Below are positions 1-64,000 of a DNA stretch of 64,000 nt, piece after piece (the stretch's first letter is position 1; every line of letters begins with the position of its first letter). Made by a program: the position numbers and the translations under genes. The notes under the pieces were generated by a model that was not told where the DNA came from, ran no database searches, and was given only the letters and a program-made list of their open reading frames with translations. Source of the stretch: Thermoplasmata archaeon (GTDB lineage: Archaea; Thermoplasmatota; Thermoplasmata; Lutacidiplasmatales; UBA184); NCBI GenBank assembly GCA_021817605.1, contig JAKAUN010000006.1, positions 1 to 64,000 of the forward strand, read 5' to 3'.

Positions 1-224
1 CGCTTCCACGGGACCCTCACCCAGGAGCTCGTGGGACGGGTGCACTTCCGCTCGCTCGGCCACTTCCGCCGAGAGCTCTACCGGTGGCGGCGGGCGTACA
101 ACCGGTCGCGCATCCACGGAGGGATCGATGGAAGACGCCGGCAGAGGTCTACCACGACCGAAAGTTGATGAGCCAAAGTCAGCTGAGGGCCCTCCAGAAC
201 CGGTCAGATGTGTTGTCAGCTTAA
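1..224 (+). pseudogene. C-terminal remnant of an IS481-like (rve-type) transposase, frameshifted
   Basis: The window opens inside this gene. Frame 1 reads RFHGTLTQEL, then a GHFRRELYRWRRAYNRSRIHGG stretch, which is the typical end of a DDE integrase-core transposase. Near base 133 the frame changes: after GID-G the sense continues one base out of register as TPAEVYHDRKL and runs to a TAA at 222-224, whereas the unshifted frame stops at 166-168. A single missing A would restore the family-typical 'HGGIDGKTPAEVY'. The catalytic residues lie left of the window, so only the break and the family can be judged. It is probably an inactive copy. Confidence 0.7.
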
Positions 225-243
225 CCGGTCAAATGTCCTGTCA
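198..243. repeat. Two 21-bp direct repeats at the presumed IS end
   Basis: Bases 198-218 and 223-243 match at 18 of 21 positions (consensus AACCGGTCAnATGTnnTGTCA), with a 25-bp period. They flank the transposase stop codon, where an IS481-type terminal binding site would be expected. A role as a transposase-binding terminus is inference; the other end of the element is outside the window. Confidence 0.5.
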
Positions 244-660
244 CACCACAAGTAGGCCAGTCTCGCAGAACCCCGCAATGGCGTGGAGACGCCGCGGCGG
301 TTGATAGCTCGGGAACATCTGGACGACCAACCGGTCGAGCGCAGGAAACGGCGCGAGCCAGCCGAACGGGTGAGGGGCGTAGAAGACGCGGAGGGCGCGC
401 ATCGCGGCCTCGTCGACCTTGCGCGGCGCCGCGGCGCGCGCACACACGCGCTGCTTCCAGCGGTAGGCTTCTAGGAGCTCATCGAAGGCGGCGTCCGAGA
501 GCGGGGGACGCCCCCCGGCGCGTCCCTTCGGTTCTCCCCGACCGGCGGAGCCGACGAGTCCGCGCCTTCCGACAACCTGGCGGATGCGCTGGAACTCGGC
601 CCAGTTCCGGTCGGAGAGGTAGATCTCGCGGAGGTTGCGCCGGCGGCGGGGAGGTTTGAC
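241..660 (-). pseudogene. Open frame without a start codon; probable broken gene next to the IS end
   Basis: On the minus strand a frame with protein-like composition runs to a TGA at 241-243. It contains LREIYLSDRNWAEF, then PPLSDAAFDELLEAYRWKQR, and ends CETGLLVV. It is open for several hundred bases upstream, but no ATG, GTG or TTG occurs in frame before a GTG at 447. Its last codons run into the 25-bp-period repeats, so the C-terminus may be supplied by inserted DNA. I do not recognise the family. A disrupted gene fits better than a functional one. Confidence 0.35.
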
Positions 661-716
661 GGGTGAAACGGTGGGGGTTTGTAGGGTGAAAGGGGGTGGG
701 TTTGTCGGGTGAAACT
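653..716. repeat. Three tandem copies of a 23-bp unit
   Basis: The core GGTTTGwcGGGTGAAA begins at 653, 676 and 699, an exact 23-bp period. It lies just upstream (minus sense) of the broken frame ending at 241. Regular spacing of about two helical turns suggests protein-binding iterons or a short tandem duplication. The sequence alone does not say which. The remaining bases between 243 and 800 hold nothing else I can assign. Confidence 0.6.
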
Positions 717-800
717 CGCGGCCGGGGGAGGGGTCCGGGGCCCGGAAACGGGTCCGGGGAACCCACTCTCTGACGGAACCCTTCGTTCGTACATGGGACC

Positions 801-1019
801 TCAGCGGGAGAGTCCGTGTGCGCGCGCGTACCCGGTCGGGCGAATCGGTCGAAATTCGAACGCGAACCCGTGGATCGGGCAGAACGAGAGGTGGAGGACC
901 GGGTTATGCCGGATGAGGGAGAAACACCGGCCGCACACCCACCCTGGCACCGGGGAATCCCGTGAAGAGGGCGGCGTCGGTTCGACCTCGAATACGATCT
1001 CGGCGAAGCCCTCGGTCAC
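801..1019 (-). CDS. Small putative zinc-binding protein
   Basis: This is a 72-residue frame starting at a GTG. Its middle carries a CGRC knuckle (about residues 29-32) followed, after about 14 residues, by CPIH, a plausible C-x2-C...C-x2-H zinc site. The segment between is aromatic and hydrophobic. A weak A/T-containing stretch about 25 bp upstream could serve as promoter. No family is recognised. The cysteine/histidine spacing is the main argument that it is real, and the neighbouring IS debris weakens the case. Confidence 0.35.
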   Translation of the reverse strand: MTEGFAEIVFEVEPTPPSSRDSPVPGWVCGRCFSLIRHNPVLHLSFCPIHGFAFEFRPIRPTGYARAHGLSR

Positions 1020-1138
1020 GGCGCCGCCCCCGGAAGCGTTTCAAGTCGGGAGCTGACAGGCTTGGGGAATCCTTCCCAAGCTCGGTCCGGGTCCGCTTTT
1101 CGGTCGGTCGCTTTAGTGTAGTTGACCCTTATAGGGAG

Positions 1139-1210
1139 TGGACACGGGGGGATTTGAACCCCCGACCTCTGCTTTGCGAAAGCAGCGATCTTCCGCTGAT
1201 CTACGTGCCC
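1139..1210 (-). tRNA. tRNA-Ala (anticodon CGC)
   Basis: A complete cloverleaf can be drawn: 7-bp acceptor stem with the G3-U70 pair that specifies alanine, 4-bp D stem (GATC/GATC), anticodon stem CTGCT/AGCAG with loop TTCGCAA, 5-nt variable region, T stem GGGGG/CCCCC with loop TTCAAAT, and discriminator A73. The mature length is 72 nt. No intron and no encoded CCA, consistent with the CCA-adding enzyme gene at 25326. Confidence 0.95.
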
Positions 1211-1282
1211 TGCGGCGGCGAGCAGAGGACCAACCGCTTAACCCCTTCGGAGCGGGCGGCAGGCCGAGCGGCCGAAGGGCGC

Positions 1283-1891
1283 TCAGGCCCTAGCTCGGGG
1301 CGGCAGCAGGCTCGCGGGAGGGTCCGCGCCGGTGCTCTTCCTCTCCGCGACCATGGCCGACGGGGCCACGGCCGCCGGAGCCGAGGGCGGCGGCGTACGC
1401 CCCCCGGATCGTGGGGGGGACGGACGACGCACGGCGACGAGCACGTGCTCGTCCGCGTCGTAGCGGAAGAGGTCGGCGTAGCGGCCCCAGTTGACGATGT
1501 TCTGCTCCGCCTCGTCGGCGCGGGCCGTCGTGAACGAGACGATGTGTCCGAGCTCCTCGTCGGAGAGTCGGTGATTCGGGCTGTTCTCGAGGGCGCGAAG
1601 GATGGTCCTGAAGAGGGCGGTCTTGCGAAGCTGCTCGCGGAGGATCGTCTTGCGCTCGCGGATGGACGCGGCGACCAGCTTGCGCCCGAGCTCGGTGAAC
1701 GTAGCGCGTCCGTCCGTGACCTTGACGAGCTGGAGGACCTCGGCGAACTCGAGGGAGGGAAAGATCTCGTCGATCTCCAGGTCGAGGTCGTCCGCCAGGA
1801 GGGCCACGTCCTCAGAGCCCTTGTGCCCTTCGAGGAGGACCAAGAGGCCGAGCAACTCGGTCGGACTGCCTTTAGGATAAACGGTCGGCAC
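1283..1891 (-). CDS. Stand-alone C-terminal AAA-associated (AAA_assoc_C-like) domain protein
   Basis: The first 150 residues resemble the domain often fused behind nitrate/sulfonate/taurine-type ABC ATPases in archaea. They contain a winged-helix-like start (GSPTELLGLLVLLEGHKG), an EIFPSLEFAEVLQLV segment, an LGRKLVAASIRERK segment, and an end with WGRYADLFRYDADEH. Residues after about 155 are a Pro/Ala/Arg tail. The gene lies 47 bp downstream of the cognate ATPase and starts at a GTG with a TATA-like CCTATCG about 27 bp upstream. It is therefore a separate, probably separately transcribed, module. A regulatory role in the transporter is inferred from family context. Confidence 0.75.
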   Translation of the reverse strand: MPTVYPKGSPTELLGLLVLLEGHKGSEDVALLADDLDLEIDEIFPSLEFAEVLQLVKVTDGRATFTELGRKLVAASIRERKTILREQLRKTALFRTILRALENSPNHRLSDEELGHIVSFTTARADEAEQNIVNWGRYADLFRYDADEHVLVAVRRPSPPRSGGRTPPPSAPAAVAPSAMVAERKSTGADPPASLLPPRARA

Positions 1892-1938
1892 AGACGTAAC
1901 CGGTGGGTTGCGAAACGATAGGCTCCCGCTTCTTATAG

Positions 1939-2748
1939 CTAGCCCGGCCGACCGCCCTCGCCGTTGGAAGCCGTTCCCTGGGAGGCCACCGTCCCACCCT
2001 CGGTGATGAGGGAATAGACGCGATCGGTAAGCTCGTAGAACGCCGGCGACTTGCGGTCGCGAGGGCGGGGTAGGTCGATCACGACCTCGGCGAGGACGTG
2101 GCCGGGGCGACGGGAGAGCACCACCACCCGGTCCGCGAGTTGGATCGCCTCCTCGATGTTGTGGGTGACGAGGAGGACGGCCTCGGGCGGCAGCTGGGGG
2201 TCGCGCCAGAGCTGGAGGACCTCCTCGCGGAGCCCCTCCGCGGTGAGCGGGTCGAGCGCGCTGAACGGCTCGTCCATGAGCAACACCTCCGGCTCGACGG
2301 CGAGGGCCCGGGCGAGCCCGACGCGCTGTCGCATCCCGCCGGAGATCTCGCGCGGGTAGGCCTCCTCGAACCCCTCGAGGCCGGTCACGGAAATGTAGCG
2401 CTCGACCTGCGCGCCGATCTTCTCCGGAGGCCAGCCGAGCGCCTCGAGCCCGAAGGCGACGTTCTGGTTGATCGTCAGCCAGGGGAAGAGGGCGAAGTTC
2501 TGGAAGACCATCGCCATACCCCGCGCAACGCCCTCGACGGGGCGGTCGCGAAAGTAGATCGTCCCCCGGGTCGGCCGGTCGAGGCCCTGGATGAGACGCA
2601 GAAGGCTCGACTTCCCGCAGCCGGACGGACCGACGATGGCGAGGAAGTCAGCGTCCCGGACGTCGAAGGTGATCTCCTGCATGATGGCGATGGAACCGTG
2701 GCGCGTCGGAAACGACTTGTCGACGTGATCTACCCGGATGAGCGCCAT
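1939..2748 (-). CDS. ABC transporter ATP-binding protein, nitrate/sulfonate/taurine (SsuB/TauB) type
   Basis: The cytoplasmic ATPase of an importer. Visible motifs are Walker A GPSGCGKSSLL (about residues 39-49), Q-loop VFQNFALFPW, signature ISGGMRQRVGLARAL, Walker B VLLMDEPFSALD and the switch histidine in VTHNIEEA. At 269 residues it is typical of the SsuB/TauB/NrtD group, but it lacks the C-terminal extension that archaeal relatives often have. That part is encoded by the next gene. It follows the permease gene by about 19 bp, so the two are co-transcribed. The substrate cannot be read from the sequence. Confidence 0.9.
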   Translation of the reverse strand: MALIRVDHVDKSFPTRHGSIAIMQEITFDVRDADFLAIVGPSGCGKSSLLRLIQGLDRPTRGTIYFRDRPVEGVARGMAMVFQNFALFPWLTINQNVAFGLEALGWPPEKIGAQVERYISVTGLEGFEEAYPREISGGMRQRVGLARALAVEPEVLLMDEPFSALDPLTAEGLREEVLQLWRDPQLPPEAVLLVTHNIEEAIQLADRVVVLSRRPGHVLAEVVIDLPRPRDRKSPAFYELTDRVYSLITEGGTVASQGTASNGEGGRPG

Positions 2749-2767
2749 CGCCCTCCCCTCCGAAGGA

Positions 2768-4555
2768 TCAGTCGTAGCGGAACCGCTCGACCGCGCGCCG
2801 GTAGAGCGGTTTCCATAAGAGCTCGTTGATGACGATGACGCTGACCACCAGGGTGAGCAGCGCGGTGACCATGAGCGGGATGCCGCCGGCCTCCGCGTAG
2901 CCGATGTCGATCATCTGGCCGATCCCGAGCACGTTGAGCGACTGCACCCCGTTCACGCTCAGGTACTCGGCGACGATGAGGGTGTTCCACCCTCCGCCGA
3001 ACGCCGTGACCGAGCCGGTGACGAGCGCCGGGAAGAGACTCGGCAGCAGGACGCGACGCAGGAACCCCCGCCCCCTCAGGCCGAACGATCGCGCGGCCTC
3101 CTCGAGATCGGGTGCCAGGGAGCGGGCCCCGGCGAGGAGGTTGAAGAACAGGTACCAGATCATCCCTGTCATCAGCATCAGCAGGGCCACCCCCTGCGGG
3201 GTAAGGTAGCGGCTCAGGCCGAAGATGATCACCGGGAAGAGCGCCGTCGCGGGGAAGGAGGCGATCACCTCGATGGCGGGGAGCCCCGTGCGCGAGGCGC
3301 GCGAGCTCCGGGCGATGGCGACGGCGAGCGGGAGCGCGATCGCCAGGCAGAGGGCGTAGGCGATCGCGACCCGAAGGATCGAGGCGCCCATCGCCTCGGG
3401 GACCTGGAGGATCTGGAGCCGGACGGCCGGGAGGATCGGTCCGCTGAAGACCTGGTAGATGGCGACGATGATCGCGATGAGCATGAGCCAGCCGAGGACG
3501 AGGATCCCGCCGAGGGCGACGTAGTTGGTCCAGGCCCTCGGCACCGCGGCAGCTCCGCGGCGCGTGGGACTGCGGCGGATCGTCGCGAGCTGGACGAACG
3601 GGGTGCTGATGCGCGTGACGCCCGTGCGGACCCCCCGCGTCACGAACGACGCCGCCCGCCGGATCCTCCCCGACGGATCGCGGTCCATGCTCAGATCCCC
3701 CTCTCCGGAAGGAACCTGGTCGTAGCGGAACCTCTCCGCCCACCGGCCGAGCGGCCGCCATACCAAGAAGTCGAGGGCGACGATCACGAGGACGAGCATG
3801 ACGAGCCCGGCCGCGAAGGCATTCGCGTTGGGCTTGGCGGCCGAGAACGACAGGAAGCTGCCGATACCCGCAAGGGCCCGGCCGTTCGTCGTGAAGATCT
3901 CGGCCTCCACCAGGAAGAACCATCCTCCCGTCCACGACAGCACCGAGTTGTAGACCAGCCGGTTGATGGTGGCGGGAAACAGCACCCTGCGGAACCGTAG
4001 CCAGCCGTGGAGCTGGAACGTGTCGGAGGCCTCGCGGAGCTCGGTCGGGAGCGTCTTGAGCGACTCGTAGACGCCGAAGACCATGTTCCAGGCCATCGAG
4101 GTGAAGATGAGGACGACCGAGGCGAGGTTCGGTCCGAGGAACGCATACGGCCCCGAGGAGCCCGTGAGGTTCACGAGGAGGACGATGACCACGGGGAAGA
4201 ACCCGAGGATCGGTACCGACTGCAGGATGTCGAGGATCGGGATCATCACCCGCTCTCCGCCCCGACGAGCCGCGGCATAGTAGCCGTAGGCGAGCGCGAA
4301 GACGAGGGCAAGCGCGTAGGCCGCCACCATCCGAACGAACGAGTAGAGCACGTCCAAGCTCGCCGTCGGAAGATAGCCGAGAACGCGGCCGGGCGAGAGC
4401 ACAACGCCGGTCGCCGCGAGCGTGACGACGCCGAGCGGGACCGCTGCGTAGAGGACCGCCGAGACCCTCGCGCTCGGCCGCGATCGCACCGTTGTCCGCG
4501 CCTCGGCAACCCGTGGAGGCTCCGTCGGGTGCCTAACCTTCAGCCCCTGTGGCAT
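2768..4555 (-). CDS. ABC transporter permease, two fused permease domains
   Basis: A 595-residue inner-membrane protein made of two BPD_transp_1 domains in one chain. The first has about six membrane segments between residues 30 and 270 and an EAA loop around LPTELREASDTFQLHG. The second runs from about residue 325 to the end, with its own EAA loop (APDLEEAARSFGLRG). Each half ends with a similar WRPLGRWAERFRYD / WKPLYRRAVERFRYD tail, which suggests internal duplication. Such proteins normally dimerise from single-domain subunits; here one chain supplies both halves. The substrate-binding protein expected for an importer is not next to it. Confidence 0.88.
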   Translation of the reverse strand: MPQGLKVRHPTEPPRVAEARTTVRSRPSARVSAVLYAAVPLGVVTLAATGVVLSPGRVLGYLPTASLDVLYSFVRMVAAYALALVFALAYGYYAAARRGGERVMIPILDILQSVPILGFFPVVIVLLVNLTGSSGPYAFLGPNLASVVLIFTSMAWNMVFGVYESLKTLPTELREASDTFQLHGWLRFRRVLFPATINRLVYNSVLSWTGGWFFLVEAEIFTTNGRALAGIGSFLSFSAAKPNANAFAAGLVMLVLVIVALDFLVWRPLGRWAERFRYDQVPSGEGDLSMDRDPSGRIRRAASFVTRGVRTGVTRISTPFVQLATIRRSPTRRGAAAVPRAWTNYVALGGILVLGWLMLIAIIVAIYQVFSGPILPAVRLQILQVPEAMGASILRVAIAYALCLAIALPLAVAIARSSRASRTGLPAIEVIASFPATALFPVIIFGLSRYLTPQGVALLMLMTGMIWYLFFNLLAGARSLAPDLEEAARSFGLRGRGFLRRVLLPSLFPALVTGSVTAFGGGWNTLIVAEYLSVNGVQSLNVLGIGQMIDIGYAEAGGIPLMVTALLTLVVSVIVINELLWKPLYRRAVERFRYD

Positions 4556-4675
4556 GGTCGGGCCCCTTCCGCCGAGCGGCTCGCGCCCCGCCGGGCACTC
4601 CGCGACCGTCGAGGACTATTTGGGGCAGACGCCTTACGGGGGGTCGGGGCGCGGCCGTGGCGCGGTTGCGACAAC

Positions 4676-4683
4676 GTTTATCA
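4676..4683 (+). promoter_or_regulatory. TATA box for the tRNA-Gln / tRNA-Leu pair
   Basis: GTTTATCA lies about 30 bp upstream of the tRNA-Gln 5' end in G+C-rich surroundings. The two tRNAs are 27 bp apart and probably share this promoter. Confidence 0.6.
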
Positions 4684-4708
4684 ACCGCTCCCGGCTGGAC
4701 GGCGGCGT

Positions 4709-4815
4709 AGCCCCGTGGTGTAGTGGCCAATCATGCGAGACTCTGGATCTCGCGACGCAGGTTCGAACGCCGCGGGCTCAACGGGCCCCACCGGCCGGAA
4801 CTCCTGCCGGGGCTA
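4709..4815 (+). tRNA. tRNA-Gln (anticodon CTG) with a T-loop intron
   Basis: The acceptor AGCCCCG pairs with CGGGGCT at 4808-4814, with discriminator A4815. The anticodon arm is CGAGA-CTCTGGA-TCTCG, giving CUG. The T stem GCAGG (4757-4761) pairs with CCTGC (4803-4807), but 34 extra bases sit inside the T loop. Removing 4768-4801 leaves the loop TTCGAAT and a 73-nt tRNA. The junctions form a bulge-helix-bulge: 4762-4765 pair with 4796-4799, and two 3-nt bulges carry the cut sites. Without the intron assumption the 3' half does not pair, so the intron is well supported. Confidence 0.9.
4768..4801 (+). other. tRNA-Gln intron, 34 nt, T-loop position 59/60
   Basis: The 4-bp central helix is UUCG (exon) with CGGA (intron), including one U-G pair. 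The 3-nt bulges are 4766-4768 (cut after 4767) and 4800-4802 (cut after 4801). An inner stem 4769-4772 / 4792-4795 closes the intron. This is the standard archaeal splicing-endonuclease substrate at a non-canonical position. Confidence 0.85.
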
Positions 4816-4866
4816 CTTCCCGAGGGCTATCGTACTTACCGTGCGGGGGTGCTCCAGCTCGGCCAA

Positions 4867-4893
4867 ACCGACCGCTCTCGCGGCCGGGGCCAC
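4867..4893 (+). other. tRNA-Leu intron 1, 27 nt, D-loop
   Basis: Exon GGCC (4861-4864) pairs with intron GGCC (4888-4891) as the central 4-bp helix. The 3-nt bulges are 4865-4867 and 4892-4894. The intron body folds as an almost perfect hairpin (CCG-A-CCGC, loop TCTC, GCGG-C-CGG). Excision leaves a 22-nt D region with a CTC/GAG stem. Confidence 0.82.
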
Positions 4894-4941
4894 CGAGGCA
4901 GGGCTTAGGACCCTGTTGCCTAGGGCATGCGCCGGTTCAAA

Positions 4942-4976
4942 GGGACGCTCGGCCGGCACGGCCGGCCTCCGGAAGC
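4942..4976 (+). other. tRNA-Leu intron 2, 35 nt, T-loop position 59/60
   Basis: It is at the same site as the tRNA-Gln intron. The central helix is UUC(A) with (G)GAA, three pairs plus one mismatch, so it is a relaxed bulge-helix-bulge. Bulges are 4940-4942 and 4975-4977. Excision restores the loop TTCAAAT. The interior is rich in GGCCGG repeats. Confidence 0.78.
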
Positions 4977-5020
4977 TCCGGCCCCCCGCACTTTGCCCGG
5001 CCGGATAGGGCGGCGCGCCG

Positions 5021-5941
5021 ATGGCCCGCTCCGTCCTCGTGACGTCGCCCGAAGAGGTCCTTGCGCTCTCCGCGGAGGGGGTCGACCGCCTCCTGACGGA
5101 GCTCGAGAGCTCCGTTCCCATGCGGCCCGCCGCGGTCCGTCTCGCCCCCAAGGGCGCGACGTCGGCCATGGTCTTCGGCGACTCGCACGGCGACTGGCGA
5201 TCGACCGGCGAGCTCGTTGCCCGCTTCGAGGCGGCCTCGCCTCCCGTGGCGCTCGTGGGTCTCGGCGACTACATCGACCGCTCGCCCGACGACTCTCCCG
5301 GAGGTTCGGCCGTGAACGCCCTCTTCCTCCTGAGCGCAGCGGCGCGGTATCCGGACCGCGTCCTGCTGCTGCGGGGCAACCACGAGCTCGCCCGGCGCCT
5401 CGGTGTCGGGCCGCACACGCTACCGAAAGAGCTGGTCGAGCTCTGGGGTCCGGACCCTGCGCGCTACGACCGCCTCATGGGCCTGCTCGAGCGCGGCCCT
5501 CTCGCGGCGACGACACGGAGCGGAGCGTTCCTCTCGCACGCCGGGTTCCCCCGAACCCTCACGGGCCGGGACTGGGAGTCCGGCCTCGATCCCACCGACG
5601 AGACGACGCTGCGGGAACTGACCTGGGCCGAGTGTGACGCCTCCCGGATCCGCCGCGGTGCGATCGATCCGTGGGGGCAGGCGGAGCTCGACCGGTTCCT
5701 GCGGGGGGCCGGGCTCTCCGTCCTCCTCCGTGGCCACGACCCGGACCTCACCGGTCGGCCTTGTTGCGAGGGGCGGGTACTCACGGTGCACACGTGCCGG
5801 TTCTACGAACGTTTCGGCGGGGTCCTCTTCGCTGCCCTGCCGCTCGAGGGCCGGCTCGCCTCCGTGGAGGAGATCCCGCTCGTGCACCTCGCGTCGGAGG
5901 GGAAGACCTTCCCCAGGACACCGCGTCCGTCGGTGCGCTGA
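5021..5941 (+). CDS. PPP-family metallophosphoesterase (Ser/Thr-phosphatase-like)
   Basis: A soluble 306-residue protein with the full di-metal phosphatase signature: GDSHG at 53-57, GDYIDR at 82-87, GNHE at 119-122, SHAG at about 172-175 and a late RGHDPDL histidine. The order and spacing match the PPP family (GDxHG, GDxxDR, GNHE, HGG). The likely reaction is hydrolysis of phosphoserine/threonine or a related phosphoester; the substrate is unknown. It begins at an ATG shortly after the tRNA pair and converges on tsr3. Confidence 0.88.
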   Translation: MARSVLVTSPEEVLALSAEGVDRLLTELESSVPMRPAAVRLAPKGATSAMVFGDSHGDWRSTGELVARFEAASPPVALVGLGDYIDRSPDDSPGGSAVNALFLLSAAARYPDRVLLLRGNHELARRLGVGPHTLPKELVELWGPDPARYDRLMGLLERGPLAATTRSGAFLSHAGFPRTLTGRDWESGLDPTDETTLRELTWAECDASRIRRGAIDPWGQAELDRFLRGAGLSVLLRGHDPDLTGRPCCEGRVLTVHTCRFYERFGGVLFAALPLEGRLASVEEIPLVHLASEGKTFPRTPRPSVR

Positions 5942-5955
5942 CCTCCCCGGGCGGC

Positions 5956-6624
5956 TCATCGGAAGGGAGACGTCCGTCGTGCCGGCCGGCCGGGCGCCGC
6001 CCCCGCTCGGGGGGCGTCCGGGCCGGCGGCTTTGGACGGGCCCTCCGAAGAGCTCCCGCCGTAGAAGGAGCGCTCGCTCGTCAACACCTCCTCGGGGGTC
6101 CGCCCGGCCCCGAACCGCGCGAGCGGGACGCGATTCACCTCGAGGAACGACGGTCCGCCGCGGAACCCCTCGAGAAGCTTGGCCGCCGCTTCCCGATATC
6201 CGAGGAGATGGAGCGCGGCGCTGAGCGCCTCGACCGTGTTGAGCTCCCCCATCCGTCCGAAGTGCTGGGGGTTCGCCGCGAGCAGGTAGGGGAGCCGTCG
6301 ATGGACCGGTCCGCCCCTCTCCCGACGACGCGGGCCCAGGATGCCGGCCCGCTCGGAGAGGCGGTTCCACGAGCAGTCGATCGCCAGGATCCCCCCCTCC
6401 CGAGCGGTCCGGGCGTCGGCGCGCGAAAGGGGCAAGGGAGCATGGGGGTCGAGCAGGAGCGGCGGCGGGTGGAGACGACCGATGTCACCCACCCGACGGG
6501 CCCTGCCGAACCGGACGAGCCTGAGGCCGGTGCAGACCTTCGGGTCGTCGTCGCCGACGACCCGGAGGAGGAGCCTCGGAGACCGCTTAGCCGGGGGGCT
6601 GAGCGTACTGTCGGAAGATGGCAT
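5956..6624 (-). CDS. tsr3: 16S/18S rRNA aminocarboxypropyltransferase Tsr3
   Basis: Tsr3 transfers the 3-amino-3-carboxypropyl group from SAM to a hypermodified pseudouridine of small-subunit rRNA. Family hallmarks are DPKVCTGLRLVRFG near the start, LLLDPHAPLPLSRAD, an ILAIDCSWNRL motif, RRLPYLLAANPQHFGRMGEL and a final GGPSFLEVN. At 222 residues it is slightly long because of an Arg/Pro-rich tail. The ATG start overlaps the end of the upstream aldolase gene by 38 bp in another frame; no later start codon precedes the conserved part. The two genes are probably co-transcribed. Confidence 0.88.
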   Translation of the reverse strand: MPSSDSTLSPPAKRSPRLLLRVVGDDDPKVCTGLRLVRFGRARRVGDIGRLHPPPLLLDPHAPLPLSRADARTAREGGILAIDCSWNRLSERAGILGPRRRERGGPVHRRLPYLLAANPQHFGRMGELNTVEALSAALHLLGYREAAAKLLEGFRGGPSFLEVNRVPLARFGAGRTPEEVLTSERSFYGGSSSEGPSKAAGPDAPRAGAAPGRPARRTSPFR

Positions 6625-7561
6625 GCAGCTCGCGGGTGAGGTGGAGCGCCTCGGCCCTGGGGCGCTGCCAGAGGTTGCGTCCGAAGATGATGCCGGTGGC
6701 CCCCGCGTCCATCGACGAGCGGACCTTGCGCAGCAGCTCGCTGTCGCCTACCTTCTCTCCGCCCGAGACGAGGACGAGGGTTCGTCCCGCGCTCTGCACG
6801 ACCTTGTGGAACGCCTCGTCCGGGGAAAGCTTGAGGGCGTTGTAGGGCGCCGGGCTCTGGGCGTCGCTCTCGGAGGCGACAGGATAGTTCACCTTGACGA
6901 TGTCCGCGCCGAGCTCGAGGGCGACGCGCGCCGCGTAGTCGACCGCGTAGAGGCTCTCGCGGCCCCCCTTCTTGGAGATCGCCTCGCCCCGGGGATACGC
7001 CCAGACGATGAGCGGCATGCCAAAACGCTCCGCGTCCCGTCGCACGTCGACGAACTGGCGGAAGTCCCGGTCCTGCGCGGGCGAGCCGACGTAGATCGTG
7101 TAGCCGACCGCCTCCGCCCCGAGACGGACCGCGTCCTCGACCGTGCCGGTCAGGGGGGAGAACGCCTGGGCATCCGGCGGCACGGAGGTCTTGCCGTTGA
7201 GCTTGAGGATGAGCGGGACCTCCCCCGCGAACTCGTGGAAATACTTCTCGGCGAGCCCGATGTGCAGCGCGATGGCGCTGAAGTTTCCCTCGCGCGCGAG
7301 CTCGTACTGGTAGCGCGGGTCGAGCGAGTCGGGATTGGCGAAGAAGTCTACCGGCCCGTGCTCGAGCCCCTGGTCGATCGGCAGGACCAACAGGGTGCCG
7401 CCCCCGGGGCCGTGGTCGTAGAGCAGCCGGCGGAGACGGGCCTTCTTCCCTGGGGAGAGGCCGAGGGAGGCGAGGGCCGGGCGCGGCACACGGGAGCCCG
7501 GGACCGCGCGAGAGCCCGGGCCCGCTCCCGCCGGCGCAGTGCGGGCGTCCGGCTCGCTCAT
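6587..7561 (-). CDS. Archaeal class I fructose-bisphosphate aldolase (DhnA family)
   Basis: A cytoplasmic enzyme of glycolysis/gluconeogenesis that interconverts fructose 1,6-bisphosphate and two triose phosphates by a Schiff-base lysine. The family pattern is clear: LLVLPIDQGLEHGPVDFF, LHIGLAEKYF, LILKLNGKTS, VGYTIYVGSP, VWAYPRGEAI, ADIVKVNYP, VLVSGGEKV and GATGIIFGRNLWQRP. The lysine in VKVNYP is the expected Schiff-base residue. The length of 324 residues includes an Ala/Pro/Gly-rich N-terminus of about 30. A TATA-like GATTTAAC lies about 30 bp upstream of the start. Confidence 0.92.
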   Translation of the reverse strand: MSEPDARTAPAGAGPGSRAVPGSRVPRPALASLGLSPGKKARLRRLLYDHGPGGGTLLVLPIDQGLEHGPVDFFANPDSLDPRYQYELAREGNFSAIALHIGLAEKYFHEFAGEVPLILKLNGKTSVPPDAQAFSPLTGTVEDAVRLGAEAVGYTIYVGSPAQDRDFRQFVDVRRDAERFGMPLIVWAYPRGEAISKKGGRESLYAVDYAARVALELGADIVKVNYPVASESDAQSPAPYNALKLSPDEAFHKVVQSAGRTLVLVSGGEKVGDSELLRKVRSSMDAGATGIIFGRNLWQRPRAEALHLTRELHAIFRQYAQPPG

Positions 7562-7668
7562 GGCACCGGTTCGATCCGAGTGGGTCTTGCGATTTAACGG
7601 TTGGTGCTGCTCGGGCGCTGGCCACGCTTTATCGCCCCCGGGTAGTGTAGCCCTTCCGCGCGGCCAAG

Positions 7669-8568
7669 GTGGCCGACGCCCCGATGCGGACCCAGGTAGT
7701 ACTCCTCACCACGCTCGTCCTCAACGCCGTTCTCTTCGCCCTCAACCTCGCGGTCGCTCTGGTTTCGGGGAGCCGCACGGTCCTCTCCCAGGCGATCCTC
7801 GCGGCGACGGACCTCATCGGCAGCGCGCTCTTGCTAGGGGGGCTCTACCTCTCGCGCAGGCCGGCGGACTTCGAGCACCCGTTCGGTTTCGGCAAGGAGC
7901 GGTTCTTCTGGGCGTTCGTCTCGATCGTGGTGACGTTCACGACGGCGGGGATCCTCGCGCTCATCACCGGCGTCGACCAGCTGCTGGACCCCCACCGCGT
8001 CACCCACCTTCCTCTCGGCATCGCCGTCGTGGGCGCTACGCTCGGAGCGAGCGGCATCGGCATCTTCGTCACGCTGCGCGAGCTCCGGCTCGACCGGCAG
8101 ACGATCTTCGGTCTCCTCGCCTCCTCGCACCAGGGGCTTAAGTCCGTCTTCTACCAGGACCTCGTCGCGATCGTCGCCGCGCTGGTCGCGCTCCTCGGCC
8201 TGTTCGCCGTCTACCGCACGGACGATCCCGTGATCGACGGGGCCGTCGCCGTCTTCGAGGGCCTCCTCCTGGCGGCCAGCGGCTTCGTCCTCTCGTCCGA
8301 AAGCCGTGAGTACCTCATCGGGCGGGCTGTCTCACCGGCGGTCGCACGAAGCATGCTGGGGCTGGTCGAGCGCAACCCGCGGGTCGCACGCGTGCGCACC
8401 ATGCAGTCGATGCAGCTCGGCCCGGAGGACGCGCTGCTTGCCCTGAGGATCAACTTCCAGGACGGGCTCACCACCGACCAGATCGAAACGACGATCGACC
8501 AGGTCTCGACCTCGCTTCGCGCGGCCTACCCCAACCTGCGCCACATCATCATCGAACCGGAATCGTAG
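7669..8568 (+). CDS. Cation diffusion facilitator (CDF) family metal transporter
   Basis: A 299-residue membrane protein with about six helices in the first 210 residues and a soluble C-terminal domain of about 85 residues. Diagnostic are the HPFGFGKERFFW motif after TM2, the TM2 segment SQAILAATDLIGS and the TM5 segment SVFYQDLVAI with the metal-site aspartate. Such proteins export Zn, Fe or other divalent cations against protons. The usual histidine partner in TM2 is replaced by serine, so metal choice is uncertain. It starts at a GTG and overlaps the convergent MFS gene by 20 bp. Confidence 0.85.
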   Translation: MADAPMRTQVVLLTTLVLNAVLFALNLAVALVSGSRTVLSQAILAATDLIGSALLLGGLYLSRRPADFEHPFGFGKERFFWAFVSIVVTFTTAGILALITGVDQLLDPHRVTHLPLGIAVVGATLGASGIGIFVTLRELRLDRQTIFGLLASSHQGLKSVFYQDLVAIVAALVALLGLFAVYRTDDPVIDGAVAVFEGLLLAASGFVLSSESREYLIGRAVSPAVARSMLGLVERNPRVARVRTMQSMQLGPEDALLALRINFQDGLTTDQIETTIDQVSTSLRAAYPNLRHIIIEPES

Positions 8569-9778
8569 CGCGGGCCACCTCCCTCCACCGTAGGGCGGTA
8601 AGGAGGCCCAGGATCCCCGCGATCGATCCGAAGTAGAGGTAGAGCCCGGGGGTCCCGAACCGCGCGACCAGGCCGGTCGAGGCGATCAGTCCGACGAACA
8701 TCCCGAGCGAGATCGTGAGCGAGTAGATGGCCATCGTCGTCGCCCGGCTGAGCTCGACCGTGAGGTCTGCGAGGGCGGCGAGGGCGGCCGGGCCGTAAGC
8801 TAGGGCAAGGAGGATGCTCGCGCCGATGCCGGCGACCAGCACCCAGTGGAAGCCAAAGGCGGCGAGCAGGCTCGCAAAGAGCATCGTGAGGATGAACCCG
8901 ACGGCTCCGGCCGTCATCATGCGGGTGCGTCCGAGGCGGTCGGCCATTCGGCCGAAGAGCGGCTGGCTCACGACCAAGAGCGCCCCCCCGCCTCCGACAG
9001 CGAGGGCAAGGTAGCTCGTCCGGATCCCGAGGGCGGAAGCCGACGGGCCGAGGAAGACGAGCGCCGTGCCGACCAAGGCGTAGATGACCAGCCAGGGGAG
9101 CGTGACGACCAGCACCGTCGAGCGGAAGGCGCTGCGAACGACCCGGCGGAAGGAGAAGGCGGTCGGACGGTGCGGACGTCGCTCCCCTCGCGAGAGCAGC
9201 CCGGCGGTCAGCAGCCCGACAAGCAGCGCGGCCGCTCCGGCGAGGAAGACCGACCCGAGCTGCGCGTTCGGCATCAGGTCCTCGAGGCCGAGGCCGAAGG
9301 CGAACCCCGAGACCCAGCCGAAGAGGTTCATCGCGTCGAACCGGCCCATCTCGTAGCCGCGCTCCCCCGCCCCGGAGTGCTCGGCGACGACCGCGAGGCT
9401 GGCGGCGAGGATGGCGCCGCTCGCGATCCCGAAGGTGAGGTTCGCCACCCCGAGCGTAAGCAGCTGACGGCCGCTCGCCACGACGGCGAGGACGACCGCC
9501 GCACCTCCCATGCCCGCGAAGAGCACCGGGAAACGCCCCCAGCGGTCGGCGGCAGCCCCGCTGAAGAGGACGGTCGTGAACTCCCCGATCGGGGCGAGGG
9601 CACTCACCCAGCCCGCGGTGCCGACGTCCCCGCCGCTGAGACCCGCCGACCGTCCTGCGATGTAGCTCGCGAAGACGGCGACGGTGATGCCGAAGGCGAA
9701 CCGGATGAAGAAGGTCGCCACGAAGACGGCACGGAGCGGGGCCTCGGGGGAAGCCGCCCCGGGCCCGGGCTCGCCCAC
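8549..9778 (-). CDS. Major facilitator superfamily transporter
   Basis: A 409-residue protein with about 12 predicted membrane helices. The loop after TM2 contains FSGAAADRWGRFPVL, the MFS signature D-R-x-G-R. The equivalent loop in the second half is FGRMADRLGRTRMM. The duplicated motif confirms the 6+6 architecture. The transported substrate cannot be deduced; drug or metabolite efflux is common in this fold. It starts at GTG and is followed 10 bp later by the VOC gene's stop codon, so the genes VOC then MFS may share a transcript only if read through. Confidence 0.85.
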   Translation of the reverse strand: MGEPGPGAASPEAPLRAVFVATFFIRFAFGITVAVFASYIAGRSAGLSGGDVGTAGWVSALAPIGEFTTVLFSGAAADRWGRFPVLFAGMGGAAVVLAVVASGRQLLTLGVANLTFGIASGAILAASLAVVAEHSGAGERGYEMGRFDAMNLFGWVSGFAFGLGLEDLMPNAQLGSVFLAGAAALLVGLLTAGLLSRGERRPHRPTAFSFRRVVRSAFRSTVLVVTLPWLVIYALVGTALVFLGPSASALGIRTSYLALAVGGGGALLVVSQPLFGRMADRLGRTRMMTAGAVGFILTMLFASLLAAFGFHWVLVAGIGASILLALAYGPAALAALADLTVELSRATTMAIYSLTISLGMFVGLIASTGLVARFGTPGLYLYFGSIAGILGLLTALRWREVARATIPVR

Positions 9779-9788
9779 GTCTCTTGCC

Positions 9789-10178
9789 TCAGGCCGAGCG
9801 CGGGGGATGCTCGATGAGCTCGATCCAGACGTCGTTGGGGTCGAGGACGAAGGCGATGCGTCCCGAGCCCCCCGCGAGGCGGAACGGCTCCTTGGCGACC
9901 CTCACGCCGCGGGCGCGGACCTCCTTGAGGACCGCATCCAGGTCCGCCACCTCGAACGCCAGGTGGTCGAGCTGCTCGCCCGCCTCCACCGTCTCCTTGC
10001 CCTCCCAGTGGGTGAGCTCGAGGCGCGCCCCGCTCTCCGGGTCGCGGACGAAGGCGATCTCCGCGTGGTTCTCGGGGATCGGCCGACGTCGCTCGAACTC
10101 GAGGCCGAGGACCTCGGTGTAGAACGCGAGGCTCGCGTCCATCTGGCGCACCGTGATCGACGTATGGAGGAACCTCAT
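9789..10178 (-). CDS. Glyoxalase I-like / VOC superfamily protein
   Basis: A 129-residue protein with the paired beta-alpha-beta-beta-beta modules of the vicinal oxygen chelate fold. It opens MRFLHTSITVRQMDASLAFYTEVLGLE and later has RLELTHWEG, QLDHLAFEV and WIELIEH. The likely metal ligands are H5, the E of LELTHWE, H71/H72 and the E of WIELIEH, as in lactoylglutathione lyases. It is close to glyoxalase I in length and layout, but archaea lack glutathione, so the natural substrate is open. A TATA-like CTTTAGTA lies about 33 bp upstream. Confidence 0.82.
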   Translation of the reverse strand: MRFLHTSITVRQMDASLAFYTEVLGLEFERRRPIPENHAEIAFVRDPESGARLELTHWEGKETVEAGEQLDHLAFEVADLDAVLKEVRARGVRVAKEPFRLAGGSGRIAFVLDPNDVWIELIEHPPRSA

Positions 10179-10226
10179 CGACCTTCGTTCCCCCCATCGG
10201 GACGGCTACTAAAGACGGTCGCCGTC

Positions 10227-11957
10227 CTACGGGTGGCCGAAGACCACACGCACCGGACCGTCGGTCTCCTTCGTGCCGGAGTCGACACGGACGAAGCCGA
10301 CGCGTTCGAACTGGAAGATGTCCCGGGCCCGCGCTGCGGCGAGGCTCTGTTCGGCGAGGCCCGTGAGGTGGCTGCCGTCGACGCCGAGGAGGTCGACGGG
10401 CACGGCGTTCTGCGCCCCGACCCACTGCAGACGCGGGATGCGACGATTCTCCCGGTCGACGAACTGCGCCCGAAGCGCTCCGTCTTCGGAGGGGGCGCTG
10501 TCGGTCAGCCGGACGTTGAGGAGGTCCTTGAGCCGGATCTCCGTGCCCAGGTGCGCGAGCACGTCGGCGCGCGCGAGGTAGAACGAGGGGCCCGCGGCCA
10601 CGGTCCGCTGGCCCATGTCGGGTCGGTCCGGATGGTTCGGCAGGGAGATCTCGTGAAGCCCCGCGGGATAGTCCTTGATGTCCAGGCGGACCGGGTCGGA
10701 GACGAAGGCCCGACGCGGCGTGCTCGCGTCGATGCGCTTTCGGTTCTCTGCGTAGAGCGTCTCGGCGGCGACGTCGATGTCGGAGAGGGAGAGCCCGAAG
10801 GAGAGGATGAACGACCGCAGCGCGTCCATCGAGATCCCGCGACGGTCGAGGGAGCGTAGCGACCAGGTACGAGGATCGGCCCATCCGTCGTAGAGCCCGG
10901 AGCGCACCTCGCGGTTCGTCTTGCTCTTGGCGACCTTGGCCTCCCGCACCCTGAGGAGCCCCCAGTGGAGGAACGGCGGCCCGCTCACTCCGAGCAGGTC
11001 CCAGACGTAGCGCTGCATCCGGTCCTCGATGACGAGCTCCTTGCCGCGTAGGACGTGCGTGACCCCGAGTTCCACGTCATCCACCGCCCAGGAGAACTCG
11101 AGGAGGGGCCAGACGCGGTACTTCCGGCCGACACGGGGATGCTCGAGGTCGCTGATGCGAAAGAGGACGCGGTCGCGGAAAGCCGGGTCGGGCTCGGCGA
11201 GGTCGGTCCGCAGCCGCAGCACGGCCTCGCCCGGCGCGTAGCCACCCGAGAGCATCTTCTCCCACTCGTCCAGCGTCTCTCCCGAGGCCTGGGTGCGCTC
11301 GGCGCAGGCTCTCCCGGCCGCTCGGTTCTCGCGAAGGAGATCGGCCGGACACCGGCAGACGTAGGCACCGCCCTTGTCGATCACCCGCCGGGCCCAGGCG
11401 TAGTGGGCGGCAAGGCGGTCGGACTTGTAGTACACCGCGTCCGGCCGCACGCCGGCGAGGTCGCAGTCACCGAGGATGAGGTCATAGAACTCGGGTTCGA
11501 CGCGCTTCTCCTCCGAGCCGATCGTGTCGTCGAAGACGAGCAGGAGCTTGCCCTGGTAGCGCTCGCGGTAGTGCTCTTGGGCGTAGAGGAGGCGTCCGTG
11601 GCCGATATGCAATACCCCGTTGGGGAACGGGGCCATCCGCAGGACGACCTTTCCGACCGACGCTCCGGGGAGGTCCGGGAACCCCCCTCCTTCGGAGCGC
11701 ACGGGGACCGCTCGCGAGAGCTCCGCGCCCCCCAGCACGTCCAGGCGGTCGGAGAGCTCAGCGGAGGGGAGTCCCCGGATCTCGGCGACGATCGACGAGA
11801 CGAGGGTGCGGACCTCCTCGGCGCGCGGCCGCAGCGACGGGTCGGTCGCCAGGAGCCGTGCGACGATCGGTCCGGCCCGGGCTTCTCCTTCGTGTTCGAG
11901 GGCGTTCTCGAGCGCGACGCGTCGCGCGCGCAGCTCGACCTCCGAGGAGAGGGTCAC
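10227..11957 (-). CDS. gltX: Glutamyl-tRNA synthetase, archaeal type
   Basis: It charges tRNA-Glu, and probably tRNA-Gln for amidation. The class I catalytic core has MAPFPNGVLHIGHG (HIGH at 117-120), FDDTIGSEEKRVEPEFYD, SWAVDDVELGVTHVLRGKE and the KMSKS-equivalent VAKSKTNR. A beta-barrel anticodon domain, as in eukaryotic-type GlnRS/GluRS, follows from about residue 420. Start choice: a frame open to 12065 overlaps the upstream gene, but a TATA box (CTATAAC) lies 28 bp before the GTG at 11957. This gives a 576-residue protein of normal archaeal length. Confidence 0.93.
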   Translation of the reverse strand: MTLSSEVELRARRVALENALEHEGEARAGPIVARLLATDPSLRPRAEEVRTLVSSIVAEIRGLPSAELSDRLDVLGGAELSRAVPVRSEGGGFPDLPGASVGKVVLRMAPFPNGVLHIGHGRLLYAQEHYRERYQGKLLLVFDDTIGSEEKRVEPEFYDLILGDCDLAGVRPDAVYYKSDRLAAHYAWARRVIDKGGAYVCRCPADLLRENRAAGRACAERTQASGETLDEWEKMLSGGYAPGEAVLRLRTDLAEPDPAFRDRVLFRISDLEHPRVGRKYRVWPLLEFSWAVDDVELGVTHVLRGKELVIEDRMQRYVWDLLGVSGPPFLHWGLLRVREAKVAKSKTNREVRSGLYDGWADPRTWSLRSLDRRGISMDALRSFILSFGLSLSDIDVAAETLYAENRKRIDASTPRRAFVSDPVRLDIKDYPAGLHEISLPNHPDRPDMGQRTVAAGPSFYLARADVLAHLGTEIRLKDLLNVRLTDSAPSEDGALRAQFVDRENRRIPRLQWVGAQNAVPVDLLGVDGSHLTGLAEQSLAAARARDIFQFERVGFVRVDSGTKETDGPVRVVFGHP

Positions 11958-11977
11958 GTCCCGCCGACCCAGGGTCG

Positions 11978-11986
11978 GGTTATAGA
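11978..11986 (-). promoter_or_regulatory. TATA box that fixes the gltX start
   Basis: TCTATAACC on the minus strand sits about 28 bp upstream of GTG 11957 and overlaps the stop region of the preceding gene. It supports a leaderless gltX transcript. Confidence 0.6.
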
Positions 11987-12789
11987 GGTTCGTGGGCCGA
12001 AGGCGGGAGCCCGCCTGCGGAGCCGCGTCGGTTCTTCGGAAGGGCCTGGTCGAGCGCCTCGGCAAGGGTGATCTCGCCGCGCAGCACCCGCTGGGCGCTC
12101 GTGCGGGAGATGGTGACGCGTCCGCCGCTACCCTCCCGACTAAGCCGCTGGAGGTTGGCGACCTCGCCCGCGGTGGCAGCCACGGGAAGCGGGTCGCGCA
12201 CGGGAGCGCCTCGCGTTTCGGCGATCTTGTGAGCTGCCGCTCCGTCTCGGGGACGGCGGCGACCCCGGGGGGTCGTGCAGTTCTCGTTCACCATCTCGAC
12301 CGACCGATGCCGGGCGAGAAGGGCGTTGACGATGCGGTTGCGCGCCAGAGGGTCGCCCGAGCCGACCCGGAAGAGGATGGCACGCGACTCGAACCGGTGC
12401 CGGAGCTGGGCGGCAAAGACGGCCGCTCCCTCCGGCGCGTCCAGGTTGCCCTCTCCGACACACTCGGAGCCTTCCAGGACCGCGTAGCCCGGGCGTGGGC
12501 CCGGGTCGATGCCGACGACCAGCTCGCCGCTCGACGCGGACGGCGTGAGAGCCCGGGCCACGGCGACGCCGAGGGCTCGACGATCCCCTCCTTCGGTCAC
12601 CTCCAGCACCCTCGGATGCGCGATGGCGCCCGCCTCCGCGGTCGAGGTGAGCACCACGGCCACGGTCTCGGGGATCCGCTCGCCGGGAAGAAGGCTGACC
12701 GCCGACCAGCGTCGCTCCCGAAGGAATCCCGCGAGCTCGTGGTAGAGGCTCGGGTCTCGGGTGACGATCGCAACCGAGCGGTGTCTCAA
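11980..12789 (-). CDS. Conserved archaeal protein with a RuvC/RNase H-like core
   Basis: A protein of about 269 residues from a TTG start. An N-terminal alpha/beta segment (VAIVTRDPSLYHELAGFL) is followed by a LVVGIDPGPRPGYAVLEG motif typical of RuvC-type RNase H folds. Later come AILFRVGSGDPLARNRIVNALL and VEMVNENCTTP. The C-terminus has an HTH-like ISRTSAQRVLRGEITLAEAL. Function is unknown; nuclease or nucleic-acid binding is an inference from the fold. The TTG is chosen because a TATA element (GATAAATCC) lies 28 bp upstream, and the longer frame would run into the divergent promoter. Confidence 0.6.
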   Translation of the reverse strand: MRHRSVAIVTRDPSLYHELAGFLRERRWSAVSLLPGERIPETVAVVLTSTAEAGAIAHPRVLEVTEGGDRRALGVAVARALTPSASSGELVVGIDPGPRPGYAVLEGSECVGEGNLDAPEGAAVFAAQLRHRFESRAILFRVGSGDPLARNRIVNALLARHRSVEMVNENCTTPRGRRRPRDGAAAHKIAETRGAPVRDPLPVAATAGEVANLQRLSREGSGGRVTISRTSAQRVLRGEITLAEALDQALPKNRRGSAGGLPPSAHEPL

Positions 12790-12832
12790 CGTCCCCCGAC
12801 GGGGGTAAGTAGGATTTATCCCTACGGGGTTC

Positions 12833-13159
12833 GTGCCCGTTTGCCAGCATTGCGGCGAGCCCGCCTCCGAGGGGGCTCTTTTCTGCGGCAAGTGCGGCTA
12901 CACCCTCCCGCAGGCTCTTGGTCCCGCGCCGTCGCTCCCGGCGGCCGCCCCGGCGGGGCCCCCTGCCCCTCCCCGGACGCCGTCCATCCCCTGGGGACCG
13001 GTCGTCCCTCCCGGGGCGTACGCCACCCCCATCGACGCCGTCCCGGGCGCGGTCGGAGCCATCCCGGCCCCGTCCCCTGCCAAGTACTGCGTTCGCTGCG
13101 CGGCGCTCATCTCGAGCGCGGCGGTATACTGCCCGGTATGCCAGCAACCCCAGCCGTGA
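12833..13159 (+). CDS. Double zinc-ribbon protein
   Basis: A 108-residue protein with a zinc ribbon at each end: CQHCG...FCGKCG at residues 4-22 and YCVRC...YCPVC at about 85-104. The two are joined by a Pro/Ala-rich linker of about 60 residues. Two C-x2-C pairs per ribbon can each bind one zinc. Such proteins often act as adaptors or nucleic-acid binders; no specific role is visible. It begins at GTG, divergent from the RNase H-like gene, with the near-palindrome GGATTTATCC between them. Its stop overlaps the rnp4 coding region. Confidence 0.75.
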   Translation: MPVCQHCGEPASEGALFCGKCGYTLPQALGPAPSLPAAAPAGPPAPPRTPSIPWGPVVPPGAYATPIDAVPGAVGAIPAPSPAKYCVRCAALISSAAVYCPVCQQPQP

Positions 13160-13608
13160 GAGGAGGGGGCCGCCGCGGCCGGCGCACCTCCGAGATGGTC
13201 CGTATCGCCCGCGAACGGATCGACGATCTGTTCGCCTTGGCAGAAGAGGAGGCGACGACCCAGAGGACGCCCCTAGCGGATCGGTACATCGTTCTGGCCC
13301 GCCGCATCGGGATGCGCTACAATGTTCGGCTCCTGCCGGAGTATTCCGAGCTCTACTGCCGGGGGTGCTCGACCTTCTGGGTCGAGGGGAGGACGGTGCG
13401 CACCCGCTTGCGCTCGGGCCATCGGGTCCGGTCGTGCCTCGTCTGCGGCCGGGCCCGCCGTGTACCCTTCCGGCGGGGACGTCGGGGACCTCTCGGCCGG
13501 CCTTGGGAGGCGCCTTCGGCCGCCCTGCGCGAGGACGAGGCTCTCGCCGGTCAGGTCGAGCCTCCCTTGTCACGCTCCCTCCCGGAGCCTGAAAGCGAAG
13601 AGGATTAA
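13138..13608 (+). CDS. rnp4: Ribonuclease P protein component 4 (Rpr2/Rnp4)
   Basis: A protein subunit of the archaeal RNase P ribonucleoprotein that matures tRNA 5' ends. The family core is clear: MVRIARERIDDLFALAEEEA, LADRYIVLARRIGMRYNVRLL, the first zinc pair CRGC, and SCLVCGRARRVPFRR with the second. Residues after about 120 are a variable Pro/Glu-rich tail. Two starts are possible: ATG 13138, or GTG 13156, which overlaps the preceding stop as GTGA and suggests translational coupling. The neighbouring tRNA genes fit the role. Confidence 0.9.
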   Translation: MPATPAVRGGGRRGRRTSEMVRIARERIDDLFALAEEEATTQRTPLADRYIVLARRIGMRYNVRLLPEYSELYCRGCSTFWVEGRTVRTRLRSGHRVRSCLVCGRARRVPFRRGRRGPLGRPWEAPSAALREDEALAGQVEPPLSRSLPEPESEED

Positions 13609-13633
13609 CCCGGAACAGCTCCGGGTCCTCCGC

Positions 13634-13716
13634 GCCGGGGTGGCCGAGCGGCCAAAGGCGGCAGACTCAAGATCTGCTCTCGCAGGAGTTCCCAGGTTCG
13701 AATCCTGGCCCCGGCA
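13634..13716 (+). tRNA. tRNA-Leu (anticodon CAA)
   Basis: A class II tRNA of 83 nt: acceptor GCCGGGG / CCCCGGC with discriminator A, anticodon arm GCAGA-CTCAAGA-TCTGC, long variable arm, and T arm CCAGG-TTCGAAT-CCTGG. No intron is needed, unlike tRNA-Leu(TAG) at 4843. No encoded CCA. Confidence 0.95.
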
Positions 13717-13821
13717 GGCCTCCGACCGGTCGAGACTCCGGCCGTGAGAAGCGCACCCTGCGATGGCTCCGAGAGGAGCCGCGGCGGTTCGGATCTCCCT
13801 TCGCTCCCCGGTTGCTCCGGA

Positions 13822-14091
13822 TCAGATCCCGTACGCCTCGTCGTGGTGCGCGAGACGCAGCAATCTCACCGTGCTGCGACGGATGTCGGGCTCGAAAAGG
13901 AGCACGAACGAGCCGCCGACGTGGACACGACGGACGCCCTGGAGCGGGGCTCGCAGAGGTTTGTAGTGGAGAGGGGCTTCCCGAACCTGCGCGATCTTGG
14001 CATCGACCGCGTGTCGGAGACCTGCGTTCCGACCGCACAGCCTCCGGTAGTCCTGCTCGAACTCGACCGAGACCTCGAGGCCCCAGCTCAC
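13822..14091 (-). CDS. RelE/ParE-family toxin
   Basis: An 89-residue protein with the RelE fold pattern: EVSVEFEQDYRRL helix, a second helix HAVDAKIAQVREAP, LRAPLQGVRRVHVGGSFVLLFEPD and a C-terminal TVRLLRLAHHDEAYG strand. Such toxins usually cleave mRNA on the ribosome or poison gyrase. The GTG start overlaps the antitoxin's stop (GTGA), the standard coupled arrangement. RelE-like rather than ParE-like is suggested by the LRLAHHDEAYG ending, but not certain. Confidence 0.8.
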   Translation of the reverse strand: MSWGLEVSVEFEQDYRRLCGRNAGLRHAVDAKIAQVREAPLHYKPLRAPLQGVRRVHVGGSFVLLFEPDIRRSTVRLLRLAHHDEAYGI

Positions 14092-14324
14092 TTCGGAGCC
14101 TCCAGCAGTTCCGCTGGCGACCGGATCGCTCGGAAGGGTCCGCGTCGAACTCGCTGGAGGCCCTCCACGAACTCGGGCCGAAGGGCCGGGTCCAGGATCG
14201 TCTCCTCATAGGCCGCCACGATGGCTTCGATGGCCTCGGTCTTTCCGCGAAGTCCATCTCGGGCTTTGACGATGTTTACAATCCGGTTGGCGTGCTCCGA
14301 GAGGTCGACCACTGCCTTCGGCAT
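14088..14324 (-). CDS. DUF2683-like ribbon-helix-helix antitoxin
   Basis: A 78-residue protein. It has an N-terminal strand KAVVDLSEHANRIVNIVKA and a helix pair GKTEAIEAIVAAYEE, as in ribbon-helix-helix DNA-binding antitoxins of the archaeal DUF2683 group. The C-terminal half (about residues 45-78) would wrap the toxin. It is upstream of the RelE-like gene and overlaps it by 4 bp. Autorepression at the A/T-rich region just upstream is expected from the family. Confidence 0.75.
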   Translation of the reverse strand: MPKAVVDLSEHANRIVNIVKARDGLRGKTEAIEAIVAAYEETILDPALRPEFVEGLQRVRRGPFRAIRSPAELLEAPK

Positions 14325-14336
14325 AGCTTCGAATTA

Positions 14337-14361
14337 CATGATATATCTCTGAGCTATAAGG
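14337..14361 (-). promoter_or_regulatory. Promoter/operator of the toxin-antitoxin operon
   Basis: A TATA box (CTTATAGC) is centred about 32 bp before the antitoxin ATG. Between it and the start lies GATATATC, a perfect 8-bp palindrome, where a ribbon-helix-helix repressor could bind. These are among the few A/T-rich bases in the area. The following stretch, 14362-14670, contains nothing I can assign. Confidence 0.5.
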
Positions 14362-14670
14362 TCGTTCCTCTCGAACGAGATCTTGGACGGCCCCGAGGCC
14401 CCCCGTCGAGAGTTCGCCCATCACGCGCGGGCGAGATCCCGGGGCAGAGACGGAGCTGACAGACTCCCCCGGAGTCCCGGCATCGAAATTTCGGCCCTTG
14501 CGTGGCCCCGGCACCCGAACCTTTCGCTCCTGCGGGCGCGAAGAGAGCGAACGCGCAGAGATTCTTTCCCGGCCCGAGAAGGGTGAAATCCCCACGGCGG
14601 GGGGTCTCCTCCGCGGCGGAGCAGAGGCGCCCGGTACCGCTACTGTAGGCGTTCAGCGGAGCGGTCCGTC

Positions 14671-15237
14671 TCATGGAGGGGCGAACGGCGGGTCACCCTT
14701 CCCTCGCAACGCCTCACGGACGACCTCGGGGAAGCTGACTTTTCGGATTCGCCATGTCCGGTAGGTCGACCTCAGGCGCTCGAGCACCCACGCGTCGCGC
14801 CAGGACCGGCGGCCACCGCGGATCGTCCAATGTAGCACGCCCGGCCTCGCATGGTTCTCTGCCGGGTCGTCGTGCCACGCGACACCGTGCCTGCGGAGGA
14901 ACGGGAATCCCATCGCGCCCCTCGACCCGAGAAGATGCGGGATCCGAGAGGCGTCCCGGTGACGGAGCCGATCGAGGATCGCTCGCCGCTCGTCGTGCGA
15001 GGAAAGCAATTCGCCCAGCCGGTGCGGGCCGAGTGCTTCCACGAGGTCGGAAGAGCGGAGGTCGTCCTCGCATCGCGAGGGCGCGAGCCACGGGAAAGCG
15101 CCTGCGGCGCAGAAGAATCCGGGGCACGTCGGTTCACAGAGGTGGCAGGCCGCCCGGTCGGAGGAGCTCTCCTCGCCCGCGCGGGTAGCCAGGGCAGGAC
15201 CCGAGCGCGGCGTGGCAGGCGGGGGTCGGGGGGCGTC
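14671..15237 (-). CDS. Hypothetical protein with a cysteine cluster; start unresolved
   Basis: The frame has coding-type codon use up to the end of the radical SAM gene. It contains CHLCEPTCPGFFC (C-x2-C-x3-C-x4-C), then SSHDERRAILDRLRHRDAS, GFPFLRRHGVAWHDDP, VLHWTIRGGRRSWRDAWVLERL and SFPEVVREALRGKG. No ATG, GTG or TTG exists in frame upstream of GTG 15042, yet the cysteine segment upstream of that codon also looks coding. A CTG near 15192 or a frameshift from the radical SAM gene could explain it. The conservative product is 124 residues from 15042. Family unknown. Confidence 0.5.
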   Translation of the reverse strand, partial: DAPRPPPATPRSGPALATRAGEESSSDRAACHLCEPTCPGFFCAAGAFPWLAPSRCEDDLRSSDLVEALGPHRLGELLSSHDERRAILDRLRHRDASRIPHLLGSRGAMGFPFLRRHGVAWHDDPAENHARPGVLHWTIRGGRRSWRDAWVLERLRSTYRTWRIRKVSFPEVVREALRGKGDPPFAPP

Positions 15238-15244
15238 GGGCGCG

Positions 15245-16312
15245 TCAGGGAGCTGGGGTATCGATCTGGACCCGTCTCTCGGAGGCGGCGCGGGAGCTGG
15301 TCCTCGGGGTCCGCTGGAGATAGTGCACCGCCCCGCCGATGACGCGGTCGCGCAGCGCCGCGAAGTCCGTCCAGCGGAACAGCGAAGGTTCCAGGTAGCA
15401 GGCGAGCGCGCAGCGGTTGCACGAGGTATAGGGTGCCCAGTCGAACTCGTTCCAGAGCTCACGGATGTTCACCGCCCAGACCGGGAGGCTCCCCTGATAC
15501 TCCTGGAGGACGTAGCAAGGCAGCACGATCCTTCCTGCCGGGTCGATGTTGATGGTGAGCCAGGGCTTGCAGTGCCACGGGTCCCCTTCGAACCAGGACC
15601 CTAGGATCGCGTCGAAGTACTCGACGGATTCCAGGAGCGGCGCCCCGCTCTTCCTCAGGTCCCGAAGCTGCTCGATCACCGGCCGCAGCGTCTCGGGGCG
15701 AGGGGAGAGGGGGTCGGCGGCCCGGTAGTCGTAGGCGATCTGCACGGTGAGCCCGACATCGAGTTGCTCGGCGAGTTCCACGACCTTCTCGGCCTGGTCG
15801 AGGTTCTCCCGGGTCACGGTGTGGCTGATCACGGTCGGAACCTCCGAGCGGGCGAGGCGGATCCCGTGCGTGGCGCGATCGAACGATCGGGGGATGCCGC
15901 GGAGGCGGTCGTGGGTCTCTCCGATGCCGTCCAGCGAGACGAACAAGAGGTCGAGATGCGGCGCGACCTCGGAGAGCCGCTGTTCGAGCAGCCAGCCGTT
16001 GGTCACCATCGAAGTGTGGAAACGGTCGTGGGCTTCTCGAAGGATCTCCCCGACGTCCCGACGAAGGAGCGGCTCGCCTCCCTCGAACCCAAGGAACGAG
16101 ACGCCGGCGTGCGCCAGGGCGTCCATGATTCGGATCTCGTCGGCGAGTCCGAGCAGCTCCTCGTCCTCCCGTCGCCAGAACGGGCACATCCGGCATTCGA
16201 GGTTGCAGCGATAGAGCAGCTTGTGCCCCGCGATCACGGGGGCTCTCTCCCCTCCAAGGTTGCCGAGCGCGCGTCGCAAGCTGCGGAGTACGACCGGCTT
16301 GATCACCGCCAT
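15245..16312 (-). CDS. Radical SAM protein with a C-terminal cysteine-rich (SPASM-like) region
   Basis: A 355-residue protein. The [4Fe-4S]/SAM motif is C36-x3-C40-x2-C43 (YRCNLECRMC). It is followed by GFEGGEPLLR (the GGE motif), TNGWLL and FVSLDGIGETHDRLRG. The C-terminal part has HCKPWLTINIDPAGRIVLPCY and CNRCALACY, cysteines that could bind a further cluster, as in SPASM/HpnH-like enzymes. Specific substrate unknown. The ATG at 16312 is chosen over an upstream start at 16558 because similarity to the family starts there. Confidence 0.8.
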   Translation of the reverse strand: MAVIKPVVLRSLRRALGNLGGERAPVIAGHKLLYRCNLECRMCPFWRREDEELLGLADEIRIMDALAHAGVSFLGFEGGEPLLRRDVGEILREAHDRFHTSMVTNGWLLEQRLSEVAPHLDLLFVSLDGIGETHDRLRGIPRSFDRATHGIRLARSEVPTVISHTVTRENLDQAEKVVELAEQLDVGLTVQIAYDYRAADPLSPRPETLRPVIEQLRDLRKSGAPLLESVEYFDAILGSWFEGDPWHCKPWLTINIDPAGRIVLPCYVLQEYQGSLPVWAVNIRELWNEFDWAPYTSCNRCALACYLEPSLFRWTDFAALRDRVIGGAVHYLQRTPRTSSRAASERRVQIDTPAP

Positions 16313-16617
16313 AGGCGCCTCGGCCGTGGCTCCGAGTGACGGCGGGCGCCGGGACCCTTCATGGATCGGCGGAAGCCCCCCAAGGTTTCCGGCGCACTTC
16401 CCTTTTCCCCTCCCCGGCGGTCGGGCCTTCTCCGAGGCGGGCCGAGGGGATTCTCTTCCGAATTCCTGGGAGCCCCCGTCGCGCCACGGGGTTCCTTCCC
16501 TCGGCCTCGTCGCCCCGCGCAGGGTCCGGGAGGAATGCGCAGCCGAGCCGGCGATCAAGGACGCGGCGGAGGGCGTGGGATGACCGTATAGGGTCCCCCG
16601 ACCGGGGACGCACGTAG
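16313..16617. other. Intergenic region, no gene seen
   Basis: About 300 bp between divergent genes. A TATA-like CGTATAGG (about 16583-16590) serves the downstream + strand gene. The rest shows only antisense-type open frames. Confidence 0.5.
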
Positions 16618-17208
16618 GTGGCTCGGATGCGTCGTATCAGCTTGCGGCTCTACGTGACGCTCGATGGGATCAGCGAGTTCCCGGAGTACCCTGGATCGGG
16701 CGAAGCTCCCACCGACGAGCCGGACGAGCTGGCCACGGAGATGTGGACGAAGAGCTGGGAGAACATCGACACTCTCCTGTTCGACCGCGAGACCTACGAA
16801 CAATGGGCGGAGTTCTGGCCGATCTCCCAGCGACCTCCAGAGGAGCACGGCTGGTACCGCCAGATGTCCGAGTTCGCGGAGCGGGCAGAGAAGGTGGTCT
16901 TCTCCGACACCCTGAAGGAGCCCGTCTGGCGGAACACCCGGGTCCTGAGCGGGGACCTTGCGGCCGCGGTCGCGACGCTGCGCTCGGAGTCGGGCAAGGA
17001 GATGGCCTTGGTCGGGAGCACCCGCCTCGCCCAGCAATTCATGCGCCTCCACCTCCTCGACGAGTACTTCCTCGCGGTGTTCCCGGTGGTCCTCGGGAGG
17101 GGCCCCTCGCTCTTCGGGGCCCTCGAGCGCCAGGAGACCTTGGAGCTCCTCGAGGTCAAGCGGTGCCGGTTTGGTGAGCTGTTCCTGCACTACCGGTCGC
17201 TCCGCTAG
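16618..17208 (+). CDS. Dihydrofolate reductase-like (RibD C-terminal domain) protein
   Basis: A 196-residue protein of the YyaP/RibD_C group. It starts RISLRLYVTLDGISEFPEYP, has a TLLFDRETYEQWAEFWP segment, KVVFSDTLKEPVWRNTRVLSGD, MALVGSTRLAQQFMRLHLLDEY and FPVVLGRGPSLF, the hallmarks of this NADPH-binding fold. Related proteins reduce pterins or flavin precursors, but many are uncharacterised. GTG 16618 lies 31 bp after a TATA element; ATG 16627 is an alternative. Confidence 0.8.
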   Translation: MARMRRISLRLYVTLDGISEFPEYPGSGEAPTDEPDELATEMWTKSWENIDTLLFDRETYEQWAEFWPISQRPPEEHGWYRQMSEFAERAEKVVFSDTLKEPVWRNTRVLSGDLAAAVATLRSESGKEMALVGSTRLAQQFMRLHLLDEYFLAVFPVVLGRGPSLFGALERQETLELLEVKRCRFGELFLHYRSLR

Positions 17209-17229
17209 CCGATGCACGGAGCCCGACGC

Positions 17230-17640
17230 TCCCGGCGGGACTGCGCCGACGCGTGAGGCTCGGCTCCTGTCCTCGGGTCGCAGCAGGTCCCGTCTCGGGG
17301 CGGGGCCTCCTAGGGGGCTCGTCCCACCACGGTAACCCATGTCGGGGACGCCGAGCGGACGCGCGAAAGCCGACGCCGCTCGCCCCCGGCGAGCGGGCCC
17401 GGAGGGCGTTGTTTTGTCCGACCGCAGGGGGAACTCCCCGTGGTGGCCGGCTCGTCAGCCCGGGGTCCGGGGGCCAGCCAGTAGCCGGGTCGCTGCGCGG
17501 TGTCGACCTCTCACCCCAACGACCGTCGCGGGGTGCCGAGGGCCGGTAAGCAACGGTACGTTGGGCTCCGGGCACCTCGTCCGGCGGCCGCCCTACTCCC
17601 GGTCTCCCTCCGTCGAGGAGCGAGGACGCGAGCGTGACGG
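17230..17640 (+). ncRNA. Possible structured non-coding RNA (SRP 7S-like candidate)
   Basis: About 500 bp without a convincing gene but rich in complementary segments. GTCCTCG (about 17276-17282) can pair with CGAGGAC near 17620. GCCCGGAG near 17398 can pair with CTCCGGGC near 17558. CCGCTCGCC-CCC-GGCGAGCGG is a perfect hairpin. A CTAGGGGGCTCG...GGTAACCC stretch resembles the Alu-domain region of archaeal SRP RNA, and GGCCGGTAAGCAACGG faintly resembles the helix 8 strand. The match is incomplete and the strand is not certain. A covariance-model search would decide. Confidence 0.35.
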
Positions 17641-17716
17641 GCCATCCCGCAAGGACAGTTTCGGGTTCCGCACGCTGACCGGTGGAGAAATATGCCCGCC
17701 GTCCTAGGTGGGTTCC

Positions 17717-18214
17717 GTGACGAGGCGACGGGGCGTCGCCGGAGGGCTCCTCCTGGTGGCGGCGGTGATCCTTGCCGTCCTCGCGCTGACCCTGCAGTTC
17801 CCGGAGGGGACCCACTCGGCCCAAACCCCTTGGGAGCTGGCCAGCACTTCGGCCTTCGCCCTCTCAGCGACCATCACGTGGAACGGCGCGACCGCATCGA
17901 CCCGTGTCTACATCGCCCACGGGGGCGCGGATTGCAGCGTGCTCTCCTCGGTGATCGACGAGGGTTCCGGCGCCAGCGGAGCGCTACACTTCACCCTCGT
18001 TCCAGGCACTCCCTACGAGATCTTCGCCTGCAACGATGCTGCCGCCTCGTCCACGCAGTTCACGCTCCTCGCTGCGGGGGCCCAGGGCTACACCCTCTTC
18101 CTGGCCATCGGCGCCGGGATTTTCGCCATCGCGGGACTGGCCGTCCTTCTCACCGGGCGGGAGCCGCGGCGCCGCTTCGTTCCTCGCCGTCCCCGGCACC
18201 GCGAGTTCGACTAG
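17717..18214 (+). CDS. Membrane-anchored exported protein of unknown function
   Basis: A protein of 165 residues from GTG 17717 (or 168 from GTG 17708). An N-terminal TM helix (GVAGGLLLVAAVILAVLALTL) is followed by about 90 Ser/Thr/Ala-rich extracellular residues with two cysteines (DCSVL and FACND). A second TM helix (LFLAIGAGIFAIAGLAVLL) and an Arg-rich cytoplasmic tail end the protein. The topology suggests a beta-rich domain displayed outside. GTG 17717 is preferred because AAATATG sits about 29 bp upstream. Family not recognised. Confidence 0.65.
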   Translation: MTRRRGVAGGLLLVAAVILAVLALTLQFPEGTHSAQTPWELASTSAFALSATITWNGATASTRVYIAHGGADCSVLSSVIDEGSGASGALHFTLVPGTPYEIFACNDAAASSTQFTLLAAGAQGYTLFLAIGAGIFAIAGLAVLLTGREPRRRFVPRRPRHREFD

Positions 18215-18310
18215 ATCGCTCGTTTCGCTCCCGGGCAGCGCGAGCGGTATCCTGCTCTGCCCTCACCTTAGGGAGGGGGCCGCCCGAGAGCCCGCGGTCC
18301 GAGGGACGGG

Positions 18311-18784
18311 CTACCCTGGAAGATCCTTCTTCAGGAGGAGCGAGGCGACCTTGTAGCCGGTGCCCTCGTAGAGGGCTCGGGCCGCGGCGTTGGCCGAGAA
18401 GACGTGCAGGGCAACCCCCCGCGCGCCGAGACGCCGCGCTTCCTCCTCGACGATGCGGAGGATCGCCCTACCGGTACCGTGCCGTCGTTGGTCCTCGTTC
18501 ACGCCGATCCAGAAGACCCAGACCCGCGGGATGCCGCCCCAGTCCTGGAGGGCATACCAGACATTCCCTACGGGAAGGCCGGCCTCGTTGACGACCTTGC
18601 GGACAAACTGGTTGGGGCTCTCCTGTCCCGCGGGCAGAAGGCGGTCGATCTCCTCCCGCGCCAAGCGCAACGACTCTTCGGGGGACCAGTTGCCCGCCGC
18701 GGTGTGATCCCGGGCATAGTCCCGATGGAGCCGATCGATGAAGCCGGAGAACTCCTCCTCGCGCATCCTCTCGAAGCGGATCAT
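18311..18784 (-). CDS. GNAT-family N-acetyltransferase
   Basis: A 157-residue protein. Motif A, VFWIGVNEDQRRHGTGRAILRIVEEEARRLG, contains the Q/R-x-x-G-x-G/A acetyl-CoA loop. Motif B is GVALHVFSANAAARALYEGTGYKV. The N-terminal half has the alpha1-alpha2 helices with RMREEEFSGFIDRLH. Acceptor unknown. The ATG at 18784 is preferred to one at 18877 because a TATA element (GCATTATG) lies 28 bp upstream and the extra residues look non-coding. Confidence 0.85.
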   Translation of the reverse strand: MIRFERMREEEFSGFIDRLHRDYARDHTAAGNWSPEESLRLAREEIDRLLPAGQESPNQFVRKVVNEAGLPVGNVWYALQDWGGIPRVWVFWIGVNEDQRRHGTGRAILRIVEEEARRLGARGVALHVFSANAAARALYEGTGYKVASLLLKKDLPG

Positions 18785-19021
18785 CGGTTCGTGGAGAGCC
18801 AGGGACTCATAATGCGGGAGCGGCCCACGCCCCCGACGCAGGGTCCCGGGCGCCCCGTCGGAAAGGAGGGTCGCCACACCCGTTCGATGTCCAAAATCCG
18901 CGCAAACGGTGCGCGATACGGCAGGCCGGACCGAGCACAGGCCGTTCTCCGTGTGGCTCCTCTCGGCAGGATTAATAGCGAACTCGTGATAATCCTCCCC
19001 GAGGGCGCGGGAGAGCCGAAA

Positions 19022-19681
19022 ATGATCGTAGGCATCGCGGAAGCAGAGGCAGCGGGAAGGGCAGCGGCGATGGCGGCAGCGAAGGCGGCGGCGGCCATGC
19101 AGGCCGTGGCCTCGCTCAAGATCGCGGAGACGGCCAAGGCCGTGGTGAGCAAGTTCTCCGCGGCCGACATGGTCGCGGCCAAGGCCGCGGCGGCCAAGGC
19201 AATGGTCACGGCGAAGGCCGCGGCAGCGAAGTTCGCCATGACCAAGGCGGCGATCGCCCGGGCAGCCCTGGCCAAGGCGTCGCTGGCGCGGGCCGAGCTC
19301 GCGCAGGCGATCCTCGCCAAGGGCGCACTCGCGAAGGCGGCGATCGGACGCGTCGCGCTCGCCGAAGCGGCGCTAGCCAAGAGCGCGCTCGCGAAGGCGA
19401 CGATCGGACGCGCCGCGCTCGCCCAGGCGGCGATCGCCAAGGCCTCGCTCGCGAAGGCCACGCTCGCGCGTGCGGAGCTCGCTGAGGCGGCTCTGGCCAA
19501 GGCCTCGCTCGCGAAGGCCACGCTCGCGCGTGCGGAGCTCGCCAAGGCGGCTCTGGCCAAGGCCGCGCTCGCGAAGGCCGCTGTAGCCCAGGCCGCCCTC
19601 GCCAAGGCCGCTCTGGCGAAGGCCGCCGTAGCCCAAGCCGCCATCGCCAAGGCCGCTCTGGCGAAGGCCGCGCTGGCCTAG
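19022..19681 (+). CDS. Alanine/lysine-rich pentapeptide-repeat-like protein
   Basis: A 219-residue protein of unusual composition, mostly Ala with Lys, Leu and few acidic residues. Residues 1-75 are Ala-rich with MIVGIAEAEAAG at the start. From about residue 76 to the end it is built of some 28 five-residue units of the form A-[ASTE]-[LIV]-[AG]-[KRQE], such as ALAKASLARAELAQA. The placement of Ala at i-2 and Leu/Ile/Val at i fits a pentapeptide-repeat beta-helix, though i-1 is not Asp/Asn. A lysine-rich DNA-binding tail is the alternative. TATA element ATTAATAG lies about 48 bp upstream. No signal peptide. Confidence 0.75.
   Translation: MIVGIAEAEAAGRAAAMAAAKAAAAMQAVASLKIAETAKAVVSKFSAADMVAAKAAAAKAMVTAKAAAAKFAMTKAAIARAALAKASLARAELAQAILAKGALAKAAIGRVALAEAALAKSALAKATIGRAALAQAAIAKASLAKATLARAELAEAALAKASLAKATLARAELAKAALAKAALAKAAVAQAALAKAALAKAAVAQAAIAKAALAKAALA
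19321..19680 (+). repeat. 60-bp and 45-bp coding tandem repeats
   Basis: The repeat region is organised in 60-bp blocks (four pentapeptides): 19321-19380 resembles 19381-19440, and 19441-19500 matches 19501-19560 at 58 of 60 bases. 19576-19620 and 19621-19665 are a 45-bp near-duplicate. This indicates recent expansion by slippage or unequal exchange inside the gene. Confidence 0.85.
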
Positions 19682-19804
19682 GCGGCTCGGTAGCGGACCG
19701 GGTGGGGCGACACGCCCCCCCGGTCCCAGGATGTCGGAAGGATCGTTCTCCCCGCTCGCGGGGGCCCTCGACCGGAGGTCCCCTGCGACCACGCCCTGCT
19801 TGTC

Positions 19805-20764
19805 TCAGGGACCGCGCTGCACGTGGGCCGAAAGTTTGTCGCTGAACCAGCTCGGGTAGAAGGTCGAACCCAGGGGGAAGGTGCGTTGCACGCGCGCGAC
19901 TCCGTCGACCCCCGCGAGGCCTCTCAAGAACCTCTCGAGCACCGTGGGGGCGTCCGCCGGCACCAGACCGGCGACCATGTTCGGGAGCCGTTCGGGCTCG
20001 ACGCCGAAGCCGTCGCAGGCCACCGGCATCCACGCCGTCGCCTCCTCGGTCACCCACCGCATGACGGCGTCGAAGGCCTGGGGTCTCCGCAGGCTGGCTC
20101 CCACGAACGCGAGGGGGAACTCCTCAGAGGACGGCCCGTGGGTCCACCAGCAGGCGTGCGACTCGATGAGCTGCTGGTAGCTGCGGGCGGCGGTCTTGAG
20201 GGCGATCCCGGCGGCCTTCGCGATCTCGGCGAGCGTGGCGTCCGGCGCGCGCCAGACGCTCTCGAGCACCCGCCAACACAGCGGGCTGAGCTCCCGCTCG
20301 CACGGAGGGATGTAGTACAGCCGGGGGGCCGCGGGGCCGCCGGCGGGCGACAGTCGCCCGATGAGGGCTCCGAGACGGGCCGCCGTAGCCTCGCTATCGG
20401 AAAGGAAATGGACCTGGATCTTCCGCTGGTCCTCGTCCATGAGGTCGCGCGTGAAGACGACGCCCTCCACCAGCGCGAGGTCCCGCAGGATGCGGTCGAC
20501 CTCCCCAGGGTGCTTCACCGGCAGGTCGGCTACGAACGCGCGCTTGCCAAAGAGCGACGGGTTGGGCGTGACGAACGTGTCGCGGAGGTATCCGCGCTCG
20601 GCCAGGCGACGAAGGCGCGAGCGGACGCCGCTCTCGCTGATCGCGACGCGTTCGGCGATCTCGCGCGGGGTGATCCTCGGATCGATGATCCGTCGCCCTC
20701 CCCAGAACCTCGCCTCGCCTCCGCGGGAGAGGTAGCGGTAGATCGCGAAGTCGAGCGGATCCAA
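19805..20764 (-). CDS. Lrp/AsnC-like transcriptional regulator with two HTH segments
   Basis: A 319-residue protein. An N-terminal winged helix (LDFAIYRYLSRGG, then ITPREIAERVAISESGVRSRLRRLAERGYL) is followed by a ligand-sensing-like alpha/beta segment (VDRILRDLALVEGVVFTRDLMD). A second HTH follows (LCWRVLESVWRAPDATLAEIAKAAGIALKTAARSYQQLIE), then another sensing segment. The duplicated layout is common in archaeal AsnC relatives. Effector and targets are unknown. The start is TTG 20764, with a TATA-like CTTTAGG about 36 bp upstream. It may act on nearby accessory genes, but nothing in the sequence shows this. Confidence 0.75.
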   Translation of the reverse strand: MDPLDFAIYRYLSRGGEARFWGGRRIIDPRITPREIAERVAISESGVRSRLRRLAERGYLRDTFVTPNPSLFGKRAFVADLPVKHPGEVDRILRDLALVEGVVFTRDLMDEDQRKIQVHFLSDSEATAARLGALIGRLSPAGGPAAPRLYYIPPCERELSPLCWRVLESVWRAPDATLAEIAKAAGIALKTAARSYQQLIESHACWWTHGPSSEEFPLAFVGASLRRPQAFDAVMRWVTEEATAWMPVACDGFGVEPERLPNMVAGLVPADAPTVLERFLRGLAGVDGVARVQRTFPLGSTFYPSWFSDKLSAHVQRGP

Positions 20765-20875
20765 GGCGCGGCCCTCACCGGCCCCACGGTCTTTGTTCCT
20801 AAAGTTTGTTCGGCGGACGGTCCCACCCTCGGTTAGCGGAGCGCGCGACGCCGGAGCCCGCCCGGGGGCCGTCGC

Positions 20876-21316
20876 TCAGTCCGTCAGCGCGTCGTTCGCG
20901 GCTCTCAGCCGACGGCTCATCTCTTCGAGCACGCTGAGGACGACCGAGGGCTCGCTCGCGGCGAAGCCCCAGAAGTCCCATTTGGAGAGCACCGCCATCT
21001 TCGAGGGACAAACGGCCACGACATCGGCGGAGCGAGGCTGGTTGTCGAACAAGGACATCTCGCCGAAGAACTGTCCGGCTCCCAGCTGCGCGAGGCGTCG
21101 GCTCTTGCGTCGGACCTCCACGGAGCCGTCCAGGAGCAGGTAGAGGCCGTTGCCCTTGTCGCCGTGCTTGACGACCGTCTCGCCCTCCTCGAAGCTGACG
21201 ACCTCCGCGGACTTCGCCAGGGTCCGCAACTGGGTCTGAGGAAGGGAACCGAGGATCGCGACCTTCTTGAGGCGCTGGGCGAGCTCACCCGAGGGGAACG
21301 CCGAGGTCTGCGCCAC
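20876..21316 (-). CDS. Stand-alone cyclic nucleotide-binding domain protein
   Basis: A 146-residue protein with one cNMP-binding domain: LKKVAILGSLPQTQLRTLAKSAEVVSFEEGETVVKHGD, LYLLLDGSVEV and the phosphate-binding cassette FGEMSLFDNQPRSADVVA with Glu and Arg in place. Helices after residue 115 lack an HTH or kinase domain, so it is a sensor without an obvious output. GTG start with a TATA element (ATTAATG) 26 bp upstream, so the transcript is probably leaderless. Ligand could be cAMP, cGMP or none. Confidence 0.85.
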   Translation of the reverse strand: MAQTSAFPSGELAQRLKKVAILGSLPQTQLRTLAKSAEVVSFEEGETVVKHGDKGNGLYLLLDGSVEVRRKSRRLAQLGAGQFFGEMSLFDNQPRSADVVAVCPSKMAVLSKWDFWGFAASEPSVVLSVLEEMSRRLRAANDALTD

Positions 21317-21946
21317 GAAAACCCCGTACGGCTTCTGGCATTAATACGTATCTCCGGATCCGGGAGCGGCTCGGGCTCCTCCTCGCCATGGACCGGAACA
21401 CCGTCGCGAGCCACGTCTCCCCGACGAACGGCCCGGGCACGGGAGGGTCGTCGGGTCCTCGCCTCGGCGGCCGAGCTGGTCCAGAGGCTCTCGATTTCGG
21501 CCAGGGCGCGGCAGTTCCCCGGCGCTTGCTGGTCGCGGCCTCCGGTTCCCCCGCGACCCTGGGGACAGGGGAAACTCACGGCGTCCTTGTGGCGCTTAGG
21601 GGCCAAAGGAGGAGTGGCGACGCGGGCTCGGCCAGCGGTCCCTCGGCGGGCCTTGGGTCGGAACCCCCGAGGAGGTGCCCTGTCGTTTGCCTAGGAGCGG
21701 CGGCAACCGTTCGTCGATCTCGCCGCCTCCGCGGGTGCCGTTGACGGCCAAAGCCCGCCGAAGAACGCTTCGCGAGAAGGGAGCCGCGACACCCTCCCGG
21801 CACGGGAGGGCGGGCGGGATAGCCCCGCGACGGGCGGAGCTACGGCTCTCCCCGAGGTTGGGGTCCTGCGGAAAAGGGAAGGAACGGGTTGGCCCGCCGC
21901 GGAGCCGGGTCCTGAGGGGACACGCCCCGCATCGGAGCGAAGGGTC
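21317..21946. other. 630-bp intergenic region, no gene seen
   Basis: Only low-complexity, shadow-type frames occur. A perfect hairpin (CCCTCCCG, loop GCA, CGGGAGGG) lies at 21792-21810, downstream of the S53 gene on its strand. It is a possible 3'-end structure, but no T-run follows. I could not recognise RNase P RNA or another known RNA here. Confidence 0.4.
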
Positions 21947-23266
21947 CTACAGCGCAGCGACCACGCTCGACTCGACCGGAGAGCCGATCCCCGTGCAGGC
22001 GTCGTAGCCGACGCTGGCGTAGTAGACGTTGTTGTTGCCGCTGGTGATGTCGTGGACGCTCGAGGTTCCCAGGAGCCCGTAGAGCAGGCCGTGGACCGAC
22101 CCGCCGTTCAGGTTCGCGTCGCCCGCCGACAGCGCGTCCGCGAAGATTGCCGACCACTGCGGTGCCGCGGCGCTCGTGCCGCCGACCTGCTCCCAGCCGG
22201 TGTAGCCGGAGGTGTCGTAGACCCAGACGCCGGTGTACGGGCTCGCGTCGTAGGAGACATCCGGCACCGCGCGGCCCGTCGGGGCGGACGCCCCGGAGCC
22301 GGTGGTGACCTTGATGCCCTGCGAGCTCTGGTAGCTCGGCTCCGCGAAGCAGGAGCTCACTCCGCCGCCGGTCGCCCCCGAGGCGTCGTTCCAGACGACC
22401 TCGCCGCTCCAGGCGTAGCTTGAGGTCGTCGTGAGGGTCGTGCCGCCGGCTCCGACCACGCTGGGGTCGGCCGAGGGGTAGTCGACGGTCGGCGCGTGGG
22501 TCCCGTCGTTCGCGCCGCTGTCGCCGGAGGCAGCGACCGGGATCACGCCGGCCGCGGAAGCGTTGGTGAAGTAGCTCGACTCGGAGATCTCCGTCGAGCA
22601 GCCCAGGCTGCTCTCGGCCGATCCCCAGCTCATCGAGATGATCTTGGCCCCGTGGGAGACCGCGTAGGGAACGGCGTCGTTGATGAGGTAGGTGAGCGAG
22701 CTCGAGGGCGTGACGATCAGGAGGAGGGAGGCAGCGGGGGCCATGGCGTGGGCCCACTCGACGTCGAGCGACGTCTCGAGGCCCCAGCCGGAGTTCTTGC
22801 CGTGCACCGAACCGAACGGGGTCACGACGGTGAGGCTCGGGGCGGGAAGTCCCATCACCTGGTCGAAGCAGGCGACGTCGCTCGAGAGCGAGGGGCTCCC
22901 GTAGGCGTCGAGGATGGCGATCGTCTCACCTGCGCCGCTCGCGGAGGAGTAGGAGTAGGCGCTACGCATCTCGCTCGCGGTGTAGGCGACCCCGTTGGCG
23001 GACGGCAGCGTCGTCGTACAGGTACTGCCGCCCCCGCCTCCGTGTCCCCCGTGAGGAGCGGAAGGGGACGTTGGCACGGAGATCACTCCGAAGGACGGAT
23101 GTGCCATGGGCAGCAGAGATGGCGCGGCTGCTACCGCGGCCGCGACGGGCTGAGCCGTCACCGCCACGCCGAAAAAGCCGAACCCAAGGACGAGCAGTGC
23201 CGCAACCGACACCGCCGAGCTCGCTCGCGTGCCTCGCCGAGCCGATTGCTCTCTTCGAGGGGCCAT
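21947..23266 (-). CDS. Secreted S53 (sedolisin/kumamolisin-like) serine-carboxyl peptidase
   Basis: A 439-residue acid protease for extracellular protein degradation. Signal peptide: RRGTRASS then a 20-residue hydrophobic stretch ending near AQPVAAA. The catalytic residues are E and D in GLETSLDVEW (E164, D168), the oxyanion D in AASGDSGAND (D249) and the nucleophile in GGTSAAAP (S365). The terminal DITSGNN...YDACTGIGSPV matches the calcium site. The usual prodomain of about 150-180 residues is absent; a Gly/His/Ser linker of about 40 residues precedes the catalytic domain. ATG 23266 is preferred, with TCTATGG about 25 bp upstream. Confidence 0.9.
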   Translation of the reverse strand: MAPRREQSARRGTRASSAVSVAALLVLGFGFFGVAVTAQPVAAAVAAAPSLLPMAHPSFGVISVPTSPSAPHGGHGGGGGSTCTTTLPSANGVAYTASEMRSAYSYSSASGAGETIAILDAYGSPSLSSDVACFDQVMGLPAPSLTVVTPFGSVHGKNSGWGLETSLDVEWAHAMAPAASLLLIVTPSSSLTYLINDAVPYAVSHGAKIISMSWGSAESSLGCSTEISESSYFTNASAAGVIPVAASGDSGANDGTHAPTVDYPSADPSVVGAGGTTLTTTSSYAWSGEVVWNDASGATGGGVSSCFAEPSYQSSQGIKVTTGSGASAPTGRAVPDVSYDASPYTGVWVYDTSGYTGWEQVGGTSAAAPQWSAIFADALSAGDANLNGGSVHGLLYGLLGTSSVHDITSGNNNVYYASVGYDACTGIGSPVESSVVAAL

Positions 23267-23402
23267 GCGGCCGAAATCGAGAGGGGGTCCATAGACCTTC
23301 CGATGTACCACCCCGGTGGCGACGCGTTCGCGCAGCCGAGGTGGCCCGACGGGCCGAGGTCGGAGTGCCCGGCCCGCCGGTCCGGCTCTCGGTGGGCCCG
23401 CT

Positions 23403-24074
23403 CTACGCGAGGACCGCGGGAGCCGGCTCGGCGGTGGGGCCGCGGGCGACCGTCCGGTGAGCCTCGAGATAGCCGGCGAGCAGCAGGAAGTAGGAGACGA
23501 ACAGGTAGGAGGAGAGCGAGCTCACCGGTCCCAGGAACTGCGGCACGGTCGCCGACCGTTGGGCCGCCAGGGCGACGATCTCCCCGAGGTGCAGCCCGAG
23601 GGCGTTGCCGATGAGGCCGGCGACCAGGAAGGCCCATGCGATCGACGCGAGCAGCGCCGCCTTGCTCGGTCGGGCGACTAGGTGGAAGACGAGCAGCGCG
23701 TAGGTGACGAACGTCCCGAGGACCAGTGAGCCGGCCGCGACCCCGAAGGAGATCTGCGCCCAGGAGGGAGTGCCCCAGGCGGGCTCGAGCCAGAGGATCG
23801 TGACGATCGCGCCCGCGACGACCCCGCCGAGCAGGCTCAGCGCGAAGACCCGGTGAGCCGTCCGCACGCGGTCGCGGTGGAGCTCGTTCCACTCGTGCTG
23901 GCCGATCCAGACGAAGAGGAGCCCCGCGAGGGTCACCGCCACCGGAACGAAGAACAGCAGGTTGATCCCGGGTCGATAGCTGCCGTGAGAGAGGAACGCG
24001 TAGAGCTCCCCTCCTCCCTCGATGCCGAAACCGAGGGAGAGGATCGTCAGGCTCACGCGCAGGTTGACGGTCAT
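23403..24074 (-). CDS. Polytopic membrane protein of unknown function
   Basis: A 223-residue protein from ATG 24074 (GTG 24098 is an alternative) with about six TM helices: SLTILSLGFGI, LLFFVPVAVTLAGLLFVWI, FALSLLGGVVAGAIVTILWL, SFGVAAGSLVLGTFVTYALLVF, ALLASIAWAFLVAGLIGNALGL and LSSYLFVSYFLLLAGYLEA. A charged loop with EWNELHRDRVRTAHR follows TM2. No catalytic motif is visible. A TATA element lies about 37 bp before the ATG. It is next to the S53 peptidase gene on the same strand, but a link is not evident. Confidence 0.6.
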   Translation of the reverse strand: MTVNLRVSLTILSLGFGIEGGGELYAFLSHGSYRPGINLLFFVPVAVTLAGLLFVWIGQHEWNELHRDRVRTAHRVFALSLLGGVVAGAIVTILWLEPAWGTPSWAQISFGVAAGSLVLGTFVTYALLVFHLVARPSKAALLASIAWAFLVAGLIGNALGLHLGEIVALAAQRSATVPQFLGPVSSLSSYLFVSYFLLLAGYLEAHRTVARGPTAEPAPAVLA

Positions 24075-24148
24075 GGCCCCCCGGAACGGGCTAGACACGA
24101 GGTCGGCTAGATAGTCCTACCCGTCCAGCGGCGGCTGGCGCGACGCCG

Positions 24149-25216
24149 CTACAGGGGCGTGGCCATCGTCGGAAGGTAGTCGTCCGCAAGGCGGCCCACG
24201 ATCGGGATGCGGTGGCCGCAGGTCGGACAGCGGCCCTTCGGGTCGATCCCCCAGGCCTGGATGGTGAAGCCGAAGCGACGGACGACGACCGCGTGGCAGG
24301 CCGGACAGTAGGTGTGCTCGAAAGGGTGGCCCCAGACGTTCCCGAGGTAGACGTACTCGAGCCCCTCGTCGATCGCGATCCCGTGGAGCCTCTCGAGGGT
24401 CGCCACCGGCGTGGAAGGGAACTCCGTCATGTGGTAGTCCGGGTGGAACCTCAATAGATGGAGCGGGGTCTCGGGCCCCAGCCGATCCCGTACGAAGCGT
24501 GCGAGACGACGCAGGGCGTCGTCGGACTCGCCGACCTGGGGAACGATGAGGTCGGTGACCTCCACGTGGACCCCCCGGTCGTGGAGCGCCGCGGCGGTCT
24601 CGAAGATCGGCTCGGGACCCTTCGCGCTGATGTACTTGCGCAGGAACCCGGGCTCGCCGCTTCCCTTGAAATCGACACTTACGGCGTCGAGGTGCGGTCC
24701 CAGGAGCCCGACCGCCTCGGGTGTCATGTAGCCGTTCGTCACGAAGTTCGCGAACAGCCCGCGCGAGCGCGCCTCCCTCATGACGTCCAGCGCATACTCC
24801 GCGAAGATCGTCGGCTCGTTGTAGGTGAACGTTACCCCCGCGCAGCCGAGCCTCTTGGCCGCGCTCGCGATCGCCTCGGGAGAGAGGGAGCGTCCGCGGA
24901 TCTCCCGCTCCTGGGAGATCTCTGCGTTCTGGCAATACTGGCAGCGCCAGTTGCAGCCGACCGTCCCGAGGGAGAAGACCCGGGTCCCCGGGTGGAAGTG
25001 GGAGAGCGGCTTCTTCTCCACCGGGTCGACCTGCAGGGCGGAGGCGATCCCGTAGGTGAGCAGCACCAGCCTGCCGCCCTCGTTCTTGCGAACGAAGCAG
25101 AATCCGTGCGAGCCCTCCGGCAGGACGCAGTAGCGGGCGCAGGCCGTGCAGCGGACCTTGCGGTTCCCGGCCTTCTCGTAGAGCGTGGCTACGTGGTGGG
25201 CAGGGGAGGCCTGCAT
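24149..25216 (-). CDS. amrS: AmmeMemoRadiSam-system radical SAM enzyme (AmrS)
   Basis: A 355-residue radical SAM enzyme. The N-terminal zinc-like cysteines CTACARYC and GFCFVRKN are followed by the cluster motif C88-x3-C92-x2-C95 (CNWRCQYCQN). FTYNEPTIF, TNGYMTPEA, VDFKGSGEPG and VTDLIVP follow. Two further pairs, CPACH and CPTCG, lie near the end. This layout is that of AmrS, found next to AmmeMemo proteins A and B in many prokaryotes. The partners are not in this window. A TATA element (CTTATCG) sits 30 bp upstream. The reaction is not established. Confidence 0.85.
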   Translation of the reverse strand: MQASPAHHVATLYEKAGNRKVRCTACARYCVLPEGSHGFCFVRKNEGGRLVLLTYGIASALQVDPVEKKPLSHFHPGTRVFSLGTVGCNWRCQYCQNAEISQEREIRGRSLSPEAIASAAKRLGCAGVTFTYNEPTIFAEYALDVMREARSRGLFANFVTNGYMTPEAVGLLGPHLDAVSVDFKGSGEPGFLRKYISAKGPEPIFETAAALHDRGVHVEVTDLIVPQVGESDDALRRLARFVRDRLGPETPLHLLRFHPDYHMTEFPSTPVATLERLHGIAIDEGLEYVYLGNVWGHPFEHTYCPACHAVVVRRFGFTIQAWGIDPKGRCPTCGHRIPIVGRLADDYLPTMATPL

Positions 25217-25325
25217 CGGGCTCCGCGTCGGCTAGCCGGGGGGCACCGATAAGGGGTCCGTCGGCGGCTCCTCCCCGCGCCCGCAGCCGAAGGTTCATCT
25301 GCCCGCGCGTCCCCCCGAGACCCTG

Positions 25326-26753
25326 ATGGAGAAGGGGGTCCCGGGCGGGGCGGAGGCGCGTGCCGCCCGCGTCGAGGCCTCGGTGGCGGCGCGTCTCGCC
25401 CCCTCCCCGGAGTTCCTGGAGCGGGTCGCCCGCGTCCGCGAGGCCCTCCCCGAACGGGTCCGTCGGGCGGCCGCCGAGCGCAAGAGCCCTCTCGTGCGTG
25501 TCCTCGTGGCCGGCAGCGCGGCGCGGGGAACCTTCCTTTCCGACCGTCTGGACATCGACCTGTTCATGCTCTTTCCTCCGGAGCTTCCCCGCGAGCGGCT
25601 CCGCGAGGAGGGTCTCGCCCTAGGCCGCGCGGTGCTCACCGACACCTCGACCCGCTACGCCGAGCATCCGTACCTACGCGGGAGCTTCGAGGGGTTCCAG
25701 GTCGACGCGGTGCCCGGCTTTGCCGTCGAGGATCCGTCGCATCCGATCTCCCCGGTCGACCGAACTCCGTTCCACCAGGAGTACCTCGCCCGGCGGGAGA
25801 CCGAGCAGCAGGTCGGGGAAGTGCGGCTCGCCAAGCAGTTCCTCCGGGCCCTCGGCGTCTACGGCTCGGAGGCCCGGACCGAGGGCTTCTCGGGCTACCT
25901 GCTCGAGCTGCTCGTCCTTGAGTTCGGCTCGTTCCGTGGCCTGCTCAAGGCCGCACGCAGCTGGCGAGTGCCCGTCCGGCTCGCTCCCCCCGGCAAGGAG
26001 CCCCCGCGGCTTCCCGAGGAGATCGCCCTCGTGCTGGCCGACCCGGTCGACCCCAACCGCAACGTGGCGACGGCGCTCTCGCGGAGGAACCTCGGGCTCA
26101 CGATCCTCGCTGCGGGCGCCTATCTCGATGCTCCTTCCGAGACGTGGTTCACGGTCCCGACGCCCCCGCGGCTCTCGCGCGACGAGGGGCTCGCCCGGCT
26201 TCGGGAGCGCGAGAGCCACGTCGTGGTGGCCCATCTTCCTCGCCCGGCGCTGGTGGACGACACGCTCCTCCCTCAGGTGCGCAAGGCGGAGCGGTCCATT
26301 GTCGAGGAGCTTACCCGCGGCCGGTACGTCGTGCTGGGAAGCTCGAGCGCGGCGACCGCGGAGGAGGTGGTCGTCCTGATCGAGCTTGCCTACGCCGAGC
26401 GGCCCGCCGTGCGGTTCCAGGACGGCCCGCCGGCCGGCATCGATCGGGTCGGCAGCTTCCTCGAGAAGTGGACGGCCCCGGACGCCCCCGTGCTCCAGGG
26501 TCCCTTCGTCCGCGACGACGGGAGCCTTGCCGTCGAGCGCCGCTTCGAGCCTCGGGGGGTCGAGGCGTTCCTTGCCGGTCGTCTTCCGCAACTCTCGCTC
26601 GGCCGCAATCTCAGCTCCGCCGACCCTTCGGCGTTCCGTGTCGTAGCCCTCGATCGGTCGTCGGAGAGCCCGGCCCTTGCGGAGGCGCTCAGCGGTCTCC
26701 TCGACAAGAGACTGCCGTGGCTCCGGCGCGGGGCGAGCGGCGCCGCTAGATGA
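25326..26753 (+). CDS. cca: CCA tRNA nucleotidyltransferase, archaeal class I
   Basis: It adds CCA to tRNA 3' ends without a nucleic acid template. The nucleotidyltransferase head has GSAARGTFLSDRLDIDLFMLF, with GS at 63-64 and the catalytic D-x-D at 76-78. The third acidic residue is in FQVDAVPGF. The tRNA-binding body and tail follow (TEGFSGYLLELLVLEFGSF and VDPNRNVATALS). At 475 residues it is typical. All four tRNA genes in the window lack CCA, so the enzyme is needed. It overlaps the convergent membrane gene by 8 bp. Confidence 0.93.
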   Translation: MEKGVPGGAEARAARVEASVAARLAPSPEFLERVARVREALPERVRRAAAERKSPLVRVLVAGSAARGTFLSDRLDIDLFMLFPPELPRERLREEGLALGRAVLTDTSTRYAEHPYLRGSFEGFQVDAVPGFAVEDPSHPISPVDRTPFHQEYLARRETEQQVGEVRLAKQFLRALGVYGSEARTEGFSGYLLELLVLEFGSFRGLLKAARSWRVPVRLAPPGKEPPRLPEEIALVLADPVDPNRNVATALSRRNLGLTILAAGAYLDAPSETWFTVPTPPRLSRDEGLARLRERESHVVVAHLPRPALVDDTLLPQVRKAERSIVEELTRGRYVVLGSSSAATAEEVVVLIELAYAERPAVRFQDGPPAGIDRVGSFLEKWTAPDAPVLQGPFVRDDGSLAVERRFEPRGVEAFLAGRLPQLSLGRNLSSADPSAFRVVALDRSSESPALAEALSGLLDKRLPWLRRGASGAAR

Positions 26754-27099
26754 CGTTCAAGAGGACGAACCAGATCGCAAGCCAGCCAAAGAACTCGAAG
26801 GCGAGCAGGGCAGCCCAGTCACCCTTGGTGTAGCGGCTCGAGTTCGGCCGCAGGCGGCCGATGATCCAGGGGCTCACGATCAGGAACAGGAGCCCGAGCG
26901 GGAACGGGACATACCACGGGAACCCACCGAGCCGGCTCGCGATCCAGGAAAGGAGCCCCATCAGCGCCGCGAACCCGACCGTGAGCCAGAGCGCCCCGGC
27001 GAGCTCGAACTCCTTGCTGAGGAAGGACGCCTCGTCGAACTCGGGGAACTCGAACGTAGCCGCCTCCTCCTCCTGGCGGCGTCGTACCTTCTTCGCCAT
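26746..27099 (-). CDS. Small archaeal membrane protein
   Basis: A 117-residue protein with an acidic and basic N-terminal cytosolic part (KKVRRRQEEEA...FDEASFLSKEFE) and three TM helices: LWLTVGFAALMGLLSWIA, FPLGLLFLIVSPWII and LAFEFFGWLAIWFVLLNV. A short loop RPNSSRYTKGDW lies between TM2 and TM3. It starts 3 bp after the lipA stop and is co-transcribed with it. No catalytic motif; function unknown. Confidence 0.7.
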   Translation of the reverse strand: MAKKVRRRQEEEAATFEFPEFDEASFLSKEFELAGALWLTVGFAALMGLLSWIASRLGGFPWYVPFPLGLLFLIVSPWIIGRLRPNSSRYTKGDWAALLAFEFFGWLAIWFVLLNVI

Positions 27100-27102
27100 C
27101 GC

Positions 27103-28014
27103 TCAGTGGGTCCTAGCGGCTCGGGCCGATCTATAGAGCTCTTCGGCACGGTAGGAGCTGCGCACGAGGGGTCCTGCGGCGACCCCGGCGAAGCCGAGGG
27201 AGAGCGCGACCCCGCGCCATCCGTCGAACTCCTCCGGCGGGACGAAGCGTGCGAGCGGCACGTGGCCGGGGCCCGGCCGAAGGTACTGGCCCAGGGTCAG
27301 CAGGTCGACCCCTGCGGCGCGGAGGTCCTCGAGCGCCTCCCGCAGCTCCCCCTCCGACTCGCCGAGGCCCAGCATGATCGAGCTCTTGGTGACGAGCTCG
27401 GGCGAGTCGGAACGGGCCGTGCGCAGCAGGCGCAGCGAGGTCGCGTAGCTCGCCCGACGGTCACGGACCGTAGGGGAGAGCCCGCGGGTCGTCTCGAGAT
27501 TGTGGGCGAGCACGTCCGGCTGGGCCCGCAGGACCGTCCTCCACGCCGCCACCTCTCCGCCGAGGTCCCCGACGAGCAGCTCGACCAGCGTCGCCGGGCT
27601 CGAGCGACGGATCTCCTGCACGGTCTCGGCCAGGAGCTCCGCGCCCCCGTCAGCGAGGTCGTCCCGGCAGACCTGCGTGAGGACGACGTAGCGGAGACCC
27701 CAGCGCGCGACGGCCTCGGCGACCCGCCGCGGCTCGGCGCGGTCGATCGTCCCGCGGGGCCAGTGCGTTCGGACCGCGCAGAAGCCGCAGCGCCGCGTGC
27801 AATCGGTGCCGAGGAGCATCAAGGTCGCCGCCCCGGCCGACCAGCACTCCGGCAGGTTGGGACAATGCGCCTCGCGGCAGACGGTCCCGAGATTCAGCTC
27901 CTCGAGGAGGCCCTTCACCCCGAGGTACGACGCTCCCTGCGGGGGGCGGACCCGGATCCACGGCGGAAGCCGGGCCGTCGCGATTTCCAGAACGCCCGAC
28001 TCCGAAGCGGCCAA
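27103..28014 (-). CDS. lipA: Lipoyl synthase
   Basis: It inserts two sulfurs into protein-bound octanoate. From the TTG start at 28014 the product is 303 residues. Auxiliary cluster motif C46-x4-C51-x5-C57 (CREAHCPNLPEC), radical SAM motif C72-x3-C76-x2-C79 (CTRRCGFC), and the C-terminal RSSYRA whose serine ligates the auxiliary cluster are all present. The longer frame up to 28173 overlaps the Cdc6 gene. The TTG is favoured by an A/T-rich element 29 bp upstream, overlapping the Cdc6 stop codon. Confidence 0.92.
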   Translation of the reverse strand: MAASESGVLEIATARLPPWIRVRPPQGASYLGVKGLLEELNLGTVCREAHCPNLPECWSAGAATLMLLGTDCTRRCGFCAVRTHWPRGTIDRAEPRRVAEAVARWGLRYVVLTQVCRDDLADGGAELLAETVQEIRRSSPATLVELLVGDLGGEVAAWRTVLRAQPDVLAHNLETTRGLSPTVRDRRASYATSLRLLRTARSDSPELVTKSSIMLGLGESEGELREALEDLRAAGVDLLTLGQYLRPGPGHVPLARFVPPEEFDGWRGVALSLGFAGVAAGPLVRSSYRAEELYRSARAARTH

Positions 28015-28039
28015 CGGCTCTCCGACCGACCGGCTCGCT

Positions 28040-29197
28040 TTACGTTTTCCGACGGCGCGAGCGGCCGAGGCGTTCCTCGAGAAGCCCGGAAAGCACCGTG
28101 GCCGGAAGTTCGTCCATCGCCACGCGGCTCGACTCCCCCTCGCCGCCCGTCTCGAGCCCGACCAGCCCGTCACGCTCGAGCTCCTTGAGCGTTCTCCAGA
28201 AGGTCGTGCGGCTCATCGGCGTGGCCCCGAACTCCTCGAGCAGGGAGGCGTGGGTGGCGCGAAGCTTCTGGCTCGGGACCGAGCCGCCCGCCCGCCGGAG
28301 GGAGCGGCAGAGTGCGAGCAGCACGCCGAGCTCGTTGGTGGAGAGCTCCTCGAGCTGCGCCTCGCTCACCGTGGGAAGGATCGAGCCCTTGGCCCTGCGG
28401 ACGTGCTCGGCCGCGAGGGCGGGGGCCCTGTCGTCCTCGGCCGCTCGGGCGGCGTTGGCCAGGAGCTCGAGCGCGAAGCGCGCGTCGCCGCTCGCCGTAG
28501 CGATGCGGGCGATCTGGTCGAGGATCTCCTCGTCGAAGCTGCCGGCCCGGAGGGCGAGGGCGGCGCGGGCGGCGAGGATGCCGGTGAGGGCCTCGCGGTC
28601 GTACGGCTCCAGGCTTAGGCGATGCGTGACGCCGAAGCTCGAACGGCTCGCCGGGTCGAGGTAGACGAGAAGGTCCTCGACGGCGACGAGGACGAGCGAG
28701 ATCGAGCCGAGCCCGACCTCACGCGAGCGGGAGAGGAGGTAGACGAGCTTGGTGCCCTGGCGCACCAGCGCCGAAGCTTCGTCCAGCACCACCAGGTGGT
28801 GGGCCGGCGCCCGCCGGACACCCTGCTCGAAGACGTCCAGCATCTCCGAGAGGCTGTAGCCGCGATCCGGAAGCGACGTCCCGACGCTGCGGAGCAGGTC
28901 GAGCATGACCGTCCGATCGCTCGCCCTGCGCCAGCAGTTCACGTAGGTGGCACGCACGGGGTACTCGCCGAGCCGTCCCCCCCGCTCGAGGTCGGCGGAG
29001 AGGCGCTTGACCAGCGCGGTCTTTCCGCTCCCGACCCCGCCGGTGACGAGCAGGTGGAAGGCGATCCCCTTCGAAAGGGCCTCGCGGTAGCGTCGGCTCA
29101 AGAGCCCGAGCTCGGTCTCGCGGTGCGGGAGCTTCGGCGGGAGGAACGACGGGTCGAGCGTCTCCTCCCGGACCAGGATCCGCTCGGTCGAGGCCAT
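28040..29197 (-). CDS. cdc6: Orc1/Cdc6 replication initiator
   Basis: An AAA+ ATPase that recognises archaeal replication origins and loads MCM. The 385-residue product has the usual opening LPPKLPHRETELGLLSRRYREAL and Walker A TGGVGSGKTALV. Walker B is HHLVVLDEAS, and sensor-region SSFGVTHRLSLEPYDREAL follows. The C-terminal winged helix contains SRTTFWRTLKELERDGLV. ATG 29197 is used because a TATA element (CGATAAAC) lies about 31 bp upstream; the longer frame runs into tmk. I see no obvious ORB-type repeats beside it. Confidence 0.9.
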   Translation of the reverse strand: MASTERILVREETLDPSFLPPKLPHRETELGLLSRRYREALSKGIAFHLLVTGGVGSGKTALVKRLSADLERGGRLGEYPVRATYVNCWRRASDRTVMLDLLRSVGTSLPDRGYSLSEMLDVFEQGVRRAPAHHLVVLDEASALVRQGTKLVYLLSRSREVGLGSISLVLVAVEDLLVYLDPASRSSFGVTHRLSLEPYDREALTGILAARAALALRAGSFDEEILDQIARIATASGDARFALELLANAARAAEDDRAPALAAEHVRRAKGSILPTVSEAQLEELSTNELGVLLALCRSLRRAGGSVPSQKLRATHASLLEEFGATPMSRTTFWRTLKELERDGLVGLETGGEGESSRVAMDELPATVLSGLLEERLGRSRRRKT

Positions 29198-29225
29198 CGT
29201 CTCGCTCTCCGGCCAGGACGGGCGT

Positions 29226-29870
29226 TTATCGATTGCCCTTCGCGCGCGGTCCGCCGCGGGGCGCCTCGAGCCCGAGGCGGACGAGGGCTTGGCGGAGGAG
29301 CTCGGGACGGGGGCGGCGCGCATCGAGCACGATCCAGCGGTGACGCCGGGAGAGCTCGCGGTAGGACCGAGCGACGCGGGCCAGCGTCCGGGTCCGTTCG
29401 AGAGGGCCCCTCGCAAGGCCGAGCCGGGCGGCCCGACTCCCGACCCGGGGAAGGGCGAGGTCGACCGGCAGGTCGAGGAGGATCACGAGGTCCGGACCGC
29501 GCGTGGCGCGATGCTCGAGTTCGGTGAGCCTCCGCAGCTCCTCCGCCGGCAACAGGCTTCCCTGGTAGGCCAGCGTCGAGAAGTACGATCGGTCCGTGAG
29601 GACGATGTCGTAGCGCGCGAGGTCGCGTTCGAGGCCCGCGCGGGCGAGATGCCGATCGACGGTGAAGTAGATCGCCCCGGTCCAGGGGTCGCGGGTGCCG
29701 GCGTGCTGGGCGAGCAGCCCGATGCGACGGTCGGCAGGCTCGCGCCGCAGGCGGACGGACAATCCCCTTCGGCGCAGGGCGGCCGCGAGCGAGCGGGCGA
29801 GCGACGACTTCCCTGCTCCGTCGATCCCCTCGAGGGCGACCAGCCTCCCCCGCCGCCGAACCCGCCTCAT
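29226..29870 (-). CDS. tmk: Thymidylate kinase
   Basis: It phosphorylates dTMP to dTDP. The 214-residue protein has the P-loop VALEGIDGAGKSSLARSLA, an RREPADRRIG segment equivalent to the DR(E)P motif, DIVLTDRSYFSTLAYQG and DLVILLDLPVDLALPRVG. The lid region is basic. ATG 29870 overlaps the tatD-like gene's stop (ATGA), showing translational coupling. It ends about 29 bp before the cdc6 start, whose promoter lies inside the 3' end of tmk. Confidence 0.9.
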   Translation of the reverse strand: MRRVRRRGRLVALEGIDGAGKSSLARSLAAALRRRGLSVRLRREPADRRIGLLAQHAGTRDPWTGAIYFTVDRHLARAGLERDLARYDIVLTDRSYFSTLAYQGSLLPAEELRRLTELEHRATRGPDLVILLDLPVDLALPRVGSRAARLGLARGPLERTRTLARVARSYRELSRRHRWIVLDARRPRPELLRQALVRLGLEAPRGGPRAKGNR

Positions 29871-30757
29871 CGCCGAGGTCCCTCCGGCCCGAGCTCTGGA
29901 CGGAAGCCGTAGACCCGCTCTACGGAGGTCACGAACGGCCCCCAGAGCCGCTCGACAGCCCCGGGAGCTCCCGCGGCGATCGCGGCGGCCCTGCGGGGAA
30001 CGGTGGCGAGGTCGAGGACCGCGCCGGGTCGGGACGGGTCGTCCAGGAAGTCGGTCTCCAGGAACCAGGGCGCCGGCTCGTCGAGGACCTCCTTCACGAG
30101 ATCGCGGCGGGCGAGGTACGACGGGACGACCCCGGTCGCGGCCGCGTCGCCGATGCGGCTGCGGGCGTAGTGCTTCACTACCCGGCCGGCGGGGAGACCC
30201 GCCGCCGTCGCCTCCCGACCCAGGGCGAGGAAGCCCTCCCGGTCGAGGTCGGCGGAGTGGACGACCACCGGGCAATCCGCGTCCCGCGCCGCGGCGAGCG
30301 CGAGACCGAAGGCCTGGTCGGCCGCCCGAGCGAGGTCCTCGGCCACGGGAAAGTGGGGCCGCCCGACCTCCCCAAGGGCGACCGCTCGATGCTCGCGCAC
30401 CTCCTTTCCCGCGAGGTCGAGCGCCTGTCGATGGAGCTCGAGGGCGGCGGGAATCCCGAGCGACTCGGCGGCCCGAAGGAGGTCGACCGGGTACGGGGCG
30501 AGCACGACGTAGGCCACTACCCCGGTCTCCTCACGGATCCGCCGGGCGAGCGATACGGTGGTTTCGAACTGGCGTTGGTAGTCCTCGAGACGCGTGGGCG
30601 TCGCTCCGTCGTAGTTCTGCGTGGCCAGGAAGAGATGGGTTCCCCCGGCAGCCCGGAACCGAGCCGCCGCCGCGGGCCCTTCGCCGCGCGGAGAGAGGTG
30701 GCAATGGTGGTCCACCACCGGAAGGCCGGCGGGAAGCCCCGCCGTGCCGGTCGACAC
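29867..30757 (-). CDS. TatD-like metal-dependent hydrolase
   Basis: A 296-residue TIM-barrel protein of the amidohydrolase/TatD group. Metal-binding residues are visible: VVDHHCHLSP (H-x-H at the start), the E in VALGEVGRPHF, VVHSADLD, a lone H in VVKHYARSRIG and the terminal D in FLETDFLDDP. Relatives include DNA 3'-exonucleases, but archaeal members are poorly known. GTG 30757 is the only sensible start, 8 bp after the tbp stop. It forms a run with tbp and tmk. Confidence 0.8.
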   Translation of the reverse strand: MSTGTAGLPAGLPVVDHHCHLSPRGEGPAAAARFRAAGGTHLFLATQNYDGATPTRLEDYQRQFETTVSLARRIREETGVVAYVVLAPYPVDLLRAAESLGIPAALELHRQALDLAGKEVREHRAVALGEVGRPHFPVAEDLARAADQAFGLALAAARDADCPVVVHSADLDREGFLALGREATAAGLPAGRVVKHYARSRIGDAAATGVVPSYLARRDLVKEVLDEPAPWFLETDFLDDPSRPGAVLDLATVPRRAAAIAAGAPGAVERLWGPFVTSVERVYGFRPELGPEGPRR

Positions 30758-30764
30758 CGCCGGC

Positions 30765-31310
30765 CTACCGGAGCAGGCCGGCGCCCTGCAGCTCCTTGGT
30801 GATCTTCTTGACCGCGACTTCGACGTCCGACGGCTTGCGCGCCCCGGTGCAGACGAGCTTACCGCTGCCGAAGAGCAGGACCACGACCCGCGGCTCGTCG
30901 ATGCGGCAGACGAGCCCGGGGAACTGTTCGGGCTCGTATTCGACCCGGTCGAGTCCGAGGGTGACGGCGATGGCGTTGAGGTTGATCTCGCTCTCGAGGT
31001 CGGAGCTCGCGACGATGTTCTGGACCTCGATTTTGGGGTGGAGGGTGATCTTCTGTCCGCCCTTCTTGATCTGCTGGGCGACCGAGTGGATCGACTCCTC
31101 GACCTCGTGCATGCTCTTTGCGCCGGTGCAAACGACCTTGCCCGAGCGGAAGAGCAGGATGGCGGTCTTCGGCTGCTTGAGACGGTAGATGAGCCCGGGA
31201 AACTGCTCGGGCTCGTACTCCGCTCCATCCAGACCGAGGGCGATCGACTGAAGGTCGAGCTCGTCCCCGAGGGAGGTCGACGCCACCACGTTCTCGATAC
31301 GAATCTTCAC
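30765..31310 (-). CDS. tbp: TATA-box binding protein (TBP)
   Basis: The basal archaeal transcription factor that binds the promoter TATA box and recruits TFB. At 181 residues it consists of two direct repeats of about 90. Each has ENVVAS / QNIVAS, EPEQFPGL, the LLFRSGKVVCTGAK / LLFGSGKLVCTGAR strand, and a long helix. The C-terminus lacks an acidic tail. GTG start. It has the strongest TATA box of the window 28 bp upstream. Confidence 0.97.
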   Translation of the reverse strand: MKIRIENVVASTSLGDELDLQSIALGLDGAEYEPEQFPGLIYRLKQPKTAILLFRSGKVVCTGAKSMHEVEESIHSVAQQIKKGGQKITLHPKIEVQNIVASSDLESEINLNAIAVTLGLDRVEYEPEQFPGLVCRIDEPRVVVLLFGSGKLVCTGARKPSDVEVAVKKITKELQGAGLLR

Positions 31311-31332
31311 CCGAAGGAACCCCCGCGGCGGG

Positions 31333-31345
31333 AGTATATAAGCGG
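31333..31345 (-). promoter_or_regulatory. Strong tbp promoter
   Basis: CTTATATACTC centred about 28 bp before the tbp GTG, with a second A/T-rich block (ATTTAAAT) about 15 bp further upstream. TBP may regulate itself here; that is inference. Confidence 0.7.
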
Positions 31346-31405
31346 GTATTTAAATCATCGCGCGGCCCTCGTCGCCCCGGTCCCCACGTCCTCGCTCCTC
31401 GACGG

Positions 31406-32098
31406 CTACTCGCCGGTCGGGGAGAGATCCTCGCCGTCGCGGTCGCCGGGGGGAGCTCCGCGCGGCGCCGGCGGGGGGGTGAAGAGCAGACCCACGGGGT
31501 CGTCCTCGGAGGGATAGGCGAAGAAGTCCCGCAGCACGCGCCGGGTGAATCCCCAAAGGAGATGGCCCTCGTGCCAGGTCGCCGGCACGTGGACCTCTCC
31601 TCTCGAGGTGAGCTGCGGTGTCGGACGGTTCTCCGCGAGACGGGAGTGGGGTAGCCAGAAGACATGGGCGACCTCGACCGAGCTCCGCGGCGCGGGAGCA
31701 CGGGAGTTCTCACGGAGCTCGGCCGCGAAGATGCCGACCTTGAGACCGAAGTGCCGTGCCTCCTCGGTGCGGACGAACCTAAGAGAATCGAGAACGTCCG
31801 CGGCCGGGATCCCGACCTCTTCCTCGAGTTCCCGAAGGGCGGTGTCGGCCAGCGAACCGTCCCCCTCCTCGACGTGGCCCCCGGGAAGCGCGACCTGGCC
31901 TGAGGCCGGATCGCGGAGGTTGGCGGCCCGCTCGATCAGGAGGATCTCGACCTCCTCGCGGCCCGCGCGCAGGACGATCGTCACCGCGGCGTGTGCGGTC
32001 GAGACCGGCGGGAAGAGCCTCGGGAAAGGCTCGAGAAACCGAGCCGGCGAGGCCGAGGAGGCGGTGCCCTTGGGAAAAGGGTCTCCCGCTCCGGTCAT
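31406..32098 (-). CDS. Nudix hydrolase, CoA-pyrophosphatase-like
   Basis: A 230-residue protein. The complete Nudix box G-x5-E-x7-REUxEExGU is seen as GGHVEEGDGSLADTALRELEEEVGI (about residues 73-97). LRDPASGQVALPGG just before it is typical of CoA/ADP-ribose pyrophosphatases of the NudL group (the UPF0035-like LLTxR...S-GQ-VxFPGG pattern is partly present). A Pro-rich C-terminal tail of about 25 residues follows. The ATG overlaps the upstream 57-residue gene (ATGA), so the pair is translated together. Confidence 0.88.
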   Translation of the reverse strand: MTGAGDPFPKGTASSASPARFLEPFPRLFPPVSTAHAAVTIVLRAGREEVEILLIERAANLRDPASGQVALPGGHVEEGDGSLADTALRELEEEVGIPAADVLDSLRFVRTEEARHFGLKVGIFAAELRENSRAPAPRSSVEVAHVFWLPHSRLAENRPTPQLTSRGEVHVPATWHEGHLLWGFTRRVLRDFFAYPSEDDPVGLLFTPPPAPRGAPPGDRDGEDLSPTGE

Positions 32099-32268
32099 CC
32101 CTGCCAGTCGTAGGCGACCTTCTCGCGAACGGTAGAGCGGTCGGCCGCGTGCTCGGCGGAGCTGCCTACCAGGCGCTCGAGGGCGACCAGGCGGGCGCGG
32201 AGCTCCTGGAGATCGCGCTCGAGGCGCGTCAACCTCTCGAGAAGCTCGCCGGCGGCTGCGTCGCCCAT
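32095..32268 (-). CDS. 57-residue coiled-coil protein
   Basis: Read directly on the minus strand: ATG 32268 to TGA 32095. The product begins MGDAAAGELLERLTRLERDL and has leucines in heptad spacing through LERDLQELRARLVALERLV, enough for one short coiled coil. It ends VAYDWQG. A TATA element (CTTATCTG) lies 30 bp upstream of the ATG, and the stop overlaps the Nudix ATG. Promoter, frame and coupling together support a real gene. Function unknown; it may be a partner of the Nudix enzyme. Confidence 0.72.
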   Translation of the reverse strand: MGDAAAGELLERLTRLERDLQELRARLVALERLVGSSAEHAADRSTVREKVAYDWQG

Positions 32269-32470
32269 CCGTCCCGAAAATCCCGCAACCGGCAGATAAG
32301 CCTACTCGTGGGCCGGCCCGGCACGATTTGGGGGGTTCCTCAGGTCCCCTGACGACTCCCGGCTGGCTTTCCCCCCCCAGGAGGAGCCGACCGCCTCGCG
32401 TGCTCGGGTTCGGTCGCGATCAGCCTCTCGGCACGGAGGGGCCTCCCCCTCCCGTGACCCCGCAGCAGTG

Positions 32471-33289
32471 CTAGCCCGCCGGGGCCCCCGCCCGCCGCCG
32501 CTCCACGGCGTCGACGAAGGAGCCGATCGCCTCGACCGCCTCGTGGGGCCGTTCCAACGGGACCATGTGCCCGGTACGCGCCAGGATGCGGATCTGTGAG
32601 TCGCCGATCGACTGGCGCAGGATCCGTCCGTGCGCCGCGTCCACGACCTGGTCGTCCATCGCCTGGACGATGAGGGTCGGTGCGGCGAGGCTGGCGATCC
32701 GAGGTCGCTCGTCGAAAGTCAGCGAGGCCCGGCCCCAGAGGGAGGCGCCGCGGAAGTCGGCGCGGCGTACCTGCTCGTGCAAAAGGTCGACCAACTCCAT
32801 GTGAGCCTCGATCCAGTCCGGATAGTACAGGTCCTTGAGCAGCCGCAGCGACAGGGCGTCGGCTCCCTCTTTGGTGTAGGTCTCGGCCCATCGCTCGGTC
32901 ACCGCGCGGGTTAGCCCGTCGGTGTAGACCGCCCCCCCGATGAGGGTGAGGCTTCGGACCCGCCCGGGAAGGTCGAGGGCCATCCGCAGCGTGAGCAGGG
33001 CCCCGGCGCTGAAGCCCACCAGGTGGGCCGAATCGATCCCCTTGAGATCGAGCAGACGAACGAGGTCCGCCTCGAGATCGGAAAAACCGAACCGTGCGTT
33101 CGCGGGGGCAACCGAGCGTCCGTGGCCGCGCAGGTCCGGCGCGACGACGCGGTACCTCTCGGAGAGCGACGGCACCATCGCGTTCCATATCAAGTGGCTC
33201 GCCCCGAGCCCGTGGACCAGCAGCAGCGGCGGCCCGCTCCCCTCGTCCCGCGCGTAGAGCTCGACGGTCTCCCCGGGCTCCGCGCTCAC
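32471..33289 (-). CDS. Alpha/beta hydrolase
   Basis: A 272-residue protein. Oxyanion loop LLLVHGLGAS, nucleophile elbow VGFSAGA (Ser), the acid in VQAMDDQVVD and the histidine in RTGHMVPLERP form a complete catalytic triad. APDLRGHGRS is the typical strand 4 motif. Esterase, lipase or haloperoxidase-like activity; substrate unknown. It is divergent from the ThiI-domain gene across a 92-bp gap. Interval 32281-32470 downstream holds no gene. Confidence 0.88.
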   Translation of the reverse strand: MSAEPGETVELYARDEGSGPPLLLVHGLGASHLIWNAMVPSLSERYRVVAPDLRGHGRSVAPANARFGFSDLEADLVRLLDLKGIDSAHLVGFSAGALLTLRMALDLPGRVRSLTLIGGAVYTDGLTRAVTERWAETYTKEGADALSLRLLKDLYYPDWIEAHMELVDLLHEQVRRADFRGASLWGRASLTFDERPRIASLAAPTLIVQAMDDQVVDAAHGRILRQSIGDSQIRILARTGHMVPLERPHEAVEAIGSFVDAVERRRAGAPAG

Positions 33290-33381
33290 GGCGGCCGCGA
33301 GTTCGGCGGGCCCATTACCTCTCCTGAGGCATCTCCCGCGGGAGGTCCGACTTATTACCGACGGGCACGCTGGCTGCCCCG

Positions 33382-34008
33382 ATGTCCCGCGGGGTGATGC
33401 TGATGAGCGGAGGCATCGATTCCCCCGTGGCCCTCGACCTCCTGCTCCGCCAGGGACACGAGCTCTTGGCCGTCCACCTCGACAATCGTCCGTTCACCGA
33501 CGACTCGCCGCTGGAGAAGATCGTCGACCACCTCGCCTTGCTGCGGGAGCGCTACCGGCAGCCCATCCCCCTCTACGTCGTTCCGCACGGTCCGACGCAG
33601 GTGACGCTGATGCGCAGTACCGATCGCCACGTCGGCTGCGTCCTCTGCCGCAGGTTCATGTGGAGGTCGGCCGAGCGGATCGCGGAACGCGAGGGCGCGA
33701 GCTACCTCGCCACCGGCGAAGCGTTGGGCCAGGTCGCTTCCCAGACCCTGTCGAACATGCGGACCGCTACGGCGGCCGTCCGGCTGCCCATCGTCCGTCC
33801 GCTGATCGGCCTCGACAAGCAGGAGATCGAGGGTCACGCGAAGCGTCTCGGGACCTACGCCATCTCGACCCGCCCGGGGGTCTGCTGCCAGGCGGTGCCG
33901 GACCGGCCGGCCACCCGGAGCGACCTCATCCAGATCGGAGGCGAGGAGGCGAAGCTGGACGTCGACCAGATCGTGGACGACTGCGTCCGCAAGGCGATCG
34001 TGCTCTAG
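33382..34008 (+). CDS. ThiI-like sulfurtransferase domain lacking THUMP
   Basis: A 208-residue PP-loop ATPase. MLMSGGIDSPVALDLLL is the PP-loop, GCVLCRRFMWRSAERIA carries C-x2-C, and ATGEALGQVASQTLSNM is the ThiI signature. RPGVCCQAVP contributes a further cysteine pair. These match the C-terminal catalytic domain of ThiI, which makes 4-thiouridine in tRNA, but the N-terminal ferredoxin-like and THUMP domains are absent. A separate tRNA-binding partner is likely. TATA element (CTTATTA) about 30 bp upstream of the ATG. Confidence 0.85.
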   Translation: MSRGVMLMSGGIDSPVALDLLLRQGHELLAVHLDNRPFTDDSPLEKIVDHLALLRERYRQPIPLYVVPHGPTQVTLMRSTDRHVGCVLCRRFMWRSAERIAEREGASYLATGEALGQVASQTLSNMRTATAAVRLPIVRPLIGLDKQEIEGHAKRLGTYAISTRPGVCCQAVPDRPATRSDLIQIGGEEAKLDVDQIVDDCVRKAIVL

Positions 34009-34058
34009 CCGGGATGCCTCCCCCACGGTACGGCGTTGCGGGCCCACCGGGCCCCGTC

Positions 34059-34100
34059 AGGAACCTTGCCCGACTCTCTAGGAACCTTGCCCGACTCTCT
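34059..34100. repeat. Perfect 21-bp tandem duplication
   Basis: Bases 34059-34079 and 34080-34100 are identical. They lie between the ThiI-domain stop and the TATA box (GATTTAG at about 34110) of the following gene. Could be a recent duplication or a paired upstream binding site. Confidence 0.8.
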
Positions 34101-34137
34101 ATCTAGTTGATTTAGGCGGTCCACACGTCGCAGCATC

Positions 34138-34674
34138 ATGGCTTCCGCAGACGACAGCCGCTATCCGACCACGGCGTACATCCTGACGTTGATCGGCGGG
34201 ATCTTCATCGTCCTCGGCGGTCTCGCGGCGATGGCCGTCTACGCGATCGGAGCGTCGTTCTTCTTCGCGTTCTTCCCCGGGGCCTCGGTCTTCCTTGTGG
34301 GCCTCGGCCTGGTGGGCCTCCTCTTCGGGATCCTCATCCTCTACGGCGCGATCAAGATGAAGCACGATCCCCGGTCCGCGCACACCTGGGGGATTCTCGT
34401 GATCCTGTTCTCCATCTTCAGCTGGGTTGGTTGGGGTGGCTTCGTGGTCGGATTCCTTCTTGCGCTCATCGGCGGGATCCTCGCCCTCGTCTGGCGCCCT
34501 CCGGTCGCCGCCCAGGCGGCGTGGGGCCAGCCGACGGCGCCGCCCCCTCCGCTCGCGCCCGCCCCCCCGACCTCCGCCGCGGCGCCGGGCCAGAAGGTCT
34601 GCTCCTCCTGTGGCTCGGCCAACGCCGCGGGAACGCAGTTCTGCGCCAAGTGCGGCGCCGCGCTCCCGGCGTAG
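34138..34674 (+). CDS. Membrane protein with a C-terminal zinc ribbon
   Basis: A 178-residue protein with four TM helices in the first 120 residues: ILTLIGGIFIVLGGLAAMAVY, FLVGLGLVGLLFGILILYG, WGILVILFSIFSWVGW and FVVGFLLALIGGILALVW. A Pro/Ala linker is followed by a zinc ribbon CSSCGSANAAGTQFCAKCG. Such fusions are common in archaea and Gram-positive bacteria, but their role is unknown. TATA element 27 bp upstream of the ATG. Confidence 0.75.
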   Translation: MASADDSRYPTTAYILTLIGGIFIVLGGLAAMAVYAIGASFFFAFFPGASVFLVGLGLVGLLFGILILYGAIKMKHDPRSAHTWGILVILFSIFSWVGWGGFVVGFLLALIGGILALVWRPPVAAQAAWGQPTAPPPPLAPAPPTSAAAPGQKVCSSCGSANAAGTQFCAKCGAALPA

Positions 34675-34765
34675 ACCCGGGGGCGCAGCGGCTCCATCTG
34701 CGACCTACCGATTTCCCCGCGGACGAGCCGCGGGGGGTAAGTAGCCCTCGGGGGCTCGGCGGGCA

Positions 34766-35083
34766 ATGAGCTCCCCGACTCCCTACCGTTCCCTTCGGCT
34801 CTGCTCGAGCGGCGGCGGGTTCGAGGCGCTGCCGGAACGCAACGTCCAGGCCGACCTCCCCGAGGTCCGCCGCCTCCTCGAGGCGGAAGGAATCAGGGTC
34901 GTGGACGCCCGCGTCCTCCTCATCGCCGCGACCTCTCCTGAGGTCACCATCAGCCGTTCGGGGCGGATCCTCTTCAAGACGCAGGACGAGTCCGCGGCCC
35001 GCTCCGCCTTCGAGCGGATCGCGCGGATCGCCCGCTTCGAACAGACGCTCCGACCGGCCGTCGGCGCGGGCCCGAGAGGTTAA
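34766..35083 (+). CDS. Conserved hypothetical protein, possibly TBP-half-like
   Basis: A 105-residue protein. It opens PYRSLRLCSSGGGFEALPERN, then ADLPEVRRLLEAEGIRVVDARVLLI. VTISRSGRILFKTQDESAARSAFERI follows and recalls the strand-turn-strand-helix of a single TBP repeat (LLFRSGKVVCTGAKS then a long helix). The resemblance is only by eye. TATA element (GTAAGTAG) 26 bp upstream. It precedes the acyl-CoA genes but has no visible link to them. Confidence 0.55.
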   Translation: MSSPTPYRSLRLCSSGGGFEALPERNVQADLPEVRRLLEAEGIRVVDARVLLIAATSPEVTISRSGRILFKTQDESAARSAFERIARIARFEQTLRPAVGAGPRG

Positions 35084-35116
35084 GCAAGCAGCCGAGCTTC
35101 TTGGAGAGGGGGCCCC

Positions 35117-36271
35117 ATGCGCGAGACCTGGGTGGTCGCAGCAACCTCGAACCGCTTCGGCCGGTCGACCGAGTCCGCCCGCGAGTCGGCGACACGGGTC
35201 GCTCGCGAGGCGATCGAGCAATCCGGCCTCGATCCGAAGGCGATCGGACAGACGTTCGTCGCGAACTGCCTCGGCTTCGCCGAGCACCAGGCGCACGTCG
35301 GTCCGCTCATCAACAACGGTCTCGGCATCCCCGACGTGCCGTCCGTGACCGTGGAGTCGGCCTGCTCCTCCTCGAGCGCGGCCCTCCACGAGGCGTTCGT
35401 GCACGTCGCAGGCGGATTCGTCGACGCGGCGCTCGTCGTGGGAGTGGAGCGTGTCATGCAGATGGACTCGCTGAAGGCCACCAGCTACTTCGCGGACGCC
35501 GCGGACTACCCGTTCGAGACACGCAACGGCGCGACCTTCCCCGGGCTCTACGCAACGTTGGCCGCGGCGTATGCCGCGAAGTACCCCACGCGGCCCGAGA
35601 TGTTCGGCGCGGTCGCCGTGAAGAACCACGCCAACGCCGCGCGCAATCCCCACGCCCACTTTCAGAAGGAGATCTCAATGGAGACCTACCTCTCCTCACC
35701 GATGATCGCCTCCCCGCTGCGGCTCTACGACTGCTGCCCGTTCTCGGACGGCGCGGCGGCCCTCGTCATCGCGGCGAAGGAGGCCTCCCCGCGTCCTCGC
35801 CACGAGCCGCTGGTCGTGCGCGCTTCCGCCCGCGCCGGGGCGGTGACGGCGCTGCAGGACCGTCCCACCCTGCTCGGGCTTCCTTCGACCCGCGTGGCCG
35901 CGGAGAAGGCGTTCCGCCAGGCGCGGCTCGAACCGAGGGCGATCGACTTCCTCGAGGTCCACGACTGCTTCACGATCGCCGAGATGCTGGCGCTCGAGGA
36001 CCTCGGCTTCTTCCCGCCGGGAGGCGCGAAGGATGCCGCGCTCGAAGGGGTCACCCAACGGGACGGGAAGCTCCCCGTCAACCCTTCCGGCGGGCTGAAG
36101 GCCAAGGGCCACCCGGTCGGAGCGACAGGAGCCGGGCAGGTGGTGGAGATCTTCGAGCAGATGAACGGCCTCGCGGGGACTCGTGGGGTGCCGCACGCCG
36201 AGACCGCGCTCGCCCACAATGTCGGGGCGACGGGCGGCTCCTGCTCGGTCCACATCCTGTCGCGACGCTAG
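35117..36271 (+). CDS. Thiolase (acetyl-CoA acyltransferase / SCP-x type)
   Basis: A 384-residue enzyme that cleaves 3-ketoacyl-CoA or condenses acyl-CoAs. The nucleophile is in VESACSSSSAALHEAF. HDCFTIAEML carries the HD-x-F motif, NPSGGLKAKGHPVGATG the catalytic histidine, and GGSCSVHIL the second cysteine region. It is closest to the archaeal thiolase group that pairs with DUF35 proteins. It starts at an ATG after GGAGAGGGGG and a TATA-like GGTTAAGC about 32 bp upstream. The DUF35 gene follows after 14 bp. Confidence 0.9.
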   Translation: MRETWVVAATSNRFGRSTESARESATRVAREAIEQSGLDPKAIGQTFVANCLGFAEHQAHVGPLINNGLGIPDVPSVTVESACSSSSAALHEAFVHVAGGFVDAALVVGVERVMQMDSLKATSYFADAADYPFETRNGATFPGLYATLAAAYAAKYPTRPEMFGAVAVKNHANAARNPHAHFQKEISMETYLSSPMIASPLRLYDCCPFSDGAAALVIAAKEASPRPRHEPLVVRASARAGAVTALQDRPTLLGLPSTRVAAEKAFRQARLEPRAIDFLEVHDCFTIAEMLALEDLGFFPPGGAKDAALEGVTQRDGKLPVNPSGGLKAKGHPVGATGAGQVVEIFEQMNGLAGTRGVPHAETALAHNVGATGGSCSVHILSRR

Positions 36272-36285
36272 AGGAGGGACGGTCG

Positions 36286-36690
36286 ATGGAGGAGGTCGTG
36301 GGAGGCTCTCACAGCGTCGCGGAGTTCGTGCAGGGCTACGAGAGCGAAGGCCGCCTGCGCGGCTTCCGCTGCCCGGCCTGCGGGTTCCTGACCGCGACCT
36401 GGGGGGTCGCCTGCTCGCGCTGCGGCGTTTCGGGGCTGGTCGACACGACGCTCTCCGACGTGGGACAGATCGTGGCGTTCACCATCGTGGAGGTTCCCAC
36501 CGAAGAACGGGTCAACGACGCCCCGTACGCCTACGTAGTGGTCGAGCTCGACGGCGGCGGCCGGATCTCCGGCTGGATGCCGTCGGTTCGCCGCGCGGAG
36601 GATCTCGCCCTCGGCGACCGCGTTCGGTTCCGTCCGAGCTACCGCCCGGGCCTCCAGTTCGAGAAGGAGACCTCCGCCGCTGCGGAGTGA
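36286..36690 (+). CDS. DUF35 OB-fold / zinc-ribbon acyl-CoA-binding protein
   Basis: A 134-residue protein. The rubredoxin-like zinc site is FRCPACGFLTATWGVACSRCG (C-x2-C...C-x2-C at about residues 28-45). An OB-fold follows (VGQIVAFTIVEVPTEERVNDAPYAYVVVELDGG). DUF35 proteins sit beside thiolases in archaea and can bridge thiolase with HMG-CoA synthase; no HMG-CoA synthase gene is here. A GGAGG sits about 10 bp before the ATG, a Shine-Dalgarno-like site for this internal operon gene. Confidence 0.88.
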   Translation: MEEVVGGSHSVAEFVQGYESEGRLRGFRCPACGFLTATWGVACSRCGVSGLVDTTLSDVGQIVAFTIVEVPTEERVNDAPYAYVVVELDGGGRISGWMPSVRRAEDLALGDRVRFRPSYRPGLQFEKETSAAAE

Positions 36691-36693
36691 GCC

Positions 36694-38403
36694 GTGGCCA
36701 ACGCAGCTACCTCCCCCGAGGCCGAGCGTCCCTGGCTTCGCCGGTACCCCCCGAAGGTCCCTCCCTCCCTCGAGATCCCGCCGGTACTGCTCACCGAGAT
36801 GGTACGCGCCACGGTCGAGCGCTGGCCCGATCGCGAGGCGATGGTCTTCTACGGTGCGCGATGGAGCTACCGCGAGCTCTGGGAGGCGGCGGGCGAGCTT
36901 GCCCGTCGGCTCGCAGCCGAAGGTGTCGGGCCGGGCGACCGCGTAGCGATCTCCCTCCCGAACTGCCCGCTCTACCCCATCGCGCTCCTGGCGAGCTGGT
37001 GGCTCGGGGCGGTGGCGGTCCAGGTGAGCCCCCTCTTGGTCGAAGAGGACCTCTCCCACGCGCTCCGCGACGCCGAACCCAAGGCGCTCGTCACCCTCGA
37101 GATCCTGTATCCACGGCTCGAGCGGATCGAAAAGGACGTTCGCGCGCCCGTCGAGTTCGTGGCCCGCCTGCGCTCGTTCTATCCTGCGCTGCGGCGCCCG
37201 TTCGTCAACCTCGTCCTGCGCCGACGGGGGCTACCGACGGTCCTTCCCAACGGAACGCGCGTCCGTCCGCTGACGAACCTCAAGCGCACGGGCGCGGCCC
37301 CGCCTCTCCCTCAGGGCGACCCGGCGAGCACGGTGGCCGTGCTGCAGTACACGGGGGGGACCACCGGACGGTCGAAGGCGGCGATGCTCTCGCACCGCAA
37401 CCTGGTCTCGAACGTGGCGCAGATCAACGCCTGGAACACGAGCCGGGTCCCGGGCGGCGAGGTGATCCTTGCCTCGATCCCGTTCTTCCACATCTACGGC
37501 CTCACGGTCGCGCTGCTCAAGGGCCTCGCGGACGGCTCGACGATCGTCATCGAGCTCCAGCCCGATCCGCGCGAGATCCTTCGGCTGGTCGACCGCTACC
37601 GGCCCACCCAGTTCCCGGGGGTCCCTGCCCTCTACGTGGCGTTCCTCAAGCAGCCGGACCTCGGCCGATATCGCATCCGCTCGATCAAGTTCTGCGTGAG
37701 CGGCTCGGCCCCGCTCACGCCCGAGACCCGGCGGCTCTTTGAGGCGGCCACCGGAGGCAAGCTGGTCGAAGGCTACGGGCTCAGCGAGGCGTCCCCCGTG
37801 ACGCATGCCAATCCCGAGGAGGGGGAGGGCCGCGTCGGGTCGATCGGGCTGCCTCTCCCCGAGACCGACCAGCGGATCGTCGACTCCGAGACCGGCACCC
37901 GGGTGCTCCCGCTCGGGGAGACCGGGGAGCTCGAGGTGCGCGGGCCCCAGGTGATGCTCGGATATTTCCGCAAACCGGAGGAGACCGCCCTGGTGCTGCG
38001 CGACGGCTGGCTTCTCACGGGGGACATCGCGCGGATCGACGCCGAGGGCTACGCCTATATCGTCGACCGGAAGAAGGATGTCATCAACGTAGGAGGGCTC
38101 AAGGTCTATCCGCGGGAGGTCGAGGAGGTCCTCCTCGAGCATCCGGCGGTCGCGGACGCCGCGGTGGTCGGCGTGGCCGACGTCGAGCACGGGGAGATCC
38201 CCTGGGCGTTCGTCGTGCCCCGGCCGGGCAGCACCCCCCGCGAGGAGGAGCTCATCGCGTTCGTCCGGGGGCGGATCGCCCACTACAAGGCGCCGCGCGC
38301 GGTCGAGTTCCGCGAGAGCCTCCCGCGCACCGGGGTCCAGAAGGTGCTGCGTCGGGCGCTCAAGGAGGAGGCCCTGCGCTCCGCCCGGCCCCCCGACGCC
38401 TAG
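36694..38403 (+). CDS. Long-chain acyl-CoA synthetase (fatty-acid-CoA ligase)
   Basis: A 569-residue ANL-superfamily enzyme that activates fatty acids with ATP and CoA. P-loop YTGGTTGRSKAAMLSHRN, A5 motif EGYGLSEASPVTH, A7 DGWLLTGDIAR, hinge DRKKDVINVGGLKVYPREVEE and the catalytic lysine in RTGVQKVLRR are all present. It starts at GTG, 3 bp after the DUF35 stop, so thiolase, DUF35 and ligase form one operon. It converges on the acyl-CoA dehydrogenase gene. Confidence 0.92.
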   Translation: MANAATSPEAERPWLRRYPPKVPPSLEIPPVLLTEMVRATVERWPDREAMVFYGARWSYRELWEAAGELARRLAAEGVGPGDRVAISLPNCPLYPIALLASWWLGAVAVQVSPLLVEEDLSHALRDAEPKALVTLEILYPRLERIEKDVRAPVEFVARLRSFYPALRRPFVNLVLRRRGLPTVLPNGTRVRPLTNLKRTGAAPPLPQGDPASTVAVLQYTGGTTGRSKAAMLSHRNLVSNVAQINAWNTSRVPGGEVILASIPFFHIYGLTVALLKGLADGSTIVIELQPDPREILRLVDRYRPTQFPGVPALYVAFLKQPDLGRYRIRSIKFCVSGSAPLTPETRRLFEAATGGKLVEGYGLSEASPVTHANPEEGEGRVGSIGLPLPETDQRIVDSETGTRVLPLGETGELEVRGPQVMLGYFRKPEETALVLRDGWLLTGDIARIDAEGYAYIVDRKKDVINVGGLKVYPREVEEVLLEHPAVADAAVVGVADVEHGEIPWAFVVPRPGSTPREEELIAFVRGRIAHYKAPRAVEFRESLPRTGVQKVLRRALKEEALRSARPPDA

Positions 38404-38451
38404 CGCTGCGACCCAGAGGCCAGCGCGCCGTCCCCGCCGGACGGAACGCCC

Positions 38452-39645
38452 TCAGGCGCCCCGGGTGAGGAGGTCGCGTGCCACGACCAGGCGCTGGATC
38501 TCGTTGGTCCCCTCGAAGATCTCGCTGATCCGAGCGTCGCGGTAGGCCCGCTCGATGGGAGTGCCGCGGATGTAGCCGAGGCCGCCGTGGAGCTGGAGCG
38601 CCTGGTCGATCACCTCGCTCGCCCACTCCGAGCCGAGGCACTTCACCGTGGAGGCCTCCCGCGTCTTCTCCGCGCGCTCGGTCCGCGACCAGCTGGCCGG
38701 GTCGGTCCCCATACGGTCCTGGTGAGCCGCGGCGTGGTAGACGAGGTAGCGCAGCGCCTGGATCTTCATCGCCATGTCGGCGAGCCGGAACTGCACGACC
38801 TCGAGCTCGGAGATCGGCCGGCCGAACTGCGTGCGCTGGCTGGTGAACGTGAGCGCCTCGGAAAGAGCGGCCTCCATCGCGCCGAGCGACGCGGCGCCTA
38901 GGGAGACGCGCCCCACGTCAAGCGTCGTCATCGCGACGACGAACCCCCGTCCGACCTCGCCGAGCACCCGCTCGGGCCCCAGGCGGACGTGGTCGAGGAC
39001 GAGCTCGGCGGTCGAGGTCCCGTGGAGTCCCATCTTCTTCTCGCATCGGCCGACGGAAAAGCCGGGGTCGCCGCGGTCCAGGAGGAAGGCGGTCACCCCT
39101 CCCTTGGGGCCGAGCGCGGGGTCGTTGGCCGCGATGAGGACGATGGTGTCCGCCTCCTTGCCGTTGGAGACGTAGATCTTGTTGCCCGTCACCACCCAGC
39201 CGTCCCCCTCGCGCTCGGCGCGGGTGCGCACCGCCCCGGAGTCGCTGCCCGAGCCGGGCTCGGTGAGGCTGAAGGCGAGCAGCTTCTTCCCCTGCGCTGC
39301 CGGGAGAAGCCACCGGCGCTTCTGCTCCTCCGTGCCGTAGTAGAGCAACGGCGTCGTGCCGAGCGAGGTGTGGGCTCCCACGATCGTGCCGTGCGAGGCG
39401 TCGACGCGTCCGAGCTCCTCGAGCAGCAGGGCGTAGCCGACCTTGCCGAGTCCGAGGCCGCCGTACTCCTCGGGGACAGGCACCCCGAAGTAGCCCTCCT
39501 CCTGCATCCGTCGGACGGTCTCCGCGGGGAACTCCTCCTCCTCGTCCATCCGTCCGAGGACGGGGACGACCTCGCGCTCGAGGAACGTGCGGACCGCCTG
39601 GCGGAACGCCTCCTGGTCCGGGGTGAACGAGAAGTCGATCGGCAT
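38452..39645 (-). CDS. Acyl-CoA dehydrogenase (first copy)
   Basis: A 397-residue flavoprotein that oxidises acyl-CoA to enoyl-CoA and passes electrons to ETF. Signatures are LLAFSLTEPGSGSDSGAVRT, VTGNKIYVSNG, RTQFGRPISELEVVQFRLADM and QLHGGLGYIRGTPIERAYRDARISEIFEGTNEIQRLV. The catalytic Glu is the one in FEGTNE, at the short-chain enzyme position. The ATG lies just after the enoyl-CoA hydratase stop, so the two are co-transcribed. Chain-length preference cannot be read. Confidence 0.92.
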   Translation of the reverse strand: MPIDFSFTPDQEAFRQAVRTFLEREVVPVLGRMDEEEEFPAETVRRMQEEGYFGVPVPEEYGGLGLGKVGYALLLEELGRVDASHGTIVGAHTSLGTTPLLYYGTEEQKRRWLLPAAQGKKLLAFSLTEPGSGSDSGAVRTRAEREGDGWVVTGNKIYVSNGKEADTIVLIAANDPALGPKGGVTAFLLDRGDPGFSVGRCEKKMGLHGTSTAELVLDHVRLGPERVLGEVGRGFVVAMTTLDVGRVSLGAASLGAMEAALSEALTFTSQRTQFGRPISELEVVQFRLADMAMKIQALRYLVYHAAAHQDRMGTDPASWSRTERAEKTREASTVKCLGSEWASEVIDQALQLHGGLGYIRGTPIERAYRDARISEIFEGTNEIQRLVVARDLLTRGA

Positions 39646-39647
39646 GC

Positions 39648-40442
39648 CTACTCTCCCGTGAACTTCGGCGGCCGATGCTCGGAGAAGGCGCGTAGCCCCT
39701 CGGAAAGGTCCTTGCTCGGTAGGATCTCGCTCGCCAGCAGGCTCGACTCGAGCGCGAGCCCCTCGGCCAGCGTGAGGTCCCCGCTCGAGCGCACGGCCCG
39801 CTTGATCGCCCGGACGGCCCGCGGGGCGCGCTGACCGATGGTGTGCGCAAGGTCGCGCGCCGCCCTCAGCTCCTGGCCGCTCGGGACGAGCTTGTTGAGG
39901 AGACCGATCCGCTGGGCCTCCTGCGCGGAGAGCAGCTGGCCGGTGAGGCAGAGCTCCTGGGCCTTGGCGACGCCGACGAGGCGGGGGAGCCGCTGGGTCG
40001 CCCCCCAGACGGGGATGAGCCCGTGGCTGACCTCGGGGACCCCGAACTTCGCCGAATCGTCCGCGACCCGGAGGTCGCAGGCGAGGCAGAGCTCGAAGCC
40101 ACCGCCGAGGGCGACCCCATGGACCGCCACGACGCTCGGGACCGGAAGCTCGGCCAGCCGCTGGAAGAGCTCCTGGCCGCGGCGCACGGCCTCCGGGGCC
40201 GTTGTCGGGTCGAGCGTCGCGAGCTCCTTGAGGTCCGCGCCGGCGCTGAACTGTGCGCCGTCCCCGGCGAGGACGACCGCGCGCACCGTCCGGTCGGCGG
40301 CGATCGCACGGAGCGCGCCGTCGAGCACGGCCAGGACGCGGGAAGAGAGGGCATTCACCGGCGGGTTGGCGAGGACGAGCAGCTCGACGCCGTCCTCCTC
40401 CCGCGCGCGTCGCACCAACGTCTCGGAGGGAACGGCGGGCAT
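39648..40442 (-). CDS. Enoyl-CoA hydratase/isomerase
   Basis: A 264-residue crotonase-fold enzyme of beta-oxidation that adds water to enoyl-CoA. LVLANPPVNALSSRVLAVLDGAL, AVVLAGDGAQFSAGADLKEL (oxyanion hole), VVAVHGVALGGGFELCLACDLRVAD and FGVPEVSHGLIPVWGATQRLPR carry the family pattern. The catalytic glutamates correspond to the E of GGFELCL and PEVSHG regions; one position usually Glu is not obvious, so isomerase activity is possible. ATG 40442 has a TATA element (GTTAAGAG) 28 bp upstream. It is upstream of the dehydrogenase in one operon. Confidence 0.9.
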   Translation of the reverse strand: MPAVPSETLVRRAREEDGVELLVLANPPVNALSSRVLAVLDGALRAIAADRTVRAVVLAGDGAQFSAGADLKELATLDPTTAPEAVRRGQELFQRLAELPVPSVVAVHGVALGGGFELCLACDLRVADDSAKFGVPEVSHGLIPVWGATQRLPRLVGVAKAQELCLTGQLLSAQEAQRIGLLNKLVPSGQELRAARDLAHTIGQRAPRAVRAIKRAVRSSGDLTLAEGLALESSLLASEILPSKDLSEGLRAFSEHRPPKFTGE

Positions 40443-40800
40443 CGTGGCCGTCAGGCCCGAGCCGGCTCTTAACGGGGCGTCGGGGCGACGGCCCCGACGG
40501 GCGGTTTGAGTGCAGTAGCTGAGGGGCCTGGCTCGCCCGCCCAACGGTCCGCCACGAGCTTTCGGTCCTCTCGCTCTCCTCGGTGCTCGCGAGCCACCGC
40601 GCTGGGCCCTTCTTGCTCTTCCTTCCGATCTCCCTCGTGCCGGCGAAGGGGGGCAAGCCTGCGGGCCGCGCCTGCCCTCCTCTCCCTTGCCTTCCTTGCG
40701 GCGAGCCTGGTGAGCCGTGGGCCGGCCGGCTCTCCGACCGCTCTCGGCTAGCGGAGGGCGCCTGCGCGCCCTCTTATAGCGCGTCCCTTCTGACGGCGCT
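40443..40800. other. Intergenic region with divergent promoters
   Basis: It holds the TATA of the hydratase (about 40465-40473), a perfect 8-bp hairpin (CGTCGGGG / CCCCGACG, 40478-40499) just upstream of it, and the TATA of agmatinase (CTTATAGC, about 40772-40781). Between them are about 260 bp with no gene I can support. Confidence 0.55.
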
Positions 40801-41676
40801 GTGCCCCGCCTGACGAGCTTCACGGACGCCTCGGCCTCGTTCGCGGAGTCCGACTTCGTAATCCTGGGTGTCCCGTTCGACCGGACGACCTCCTTCCGTC
40901 CGGGAGCCCGCTTCGGCCCGGACGCCATCCGTCAGCACTCCTGGCACTACGAGTCCTACGACCTCGAGACCGGGATCGACCTCGCCGAGGCCCGCGTCCA
41001 CGACCTCGGCAACACCGAGGAGTTCGGCAGTTCCGAGGAGATGGTCCGCTCGGTGCGCGACGAGCTCCGCCCGATCTACAAGGAGGGGAAGATCCCCATC
41101 GTCCTCGGAGGCGACCACGCCTGTGCGCCTCCGTCGGTGGAGGCCTACCCGGAGGACGCGCCGAGCCTCGGCGTGCTCTACCTGGACGCCCACCTCGACT
41201 TCCGAGGCAGCTACCTCGGCGACGCCCGAAGCCACGCCTGCTCGTCGCGACGGATGCTCGAGAAGGTCGGGGCGCGCAACATCGTCGTCTTCGGCGTGAG
41301 GTCGGTCTCCCGGGAGGAGATGGACGACAACCGCTCGCTCGGCATGTCGTTCGTGACCTCGCACGAGATCGCGCGGGACGGCATCCAGGCGTCGGTGCAG
41401 CGGGCGCTCAACATGCTCAAGACCGAGCGGCTCTACATCTCGCTCGACATCGACGCGATCGACCCGGCCTACGCCGGCGGCACCGGTACCCCCGAGCCTT
41501 TCGGGCTCACGCCTCGGGACGTGAAGTTCGTCATCGACCAGGCCGCGCCCCGGCTCGCGGGGCTCGACATCATGGAGGTCTCCCCGCTCTTCGAGCACGG
41601 AAACACCAGCGCGCTCGCCGCCCGCCTGGTCCGCGAGGCGATCGCCCGCGTGCAGCTCTCTCGACGCTCCCGCTAG
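40801..41676 (+). CDS. speB: Agmatinase (ureohydrolase family)
   Basis: A 291-residue binuclear manganese enzyme that hydrolyses agmatine to putrescine and urea. Metal ligands are visible in VLGGDHA (H), LYLDAHLDFR (D, H, D) and ISLDIDAIDPAYAGGTGTPEP (D, D). The GTG start lies 27 bp after a clear TATA box. Guanidinobutyrase or arginase activity is possible, since the family is hard to split by eye, but the spacing and FGVRSVSREEM favour agmatinase. Bud32 follows 9 bp later. Confidence 0.88.
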   Translation: MPRLTSFTDASASFAESDFVILGVPFDRTTSFRPGARFGPDAIRQHSWHYESYDLETGIDLAEARVHDLGNTEEFGSSEEMVRSVRDELRPIYKEGKIPIVLGGDHACAPPSVEAYPEDAPSLGVLYLDAHLDFRGSYLGDARSHACSSRRMLEKVGARNIVVFGVRSVSREEMDDNRSLGMSFVTSHEIARDGIQASVQRALNMLKTERLYISLDIDAIDPAYAGGTGTPEPFGLTPRDVKFVIDQAAPRLAGLDIMEVSPLFEHGNTSALAARLVREAIARVQLSRRSR

Positions 41677-41685
41677 CGAGCCGAC

Positions 41686-42345
41686 GTGTCCGACGCCTCT
41701 CCCGTCCGTTCTCCCGCGGTCGCCTCCCGAGGCGCCGAGGCCTCCGTCCGGTCGGTCGACTGGTGGGGGTTCCCCGCCGTCGTCAAGGAGCGCGAGGCGA
41801 AGGGATACCGGCCGAAACCCCTGGACGACAGGCTCCGCCGCGAGCGCACCCGGACCGAGGTCCGTCTCCTCGTGGAGGCCCGTCGGGTCGGAGTGCGCAC
41901 CCCTCTCGTCTACGACGTCGACCTCGACAAGCACCGGCTCATCCTCGAAGAGCTGCCCGGACCCACGCTGAGGATGCTGCTCGAGGACCCGAAGCAGCCC
42001 GGCGAGGCGCTCGCCGGTGCCGTTCGCTCCTTCGGCGAGACGCTCGGGAGGCTGCACGCCGGCGGGATCTCCCACGGCGACCTCACGAGCTCGAACGTGC
42101 TGTTCCCCGACGGGCCAGGCGGCCGCCCGGCCTTCCTTGACCTCTCGATGGGCGCGCGCACCCCGGGTCTCGAGGAGATGGGGATCGACCTCCATCTGGT
42201 CGAGGAGGATCTCAAGGCCCTCTCCTCGAGGGCGCCGGCGCTCGTCCGGGAGTTCCACGCCGGCTACCGTGCCGGCCATCCCGGGGGTGCCAAGGACGTC
42301 CTCGCGAGGGCGAAAGCGATCCGCTCCCGCGTCCGCTACGCCTGA
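41686..42345 (+). CDS. bud32: Bud32 (KEOPS complex kinase/ATPase)
   Basis: A 219-residue atypical small kinase. It works with Kae1 in t6A37 modification of ANN-decoding tRNAs. VVKEREAKGYRPKPLDDRLRRERTRTEVRLL, LGRLHAGGISHGDLTSSNVLF (catalytic loop HGDLT) and FLDLSMGARTP at the metal-binding site are visible. The DFG motif reads DLS, a departure from the usual DFG in Bud32. Usually fused or adjacent to kae1 in archaea; kae1 is not here. GTG start, 9 bp after agmatinase. Confidence 0.87.
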   Translation: MSDASPVRSPAVASRGAEASVRSVDWWGFPAVVKEREAKGYRPKPLDDRLRRERTRTEVRLLVEARRVGVRTPLVYDVDLDKHRLILEELPGPTLRMLLEDPKQPGEALAGAVRSFGETLGRLHAGGISHGDLTSSNVLFPDGPGGRPAFLDLSMGARTPGLEEMGIDLHLVEEDLKALSSRAPALVREFHAGYRAGHPGGAKDVLARAKAIRSRVRYA

Positions 42346-42351
42346 GCCGGG

Positions 42352-43851
42352 CTACTCGCTCGGATGCGCCCGGGCCAGCCCGGCACGCAGCGCCCCGGGA
42401 AGCTCCTCGAGGATGTCCGTGGCGAGTAGGCCGAAGCTCTTCGAGGAAGCCGCGAGGATGCCGGCTTCGCCCACCCAGAAGGCGGCCAGCCGCGCGGCCG
42501 GGACCGGCTCGACACCGCTCCCGAGCAGCGCGACCAGCACCCCGGCGAGGACGTCCCCGGCGCCGGCGACCATCATGGCCGGGTGGTGGTGGCGGTTCTC
42601 CACGGTGAGCTCGCCGTCGGAGATGAGGTCGGGCTCCCCCTTCGCAAGGACCGTGACTTTGCGAGCGGCCGCCGTCCTCGCCACCTCCTGGCGGGCCTCC
42701 TCCGTCGTGAGGGTTCGTCCCTCGGCGAAGAGGCGGGAAAGCTCCCCGGCGTTGGGGGTCAGAAGGACGGGGGCGCCCCCGGCGCGCGGGGCCGCCTCGG
42801 CCGGGCCGAGCATCGCGAGGGCATCGGCGTCAAGCACGAGAGGGATCCTGCCGCCGAGCTGTCGGTAGAGCGAGCCCATCGCCTCGAGCGTTTCGGCCTC
42901 GGCCCCGGCGCCCATCCCGATCGCCACGGCGGCGGCCCGTCCGTTCTCAACCCCTTCGAGCAGCTCGGGAACGTCCTCGGGGCGGAACCTCTCCAAGCCC
43001 ACGTCGCGGACGACCAGGTTGGGCGAGAATCCCTGGACCCTCTCCGCCGCACCGCCGGGAGCGTAGACGGTCGCCCGCTCCGCCCCGGCGCGGAGCGCGG
43101 CCAGGGCCGCGAGCGCCGGGGCGCCGGCGTAGGGACCCCCGCCGACAACGGCGATGCGGGTCGAGCGCCCCTCGCGCCCGGTGCGGGCGAGGCGGCGGAA
43201 CGAGGCGAACTCCCCCGGGCCGGTGCGGCTCCAGGCCTCCTCGGGGATCCCGATCTCGCGGACGATGACCTCGCCGGCGCTCGTCCGGTCCATCTCGCCT
43301 TTGACGGCGGTGAGAGCGACCGTCCAGGTCGCCCGAACCCCTTCCGGGTCGCGCGTGCCGGTCGGGAGGTCGACCGAGAGCACCGGCGCCCCGCTCGCCC
43401 GGATCGCCGCCGCCGCCTCGCGCACGGGGGACCGCAGCCGCTCCTCCTGGCCCGTGCCGAGGAGGGCGTCGACGACGAGGGGAAGGGCGGCGAGCTCGGC
43501 GGAGGTCGGCACCCCCTCGCGGACGGCAACGACCCGGGCGAGACGCTCGAAGCAGCGTCGCGCGGCGCGCGAGCGTATCTCGGAGGGAGGACGGACGAGC
43601 CAGACCTCGGGAGCGTAGCCCCACTCCTCGAGGTAGCGGGCCGCGCAGGTGCCGTCGCCGCCGTTGTTGCCGGTCGAAGCGACGACCGCCACGCGCGCCG
43701 GCGGCGGCGGGAGGCGACGCGCCGCCTCCTCGGCGATGACGCGCCCGGCGTTCTCCATGAGGACATCGAGCGTCACTCCGAGAGCGACGGCATTCGCTTC
43801 GACCACGACCATCTCCCCGGAGGAGAGCGGTCGGGAGGCGGCGGCCCACAT
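42352..43851 (-). CDS. nnr: Bifunctional NAD(P)H-hydrate epimerase / ADP-dependent dehydratase
   Basis: It repairs damaged NADHX/NADPHX. The N-terminal epimerase domain (1-210) has VLMENAGRVIAEEA, VVASTGNNGGDGTCAARYL and LSVDLPTGTRDPEG. The C-terminal ribokinase-like dehydratase domain has VVGGGPYAGAPALAALAALRAGAERATVYAP, LVLDADALAMLG, LTPNAGELSRL and VAGAGDVLAGVLVALL. At 499 residues it is a full-length fusion. It lies 8 bp downstream of aIF1A and is co-transcribed with it. Confidence 0.93.
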   Translation of the reverse strand: MWAAASRPLSSGEMVVVEANAVALGVTLDVLMENAGRVIAEEAARRLPPPPARVAVVASTGNNGGDGTCAARYLEEWGYAPEVWLVRPPSEIRSRAARRCFERLARVVAVREGVPTSAELAALPLVVDALLGTGQEERLRSPVREAAAAIRASGAPVLSVDLPTGTRDPEGVRATWTVALTAVKGEMDRTSAGEVIVREIGIPEEAWSRTGPGEFASFRRLARTGREGRSTRIAVVGGGPYAGAPALAALAALRAGAERATVYAPGGAAERVQGFSPNLVVRDVGLERFRPEDVPELLEGVENGRAAAVAIGMGAGAEAETLEAMGSLYRQLGGRIPLVLDADALAMLGPAEAAPRAGGAPVLLTPNAGELSRLFAEGRTLTTEEARQEVARTAAARKVTVLAKGEPDLISDGELTVENRHHHPAMMVAGAGDVLAGVLVALLGSGVEPVPAARLAAFWVGEAGILAASSKSFGLLATDILEELPGALRAGLARAHPSE

Positions 43852-43858
43852 GCGGGCC

Positions 43859-44281
43859 CTACGAGGGGACGGAACCTTCGGTCGGTTCGATCGTGCCGAA
43901 CATGTTCATCGAAGCGGGCAGGACGTTGCGTCGGGCGAGGTACTGTGCCTGGGTGCGGCTGTAGCGGAAGAGGATGTCCGCCTTGCCCTCCTGGAACCCC
44001 CAGGGGCGGATGACCAGCAGGTCGCCCTCGCGGATCCACATCTTCTTCTTCATCTTCCCCGTGATACGGCCCATCCGCGAGACGTTGTCCTCGCACATCA
44101 CGCGGATCCGGGCGGCGCCGAGCAGCTGGCTCGCGATCCCGAAGACCTCGCCGCGGCTGCGTCGTGGAAGGGGAAGTCGCGCGACCTCCTCCCCTCCCTC
44201 GACGAGCTCGATGGAAGGGGGCGTCTCCTCCGTCCCGGGCGGCGGGACGGGCGTCTCCTCCGGCACGGGCGGGTCGCTCAC
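43859..44281 (-). CDS. eif1A: Translation initiation factor aIF1A
   Basis: A 140-residue protein with the S1-like OB-fold core: GAARIRVMCEDNVSRMGRITGKMKKKMWIREGDLLVIRPWGFQEGKADILFRYSRTQAQYL. It binds the ribosomal A site and helps start-codon selection. The N-terminus (about 45 residues) is Pro/Glu-rich and probably disordered. GTG 44281 is favoured by a TATA element (AAATAG) 25 bp upstream. Confidence 0.93.
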   Translation of the reverse strand: MSDPPVPEETPVPPPGTEETPPSIELVEGGEEVARLPLPRRSRGEVFGIASQLLGAARIRVMCEDNVSRMGRITGKMKKKMWIREGDLLVIRPWGFQEGKADILFRYSRTQAQYLARRNVLPASMNMFGTIEPTEGSVPS

Positions 44282-44306
44282 GGCGAAGCGAGGGGAGCGC
44301 ACTATT

Positions 44307-45152
44307 TCAAGTGGGCGTCTGGCGGGGGAAGACCCGCAGAGGATTCTCCACGAGGATCCGCTGTTGGAGCTCGGAGGAGAGGCCGAGCCCCCGGAACGCC
44401 TCGACGTTCGCCCGGATCTCCTTGACCCCGGGGCCGGGCCAGTCGGTCCCGAAGAGGACCTTGTCGGCGAGTCGTGGGAGCTGGGGGAAGTAGTCAAGGA
44501 GCCGCGTGGGAGGGACCCCCGAGACCTCGAGCCAGACGTTCGGGAACCGTCGCGCGAGGAAAACGGCGGTCTCCGTCCAGATCGGCCGCCCCCCGTGCGC
44601 GAGGACGATGGTGAGATTGGGAAAGTCGAGGGCGACCTCCTCGACGAACAGGGGATCGGAGAACCGGTTGCGAGCGCGGGGGAAGATCGAGGTGCCGGTG
44701 TGGAAGATGACGGGCAGCCGCTCCTCCTGACAGGCGGCGTAGACCTCGCGCAGGTTCGGGAAGCTCCCGTCGACGTACCCGTCGGGACGGAACCATTGGT
44801 GGGGTGGGTGGAGCTTGAGCGCCCGCAGGCCGAGGTCGTGGACGAGGTGGGAGATCTCCTCGCGCGGCCGCGGATGGTCCGGACGGATCCCGCCGGTCGG
44901 CAGGAGCCGCTCGGGGTCGGCTCGGGCGTAGCTGCTCGCGAAGTCGTTCGCCGCCTCGGTGTAGCCGATCACCTCGGGGGCGACGTAGTTCACCAGGACC
45001 GCGCGCTCGACGTCGCTCGCATCCAGGTAGTCGAGGAACGCCTCGGGTTCCTTCACGTAGCGTCCCGTCCGCGGGTCGACGTGGCCGAGCAGCTGGAGGG
45101 CATCGGAGCGCATCTGCCAGATCGGGTTGATGTGGACGTGGCAGTCGGTCAC
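44307..45152 (-). CDS. Amidohydrolase_2-family TIM-barrel protein
   Basis: A 281-residue protein from GTG 45152, so that it opens TDCHVHINP with the H-x-H metal motif. Further ligands are in LKLHPPHQWF, VIFHTGTS (H), IVLAHGG (H) and FGTDWPGP (D). Members decarboxylate or hydrolyse aromatic or lactone substrates; the substrate here is unknown. TTG starts at 45161 and 45191 are possible. A TATA element (CATATCC, centre 45200) favours a start at or below about 45172. It is divergent from the VOC gene. Confidence 0.82.
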   Translation of the reverse strand: MTDCHVHINPIWQMRSDALQLLGHVDPRTGRYVKEPEAFLDYLDASDVERAVLVNYVAPEVIGYTEAANDFASSYARADPERLLPTGGIRPDHPRPREEISHLVHDLGLRALKLHPPHQWFRPDGYVDGSFPNLREVYAACQEERLPVIFHTGTSIFPRARNRFSDPLFVEEVALDFPNLTIVLAHGGRPIWTETAVFLARRFPNVWLEVSGVPPTRLLDYFPQLPRLADKVLFGTDWPGPGVKEIRANVEAFRGLGLSSELQQRILVENPLRVFPRQTPT

Positions 45153-45265
45153 CCCGCTCAACGTCGGTCCCCCGCCCTGCTCCCGAGCCAAGGGGGGATA
45201 TGAGCCACCGTCCCCCGCGGCAGCTCGAGGTAGGTAGGTATGTAGCCCGCCTTCTTCTCCCTCCC

Positions 45266-45706
45266 ATGTACCTGAGCTATGTCGGCCTCCGCGTCACCAA
45301 CCTTACGCGCTCGTTCGAGTTCTACACCGAGCTCTTCGGCCTCAGACCGCGCCACGGCAAGCGGCCCCCGGCCGACACGGCCGAGCCGGCGTCGATCCTC
45401 CTGTTCGACCCGCGCTCCTCGCAGCGGCTCGAGCTCAACTACTATCCACCGGGAAGCCCGTACTCCGTGCCGTACGTGCCGGGCGAGGGGTGCGACCATC
45501 TCGCCTTCCGTGTCGACGATCTCCCGCGCTTTTTGGCCGAGCTCTCGAACCGGGGCCTCGTGCCGGAGCGGATGGCCCACTACGACGGGCCGATGCAGGT
45601 GACCGCCGAGTACCGCGTCGCCTACCTCCGCGACCCGGACGGCAACCAGATCGAGCTGTTCGACACCCCGGGGAGTCCCACCGAGTTCCGCCCCGAGGAG
45701 TACTGA
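45266..45706 (+). CDS. VOC superfamily / extradiol dioxygenase-like protein
   Basis: A 146-residue protein. MYLSYVGLRVTNLTRSFEFYTELFGLRPR begins the first beta-alpha module, then RLELNYYPPGS, CDHLAFRVDDL and LRDPDGNQIELFDTP. The E of RLELN, H of CDHLAF and E of QIELFD are likely metal ligands. It resembles glyoxalase/dioxygenase relatives without pointing to one reaction. ATG 45266 is chosen over an upstream ATG at 45200 because GGTATGTAG lies 27 bp upstream and family similarity begins there. Confidence 0.78.
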   Translation: MYLSYVGLRVTNLTRSFEFYTELFGLRPRHGKRPPADTAEPASILLFDPRSSQRLELNYYPPGSPYSVPYVPGEGCDHLAFRVDDLPRFLAELSNRGLVPERMAHYDGPMQVTAEYRVAYLRDPDGNQIELFDTPGSPTEFRPEEY

Positions 45707-45814
45707 GCCTCTCTCCTGCCCGCTCGCCCCCCGGGCCGCGCCTCCGGCCGCGGCGTCGGGCCCGGGTCCTCCTGCAAACGAGAATTTATCCCTTGGACCG
45801 AGGCTCTCGAGGCG

Positions 45815-46450
45815 ATGGCAACCCCGTGGGCCTCGAAGAGGACGCCGAAGCTTTTGCGGGCCGCCTATCTTGGGGACGAGGAGTACCTTCTGGAGGAGAC
45901 GCGAGCCTCCAAGCTGCTCTACTTCCCCGGGCCGGTCGTCTGGACGCTCCTGTTCGCCGTCCTTGCCTACCTTTCCTGGGCCGCCCCGCTCGGGCTGCCG
46001 GACGTGCGCTACTACACGCGCGCGCTGGGTCGGCTCGCCTCGTTCGTCCCCCTCGGCTTTACGACCTTCGCCACGCTGGTCGCGGTGGTCTGCCTGCTCC
46101 TGGTCGTCGGCGGCCTCCTAGGGATCGCCGTGAGGTTCCTACGGTGGAGCCGGACGGTCTACGCCGTGACGAGCCGACGGGTGCTCGTCCAGCGCGGGAT
46201 CCTCGGCCGCGACTTTGACGAGATCCCCGTGAGCCAGGTGCGCGGCGTCGACGTGAAGCAGACCGCCGGGGAGCGGCTCCTCGGCTACGGGACGGTCCGC
46301 GTGAGCTCGGAGGAGGGCACGGGGGTCGGCAACGAGGACTGGAAAGGGATACCCCACCCGTTCAAGTTCCAGAAGCTGGTCGAGAACGCCACCGCCTCCC
46401 TCCAGACGGCGGGGGGCGCCGGCTCCCGTGCGAAGGGCCCCACCGCGTAG
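45815..46450 (+). CDS. Membrane protein with a bacterial PH-like (bPH2) domain
   Basis: A 211-residue protein with two TM helices (VVWTLLFAVLAYLSWAAPLG; FTTFATLVAVVCLLLVVGGLLGIAVRF). A C-terminal PH-like segment follows: TVYAVTSRRVLVQRGILGRDFDEIPVSQVRGVDVKQTAGERLLGYGTVRVSS. This is the YdbS/bPH2 pattern. The function of the family is mostly unknown. A strong TATA (AATTTATC) lies 29 bp upstream of the ATG. Confidence 0.82.
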   Translation: MATPWASKRTPKLLRAAYLGDEEYLLEETRASKLLYFPGPVVWTLLFAVLAYLSWAAPLGLPDVRYYTRALGRLASFVPLGFTTFATLVAVVCLLLVVGGLLGIAVRFLRWSRTVYAVTSRRVLVQRGILGRDFDEIPVSQVRGVDVKQTAGERLLGYGTVRVSSEEGTGVGNEDWKGIPHPFKFQKLVENATASLQTAGGAGSRAKGPTA

Positions 46451-46515
46451 CCGGACGGCCCCTCGGGCGGGGCGCTCACAGTTAAATCGGCGGCACCCGC
46501 TCGGGGTCGCCGGCG

Positions 46516-47817
46516 ATGGCCGACGACTTCGACGCGATCGTGGTCGGAGCGGGCATGGCCGGCTCCTCCGCCGCTCTCCGCCTCGCCAAGGGCGGGACGA
46601 ACGTCCTCCTGCTCGAGCGCGGCGCCGAGCCCGGGGTCAAGAACCTCTCGGGCGGGATCCTCTGGGGCAACGACCTCGCCGAGCTCCTCCCGAACTGGCA
46701 GCAGGAGATGCCCCTCGAGCGGCACCTCGTGCGCAAGCGCTTCGGCGTGCTGACCGCCGAGAGCGCGATCTCCTTCGACTTCGAGGACGCGACGTGGAAC
46801 CGGGCACCGTACGTCGCCCACTCGGTCCTGAGGGCGCGCACCGACGCCTGGCTCGCCCACCAGGCGGAGGCCGCGGGAGCGACCCTGGTGAGCTCGGTGC
46901 CCGTCGAGCGCCTGGCCTGGGAGGGGACCACGGTCCGCGGGGTCGTGCAGGGCGGCGAGACGATGACGGCGCCCGTGACGATCCTCGCGGACGGCACGAA
47001 CTCCCGGCTTGCCCTCGGGACGCCGATCCGCCCGTCCCCGCGGCTCTCGGAGGACGCGACCGAGCTCGGGACCAAGGAGGTCTACCGTCTCGACCCCAAA
47101 CTGCTCGAGGCGCGCTTCGGGGTCGGGGCCGGGGAGGGGCACGCCGAGGAGTGGGTCCTCGGGATCTACCCGCCCGGGGTCATGGCCGGGGGCTTCCTCT
47201 ACACGAACCGCGACACCGTCTCCCTCGGCGTCATCGCGAACCTGCGCTCGCTCTTCGACGCGAAGGTCGCCGCCCACGACCTGGTCGAGCAGCTCAAGCA
47301 GCACCCGGCGATCGCCCGTCGGATCGAGGGAGCCGAGCTGGTCGAGTACGGGGCCAAGCTCATCAGCTCGGGCTGGGCGAGCCGTCCCCGCGCGTTCCAC
47401 GGCGACGGCTGGATGGTGGCGGGGGACGCCGCCGGCTTCGTCTTCTCCAACGGGATCGTCATCCAGGGGATGAACTACGCCATCCGCACCGGCATCGAGG
47501 CCGCCGAGACGGCGCTGGCCGCGAGGGAGGCCCACAACGCCTCGGCCTCGCGTCTCGGGGAGTACACCCGACGGCTCGAGGATCGGGGGATCCTCGCCGA
47601 CTTCCGCGACTTCGAGGGGATGGACCGCGTGAAGTGGAACCCGAGGTTCTACACCGCCTATCCCAAGTTCGCCACCGAGCTCTTCCGCGGCCTGTTCGGC
47701 GAGAGCGGGGGGCCCAAGCAGCACGCGCGTCGCCTGGTACGCCGGGCGCAGAAGGCGGCCGGCGTGCCGACCACCGCGCTGCTCCGTGACGGCTGGCAGA
47801 CGCTCCAGGAACTCTGA
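46516..47817 (+). CDS. fixC: FixC-like electron-transfer flavoprotein:quinone oxidoreductase
   Basis: A 433-residue FAD protein. The dinucleotide fold is DAIVVGAGMAGSSAALRLAKGG, the second FAD region is WMVAGDAAGFVFSNGIVIQGMNYA, and NLSGGILWGNDL and VLGIYPPGVMAGGF are FixC features. It takes electrons from ETF to quinone. The small ferredoxin partner FixX is not in the window. It has its own TATA element (AGTTAAAT) about 30 bp upstream and converges with the ETF alpha gene. Together with the ETF genes it forms the electron exit of beta-oxidation. Confidence 0.9.
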   Translation: MADDFDAIVVGAGMAGSSAALRLAKGGTNVLLLERGAEPGVKNLSGGILWGNDLAELLPNWQQEMPLERHLVRKRFGVLTAESAISFDFEDATWNRAPYVAHSVLRARTDAWLAHQAEAAGATLVSSVPVERLAWEGTTVRGVVQGGETMTAPVTILADGTNSRLALGTPIRPSPRLSEDATELGTKEVYRLDPKLLEARFGVGAGEGHAEEWVLGIYPPGVMAGGFLYTNRDTVSLGVIANLRSLFDAKVAAHDLVEQLKQHPAIARRIEGAELVEYGAKLISSGWASRPRAFHGDGWMVAGDAAGFVFSNGIVIQGMNYAIRTGIEAAETALAAREAHNASASRLGEYTRRLEDRGILADFRDFEGMDRVKWNPRFYTAYPKFATELFRGLFGESGGPKQHARRLVRRAQKAAGVPTTALLRDGWQTLQEL

Positions 47818-47846
47818 AGCTCCCCCGGGGAGAACCCGGGACGGGC

Positions 47847-48830
47847 CTACCCGGCGCGCGCCTTGCGGACCTCGGCGGTGAGCGCGGGAAGGATCTCGAA
47901 CAGGTCGCCGACGATCCCGTAGTCCGCGACGCGGAAGATCGGCGCGCTCGGGTCGTTGTTGATCGCCACGATGACCCGCGAGCCGACCATGCCGACCAGG
48001 TGTTGGATCGCCCCCGAGATCCCGACAGCAACGTAGAGCTGCGGGGTGACCGTCTTGCCGGTCTGGCCGACCTGGAGGGTCCCCGGCCGCCAGCCGGCGT
48101 CGGTGACGGCGCGGGAGGCGCCGACCGCTGCGCCAAGCGCGGCGGCAAGCTCCTCGACTAGGCCAAAGTTCTCCGGGGAGCGGAGCCCTCGGCCCCCCGA
48201 GACGACGATCGCGGCGTCCGAGAGCGACGGACCCGCCGAGCTCGCTCCCGGCTCGAAACCGGTCCTCCGGAGGGTCGACGCCGGGGCGGCCCCGGAGGGC
48301 GGGGACGGCGATGCCTCGAACGACGCGGCCGTTGTGTCGAGCGGAGGGAAGGCGTGAGGCCGGAGCGCGACGATCGCGCGGCCCCCTTCCAGCCGCCGTG
48401 TCTCGGTCGCCCTTCCGCCGAAGACCGGACGCCGCACCACGAGCCCTCCGTCCTCCCAGGACGCCTCGGTCACGCCGGCGGCAGCCGCCGCCTCCCACGC
48501 CGCCGCAGCGCCGCCGAGGAGATCTCGGCCGAAGCACGTCCCGCCGATCAGCACGACCTCGGCTCCTTCGGCACGTGCCGTCGCGGCGACCAGACTGCCG
48601 AGCGCCGACGGAGGGCAGAGGTCCCAGGCGGGCTCCTCGGCCAGACGAGCGGAGCCGGCTCCGACGGCGGCGAGCGCCTCGGCGGCCTTGCGTGCGGAGC
48701 TGCCGGCGGCGAGCACGACCAGTCGGCCCTGCGGGCTCGCGAGGGCCTTTCCGAGGCCGGCCGCCTCGAGCGTCGCGGGAGCGGGAACGCCGTCGAGATG
48801 CTCGACGACGAGGAGAACCGTGGGGCTCAC
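47847..48830 (-). CDS. etfA: Electron transfer flavoprotein alpha subunit (FixB/EtfA)
   Basis: A 327-residue FAD-binding subunit. The C-terminal FAD domain contains [39 protein letters not shown], then [28 protein letters not shown] and [12 protein letters not shown], the ETF-alpha signature. It accepts electrons from the acyl-CoA dehydrogenases. Its ATG overlaps the ETF beta stop (ATGA), so the two subunits are translated together. Confidence 0.93.
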
Positions 48831-49612
48831 GGGAAGACCTTCGCCTCCTCCCGGAGCGCCCGGACGAGCTTCTCGGCGGCCTCCTGGGGGCTCCGGTAGT
48901 CGAGGAGCTTCGCCCCGGTGCGGGGGGCGGGGAGCGCGAAGGCCGCTCCGAGGCTCCGTGCCGCTGCCTCGAGCGCGGAGGCGGCGTCGAACCGCTCGAT
49001 CGGCTGCTTACGCGAGCGCAGGATGGCGGGGAGCTTGGCGGTCCTCGGATCGTTCCACGCCTGCTGGAGCCCGACCAACAGCGGCACCGGGGCCTCCCAG
49101 AGCTCCGTGCCGCGCTCGACCGTCCGGCGGAAGCGGAAATGCCCCGAGGCGGCGTCGAACCTGAGGTCGGTCACGAACCCGGCGTAGCCGACGCCGAGGA
49201 GCTGGGCGAGGGCGCTTCCGACCACGCCTTCCTCGTCGTCGCCCGCCTGCTTGCCGACCAGGAGGAGGTCGAACTTCTTCCCCCGGAGCGCCGCCGCGAG
49301 CCCCCGCGCGACCCCCATCGGGTCGGCGAGGGGGCCCGACGGGGCCGCCTCCACGAGCGTCGCCCGATCGCAGCCGAGGGCGAGGGCGGCGCGCAGCACC
49401 TCCTCGCATCGGGCGGCCGGCCCCAACGAGAGGACCTGGACGGTCGACGGCGGGTGCGCCTCCTTGAGGAGGAGCGCCTGCTCGATCGCCGATTCGTCGT
49501 AGCCGGCAAGGACGAACTTGACCCCGTCGGTCTCCAGGCCCGAGCCGTCCGCGCTCGCGCGCAGCCGGGCCTCGGCCTCGGGAACCGGTTTCACCGCGAC
49601 GACGATCTCCAC
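48827..49612 (-). CDS. etfB: Electron transfer flavoprotein beta subunit (FixA/EtfB)
   Basis: A 261-residue AMP-binding subunit. It starts at GTG with EIVVAVKPVPEAEARLRASAD, then GVKFVLAGYDESAIEQALLLKEAH, DLLLVGKQAGDDEEGVVGSALAQLLG and LVGLQQAWNDPRTAKLP; the second half matches the ETF-beta pattern VxxxxxxxNxPRxPsL with some change. It is 14 bp downstream of the second acyl-CoA dehydrogenase, so dehydrogenase, beta and alpha subunits form one operon. Confidence 0.92.
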   Translation of the reverse strand: MEIVVAVKPVPEAEARLRASADGSGLETDGVKFVLAGYDESAIEQALLLKEAHPPSTVQVLSLGPAARCEEVLRAALALGCDRATLVEAAPSGPLADPMGVARGLAAALRGKKFDLLLVGKQAGDDEEGVVGSALAQLLGVGYAGFVTDLRFDAASGHFRFRRTVERGTELWEAPVPLLVGLQQAWNDPRTAKLPAILRSRKQPIERFDAASALEAAARSLGAAFALPAPRTGAKLLDYRSPQEAAEKLVRALREEAKVFP

Positions 49613-49626
49613 GGCCGCCCCGCAGG

Positions 49627-50775
49627 CTAGGAGTATCCGCGCAGGAGCTCTCGGGCGATGACGGTCCGCTGGATCTCGTTGGCTCCCTCGTAGATCTGGG
49701 TGAGCTTGGCGTCCCTGAGGAGCTTCTCGACCGGGTACTCCTTCATGTAGCCGTAGCCGCCGAAGGTCTGGACCGCCTCGTCGGCGACGTGGAGGGCCGC
49801 GTCGGAGGCGAAGCACTTCGCGATCGAGGACTCGAGCGTCCCCCTCGCTCCGTGGTCGATCGTCCAGGCGGCGTGCCAGGTGAGGAGACGGGAGGCGTGC
49901 ACCTGCTGGGCCATGTTCGCGAGCTTGATCTGGATCGCCTGGTGCTGGGCGATCGGCTTGCCGAACGATTCGCGCTTGAGCGCGTAGGCCGCCGCGTGGT
50001 CGAGAGCCGCCTGTGCGATCCCGGTGGCCAGCGCCCCGATCGGGGTCCGCGTCTGGTCGAGGGTGCGCATCGCGAGGCCAAAGCCGTCGCCCTCGGCGCC
50101 GAGACGGTCGGAGGCCGGGACGCGGACGGAGTCGAAGCGGACCGTGCTGGTCGAGCTCGCACGGTGGCCCATCTTCTCCTCGTCCTTGCCCGTGGTCACC
50201 CCCTCCGCATCGCGGGGGACGACGAAGGCACAGATCCCCTTGTGCCGAAGCGCAGGATCCAAGCTCGCGAAGACCGTGTAGAGCGAAGCATGCGGGGCGT
50301 TGGTGATGAAGCACTTCTCGCCGTCGAGCACGTAGCCCTGCCCGTCAGCTCGGGCCCGGGTCCGCAGCGCCCCCGCGTCGCTTCCCCCGGACGGCTCGGT
50401 GAGGCAGAACGACGCGAGATGGTAGCTGGCGCAGAACGGTGCGAGGAACCGCTGCTTCTGCTCCTCGGTCCCCCCGAGGAGCAGCGGCTCGAGGGCGAGG
50501 CAGTTGGCGATGATCGAGGTCGTCATCCCCCCGCAGGCGTAGGCGAGCTCCTCGACCAGCAGGCACTGCTCGAAGAGCGAGAGGCCGCTTCCCCCGAGCT
50601 CCGTGGGAACGTTGAGGTTCATGAGGCCGAGCTCGTGGGCCTTGCGATAGATCTCCTCGGGGAACCTCGGCGTTCGGTCGCATTCGGCGGCGTGCGGAGC
50701 CATCTCCGTCCGCGCGAACTTGCGGGCCATGTCGCGGAGGCTCTCCGCCTCCGGCGACAGCGAGAAATCGACCAT
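49627..50775 (-). CDS. Acyl-CoA dehydrogenase (second copy)
   Basis: A 382-residue flavoprotein. [61 protein letters not shown] and [39 protein letters not shown] carry the family pattern. The base Glu is the one in YEGANE. It differs clearly from the copy at 38452, so another chain-length or substrate range is likely. It leads the ETF operon. The TATA box (50806-50815) is shared with the divergent larB gene. Confidence 0.92.
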
Positions 50776-50805
50776 GAGCCGCGAGCGCGGGTGCGACCGG
50801 CACGC

Positions 50806-50815
50806 GCTATATCAC
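50806..50815. promoter_or_regulatory. Single TATA box between divergent acyl-CoA dehydrogenase and larB
   Basis: GCTATATCAC is the only A/T-rich element in the 59-bp gap. It is centred 25 bp before the larB GTG and 36 bp before the dehydrogenase ATG. It reads as TATA on both strands. Confidence 0.6.
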
Positions 50816-50834
50816 GGCTTGGGTCGCGAGCGGC

Positions 50835-51581
50835 GTGGTCCGACCGAGAACGGCTTCTCCGAGCCGACCCGCACGAGAACACGCGGTCGAAGGCTACGCG
50901 CGGCTCGACCGGGACCGCCTCACTCGGGTGGGACTTCCCGAGGTCGTCCTCGCCGAGGGGAAGAGCGTCCGACACCTGGTCGGGATCGTCCGCAGCCTCG
51001 CCGAAGCAGGAAGCGGGGCGCTCATCTCCCGCCCGAGCACCGCGCAGCGAAGGGCGCTCTCCCGGCTGCGGTCCGAGGGGGTAGACCTCACCGACCTCGC
51101 GGACGGGCGGCTCGTCCGTCTTTCCGGGCCGCTCGGCGTGCGGCTCCGGGGAACGGTCGCTGTGCTGGCGGCGGGAACGAGCGACGTGCCGTGCGCCGAG
51201 GAGTCCCGGGCGGTGCTCGAGGCCCTCGGGCTCACGGTCCGGACCGCCTACGACGTGGGGGTCGCCGGCCTCCACCGCTTGACCCGTTCGCTCAAGCAGC
51301 TCTCCGGTACCCGTCCGAGGGCCTACCTCGTCTTCGCGGGCAGGGAAGGGGCGCTGCCGACGGTCGTCGCCGGCCTCGTACGGGGCCCTGTGATCGGGGT
51401 GCCGACCTCGGTCGGTTACGGACGAGGGGGCCGGGGAGAAGCGGCGCTCAACGCGATGCTCCAGTCGTGCGCCCCTCTCGCGGTGGTCAATATCGATGCG
51501 GCGGTGCCGGCGGCGCTTTTCGCCGCGCAGCTGTTCGTGCCTGCGGCCCGCACGCCGAAGCTCGGCCGCCCCGGCCGCTGA
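50835..51581 (+). CDS. larB: LarB-like pyridinium-3,5-biscarboxylic acid mononucleotide synthase
   Basis: A 248-residue PurE-related carboxylase that makes the precursor of the nickel-pincer nucleotide cofactor. RLTRVGLPEVVLAEGKSVRHLVGIV, VLAAGTSDVPCAEESRAVLEALG, YDVGVAGLHRL and VIGVPTSVGYGRGGRGEAALNAMLQSCAPLAVVNID are LarB signatures. LarC and LarE are not in the window. The ASN-to-IDAAVPAA change at the end departs a little from the usual NIDNG. GTG start. Confidence 0.88.
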   Translation: MVRPRTASPSRPAREHAVEGYARLDRDRLTRVGLPEVVLAEGKSVRHLVGIVRSLAEAGSGALISRPSTAQRRALSRLRSEGVDLTDLADGRLVRLSGPLGVRLRGTVAVLAAGTSDVPCAEESRAVLEALGLTVRTAYDVGVAGLHRLTRSLKQLSGTRPRAYLVFAGREGALPTVVAGLVRGPVIGVPTSVGYGRGGRGEAALNAMLQSCAPLAVVNIDAAVPAALFAAQLFVPAARTPKLGRPGR

Positions 51582-51719
51582 CGGAAGATCGCGGCCGCAC
51601 GGGGGTCGGGGGCCGCTTCCGGCACGCCCCGGACAGCTCTCAACGCCTCGTCGACCCTCCCCGGACGGCCCCGGGTCGATTTCGAAGGGCTTTTGAGAGG
51701 CTGGGCGAGTTAGAGGGAC

Positions 51720-52616
51720 GTGCCCCGAGGCTCCCTGCTGACCGGAGAGGCCGAAGAGGCTGACCGGGCCGACCGGGACCGGCTGCGCAAGTTGGAGGCA
51801 AGGTTCGAGACCCTCCTCCAGCGACGCAAGTCGCTCCTCACCGAGGTTCGCCGCCTGTCCTCCGAGCAGAAGGAGCTCTACGATCGACGCCAGGCTCCTC
51901 AGGTGGAGGTCGAGAAGATCCATGCGGAACACGGCCAGCTCGGACGCCGGCTCGTCGAGATCAGGAAGGCCCGGGACGCCGCCCGCAAGGAGGTCGAAGC
52001 AGCGGTGGTGCGCCGTCGCGAGCTCCTCCTCACGTTCGACCGCGGCGAGCGCGAGCATCCCGAGCAGATCCGCAAGGAGATAGCCGATCTCGAGCTCCGC
52101 CAGCAGACCAAGGCGCTCACCCTCAAGGAGGAGAACGCGCTCATCGCTCACCTGCGTCGTCGGATGGTCGACCTCAAAGAGGCCGAGGGCCGGGTCCAGG
52201 TGGTCGCGGAGCACGAGCGCCGACGCAAGGAAGCCGACCAGGCGATCGTCGCAGCGCGCGAGAAGCTCGACCGGCTCGCCGCGGAGATGAGCCGTGCCCG
52301 CGTCGAGCGCGACGGAAAGATGACGGCCATCCGCGACCGACTAGCCTCGGCCGGAGGGCTCGTCGCCGAGCTGCGTTCCAAGGCGAAGGCGCGGGAGGAC
52401 GTGATGCGCGAGGTCGTCGCCGTCGGTCGCGAGCTCGCGGAGGTCGATCGCGAGGGTCGCGAGCTCCTCGCCCGTTCCCGGGCACGACGGTCCGAAGCGG
52501 TCCGCACGCTCCGTCAGTACACGCGGCCCCGCGGCTCTCCGCCCGAGGAGGCTCTCGCGAGCGTCGCCGAGGCCCATCTCGAAGAGCTGATGCGACGGGG
52601 CAAGGTCACCCTCTAA
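51720..52616 (+). CDS. Archaeal coiled-coil protein (COG1340-like)
   Basis: A 298-residue, highly charged protein. Almost the whole length (about residues 15-270) is predicted coiled coil, rich in Glu, Arg, Lys and Leu, for instance LEARFETLLQRRKSLLTEVRRL and EKIHAEHGQLGRRLVEIRKARDAARKEVEA. It resembles the uncharacterised archaeal COG1340 coiled-coil family. Function unknown; a scaffold or chromosome-associated role is possible. GTG start with CTTTTGAG about 28 bp upstream. Confidence 0.72.
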   Translation: MPRGSLLTGEAEEADRADRDRLRKLEARFETLLQRRKSLLTEVRRLSSEQKELYDRRQAPQVEVEKIHAEHGQLGRRLVEIRKARDAARKEVEAAVVRRRELLLTFDRGEREHPEQIRKEIADLELRQQTKALTLKEENALIAHLRRRMVDLKEAEGRVQVVAEHERRRKEADQAIVAAREKLDRLAAEMSRARVERDGKMTAIRDRLASAGGLVAELRSKAKAREDVMREVVAVGRELAEVDREGRELLARSRARRSEAVRTLRQYTRPRGSPPEEALASVAEAHLEELMRRGKVTL

Positions 52617-52638
52617 GGGGAGAGGGCGCGAAGGGCGC

Positions 52639-53559
52639 CTAGGCCGAGACGATCTGGACAACGGTCATCCGGAAGACGAGCGTCTGGCCGACGACCTCGC
52701 GATTGAAGTTCATCGTGTAGGTCCCGTTCGTGTTGACCGCCGAGGCGACGAACTCGTGCGCCCCGCAGACCGTCGCGTTGCCGCTCAGGTTGCCCGTCAC
52801 GAGGCCCGCGTTGCTGGTCGAGAGCCCGTTGGTGAGCGTGATCGTCGTGCCGTTGATCGCCGTGACGGTCACCGGCCAGCCGGCGTGCGAGGTGAGCTCC
52901 CCTACGTGGGGGAAGTAGCCGACCACGACAGTGGTCTGGTTCGAGCTGAGCACCGTGTCGGTCCAGCCGTAGGTCGGGTCGAGGAAGCTCGAGCCGGAGA
53001 ACGGCCCTACGCCGGGGTAAGCGGTAGAGAACGACTTCGACGGGAGCGTGACGACGTTCGCAAGATGCTCGACCAGCGGCTGGTAGCGAAGACAGCTCGC
53101 GTTGAGCGGCCCGTAGCCCTGCGTGTCCGAAAAGGAGACCCAACGGGTCTGGTTCACGGCGAGCCCGAGGAGGCCGCGCCAGAATCCGGGGACGACCCCG
53201 ACGAAGGTGGTGTTGCCGATCGTGAAGCCGGCTCTCGGGGTCTTAGGAGCGACGTGGACGCCGAGCGGGGTGTACTGGGTGAGGTTGCGCAGAGCAAACT
53301 CGAGCGATTTCGGGTACGCGCCGTTGTCGAGCGCCACGGACTTGATCGAGGTGTCGAAGACCCGCCCCTGCTCGGGCCCGCTGCCGAAGAGCCCGATGTA
53401 GTTCACCGTCACGTTGTCGCCGACGGCGACCCGCGGGACGGCGGCGGTCACCTTGGGGTGGTTGTGCTCGTAGAGCAGGACCCCGCCGACGCTCGCGGCG
53501 ACGACCACGACGACGACCAGGAAGGCGAGGAAGGCGTAGGATGGGGCGCTCTGGGCCAA
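52639..53559 (-). CDS. Membrane-anchored FKBP-type peptidyl-prolyl isomerase
   Basis: A 306-residue protein. One N-terminal TM helix (YAFLAFLVVVVVVAASVGGVLL) anchors an extracytoplasmic part. The FKBP core has VGDNVTVNYIGLFGSGPEQGRVFDTS, FVGVVPGFWRGLLGL and VNQTRWVSFSDTQGYGP. An inserted domain resembling the IF domain of archaeal FKBPs/SlyD occupies about residues 150-260. There are about ten N-x-S/T sequons, so it is probably glycosylated. Likely helps fold secreted proteins such as the S53 peptidase. TTG start at 53559. Confidence 0.85.
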   Translation of the reverse strand: MAQSAPSYAFLAFLVVVVVVAASVGGVLLYEHNHPKVTAAVPRVAVGDNVTVNYIGLFGSGPEQGRVFDTSIKSVALDNGAYPKSLEFALRNLTQYTPLGVHVAPKTPRAGFTIGNTTFVGVVPGFWRGLLGLAVNQTRWVSFSDTQGYGPLNASCLRYQPLVEHLANVVTLPSKSFSTAYPGVGPFSGSSFLDPTYGWTDTVLSSNQTTVVVGYFPHVGELTSHAGWPVTVTAINGTTITLTNGLSTSNAGLVTGNLSGNATVCGAHEFVASAVNTNGTYTMNFNREVVGQTLVFRMTVVQIVSA

Positions 53560-53591
53560 CTAGCTCACGCTCCGGTAATGAGGGGTGGGGG

Positions 53592-53642
53592 TCAGCCGGT
53601 CGCCGATCTCGTCACGATCTCGGAGAGACAGGTGTTCCTCAT
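53592..53642 (-). CDS. Putative 16-residue leader peptide upstream of the FKBP gene
   Basis: ATG 53642 to TGA 53592 encodes MRNTCLSEIVTRSATG. The ATG is 30 bp downstream of a TATATA box (53670-53675), the position of a leaderless start. The FKBP start is 83 bp away, so this peptide would be translated first. A chance ATG is possible. Confidence 0.3.
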   Translation of the reverse strand: MRNTCLSEIVTRSATG

Positions 53643-53667
53643 TCCCCCGCGGGCCGAGCCGTCCCCG

Positions 53668-53677
53668 CATATATAGG
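53668..53677 (-). promoter_or_regulatory. TATA box of the FKBP transcript
   Basis: TATATA at 53670-53675 is a clear archaeal TATA element within an otherwise G+C-rich gap. Predicted transcription start is near 53643, about 83 nt before the FKBP TTG. Confidence 0.6.
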
Positions 53678-53722
53678 CTGACACGGTCGCGCCCGGGCCG
53701 CACGGGCCCGCGGGAGCTCCTC

Positions 53723-54640
53723 TCAGGGGCGTCGGAGCTTCCCTACGATCGGCTCCTCAAGCGCCCCGCTCTCCTCGAGACGGGTGAGCAGCTCCTCGGC
53801 ACGGGCGCTCGTCCCCCCGCGTTGCGCGACCAGGAGGAGAACCTCCTTGAGGTCGGCGTAGCCGTCGACCGACACCTCGGCGGCGAGGTCGACCAGGTCG
53901 AGGAACGCGGACTCCTCGGCCCGATCGGCCGCCGAACGCGTCGGGGGCGCCCCCGGCCCGGGGTCCCGCACGATAGTGACCGAACCCGGAGGTGCCGTCG
54001 GGGCGGGCGAGGGGAGCCGCGTGCCGGCGACGCGCTCGACGCCGGCGCGAAGCTCCCGCCGAAACGCCGCGCGGTCGACCTCCGGGTAGCGCTCGAGGGA
54101 GGCGTGGGCGGCGCGGACCCAGAGGGACGGGATCCCCTCGGCGCGGAGGGCTTCTTCGTCCGTGGCCGGCTCGTGCTTGAGTCGGTCGAGAAGGTCGAGT
54201 CTGTCGAGCGTGTGGCGAAGGATCTCCGCGAGGACCGCGCGCTCGTCGGCTTCGGCGACCGAGCGGATCGCCTCGGCGCGCACCGAGACGTAGGCGACCC
54301 CGTCGGCTCCGCGGTAGAGGTGGGTCTTCCCGACGACGATCGCCGGCCGTCCCGCGGAGGCGGCTCGGAGCTGGGCCATCGCCCCCGGCTGGAAGCTGCC
54401 CGCGGTGACCGCCACCGCCCCGAGCGGGTCGGAAAGACGCGCGCGCCAGAAGCTCGGGGGATCGGTCCGCCCCACCGGCTCGGCAGGCGAGAGGGTGCCG
54501 GCGAGCACGACGCGGTTCGCCCGGGTCCCGAACGGGCTCAGGAGGTAGGTGGCGGCGCGGTCGCCCTCGCCCCGCTCCGCCTCGAGCGAGCTCTCGAGCT
54601 CGCGGGTCGTCACCCTCCAGGCCGGCTCCCTCCGGGACAT
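53723..54640 (-). CDS. RPA-associated protein (RPA-interacting, COG3390-like)
   Basis: A 305-residue protein encoded directly after RPA, with its ATG overlapping the RPA stop. MSRREPAWRVTTRELESSLE, YLLSPFGTRANRVVLAGTLSPAE, FWRARLSDPLGAVAVTAGSFQPGAMAQL and VVGKTHLYRGADGVAYVSVRAEAI match the archaeal RPA-associated OB-fold proteins. The rest is helical and charged, ending with a winged-helix-like segment (ADLKEVLLLVAQRGGTSARAEELLTRLEESGAL). It likely helps RPA at single-stranded DNA. Confidence 0.85.
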   Translation of the reverse strand: MSRREPAWRVTTRELESSLEAERGEGDRAATYLLSPFGTRANRVVLAGTLSPAEPVGRTDPPSFWRARLSDPLGAVAVTAGSFQPGAMAQLRAASAGRPAIVVGKTHLYRGADGVAYVSVRAEAIRSVAEADERAVLAEILRHTLDRLDLLDRLKHEPATDEEALRAEGIPSLWVRAAHASLERYPEVDRAAFRRELRAGVERVAGTRLPSPAPTAPPGSVTIVRDPGPGAPPTRSAADRAEESAFLDLVDLAAEVSVDGYADLKEVLLLVAQRGGTSARAEELLTRLEESGALEEPIVGKLRRP

Positions 54641-55806
54641 CAGCGAGGCTCCTCGAGCCGCCGCGCGAGCTCCTCGGCAGCCGACGCGAGGTCGACCTCG
54701 ACCGGTTCGATCGACTCCGGGTCGATGGTCAGGCCGAAGTCGTCTTTGACCGCGGCGCCACGGATCGTGAGGCGTCGTCCGATCACGGCCTCGAGCAGCT
54801 CCTGCTCGAAGACCGACGGATCGGGCAGTTCCTGGAGGCGTCGGCGCACCTCCTCGAGCGTGGTTCCCCAGAGCTTCTCGGTCGCCGCCCGCCCCGCCGA
54901 GACCGTTGCCCCGCCGGTGCCGTCGTCGACGACCAGCCGTGCCCTGAGGTCGGGGGTCGTGGCGACCTGTCCGTGGACCCGGCAGAGACCCCCGGTGACG
55001 ATCCGACGGCACGTGCTACAGCGATGGACCAGTCCGCTCGGGGGCAGCAGGCCGACCACCAGCCCCTCGAGCGCGACCATCTCGCCGCCTCCCTCGTCCT
55101 CGAGGTCGGCGATCGTCCGGGGACCGGCACGGAGGAGCCCGGCGAGCTCGGGAAGTCCCTCGCCGTCGATGCGAGCAACCGCCGACCGCTCGTCCAGGAC
55201 GACCGAGCGCCGGCGGCGGAACTCGCGGATGTAGGCGCCCGAGAGACGGACCGCCTCGCCCTCCACGAGGCCAAAGTCGCTCCAGGAGCTGAAGGCGATC
55301 TGGCCGGTTCGGTCGGCGAGCACTCCTTCGTGGACGACCCTGCGCTCCTCGCCGACGCTCACGGCCTTCTCGGCCACGCGGACGACCCGTGCCTCGAGCC
55401 GGAACCCCTCGTCCAGCGTCTTGAGCTCGGCGATGGTGCGAAGCGGGATCTCGTCGGAATCGACCCGGGGAAGCTCGGCCGGGCCGGCCGGCCCCACGCG
55501 AGTCTTCCAGGTGAAGACGAGCTCGGTCCTCCCTCGGAAGACCCGCGTGTCGGCGCCGACGACCCGGAGGATGGCGCCGCGCTCGATGCCCTCGCGGGGC
55601 GGGTCCCACCAGGTGAACCGGACACCGGCCGTCCCGTCGCTGAGCACTCCCGAGAGGAGGGGAAGGCGGCCGCCGTCCGACCGGCGGACGACCTCCCGTC
55701 GCTGGAGCAGGACGATCCGTCCGACCACGTGCACCGGCGGGGTCTGGCCGGCAAGGTCGCGCAGACGGATCTCGGGGAGTTCGGAAAGGCCCGCGTCGGA
55801 CGGCAC
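54640..55806 (-). CDS. rpa: Replication protein A (RPA), multi-OB single-stranded DNA-binding protein
   Basis: A 388-residue protein with at least three OB-folds: residues about 15-115 (VHVVGRIVLLQRREVVRRSDGG), 125-215 (FRLEARVVRVAEKAVSVGEERRV) and a third with the zinc knuckle CSTCRRIVTGGLCRVH. It coats single-stranded DNA in replication and repair. The GTG at 55806 is chosen since conserved sequence begins there; a TATA element (GCTATATC) lies about 36 bp upstream. It forms a two-gene operon with the RPA-associated gene. Confidence 0.9.
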   Translation of the reverse strand: MPSDAGLSELPEIRLRDLAGQTPPVHVVGRIVLLQRREVVRRSDGGRLPLLSGVLSDGTAGVRFTWWDPPREGIERGAILRVVGADTRVFRGRTELVFTWKTRVGPAGPAELPRVDSDEIPLRTIAELKTLDEGFRLEARVVRVAEKAVSVGEERRVVHEGVLADRTGQIAFSSWSDFGLVEGEAVRLSGAYIREFRRRRSVVLDERSAVARIDGEGLPELAGLLRAGPRTIADLEDEGGGEMVALEGLVVGLLPPSGLVHRCSTCRRIVTGGLCRVHGQVATTPDLRARLVVDDGTGGATVSAGRAATEKLWGTTLEEVRRRLQELPDPSVFEQELLEAVIGRRLTIRGAAVKDDFGLTIDPESIEPVEVDLASAAEELARRLEEPR

Positions 55807-55968
55807 GGTTCGTTCGACCCAGACTGAGGGTGAGCCCGATATAGCCGTGCCCTCGGCCACGGTGGATGAACTGCCGGCGGAGGGGACGGGAGCGATCTCT
55901 ACGGTCCCGGCCCGCCTTCCTCCGGACAACGCTTTTCTGCTAGGGAGAGTGGGCGGGGGCGAACGACG

Positions 55969-56820
55969 GTGAAGTTCTCGCAGAGGTTCGACCGCATCCT
56001 TCGGGCGAGGGATTCGCTCCTCTGCGTCGGGCTCGACCCGGACCCGGCCTCGATGCCGAGGTCGCTGCGTCGCCTCTCTCCCCGCGTCCAGCTCGAGAGG
56101 TTCCTGGGAGGGATCGTCCCGGCGACGATGCCCCACTGCGCGGCGTTCAAGATGCAGCTTGGCTCCTACCTCCAGTACGGCCCGGAGGGGTTCGCCGCCC
56201 TCGGGCGCTGGACCCGGCGGATCGGGAGCCAGCGGGTCCGCATCCTCGACCTCAAGGCGAACGACATCCCCAACACGATGCGGATGGTCCGGGACGGGGC
56301 GTTCCGCGCCTTCGGCTTCGACGCGATCACCGTCACCCCGTGGAACGGTTGGGAGACGTTCGAGCCGTTCTTCGACGAGCCGTCGCACGGGATCTTCGTC
56401 GTAGCGCATTCCTCCAACCCGGGCTCGTCGGACTTCCAGGAGATCCCCACTCCCCGCGGCCCGCTCTGGCTCGCGGTGGTCGGCGAGGTACGGCGGCTCG
56501 CGCACGCGCACGGCAACGCGGGGGTCGTCCTCGGAGCGACGTTCTCCGACGCGCTCCGGGAGGCCCGCTCCGCCCTGGGCAACGGCGTCCCGATCCTCGT
56601 GCCGGGGGTCGGGGCCCAGGGCGGTTCGCTCGCCACGACGGTCCGCGAAGGGGTCGATGCCCACGGGCGCGGCCTCTTGGTCAACGCCTCGCGCAGCATC
56701 CTCTACGCCTCGAGCGGGCCGGACTGGAAGCGGGCCGCTGGCAAGGAGGCCGAGCGGCTCAAGGTCCAGATCAACCAGCTGCGATCAGGTCTTCGTAGAG
56801 CCGGAGCAGCTGGCCGGTGA
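55969..56820 (+). CDS. pyrF: Orotidine 5'-phosphate decarboxylase (type 2, PyrF)
   Basis: The last step of UMP synthesis. The 283-residue protein belongs to the longer OMP decarboxylase group. LLCVGLDPDP opens the barrel, LDLKANDIPNTM carries the D-x-K-x-x-D catalytic site, VTPWNGWETFEPF and VVAHSSNPGSSDFQ follow, and PGVGAQGG is the phosphate loop. The GTG start is divergent from rpa. Its 3' end overlaps the convergent glycosyltransferase by 50 bp. Confidence 0.9.
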   Translation: MKFSQRFDRILRARDSLLCVGLDPDPASMPRSLRRLSPRVQLERFLGGIVPATMPHCAAFKMQLGSYLQYGPEGFAALGRWTRRIGSQRVRILDLKANDIPNTMRMVRDGAFRAFGFDAITVTPWNGWETFEPFFDEPSHGIFVVAHSSNPGSSDFQEIPTPRGPLWLAVVGEVRRLAHAHGNAGVVLGATFSDALREARSALGNGVPILVPGVGAQGGSLATTVREGVDAHGRGLLVNASRSILYASSGPDWKRAAGKEAERLKVQINQLRSGLRRAGAAGR

Positions 56821-57904
56821 CCGTCCTCAGTCCGTAGCGCGCCTCGGCCCTCTGCCGCGCCGCGGCACCCATCGTCCTCGCGAGCTGCCGGTCGTCGAGG
56901 AGGATGCCGACCTTGCGCGCGAGGTCCGACGCCAAGAGCGGCTCGACCAGGAGGCCCTCCTTGCCGTCCTCGATGACCTCGCGGACCCCCGGGACGTCCG
57001 AGATGACGACCGGGAGCCCCGAAGCCATCGCCTCCGCCACCGCGAGGCCGAAGCCTTCCAGCCGGTTCTGCGACGGGAAGGCGAAGACGTCCGCGAGGGC
57101 GAGGTGGCGCGGGAGCTCCTCGTCGGAGACCCTAGGACAGAAGCGGACGCGCTCCTCGACCCCCACACGGCGCGCCAGCCCCACCAGGTCGACCAGCCGG
57201 GGTCCTGAGCCGACGATGAGCAGCGCGACGTCCGAGGGGAGCTCGCGCAGCGCCTGGAGGAGGACGTCCACGCCCTTGTGCGGGACGAGCCGACCGGTGA
57301 ACGCGACCACCCGGCGCCCCTCGAGCCGGAGGGCACGGCGCAGACCCGAGGCATCGACCCCCGGCCGGAACCGGTCGAGGTCGACCACGGACGGGATGAT
57401 CTCGAGCTCCCGCCCCCGGAGCATCGCGGAGGTCGTTCCGTAGCTGCGCGTGTGCACCACGATCCGGTCGACGCGGGCGAGCGTCGGAGGGAGGAACGCC
57501 CGCTCGTAGGTCGTGGCGATGAGCCGCCCGAGCCCGCCGGTGAGGAAGAGGTCGCAGTGGTAGGTGAGCACGACCGGGGCCTTCGTGGCGGCGAGGGCCT
57601 GGGTCGCGAAGAAGGCGGTGAGCGGAGGCGGGTAGTGGAGATGGATCACGTCGGCGGCGAGCTCGCGTACGACACGTCCGACCCCGATGTCGATGGGCGT
57701 GTTGAACAGGACGCCCAGCGTTCGGCTCCTGAGGACGCGGAAGCCGTCCATCTCGCTTTCGCGGGGGAGGTGGCGGTCGTAGCGGGAGGTGACGACGGTG
57801 ACCTCGTGACCGTCGCGGGCGAACTGGCGGGCGAGGGTGCGGACGTAGGACTCCACGCCGCCGGCGTGGGGGTGGAAGAACGGAGCGACTTGGACGATCC
57901 GCAC
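56771..57904 (-). CDS. Family 4 (group 1) glycosyltransferase
   Basis: A 377-residue GT-B enzyme. HPHAGGVESYVRTLARQFARDGHEVTVVTS opens the acceptor domain; VVAFTGRLVPHKGVDVLLQAL and the ELPSDVALLIVGSGP region belong to the nucleotide-sugar domain; FPSQNRLEGFGLAVAEAMASGLPVV carries the E-x7-E motif of retaining GT4 enzymes. Probably adds sugars to lipid or protein glycans; donor and acceptor unknown. GTG start. It is followed on the same strand by nothing until the pyrF overlap. Confidence 0.9.
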   Translation of the reverse strand: MRIVQVAPFFHPHAGGVESYVRTLARQFARDGHEVTVVTSRYDRHLPRESEMDGFRVLRSRTLGVLFNTPIDIGVGRVVRELAADVIHLHYPPPLTAFFATQALAATKAPVVLTYHCDLFLTGGLGRLIATTYERAFLPPTLARVDRIVVHTRSYGTTSAMLRGRELEIIPSVVDLDRFRPGVDASGLRRALRLEGRRVVAFTGRLVPHKGVDVLLQALRELPSDVALLIVGSGPRLVDLVGLARRVGVEERVRFCPRVSDEELPRHLALADVFAFPSQNRLEGFGLAVAEAMASGLPVVISDVPGVREVIEDGKEGLLVEPLLASDLARKVGILLDDRQLARTMGAAARQRAEARYGLRTVTGQLLRLYEDLIAAG

Positions 57905-57952
57905 GCTCGTGGTTCGTGTCGGGCTCTTCGGGGGCGGCCGGCCCTTTCGCAG

Positions 57953-58894
57953 CTACGCAGGGCTCGGGGCAGGGCGGCTCCGGGCGGGGCCGGCCGACTC
58001 CCGTCCTTGCAGGAGAGCCTCCGGGGGGATCTGTCCGATCTCCAGGCCGGGCATGAGCTTGCCGAGGTCGGTGGACACGCGGGCGAGGACCTCGGGCTCG
58101 TTGAAGTGGAACGCTGCCTCCACGATCGCCCGGGCGATCCGTTGCGGGTGTTCCGCCTTGAAGATCCCGCTGCCGACGAAGACGCCGTCGACGCCGAGCA
58201 GGCGGACGAGGGCGGCGTCCGCAGGCGTGGCAACGCCTCCCGCGGCAAAGTTGACGACCGGAAGTCTCCCGAGCGAACGGACCTCCTCCACGAGCGCCAC
58301 GGGGACCCGCTCGGCCCGCGCCCAGGCGACGCGCTCCTCCTTGGAGATGGTGCGCAGCAGCTCGATCTCGCGCGAGGTCTGGCGGATGTGACGGACCGCC
58401 TCGACCACGTTGCCGGTCCCGGCCTCGCCCTTGGTCCGGATCATCGCAGCCCCCTCCTCGATCCGCCGGAGCGCCTCGCCGAGGTTGCGTGCCCCGCAGA
58501 CGAACGGGACCTTGAAGCCCTTCTTCGCGACGTGCTCGAACGGGTCGGCGGGCGTGAGAACCTCCGACTCGTCGACCATGTCGACGCCGAGCGACTCGAG
58601 GATGCGCGCCTCGGCCGTGTGGCCGATGCGGCACTTGGCCATCACCGGGATCGACACGCGCTCTCGGATCTCGCGGATCTTCGCCGGGTCGGCCATGCGG
58701 GCGACGCCGCCGGCCGCGCGGATGTCCGCCGGGACCCGCTCGAGGGCCATCACGGCCACCGCGCCGGCCTCCTCGGCGATCGCCGCCTGGTCGGCCGTGG
58801 TCACGTCCAGGATGACCCCGCCTTGCTGCATGCGCGCGAAGCCGCGCTTCAGCAGCTCGGTCCCGAAGCGGAGCTTCTCCACAGGATCCGACAT
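57953..58894 (-). CDS. pdxS: Pyridoxal 5'-phosphate synthase subunit PdxS
   Basis: It builds PLP from ribose 5-phosphate, glyceraldehyde 3-phosphate and ammonia supplied by the glutaminase PdxT. The 313-residue protein is almost textbook: [85 protein letters not shown] and [11 protein letters not shown]. pdxT is not next to it. A TATA element (GTTATAGC) lies 26 bp before the ATG. Confidence 0.95.
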
Positions 58895-58987
58895 CGTCTC
58901 GTGGCAGGAGGCAGTGGGCTATAACGGAGCGGCCCCCCACCTGCTTCCCCGGCGAGGAAGCGACCGGTTCCGGGGGCACTCTCGCAA

Positions 58988-58998
58988 ACGGTAAAGCC
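58988..58998 (+). promoter_or_regulatory. Likely promoter of the thiamine transporter operon
   Basis: ACGGTAAAGCC is the only A/T-leaning element upstream of the TPP riboswitch. Initiation about 27 bp later falls near 59015-59020, at the 5' edge of the aptamer. Confidence 0.45.
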
Positions 58999-59015
58999 CC
59001 GCGCGCCTACGCTCC

Positions 59016-59112
59016 ACCGCAGGGGGAGCTGGGCACCGGCTGAGAGGACGGGGAGGACCCCGTCGACCCCACGAACCTGCACGGGATAATGCCCGCGAAG
59101 GGAACGCGATGG
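59016..59112 (+). promoter_or_regulatory. TPP riboswitch (THI element) upstream of thiBPQ
   Basis: Conserved elements in the right order: GGGGGAGC at the P1/P2 start, GGCTGAGAGG, an apical stem GGACGGGG / CCCCGTCGACCCC, CGAACCTG and CGGGATAATGCCCGCGAAGGGAA. These match the TPP aptamer core CUGAGA ... ACCUGA ... GGAUAAUGCC-GCGAAGGGA. Directly after it, AACGCG-ATGGA-CGCGTT forms a small hairpin before the thiB start codon (59150). Thiamine pyrophosphate binding should reduce transporter expression; mechanism in this archaeon is unknown. Confidence 0.9.
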
Positions 59113-59149
59113 ACGCGTTAGCGCACCGGCTCGTGCCGCGGTCGGACCG

Positions 59150-60304
59150 ATGACCGTGGCCGCCCCCCCCGCTCTCCCTCCCCCGCGGCTGCGCCGGCCC
59201 GGCCGATGGGGCCGAGGACTCGTGGCGATCGCGGTTGTCGTCACGGTCGGGCTCGCCGGCGCGGGGACCTACGTCTATCTCACCAACCTGTTCGGGGGGA
59301 CCACGCTCGTGGTCTACACCTACCCGAGCCTCCTCGGAGGCGCCGACTGCGGCAACGCGAGCGCGTTCCGGACCGTCTTCGGGGAATTCGCGGATGCCCA
59401 CCACGTCCGAGTCGTCGTCGAGTGCCCGCCGGGAACCCTTTACTCGAGCCTTCTGAGGCAGCGGAACGCCCCGGTCGCCGACCTGGTCATCGGGCTCGAC
59501 GAGATCACGGCGCCGCAGGCGGAGGCGGCGCACCTCCTTGTCCCGTACGCGCCGCCGCGTCTCGCCGACGTCCCTTCCTACCTCGTGGCGCAGCTCTCCC
59601 CCGACCACGGCGTGGTCCCGTACGAGTACGGCTACCTGGCGATCGATTACAACTACTCGTTCTACAACCTCACCCGGGGCGCGGTCGCCCACGCGAGCCT
59701 TTCGGAGTTCGTGAACAACTCGAGCTGGGCGCGGTCGCTCGTCGTAGAGAACCCGACCCTCGACATCACCGGCGAGGAGTTCCTCCTCTGGCAGATCGAG
59801 TTCTACACGCACGTCCTCCACGAGAACTGGACCGGGTTCTGGACACGGGCCGGCGTCGGGCTCCCCCACGTCGCGCCGGACTGGGGAACGGCGTTCCAGG
59901 AGTTCTCGAACAACACCTACCCCCTGGCGGTGAGCTACTCGACCGATCCGGCGTACGCCGCCTTCTACCACCTGGCCCGCAGCTTCAACGCCACGGGCAG
60001 CTGGCACGACGGGCTCCAGTACAGCTGGAGGACGATCTACGGGATCGGGATCGTCAACGGGAGCCGTCACCTCTCCCTCGACGAGCAGTTCGTCAACTGG
60101 TTCCTCTCGGGGACCGTGCAGTCGTTGTTGCCCACCAACGAGTGGGAGTACCCGGCGAACCAGACGGTCGGGGTGCCCTCGGCCTACTTTGACTCCGCGA
60201 TCCCGCCGACCGAGCTGGTCGCCCTCAACAACCTCACCACGCCCTCGGCCGTCGACGCGTCGCTGCCCGGCTGGCTTACCACCTGGTCGTCGCTCACCTC
60301 ATGA
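59150..60304 (+). CDS. thiB: Thiamine-type ABC transporter substrate-binding protein
   Basis: A 384-residue lipoprotein- or TM-anchored protein. An N-terminal TM helix (GLVAIAVVVTVGLAGAGTYVYL) is followed by the binding domain: LVVYTYPSLLGG, VVECPPGTLYSSLLRQRNAPVADLVIGLDEI and VPYEYGYLAIDYNYS. The YTYPS and GLDEI motifs recall TbpA/ThiB. Several N-x-S/T sequons suggest extracellular glycosylation. It lies behind the TPP riboswitch and its stop overlaps thiP (ATGA). The ligand could be thiamine or its precursors. Confidence 0.88.
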   Translation: MTVAAPPALPPPRLRRPGRWGRGLVAIAVVVTVGLAGAGTYVYLTNLFGGTTLVVYTYPSLLGGADCGNASAFRTVFGEFADAHHVRVVVECPPGTLYSSLLRQRNAPVADLVIGLDEITAPQAEAAHLLVPYAPPRLADVPSYLVAQLSPDHGVVPYEYGYLAIDYNYSFYNLTRGAVAHASLSEFVNNSSWARSLVVENPTLDITGEEFLLWQIEFYTHVLHENWTGFWTRAGVGLPHVAPDWGTAFQEFSNNTYPLAVSYSTDPAYAAFYHLARSFNATGSWHDGLQYSWRTIYGIGIVNGSRHLSLDEQFVNWFLSGTVQSLLPTNEWEYPANQTVGVPSAYFDSAIPPTELVALNNLTTPSAVDASLPGWLTTWSSLTS

Positions 60305-61938
60305 GACCGAGCCGGGGACTCTCCCTCGAGAGGATCGTCCTTCTCCTCGTCGTCGGCTTCGTCGGCGCCTTCGCCCTCGCCCCGGCGGGCTACCTGTTCG
60401 CCGTCTCGCTCCACGACGGCGGCGGGATAGCCGGGGTCGCCGCGGTGCTCGCCGAAACGGGGACGCGCGCGTCGATCGGCCAGTCGCTCCTCCAGGGGAC
60501 CCTCTCCGCCCTCGTCGGCATGGCCCTCGGCTACCCGGCAGGCGTCTTCCTCGGGCGCTACCGCTGGCGGGGCGACACGTGGGTGCGCTCGCTCTTGCTC
60601 GTGCCGTTCCTCCTCCCGAGCCTGGTCGTGGTCGTCGGGCTCGGCGAGCTCTTCGGGCGGAGCGGTTTTCTCGGGGACCCGCTCGCTGCGCTGCGCTTCC
60701 TGGCCTCGGGCCTTCCCGGCATCGTCGCGACCAACCTCCTGTTCAACGTCCCGGTGATCGTGTTGTTCACGGCCTCGGGGTGCGAGGCGTCGTCCGTCGA
60801 GCTCGAGGAATCGGTCGCCGCGCTCGGCGGGGGTCCCCTGCGTGCCTACCGCGAATGCTGGGCGGGGCCGTCCTGGACCGGCGCGGCGTGCGGAGGCCTC
60901 CTCACCTTCGTCTTCTCGGCGCTTTCCTTCGCGCCTCCGCTCCTCCTTTGCCGCGCCGGCTGCGCGACGGTCGAGGTGCGGGTCTGGCAGCTGGCCGCCG
61001 GCAGCGAGCTCGACCCCGCTGCCGCAGGTCTCCTCTCGCTGGTGCTCGTGGTCGGCTTCCTCGCCCCGGCGCTCGCCTACCTCCTCCTCGCCCGCCGGCT
61101 CTCCGCCTCGGCCGCGGCCGTTCCCGCGCCACGACGTCGGCCGGTGCCGTGGAGGAGCCCTGCGGCCTGGGGCCTCGCCGCGGCGATGGGGCTCGTCCTG
61201 GCCACGGAGACGAGCCTCCTCGCCGTGGTGGTGCTCCGCTCCCTCCTCGCCCCCAATACCAGCGGCTTCGGGGTCGGCTGGTCGCTCCTCTTCGCGTCGC
61301 GCACCGCCGATCGCCTCGGCATCACGGTGGGCCATCTTCTCCTCAACACGGTCGGCTTCGCGGCCCTCGCGGCGGTCGTCGGCCTCCTGGTCGCGCTCGC
61401 GAGCGCCTTTGTCGGGGCCCGCCGGCCGGGCGCCTCGCTCGCCCTCGGCCTGGTCGTCTTCGTCCCGGTCCTCCTCTCGCCGATCGTCCTCGCCTTCGCT
61501 CTCAGCGCGTTCTGGGGTCCGCTTCTCGGCGGGGAGCCGAACGTCTGGCTGCTCATCGTGCTGAGCCAGGGGCTGCTCGGCCTGCCGTTGGCGCTCCAGA
61601 GCCTCGAGCTGCCTCTCGCCGCCTTACCGGCCTCGGTCCGCGAGTCGGCCCAGACGCTCGGAGCGTCCAGCTGGGGGGCGTTCGTGGACGCCGAGCTGCC
61701 GCGCCTCTCCCGGGGCGTCGAGACCGCGGCGCTCTTCTCCCTCGCGCTCGGTCTCGGCGAGTTTACGGCGACCTACTTCCTCGTGACCCCGCAGTTCACC
61801 ACCCTGTCGGTGGCGGTCTACGCGTTCCAGCAGCGGGGTCTCTTCGCGGCGTCGGCTCCCGCCGCGGCGCTCCTCCTGCTGCTGAGCCTGGCCGTCTACG
61901 CCACGACCGTGGCAGGAGCCCGCCGTGCCTCTCGCTAG
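60301..61938 (+). CDS. thiP: Thiamine-type ABC transporter permease (two fused domains)
   Basis: A 545-residue permease with about 12 TM helices in two BPD_transp_1 halves, as in bacterial ThiP. First half: LGYPAGVFLGRYRWRGDTWVRSLLLVPFLLPSLVVVVGL and an EAA-like loop with VELEESVAALGGGPLRAYRECW. Second half: an EAA-like loop with PASVRESAQTLGASSWGAF. It couples thiB to thiQ. thiQ begins 14 bp before its end. Operon order thiB-thiP-thiQ is as in bacteria. Confidence 0.9.
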   Translation: MRPSRGLSLERIVLLLVVGFVGAFALAPAGYLFAVSLHDGGGIAGVAAVLAETGTRASIGQSLLQGTLSALVGMALGYPAGVFLGRYRWRGDTWVRSLLLVPFLLPSLVVVVGLGELFGRSGFLGDPLAALRFLASGLPGIVATNLLFNVPVIVLFTASGCEASSVELEESVAALGGGPLRAYRECWAGPSWTGAACGGLLTFVFSALSFAPPLLLCRAGCATVEVRVWQLAAGSELDPAAAGLLSLVLVVGFLAPALAYLLLARRLSASAAAVPAPRRRPVPWRSPAAWGLAAAMGLVLATETSLLAVVVLRSLLAPNTSGFGVGWSLLFASRTADRLGITVGHLLLNTVGFAALAAVVGLLVALASAFVGARRPGASLALGLVVFVPVLLSPIVLAFALSAFWGPLLGGEPNVWLLIVLSQGLLGLPLALQSLELPLAALPASVRESAQTLGASSWGAFVDAELPRLSRGVETAALFSLALGLGEFTATYFLVTPQFTTLSVAVYAFQQRGLFAASAPAAALLLLLSLAVYATTVAGARRASR

Positions 61939-62944
61939 CCCGTTGCTCGAGCTCGACCGGGTCTCCGTCGCGTGGGACGCTGTCGAGGTCGTCCACTCGG
62001 TGAGCCTCACCGTGGCCGAGGGCGAGCTGCTCACGCTGCTCGGGCCGAACGGGAGCGGCAAGACCACGCTCCTTCGCGCGATCGCCGGTTTCGAGCCGCC
62101 GAGCTCCGGGGCGGTCCGCCTGAAAGGCGCCTCGCTCGAGGGAGTCGCTCCCCACCGTCGGTCGATCGGCCTGCTGTTCCAGGACCCGGCGCTCTTTCCG
62201 CATCGGAGCGTCTACGAGAACATCGCCTACGCCCCGCTCCTCGCGCGAAAGCCGATTGGCACGGTCCGTGACGAGGTGGCGGACCTTTCCCGTCTCCTCG
62301 GCCTCGAAAGGCTCCTCGACCGGGCGCCGGACCAGCTCTCGGGAGGGGAGCGGCAGAGGGTCGCCCTCGCCCGGACGCTCGCGGCGCGCCCGAGCCTGGT
62401 CCTCTTGGACGAGCCGTTCGCGTCGGTCGACTACGAGGTGAGGGGTCTCCTTAACGCCGAGTTCCGACGCGCGCTGGCCGCGCGGGGGACCGCAGCGATC
62501 CACGTGACGCACGACCGGGAGGAGGGCCTTTTCCTCGGCGATCGCGTGGCGCTCCTGTTCGACGGGAGCCTCGAGGCCCTCGGGGAGCCGGCGGAGGTGT
62601 TCGCCCACCCGCCGAGCGCGCGAGTGGCGCGGTTCCTGGGCTACAACGTCCTTCCGAGCGCCTCCGGTGCGATCGCGGTCCTCCCCGAGGAGCTCGGGGT
62701 CGTGGCGGCGGAGGCGGCGGAGCTGGGCGCGCCGGGGACCTACACGGTCCTTTCCTCCGGGACGGTCGGCCGCGGGTTCCGAGCGCTCCTCGGGAGCAGC
62801 ACCGGCGAGAGGGCCGAGGTCCGCTCGCCGACCCCTCTCCCGCGGGCCGCCTGCTACCGCCTCCGCTGGGAGCGCTCGGTCCGTCTTCCCTCCACGGAGG
62901 GGCTATCGGCCACTCCGCAGAGCCCAAGAGGGGCCGCACCCTAG
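61925..62944 (+). CDS. thiQ: Thiamine-type ABC transporter ATP-binding protein
   Basis: A 339-residue ATPase. Walker A is LLGPNGSGKTTLLRAIAGF, Q-loop LLFQDPALFPHR, signature QLSGGERQRVALARTLAARP, Walker B LVLLDEPFASVDYEVR, switch histidine HVTHDREE. After about residue 235 a C-terminal region with possible TOBE-like strands (VARFLGYNVLPSASGAIAVLPEEL) follows, which ThiQ of bacteria often lacks. GTG start, 14-bp overlap with thiP. Completes the thiBPQ importer under riboswitch control. Confidence 0.9.
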   Translation: MPLASPLLELDRVSVAWDAVEVVHSVSLTVAEGELLTLLGPNGSGKTTLLRAIAGFEPPSSGAVRLKGASLEGVAPHRRSIGLLFQDPALFPHRSVYENIAYAPLLARKPIGTVRDEVADLSRLLGLERLLDRAPDQLSGGERQRVALARTLAARPSLVLLDEPFASVDYEVRGLLNAEFRRALAARGTAAIHVTHDREEGLFLGDRVALLFDGSLEALGEPAEVFAHPPSARVARFLGYNVLPSASGAIAVLPEELGVVAAEAAELGAPGTYTVLSSGTVGRGFRALLGSSTGERAEVRSPTPLPRAACYRLRWERSVRLPSTEGLSATPQSPRGAAP

Positions 62945-62951
62945 AGCGGCC

Positions 62952-64000
62952 GTGTCCGACTTCGACATGAGTTCCGTCCGCGAGTCGCTGCCCCTGGGAG
63001 ATGGTCGCGCGACGATCTATCGGGTCGACCGACTTGCGGGCGTCGAAAGCTCCCGCTACGCCCGACGTCCTCGCACGGTCCGAATTCTCCTCGAGAACGT
63101 GCTGCGCCACGCCCACGGCGCTGCGGTGCCGGACGGGCTCGTGGCCGTGGCCAACGGGGAGAGCACGGCCCGTGCGGCGGAACTCGCCTACTACCCCGAG
63201 CGGGTCCTCCTGCAGGACTTCACCGGCGTGCCGGTCCTCGTCGACCTCGCCACGCTGCGCTCCTCGGCCCAGCGCCGGGGGGCGGATGCCTCGCGGATCG
63301 ACCCGGTGGTGCCGGTGGATCTCGTGGTCGACCACTCGGTCCAGGTCGACAGCTACGGCTCGGCCCGCTCGCTCCAGATCAACCTCGACCGGGAGTACGA
63401 GCGCAACGCCGAGCGCTATCGGCTGCTTCGGTGGGCCAAGGAGGCGTTCGGCAAGGTCCGCATCGTCCCGCCGGGCAACGGCATCTGCCACCAGGTGAAC
63501 CTCGAGTACCTCGCGAGCGTCGTCACGCTGCGCGACGGGCCGGACGGACCCGTCGCCTTCCCCGACACCTTGGTCGGCACCGATTCGCACACCACGATGG
63601 TGAACGGGCTCTCCGTCCTCGGCTGGGGGGTCGGGGGCATCGAGGCCGAAGCGGTCCTCCTCGGCGAGCCGTATTTCCTCGATCGACCCAAGGTCGTCGG
63701 GGTCGAGCTCGTCGGCACGCTGCCCGCGGGGACGACCGCCACCGACCTCGTCCTCACCGTCACCCGACGGCTGCGGGAGAAGGGCGTGGTCGATCGCTTC
63801 GTCGAGTTTTACGGTCCCGGGCTTCGCTCGCTGAGCGTCCCGGACCGGGCGACGGTCTCGAACATGTGCCCGGAGTACGGGGCGACCTCGGCCCTGTTCC
63901 CCATTGACGAATCCACGATCGCGTACCTTCGGGCGAGCGGACGCGACGAGGCGACCGTCCGCCGGGTCGAGGCCTACGCACGGGCCACCGGCCTATGGGG
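62952..64000 (+). CDS. acnA: Aconitate hydratase A (N-terminal part, cut by window end)
   Basis: It interconverts citrate and isocitrate in the TCA cycle. About 349 codons are visible from GTG 62952 (ATG 62967 is an alternative). QDFTGVPVLVDLA, VDLVVDHSVQVDSYG, PPGNGICHQVNLEYL, VGTDSHTTMVNGLSVLGWGVGGIEAEA and a NMCPEYGATSALFPID segment match the AcnA/IRP1 type. The first cluster cysteine is the C of NMCPEYG; the other two would lie beyond the window. It follows thiQ by 7 bp, so it may be in the same transcript, but own control is likely. Confidence 0.95.
   Translation, partial: MSDFDMSSVRESLPLGDGRATIYRVDRLAGVESSRYARRPRTVRILLENVLRHAHGAAVPDGLVAVANGESTARAAELAYYPERVLLQDFTGVPVLVDLATLRSSAQRRGADASRIDPVVPVDLVVDHSVQVDSYGSARSLQINLDREYERNAERYRLLRWAKEAFGKVRIVPPGNGICHQVNLEYLASVVTLRDGPDGPVAFPDTLVGTDSHTTMVNGLSVLGWGVGGIEAEAVLLGEPYFLDRPKVVGVELVGTLPAGTTATDLVLTVTRRLREKGVVDRFVEFYGPGLRSLSVPDRATVSNMCPEYGATSALFPIDESTIAYLRASGRDEATVRRVEAYARATGLW

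Follow-up and report, generated by a model that had tools for sequence, protein, structure and literature searches.

How does a Thermoplasmata archaeon make its tRNA-Leu(UAG) from a gene that is interrupted in both the D loop and the T loop, and is this gene alone in being so interrupted? The gene lies in the first part of a 64,000-nucleotide stretch (the window) of a 1.75-Mb genome, and coordinates without a contig label are those of the window. The first-pass annotation had described a 148-nt tRNA-Leu(UAG) with introns at 4867-4893 and 4942-4976 and an 86-nt class II product. Neither ARAGORN nor the Rfam tRNA model RF00005 detects the gene at 4843-4990. A structure-based parse gave the acceptor stem GCGGGGG/CCCCCGC, the T stem GCCGG/CCGGC, and a T loop, TTCAAAT, split by 35 nt before its last T; the UAG anticodon (4906-4908) and the D stem (CUC/GAG) were placed by hand. 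Without the two inserts, the 148 nt become an 86-nt class II tRNA. The parts of the gene are as follows.

4843-4866, forward strand: exon 1, with the 5' strands of the acceptor and D stems and the D loop to A21; near-invariant in 30 genomes, with C or T at 4858
4867-4893, forward strand: D-loop intron, 27 nt, between tRNA positions 21 and 22; variation starts at 4867 and stops at 4893; cleanly missing in one relative, G023
4894-4941, forward strand: exon 2, with the 3' strand of the D stem, anticodon arm, variable arm, 5' strand of the T stem, and T loop to A59
4942-4976, forward strand: T-loop intron, 35 nt, between tRNA positions 59 and 60; variation starts at 4942 and stops at 4976; site common to 13 further tRNA genes of the genome
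4977-4990, forward strand: exon 3, with U60, the 3' strands of the T and acceptor stems, and discriminator A73; invariant in 30 genomes

A BLAST search of 60 relatives recovered the gene at full length in 30 other genomes of the same genus, and 30 copies were aligned. Positions 4856-4866, 4894-4898, 4930-4941, and 4977-4990 are invariant except for 4858 and a single change at 4898, and the remainder of exon 2 is nearly invariant. The first and last variable positions of the inserts are 4867, 4893, 4942, and 4976, which are exactly the boundaries drawn in the first-pass annotation, so its account of the gene, introns, and product holds on both the parse and the edges of variability. In G023 (locus L077, G023:C31), the D-loop intron is absent, with GGCCAA joined to CGAGG as predicted, and the T-loop intron is retained. 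The contig carrying the endonuclease gene endA in G023 matches the metagenome-assembled genome (MAG) JA4.bin45; the contigs with endA in genus members are 100% matches to named MAGs. These include SubAcS10-22, SubAcS13-64, and AcS1-45, placed by the literature in the acid-soil order Ca. Lutacidiplasmatales (PMC9287336). The organism is thus a member of this acid-soil Thermoplasmatota order and its genus-mates are published MAGs, in line with the euryarchaeal, Thermoplasmatota-like setting that had been read from the window.

That standard gene finders miss the locus could signify that the inserts stay in, leaving a decaying pseudogene or an oversized tRNA. We consider this scarcely credible, since the exons are essentially fixed in 30 genomes and the inserts vary, the changes within the inserts preserve structure, and the precise loss in G023 gives back an ordinary D loop. 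A second, intact tRNA-Leu(UAG), the finding that would have pointed to a silent copy here, was looked for by BLAST and Rfam searches and none was found; 4843-4990 is apparently the genome's sole tRNA-Leu(UAG) gene. We infer from these comparisons that both inserts would be spliced out. Each intron sits in a candidate bulge-helix-bulge motif.

4858-4897, forward strand: D-loop bulge-helix-bulge, with helices 4858-60/4895-97, 4861-64/4888-91, and 4868-70/4885-87, body 4872-75/4880-83, and bulges 4865-67 and 4892-94
4931-4982, forward strand: relaxed T-loop bulge-helix-bulge, with T stem 4931-35/4978-82, UUC pairs 4936-38/4972-74, A57.G mismatch 4939/4971, bulges 4940-42 and 4975-77, and inner helix 4943-44/4969-70

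The D-loop motif is complete, with an outer helix CUC/GAG, a central helix GGCC/GGCC, bulges AAA and ACC with the splice junction after the second nucleotide of each, an inner helix CCG/CGG, and a stem-loop body. It therefore has the 4-bp central helix, two 3-nt bulges, and flanking helices of the archaeal bulge-helix-bulge. The central helix is GGCC/GGCC (or GGCU) in 30/30 genomes, with 4888-4890 invariant and C or U at 4891. Across the 25 genomes without indels, 93.4% of cells are paired and 36 cells are changed on both sides, versus 33-57% paired when partners are slid by 1-3 nt, so the helix, bulges, and body first recognized in one sequence extend to the relatives.

In the T-loop motif, the T stem serves as the outer helix and U54, U55, and C56 form three central-helix pairs (UUC/GAA). 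The fourth position is an A57.G mismatch with an invariant G, and the motif is therefore a relaxed form rather than the full archaeal one, as had been proposed for it. A relaxed motif by itself leaves the cut unfixed, and the T loop stays at 7 nt under small shifts, so that the T-loop splice sites could lie one nucleotide away from those given here. This is very unlikely, since 4941 and 4977 are invariant and 4942 and 4976 are variable, and since cutting two nucleotides into the bulge in tRNAs with G57 gives the same site. In single-sequence minimum-energy folds, the D-loop motif lies 0.6 kcal/mol and the T-loop motif 2.9 kcal/mol above the minimum, and the central helix is left open in the A57 T arms tested. 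Energies thus do not single out the motifs, whose support comes from conservation and comparison; likewise, the fold of the whole pre-tRNA has no cloverleaf (z = -1.34) and was not counted as evidence.

The gene does not stand alone: it is one of 20 interrupted tRNA genes in this genome, and its T-loop site is common to 14 of them. We found 22 introns in 20/44 tRNA genes (45%), or 0.5 per gene, in an inventory that is incomplete, two expected genes, those for Pro(UGG) and Ile(GAU), having escaped detection; the Pro(GGG) gene is intact. Fourteen of the 44 genes carry a T-loop intron of 26-38 nt at 59/60, between TTCRAA and T60: Gln(CUG), Leu(UAG), Asn, Gly(UCC), Arg(UCU), Glu(CUC), Ser(GCU), Ala(GGC), Ser(GGA), Ser(CGA), Arg(UCG), Asp, Lys(UUU), and His. 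D-arm introns, with positions assigned by eye from the motif, are found in Leu(UAG), initiator Met, Lys(UUU), and Arg(GCG), and canonical anticodon-loop introns (37/38) in elongator Met, Tyr, Leu(UAA), and Trp. Two genes, Leu(UAG) and Lys(UUU), have two introns each, and 59/60 holds 14/18 non-canonical introns. With its large interrupted share, several sites, and multi-intron genes, the set is of the intron-rich, Thermoproteales-like kind. For comparison, the mean over 217 archaeal genomes is 0.21 introns per tRNA gene, and that in Thermoproteales is 0.84 (PMC8450103). The canonical intron of tRNA-Trp(CCA) (locus L228, G000:C8:104980-105380) is long, and no guide RNA family scored above the Rfam gathering score in it.

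A neighbor of the Leu gene belongs to this set.

4709-4815, forward strand: tRNA-Gln(CUG), with T-loop intron 4768-4801; adjoins tRNA-Leu(UAG)

ARAGORN ends the Gln gene at 4782, which is wrong because the 3' strand of the acceptor stem is at 4808-4814. The Gln-Leu pair, with T-loop introns in both genes, recurs in relatives such as G022. More generally, more than 12 tRNA genes of the genome are overlooked, given a wrong end, or scored low by ARAGORN and the Rfam tRNA model, so that MAGs of this kind look less complete in tRNAs than they are; the genome's low-scoring Rfam matches proved to be tRNA genes bearing a T-loop insertion. A plain pattern for T-loop introns caught 4/14, and a covariance model was used instead. 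Over the 14 T-loop-intron tRNAs and four tRNA-Leu copies from relatives, 86.2% of cells are paired and 65 are changed on both sides, with slid controls at 31-55%.

Nine of the 14 T-loop motifs lack a full 4-bp central helix, and the fourth position follows the identity of base 57. Within this genome, G57 faces C in 6/6 tRNAs and A57 faces G in 8/8 (Fisher p = 3e-4), such that the fourth position is paired in G57 tRNAs and mostly an A.G mismatch in A57 tRNAs. When two further genomes of the genus, G018 and G022, are added, C is opposite G57 in 15/16 and the base opposite A57 (n = 25) is G in 22, U in 2, and A in 1; the pooled p = 3e-10 is too strong, since orthologues do not count as independent observations. 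A57 therefore usually sits in an A.G mismatch that the splicing enzyme must accept.

The covariance model found 4-15 T-loop intron-arm matches in each of 37/37 genus genomes. The intron-bearing tRNA types in G018 and G022 are the same as in this genome, so that the introns are older than the genus, and their interiors have since diverged. The D-loop motif of Lys(UUU) is altered on both sides, being CCGG/CCGG here versus TAGG/CCTA in G018. In G038, which belongs to another family of the order, the parser finds 13 short T-loop introns (13-15 nt). In most of them the UUCA/UGAA helix is full, and some tRNA genes of G038 have two or three introns. At loci L079 and L276 of G038, tRNA-Leu(UAA) and apparently tRNA-Arg(CCG) have three introns each, in the D arm, anticodon loop, and T loop. 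The genus-trained covariance model finds none of the 13 in G038, so its low counts outside the genus are no sign of absence. A full tRNA parse found few T-loop introns in two genomes of family f2, where f2/f3 pattern matches were near control level and only matches from the full parse were kept. Both have a 31-nt T-loop intron in tRNA-Ala(CGC) (L282, L287), and T-loop introns are thus not confined to the intron-rich families.

Since the splicing endonuclease type had been named in the first-pass annotation as something to look up, it is given here. The sole endonuclease gene found (G000:C3:99791-100852) encodes a 353-aa protein of fused N-C-N-C domains, in which PF01974 and PF02778 each match twice. 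The whole length of the protein aligns with the A. fulgidus alpha'2 enzyme (1r0v), and the catalytic Tyr, His, and Lys were read from the alignment in the second of the two fused N-C repeats, making it a single-protein alpha'2 enzyme. Between YG and LELSL there are 6 residues (SRVGHR), compared with 16 in A. pernix and 7 in A. fulgidus. The first half of the protein is also short at the loop site, as are the aligned relatives; the protein thus has neither a Crenarchaea-specific (CSL) nor an ARMAN-specific (ASL) loop with a lysine before the LxLSL strand, the hallmark of broad specificity. No second endonuclease gene was detected in the genome, and one RtcB gene is present.

Our preferred reading, to which we assign a probability of roughly 0.9, is that tRNA-Leu(UAG) has two introns spliced by alpha'2 and RtcB, with the T-loop intron part of an ancestral, genus-wide 59/60 set. 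The transcript would fold into the two bulge-helix-bulge motifs, a homodimeric alpha'2 would cut both bulges of each, two nucleotides in, and RtcB would ligate the exons to give the 86-nt tRNA. The T-loop intron would belong to a set at 59/60 in about one third of the genus's tRNA genes, present in the genus ancestor, with the site kept and the interior drifting. That splicing occurs, that alpha'2 acts alone, and that it tolerates A57.G are predictions from sequence.

The A57 motifs, with three pairs and an A.G, could instead depend on an extra factor (an RNA chaperone, a modification enzyme, or a second nuclease), with alpha'2 cutting the D-loop and G57 T-loop introns. For both A. fulgidus and T. 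acidophilum, alpha'2 is classed as narrow in specificity (PMC6379350; the narrow class is also described in PMC4033280), which favors such a factor. However, A. fulgidus alpha'2 is able to remove a bulge-helix-loop (BHL) intron from full-length pre-tRNA (PMC6379350), and cutting of BHL-like motifs has been attributed to homodimeric enzymes (PMC8707768), so that a moderate relaxation of the alpha'2 class is plausible. A57 and G57 introns are also alike in site and length, which suggests one enzyme, and with no second endonuclease gene in view we regard the extra factor as unlikely. For splicing by alpha'2 alone, it may be, though we propose this tentatively and at somewhat under even odds, that a loop-less, single-gene alpha'2 was relaxed by another route, letting T-loop introns spread through the lineage. 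This would be an exception to the link between enzyme type and intron diversity, with a distinct mechanism that includes A57.G recognition.

Why the introns persist is a separate matter, and one idea is compatible with alpha'2 splicing of an ancestral set. The introns may have been selected for breaking up the attachment sites of mobile elements in tRNA genes. Intron gain that shields attB sites has been proposed (PMC3293823), and the common site here lies in the T loop; according to the same source, however, direct evidence is lacking, and we rate this selection as rather doubtful.

Each intron described here belongs to a known class. As far as the literature searched shows, what is new is how extensive T-loop introns are in a Thermoplasmatota order whose enzyme is of the narrow type: the search, mainly of freely accessible papers, found no prior report of tRNA introns in Thermoplasmata, and the word "intron" is absent from the main text of the paper describing the order. 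Several introns per tRNA at non-canonical sites had been taken as known mainly from Thermoproteales. They are indeed known there, but the picture is incomplete, as many non-canonical tRNA introns were reported in 2024 from Asgard archaea living in wetland soil (PMC11291895). Like the present order, Thermoproteales and other Crenarchaeota have bulge-helix-bulge introns at several tRNA sites including 59/60, with several per gene possible (PMC4090602; PMC4033280). Their endonucleases, however, are heterotetramers with a Crenarchaea-specific loop, whereas here the enzyme is a loop-less alpha'2 and most non-canonical introns share one site. The Asgard Atabeyarchaeia and Freyarchaeia also live in soil and have many tRNA introns, which are often non-canonical and can exceed one per gene (PMC11291895); the comparison covers these intron features, and the two groups belong to another phylum. 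ARMAN-2, with its epsilon2 enzyme, resembles this order in having a single-gene enzyme that handles relaxed motifs in an acidophilic lineage; the ARMAN loop and its lysine have no counterpart in the endonuclease alignment here. The euryarchaeal alpha4/alpha'2 systems share the enzyme class and the canonical 37/38 introns in elongator Met, Tyr, Trp, and Leu(UAA). In those systems, by contrast, less than 10% of tRNA genes have introns, one each and at the canonical site (PMC4090602), versus 45% and mostly non-canonical sites here. Reviews associate endonucleases that are heterotetrameric or carry a loop with non-canonical and relaxed tRNA introns, and they call alpha-type euryarchaea intron-poor. 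This order combines a narrow-type enzyme with an intron-rich tRNA set, which makes the proposed co-evolution of the two directly testable.
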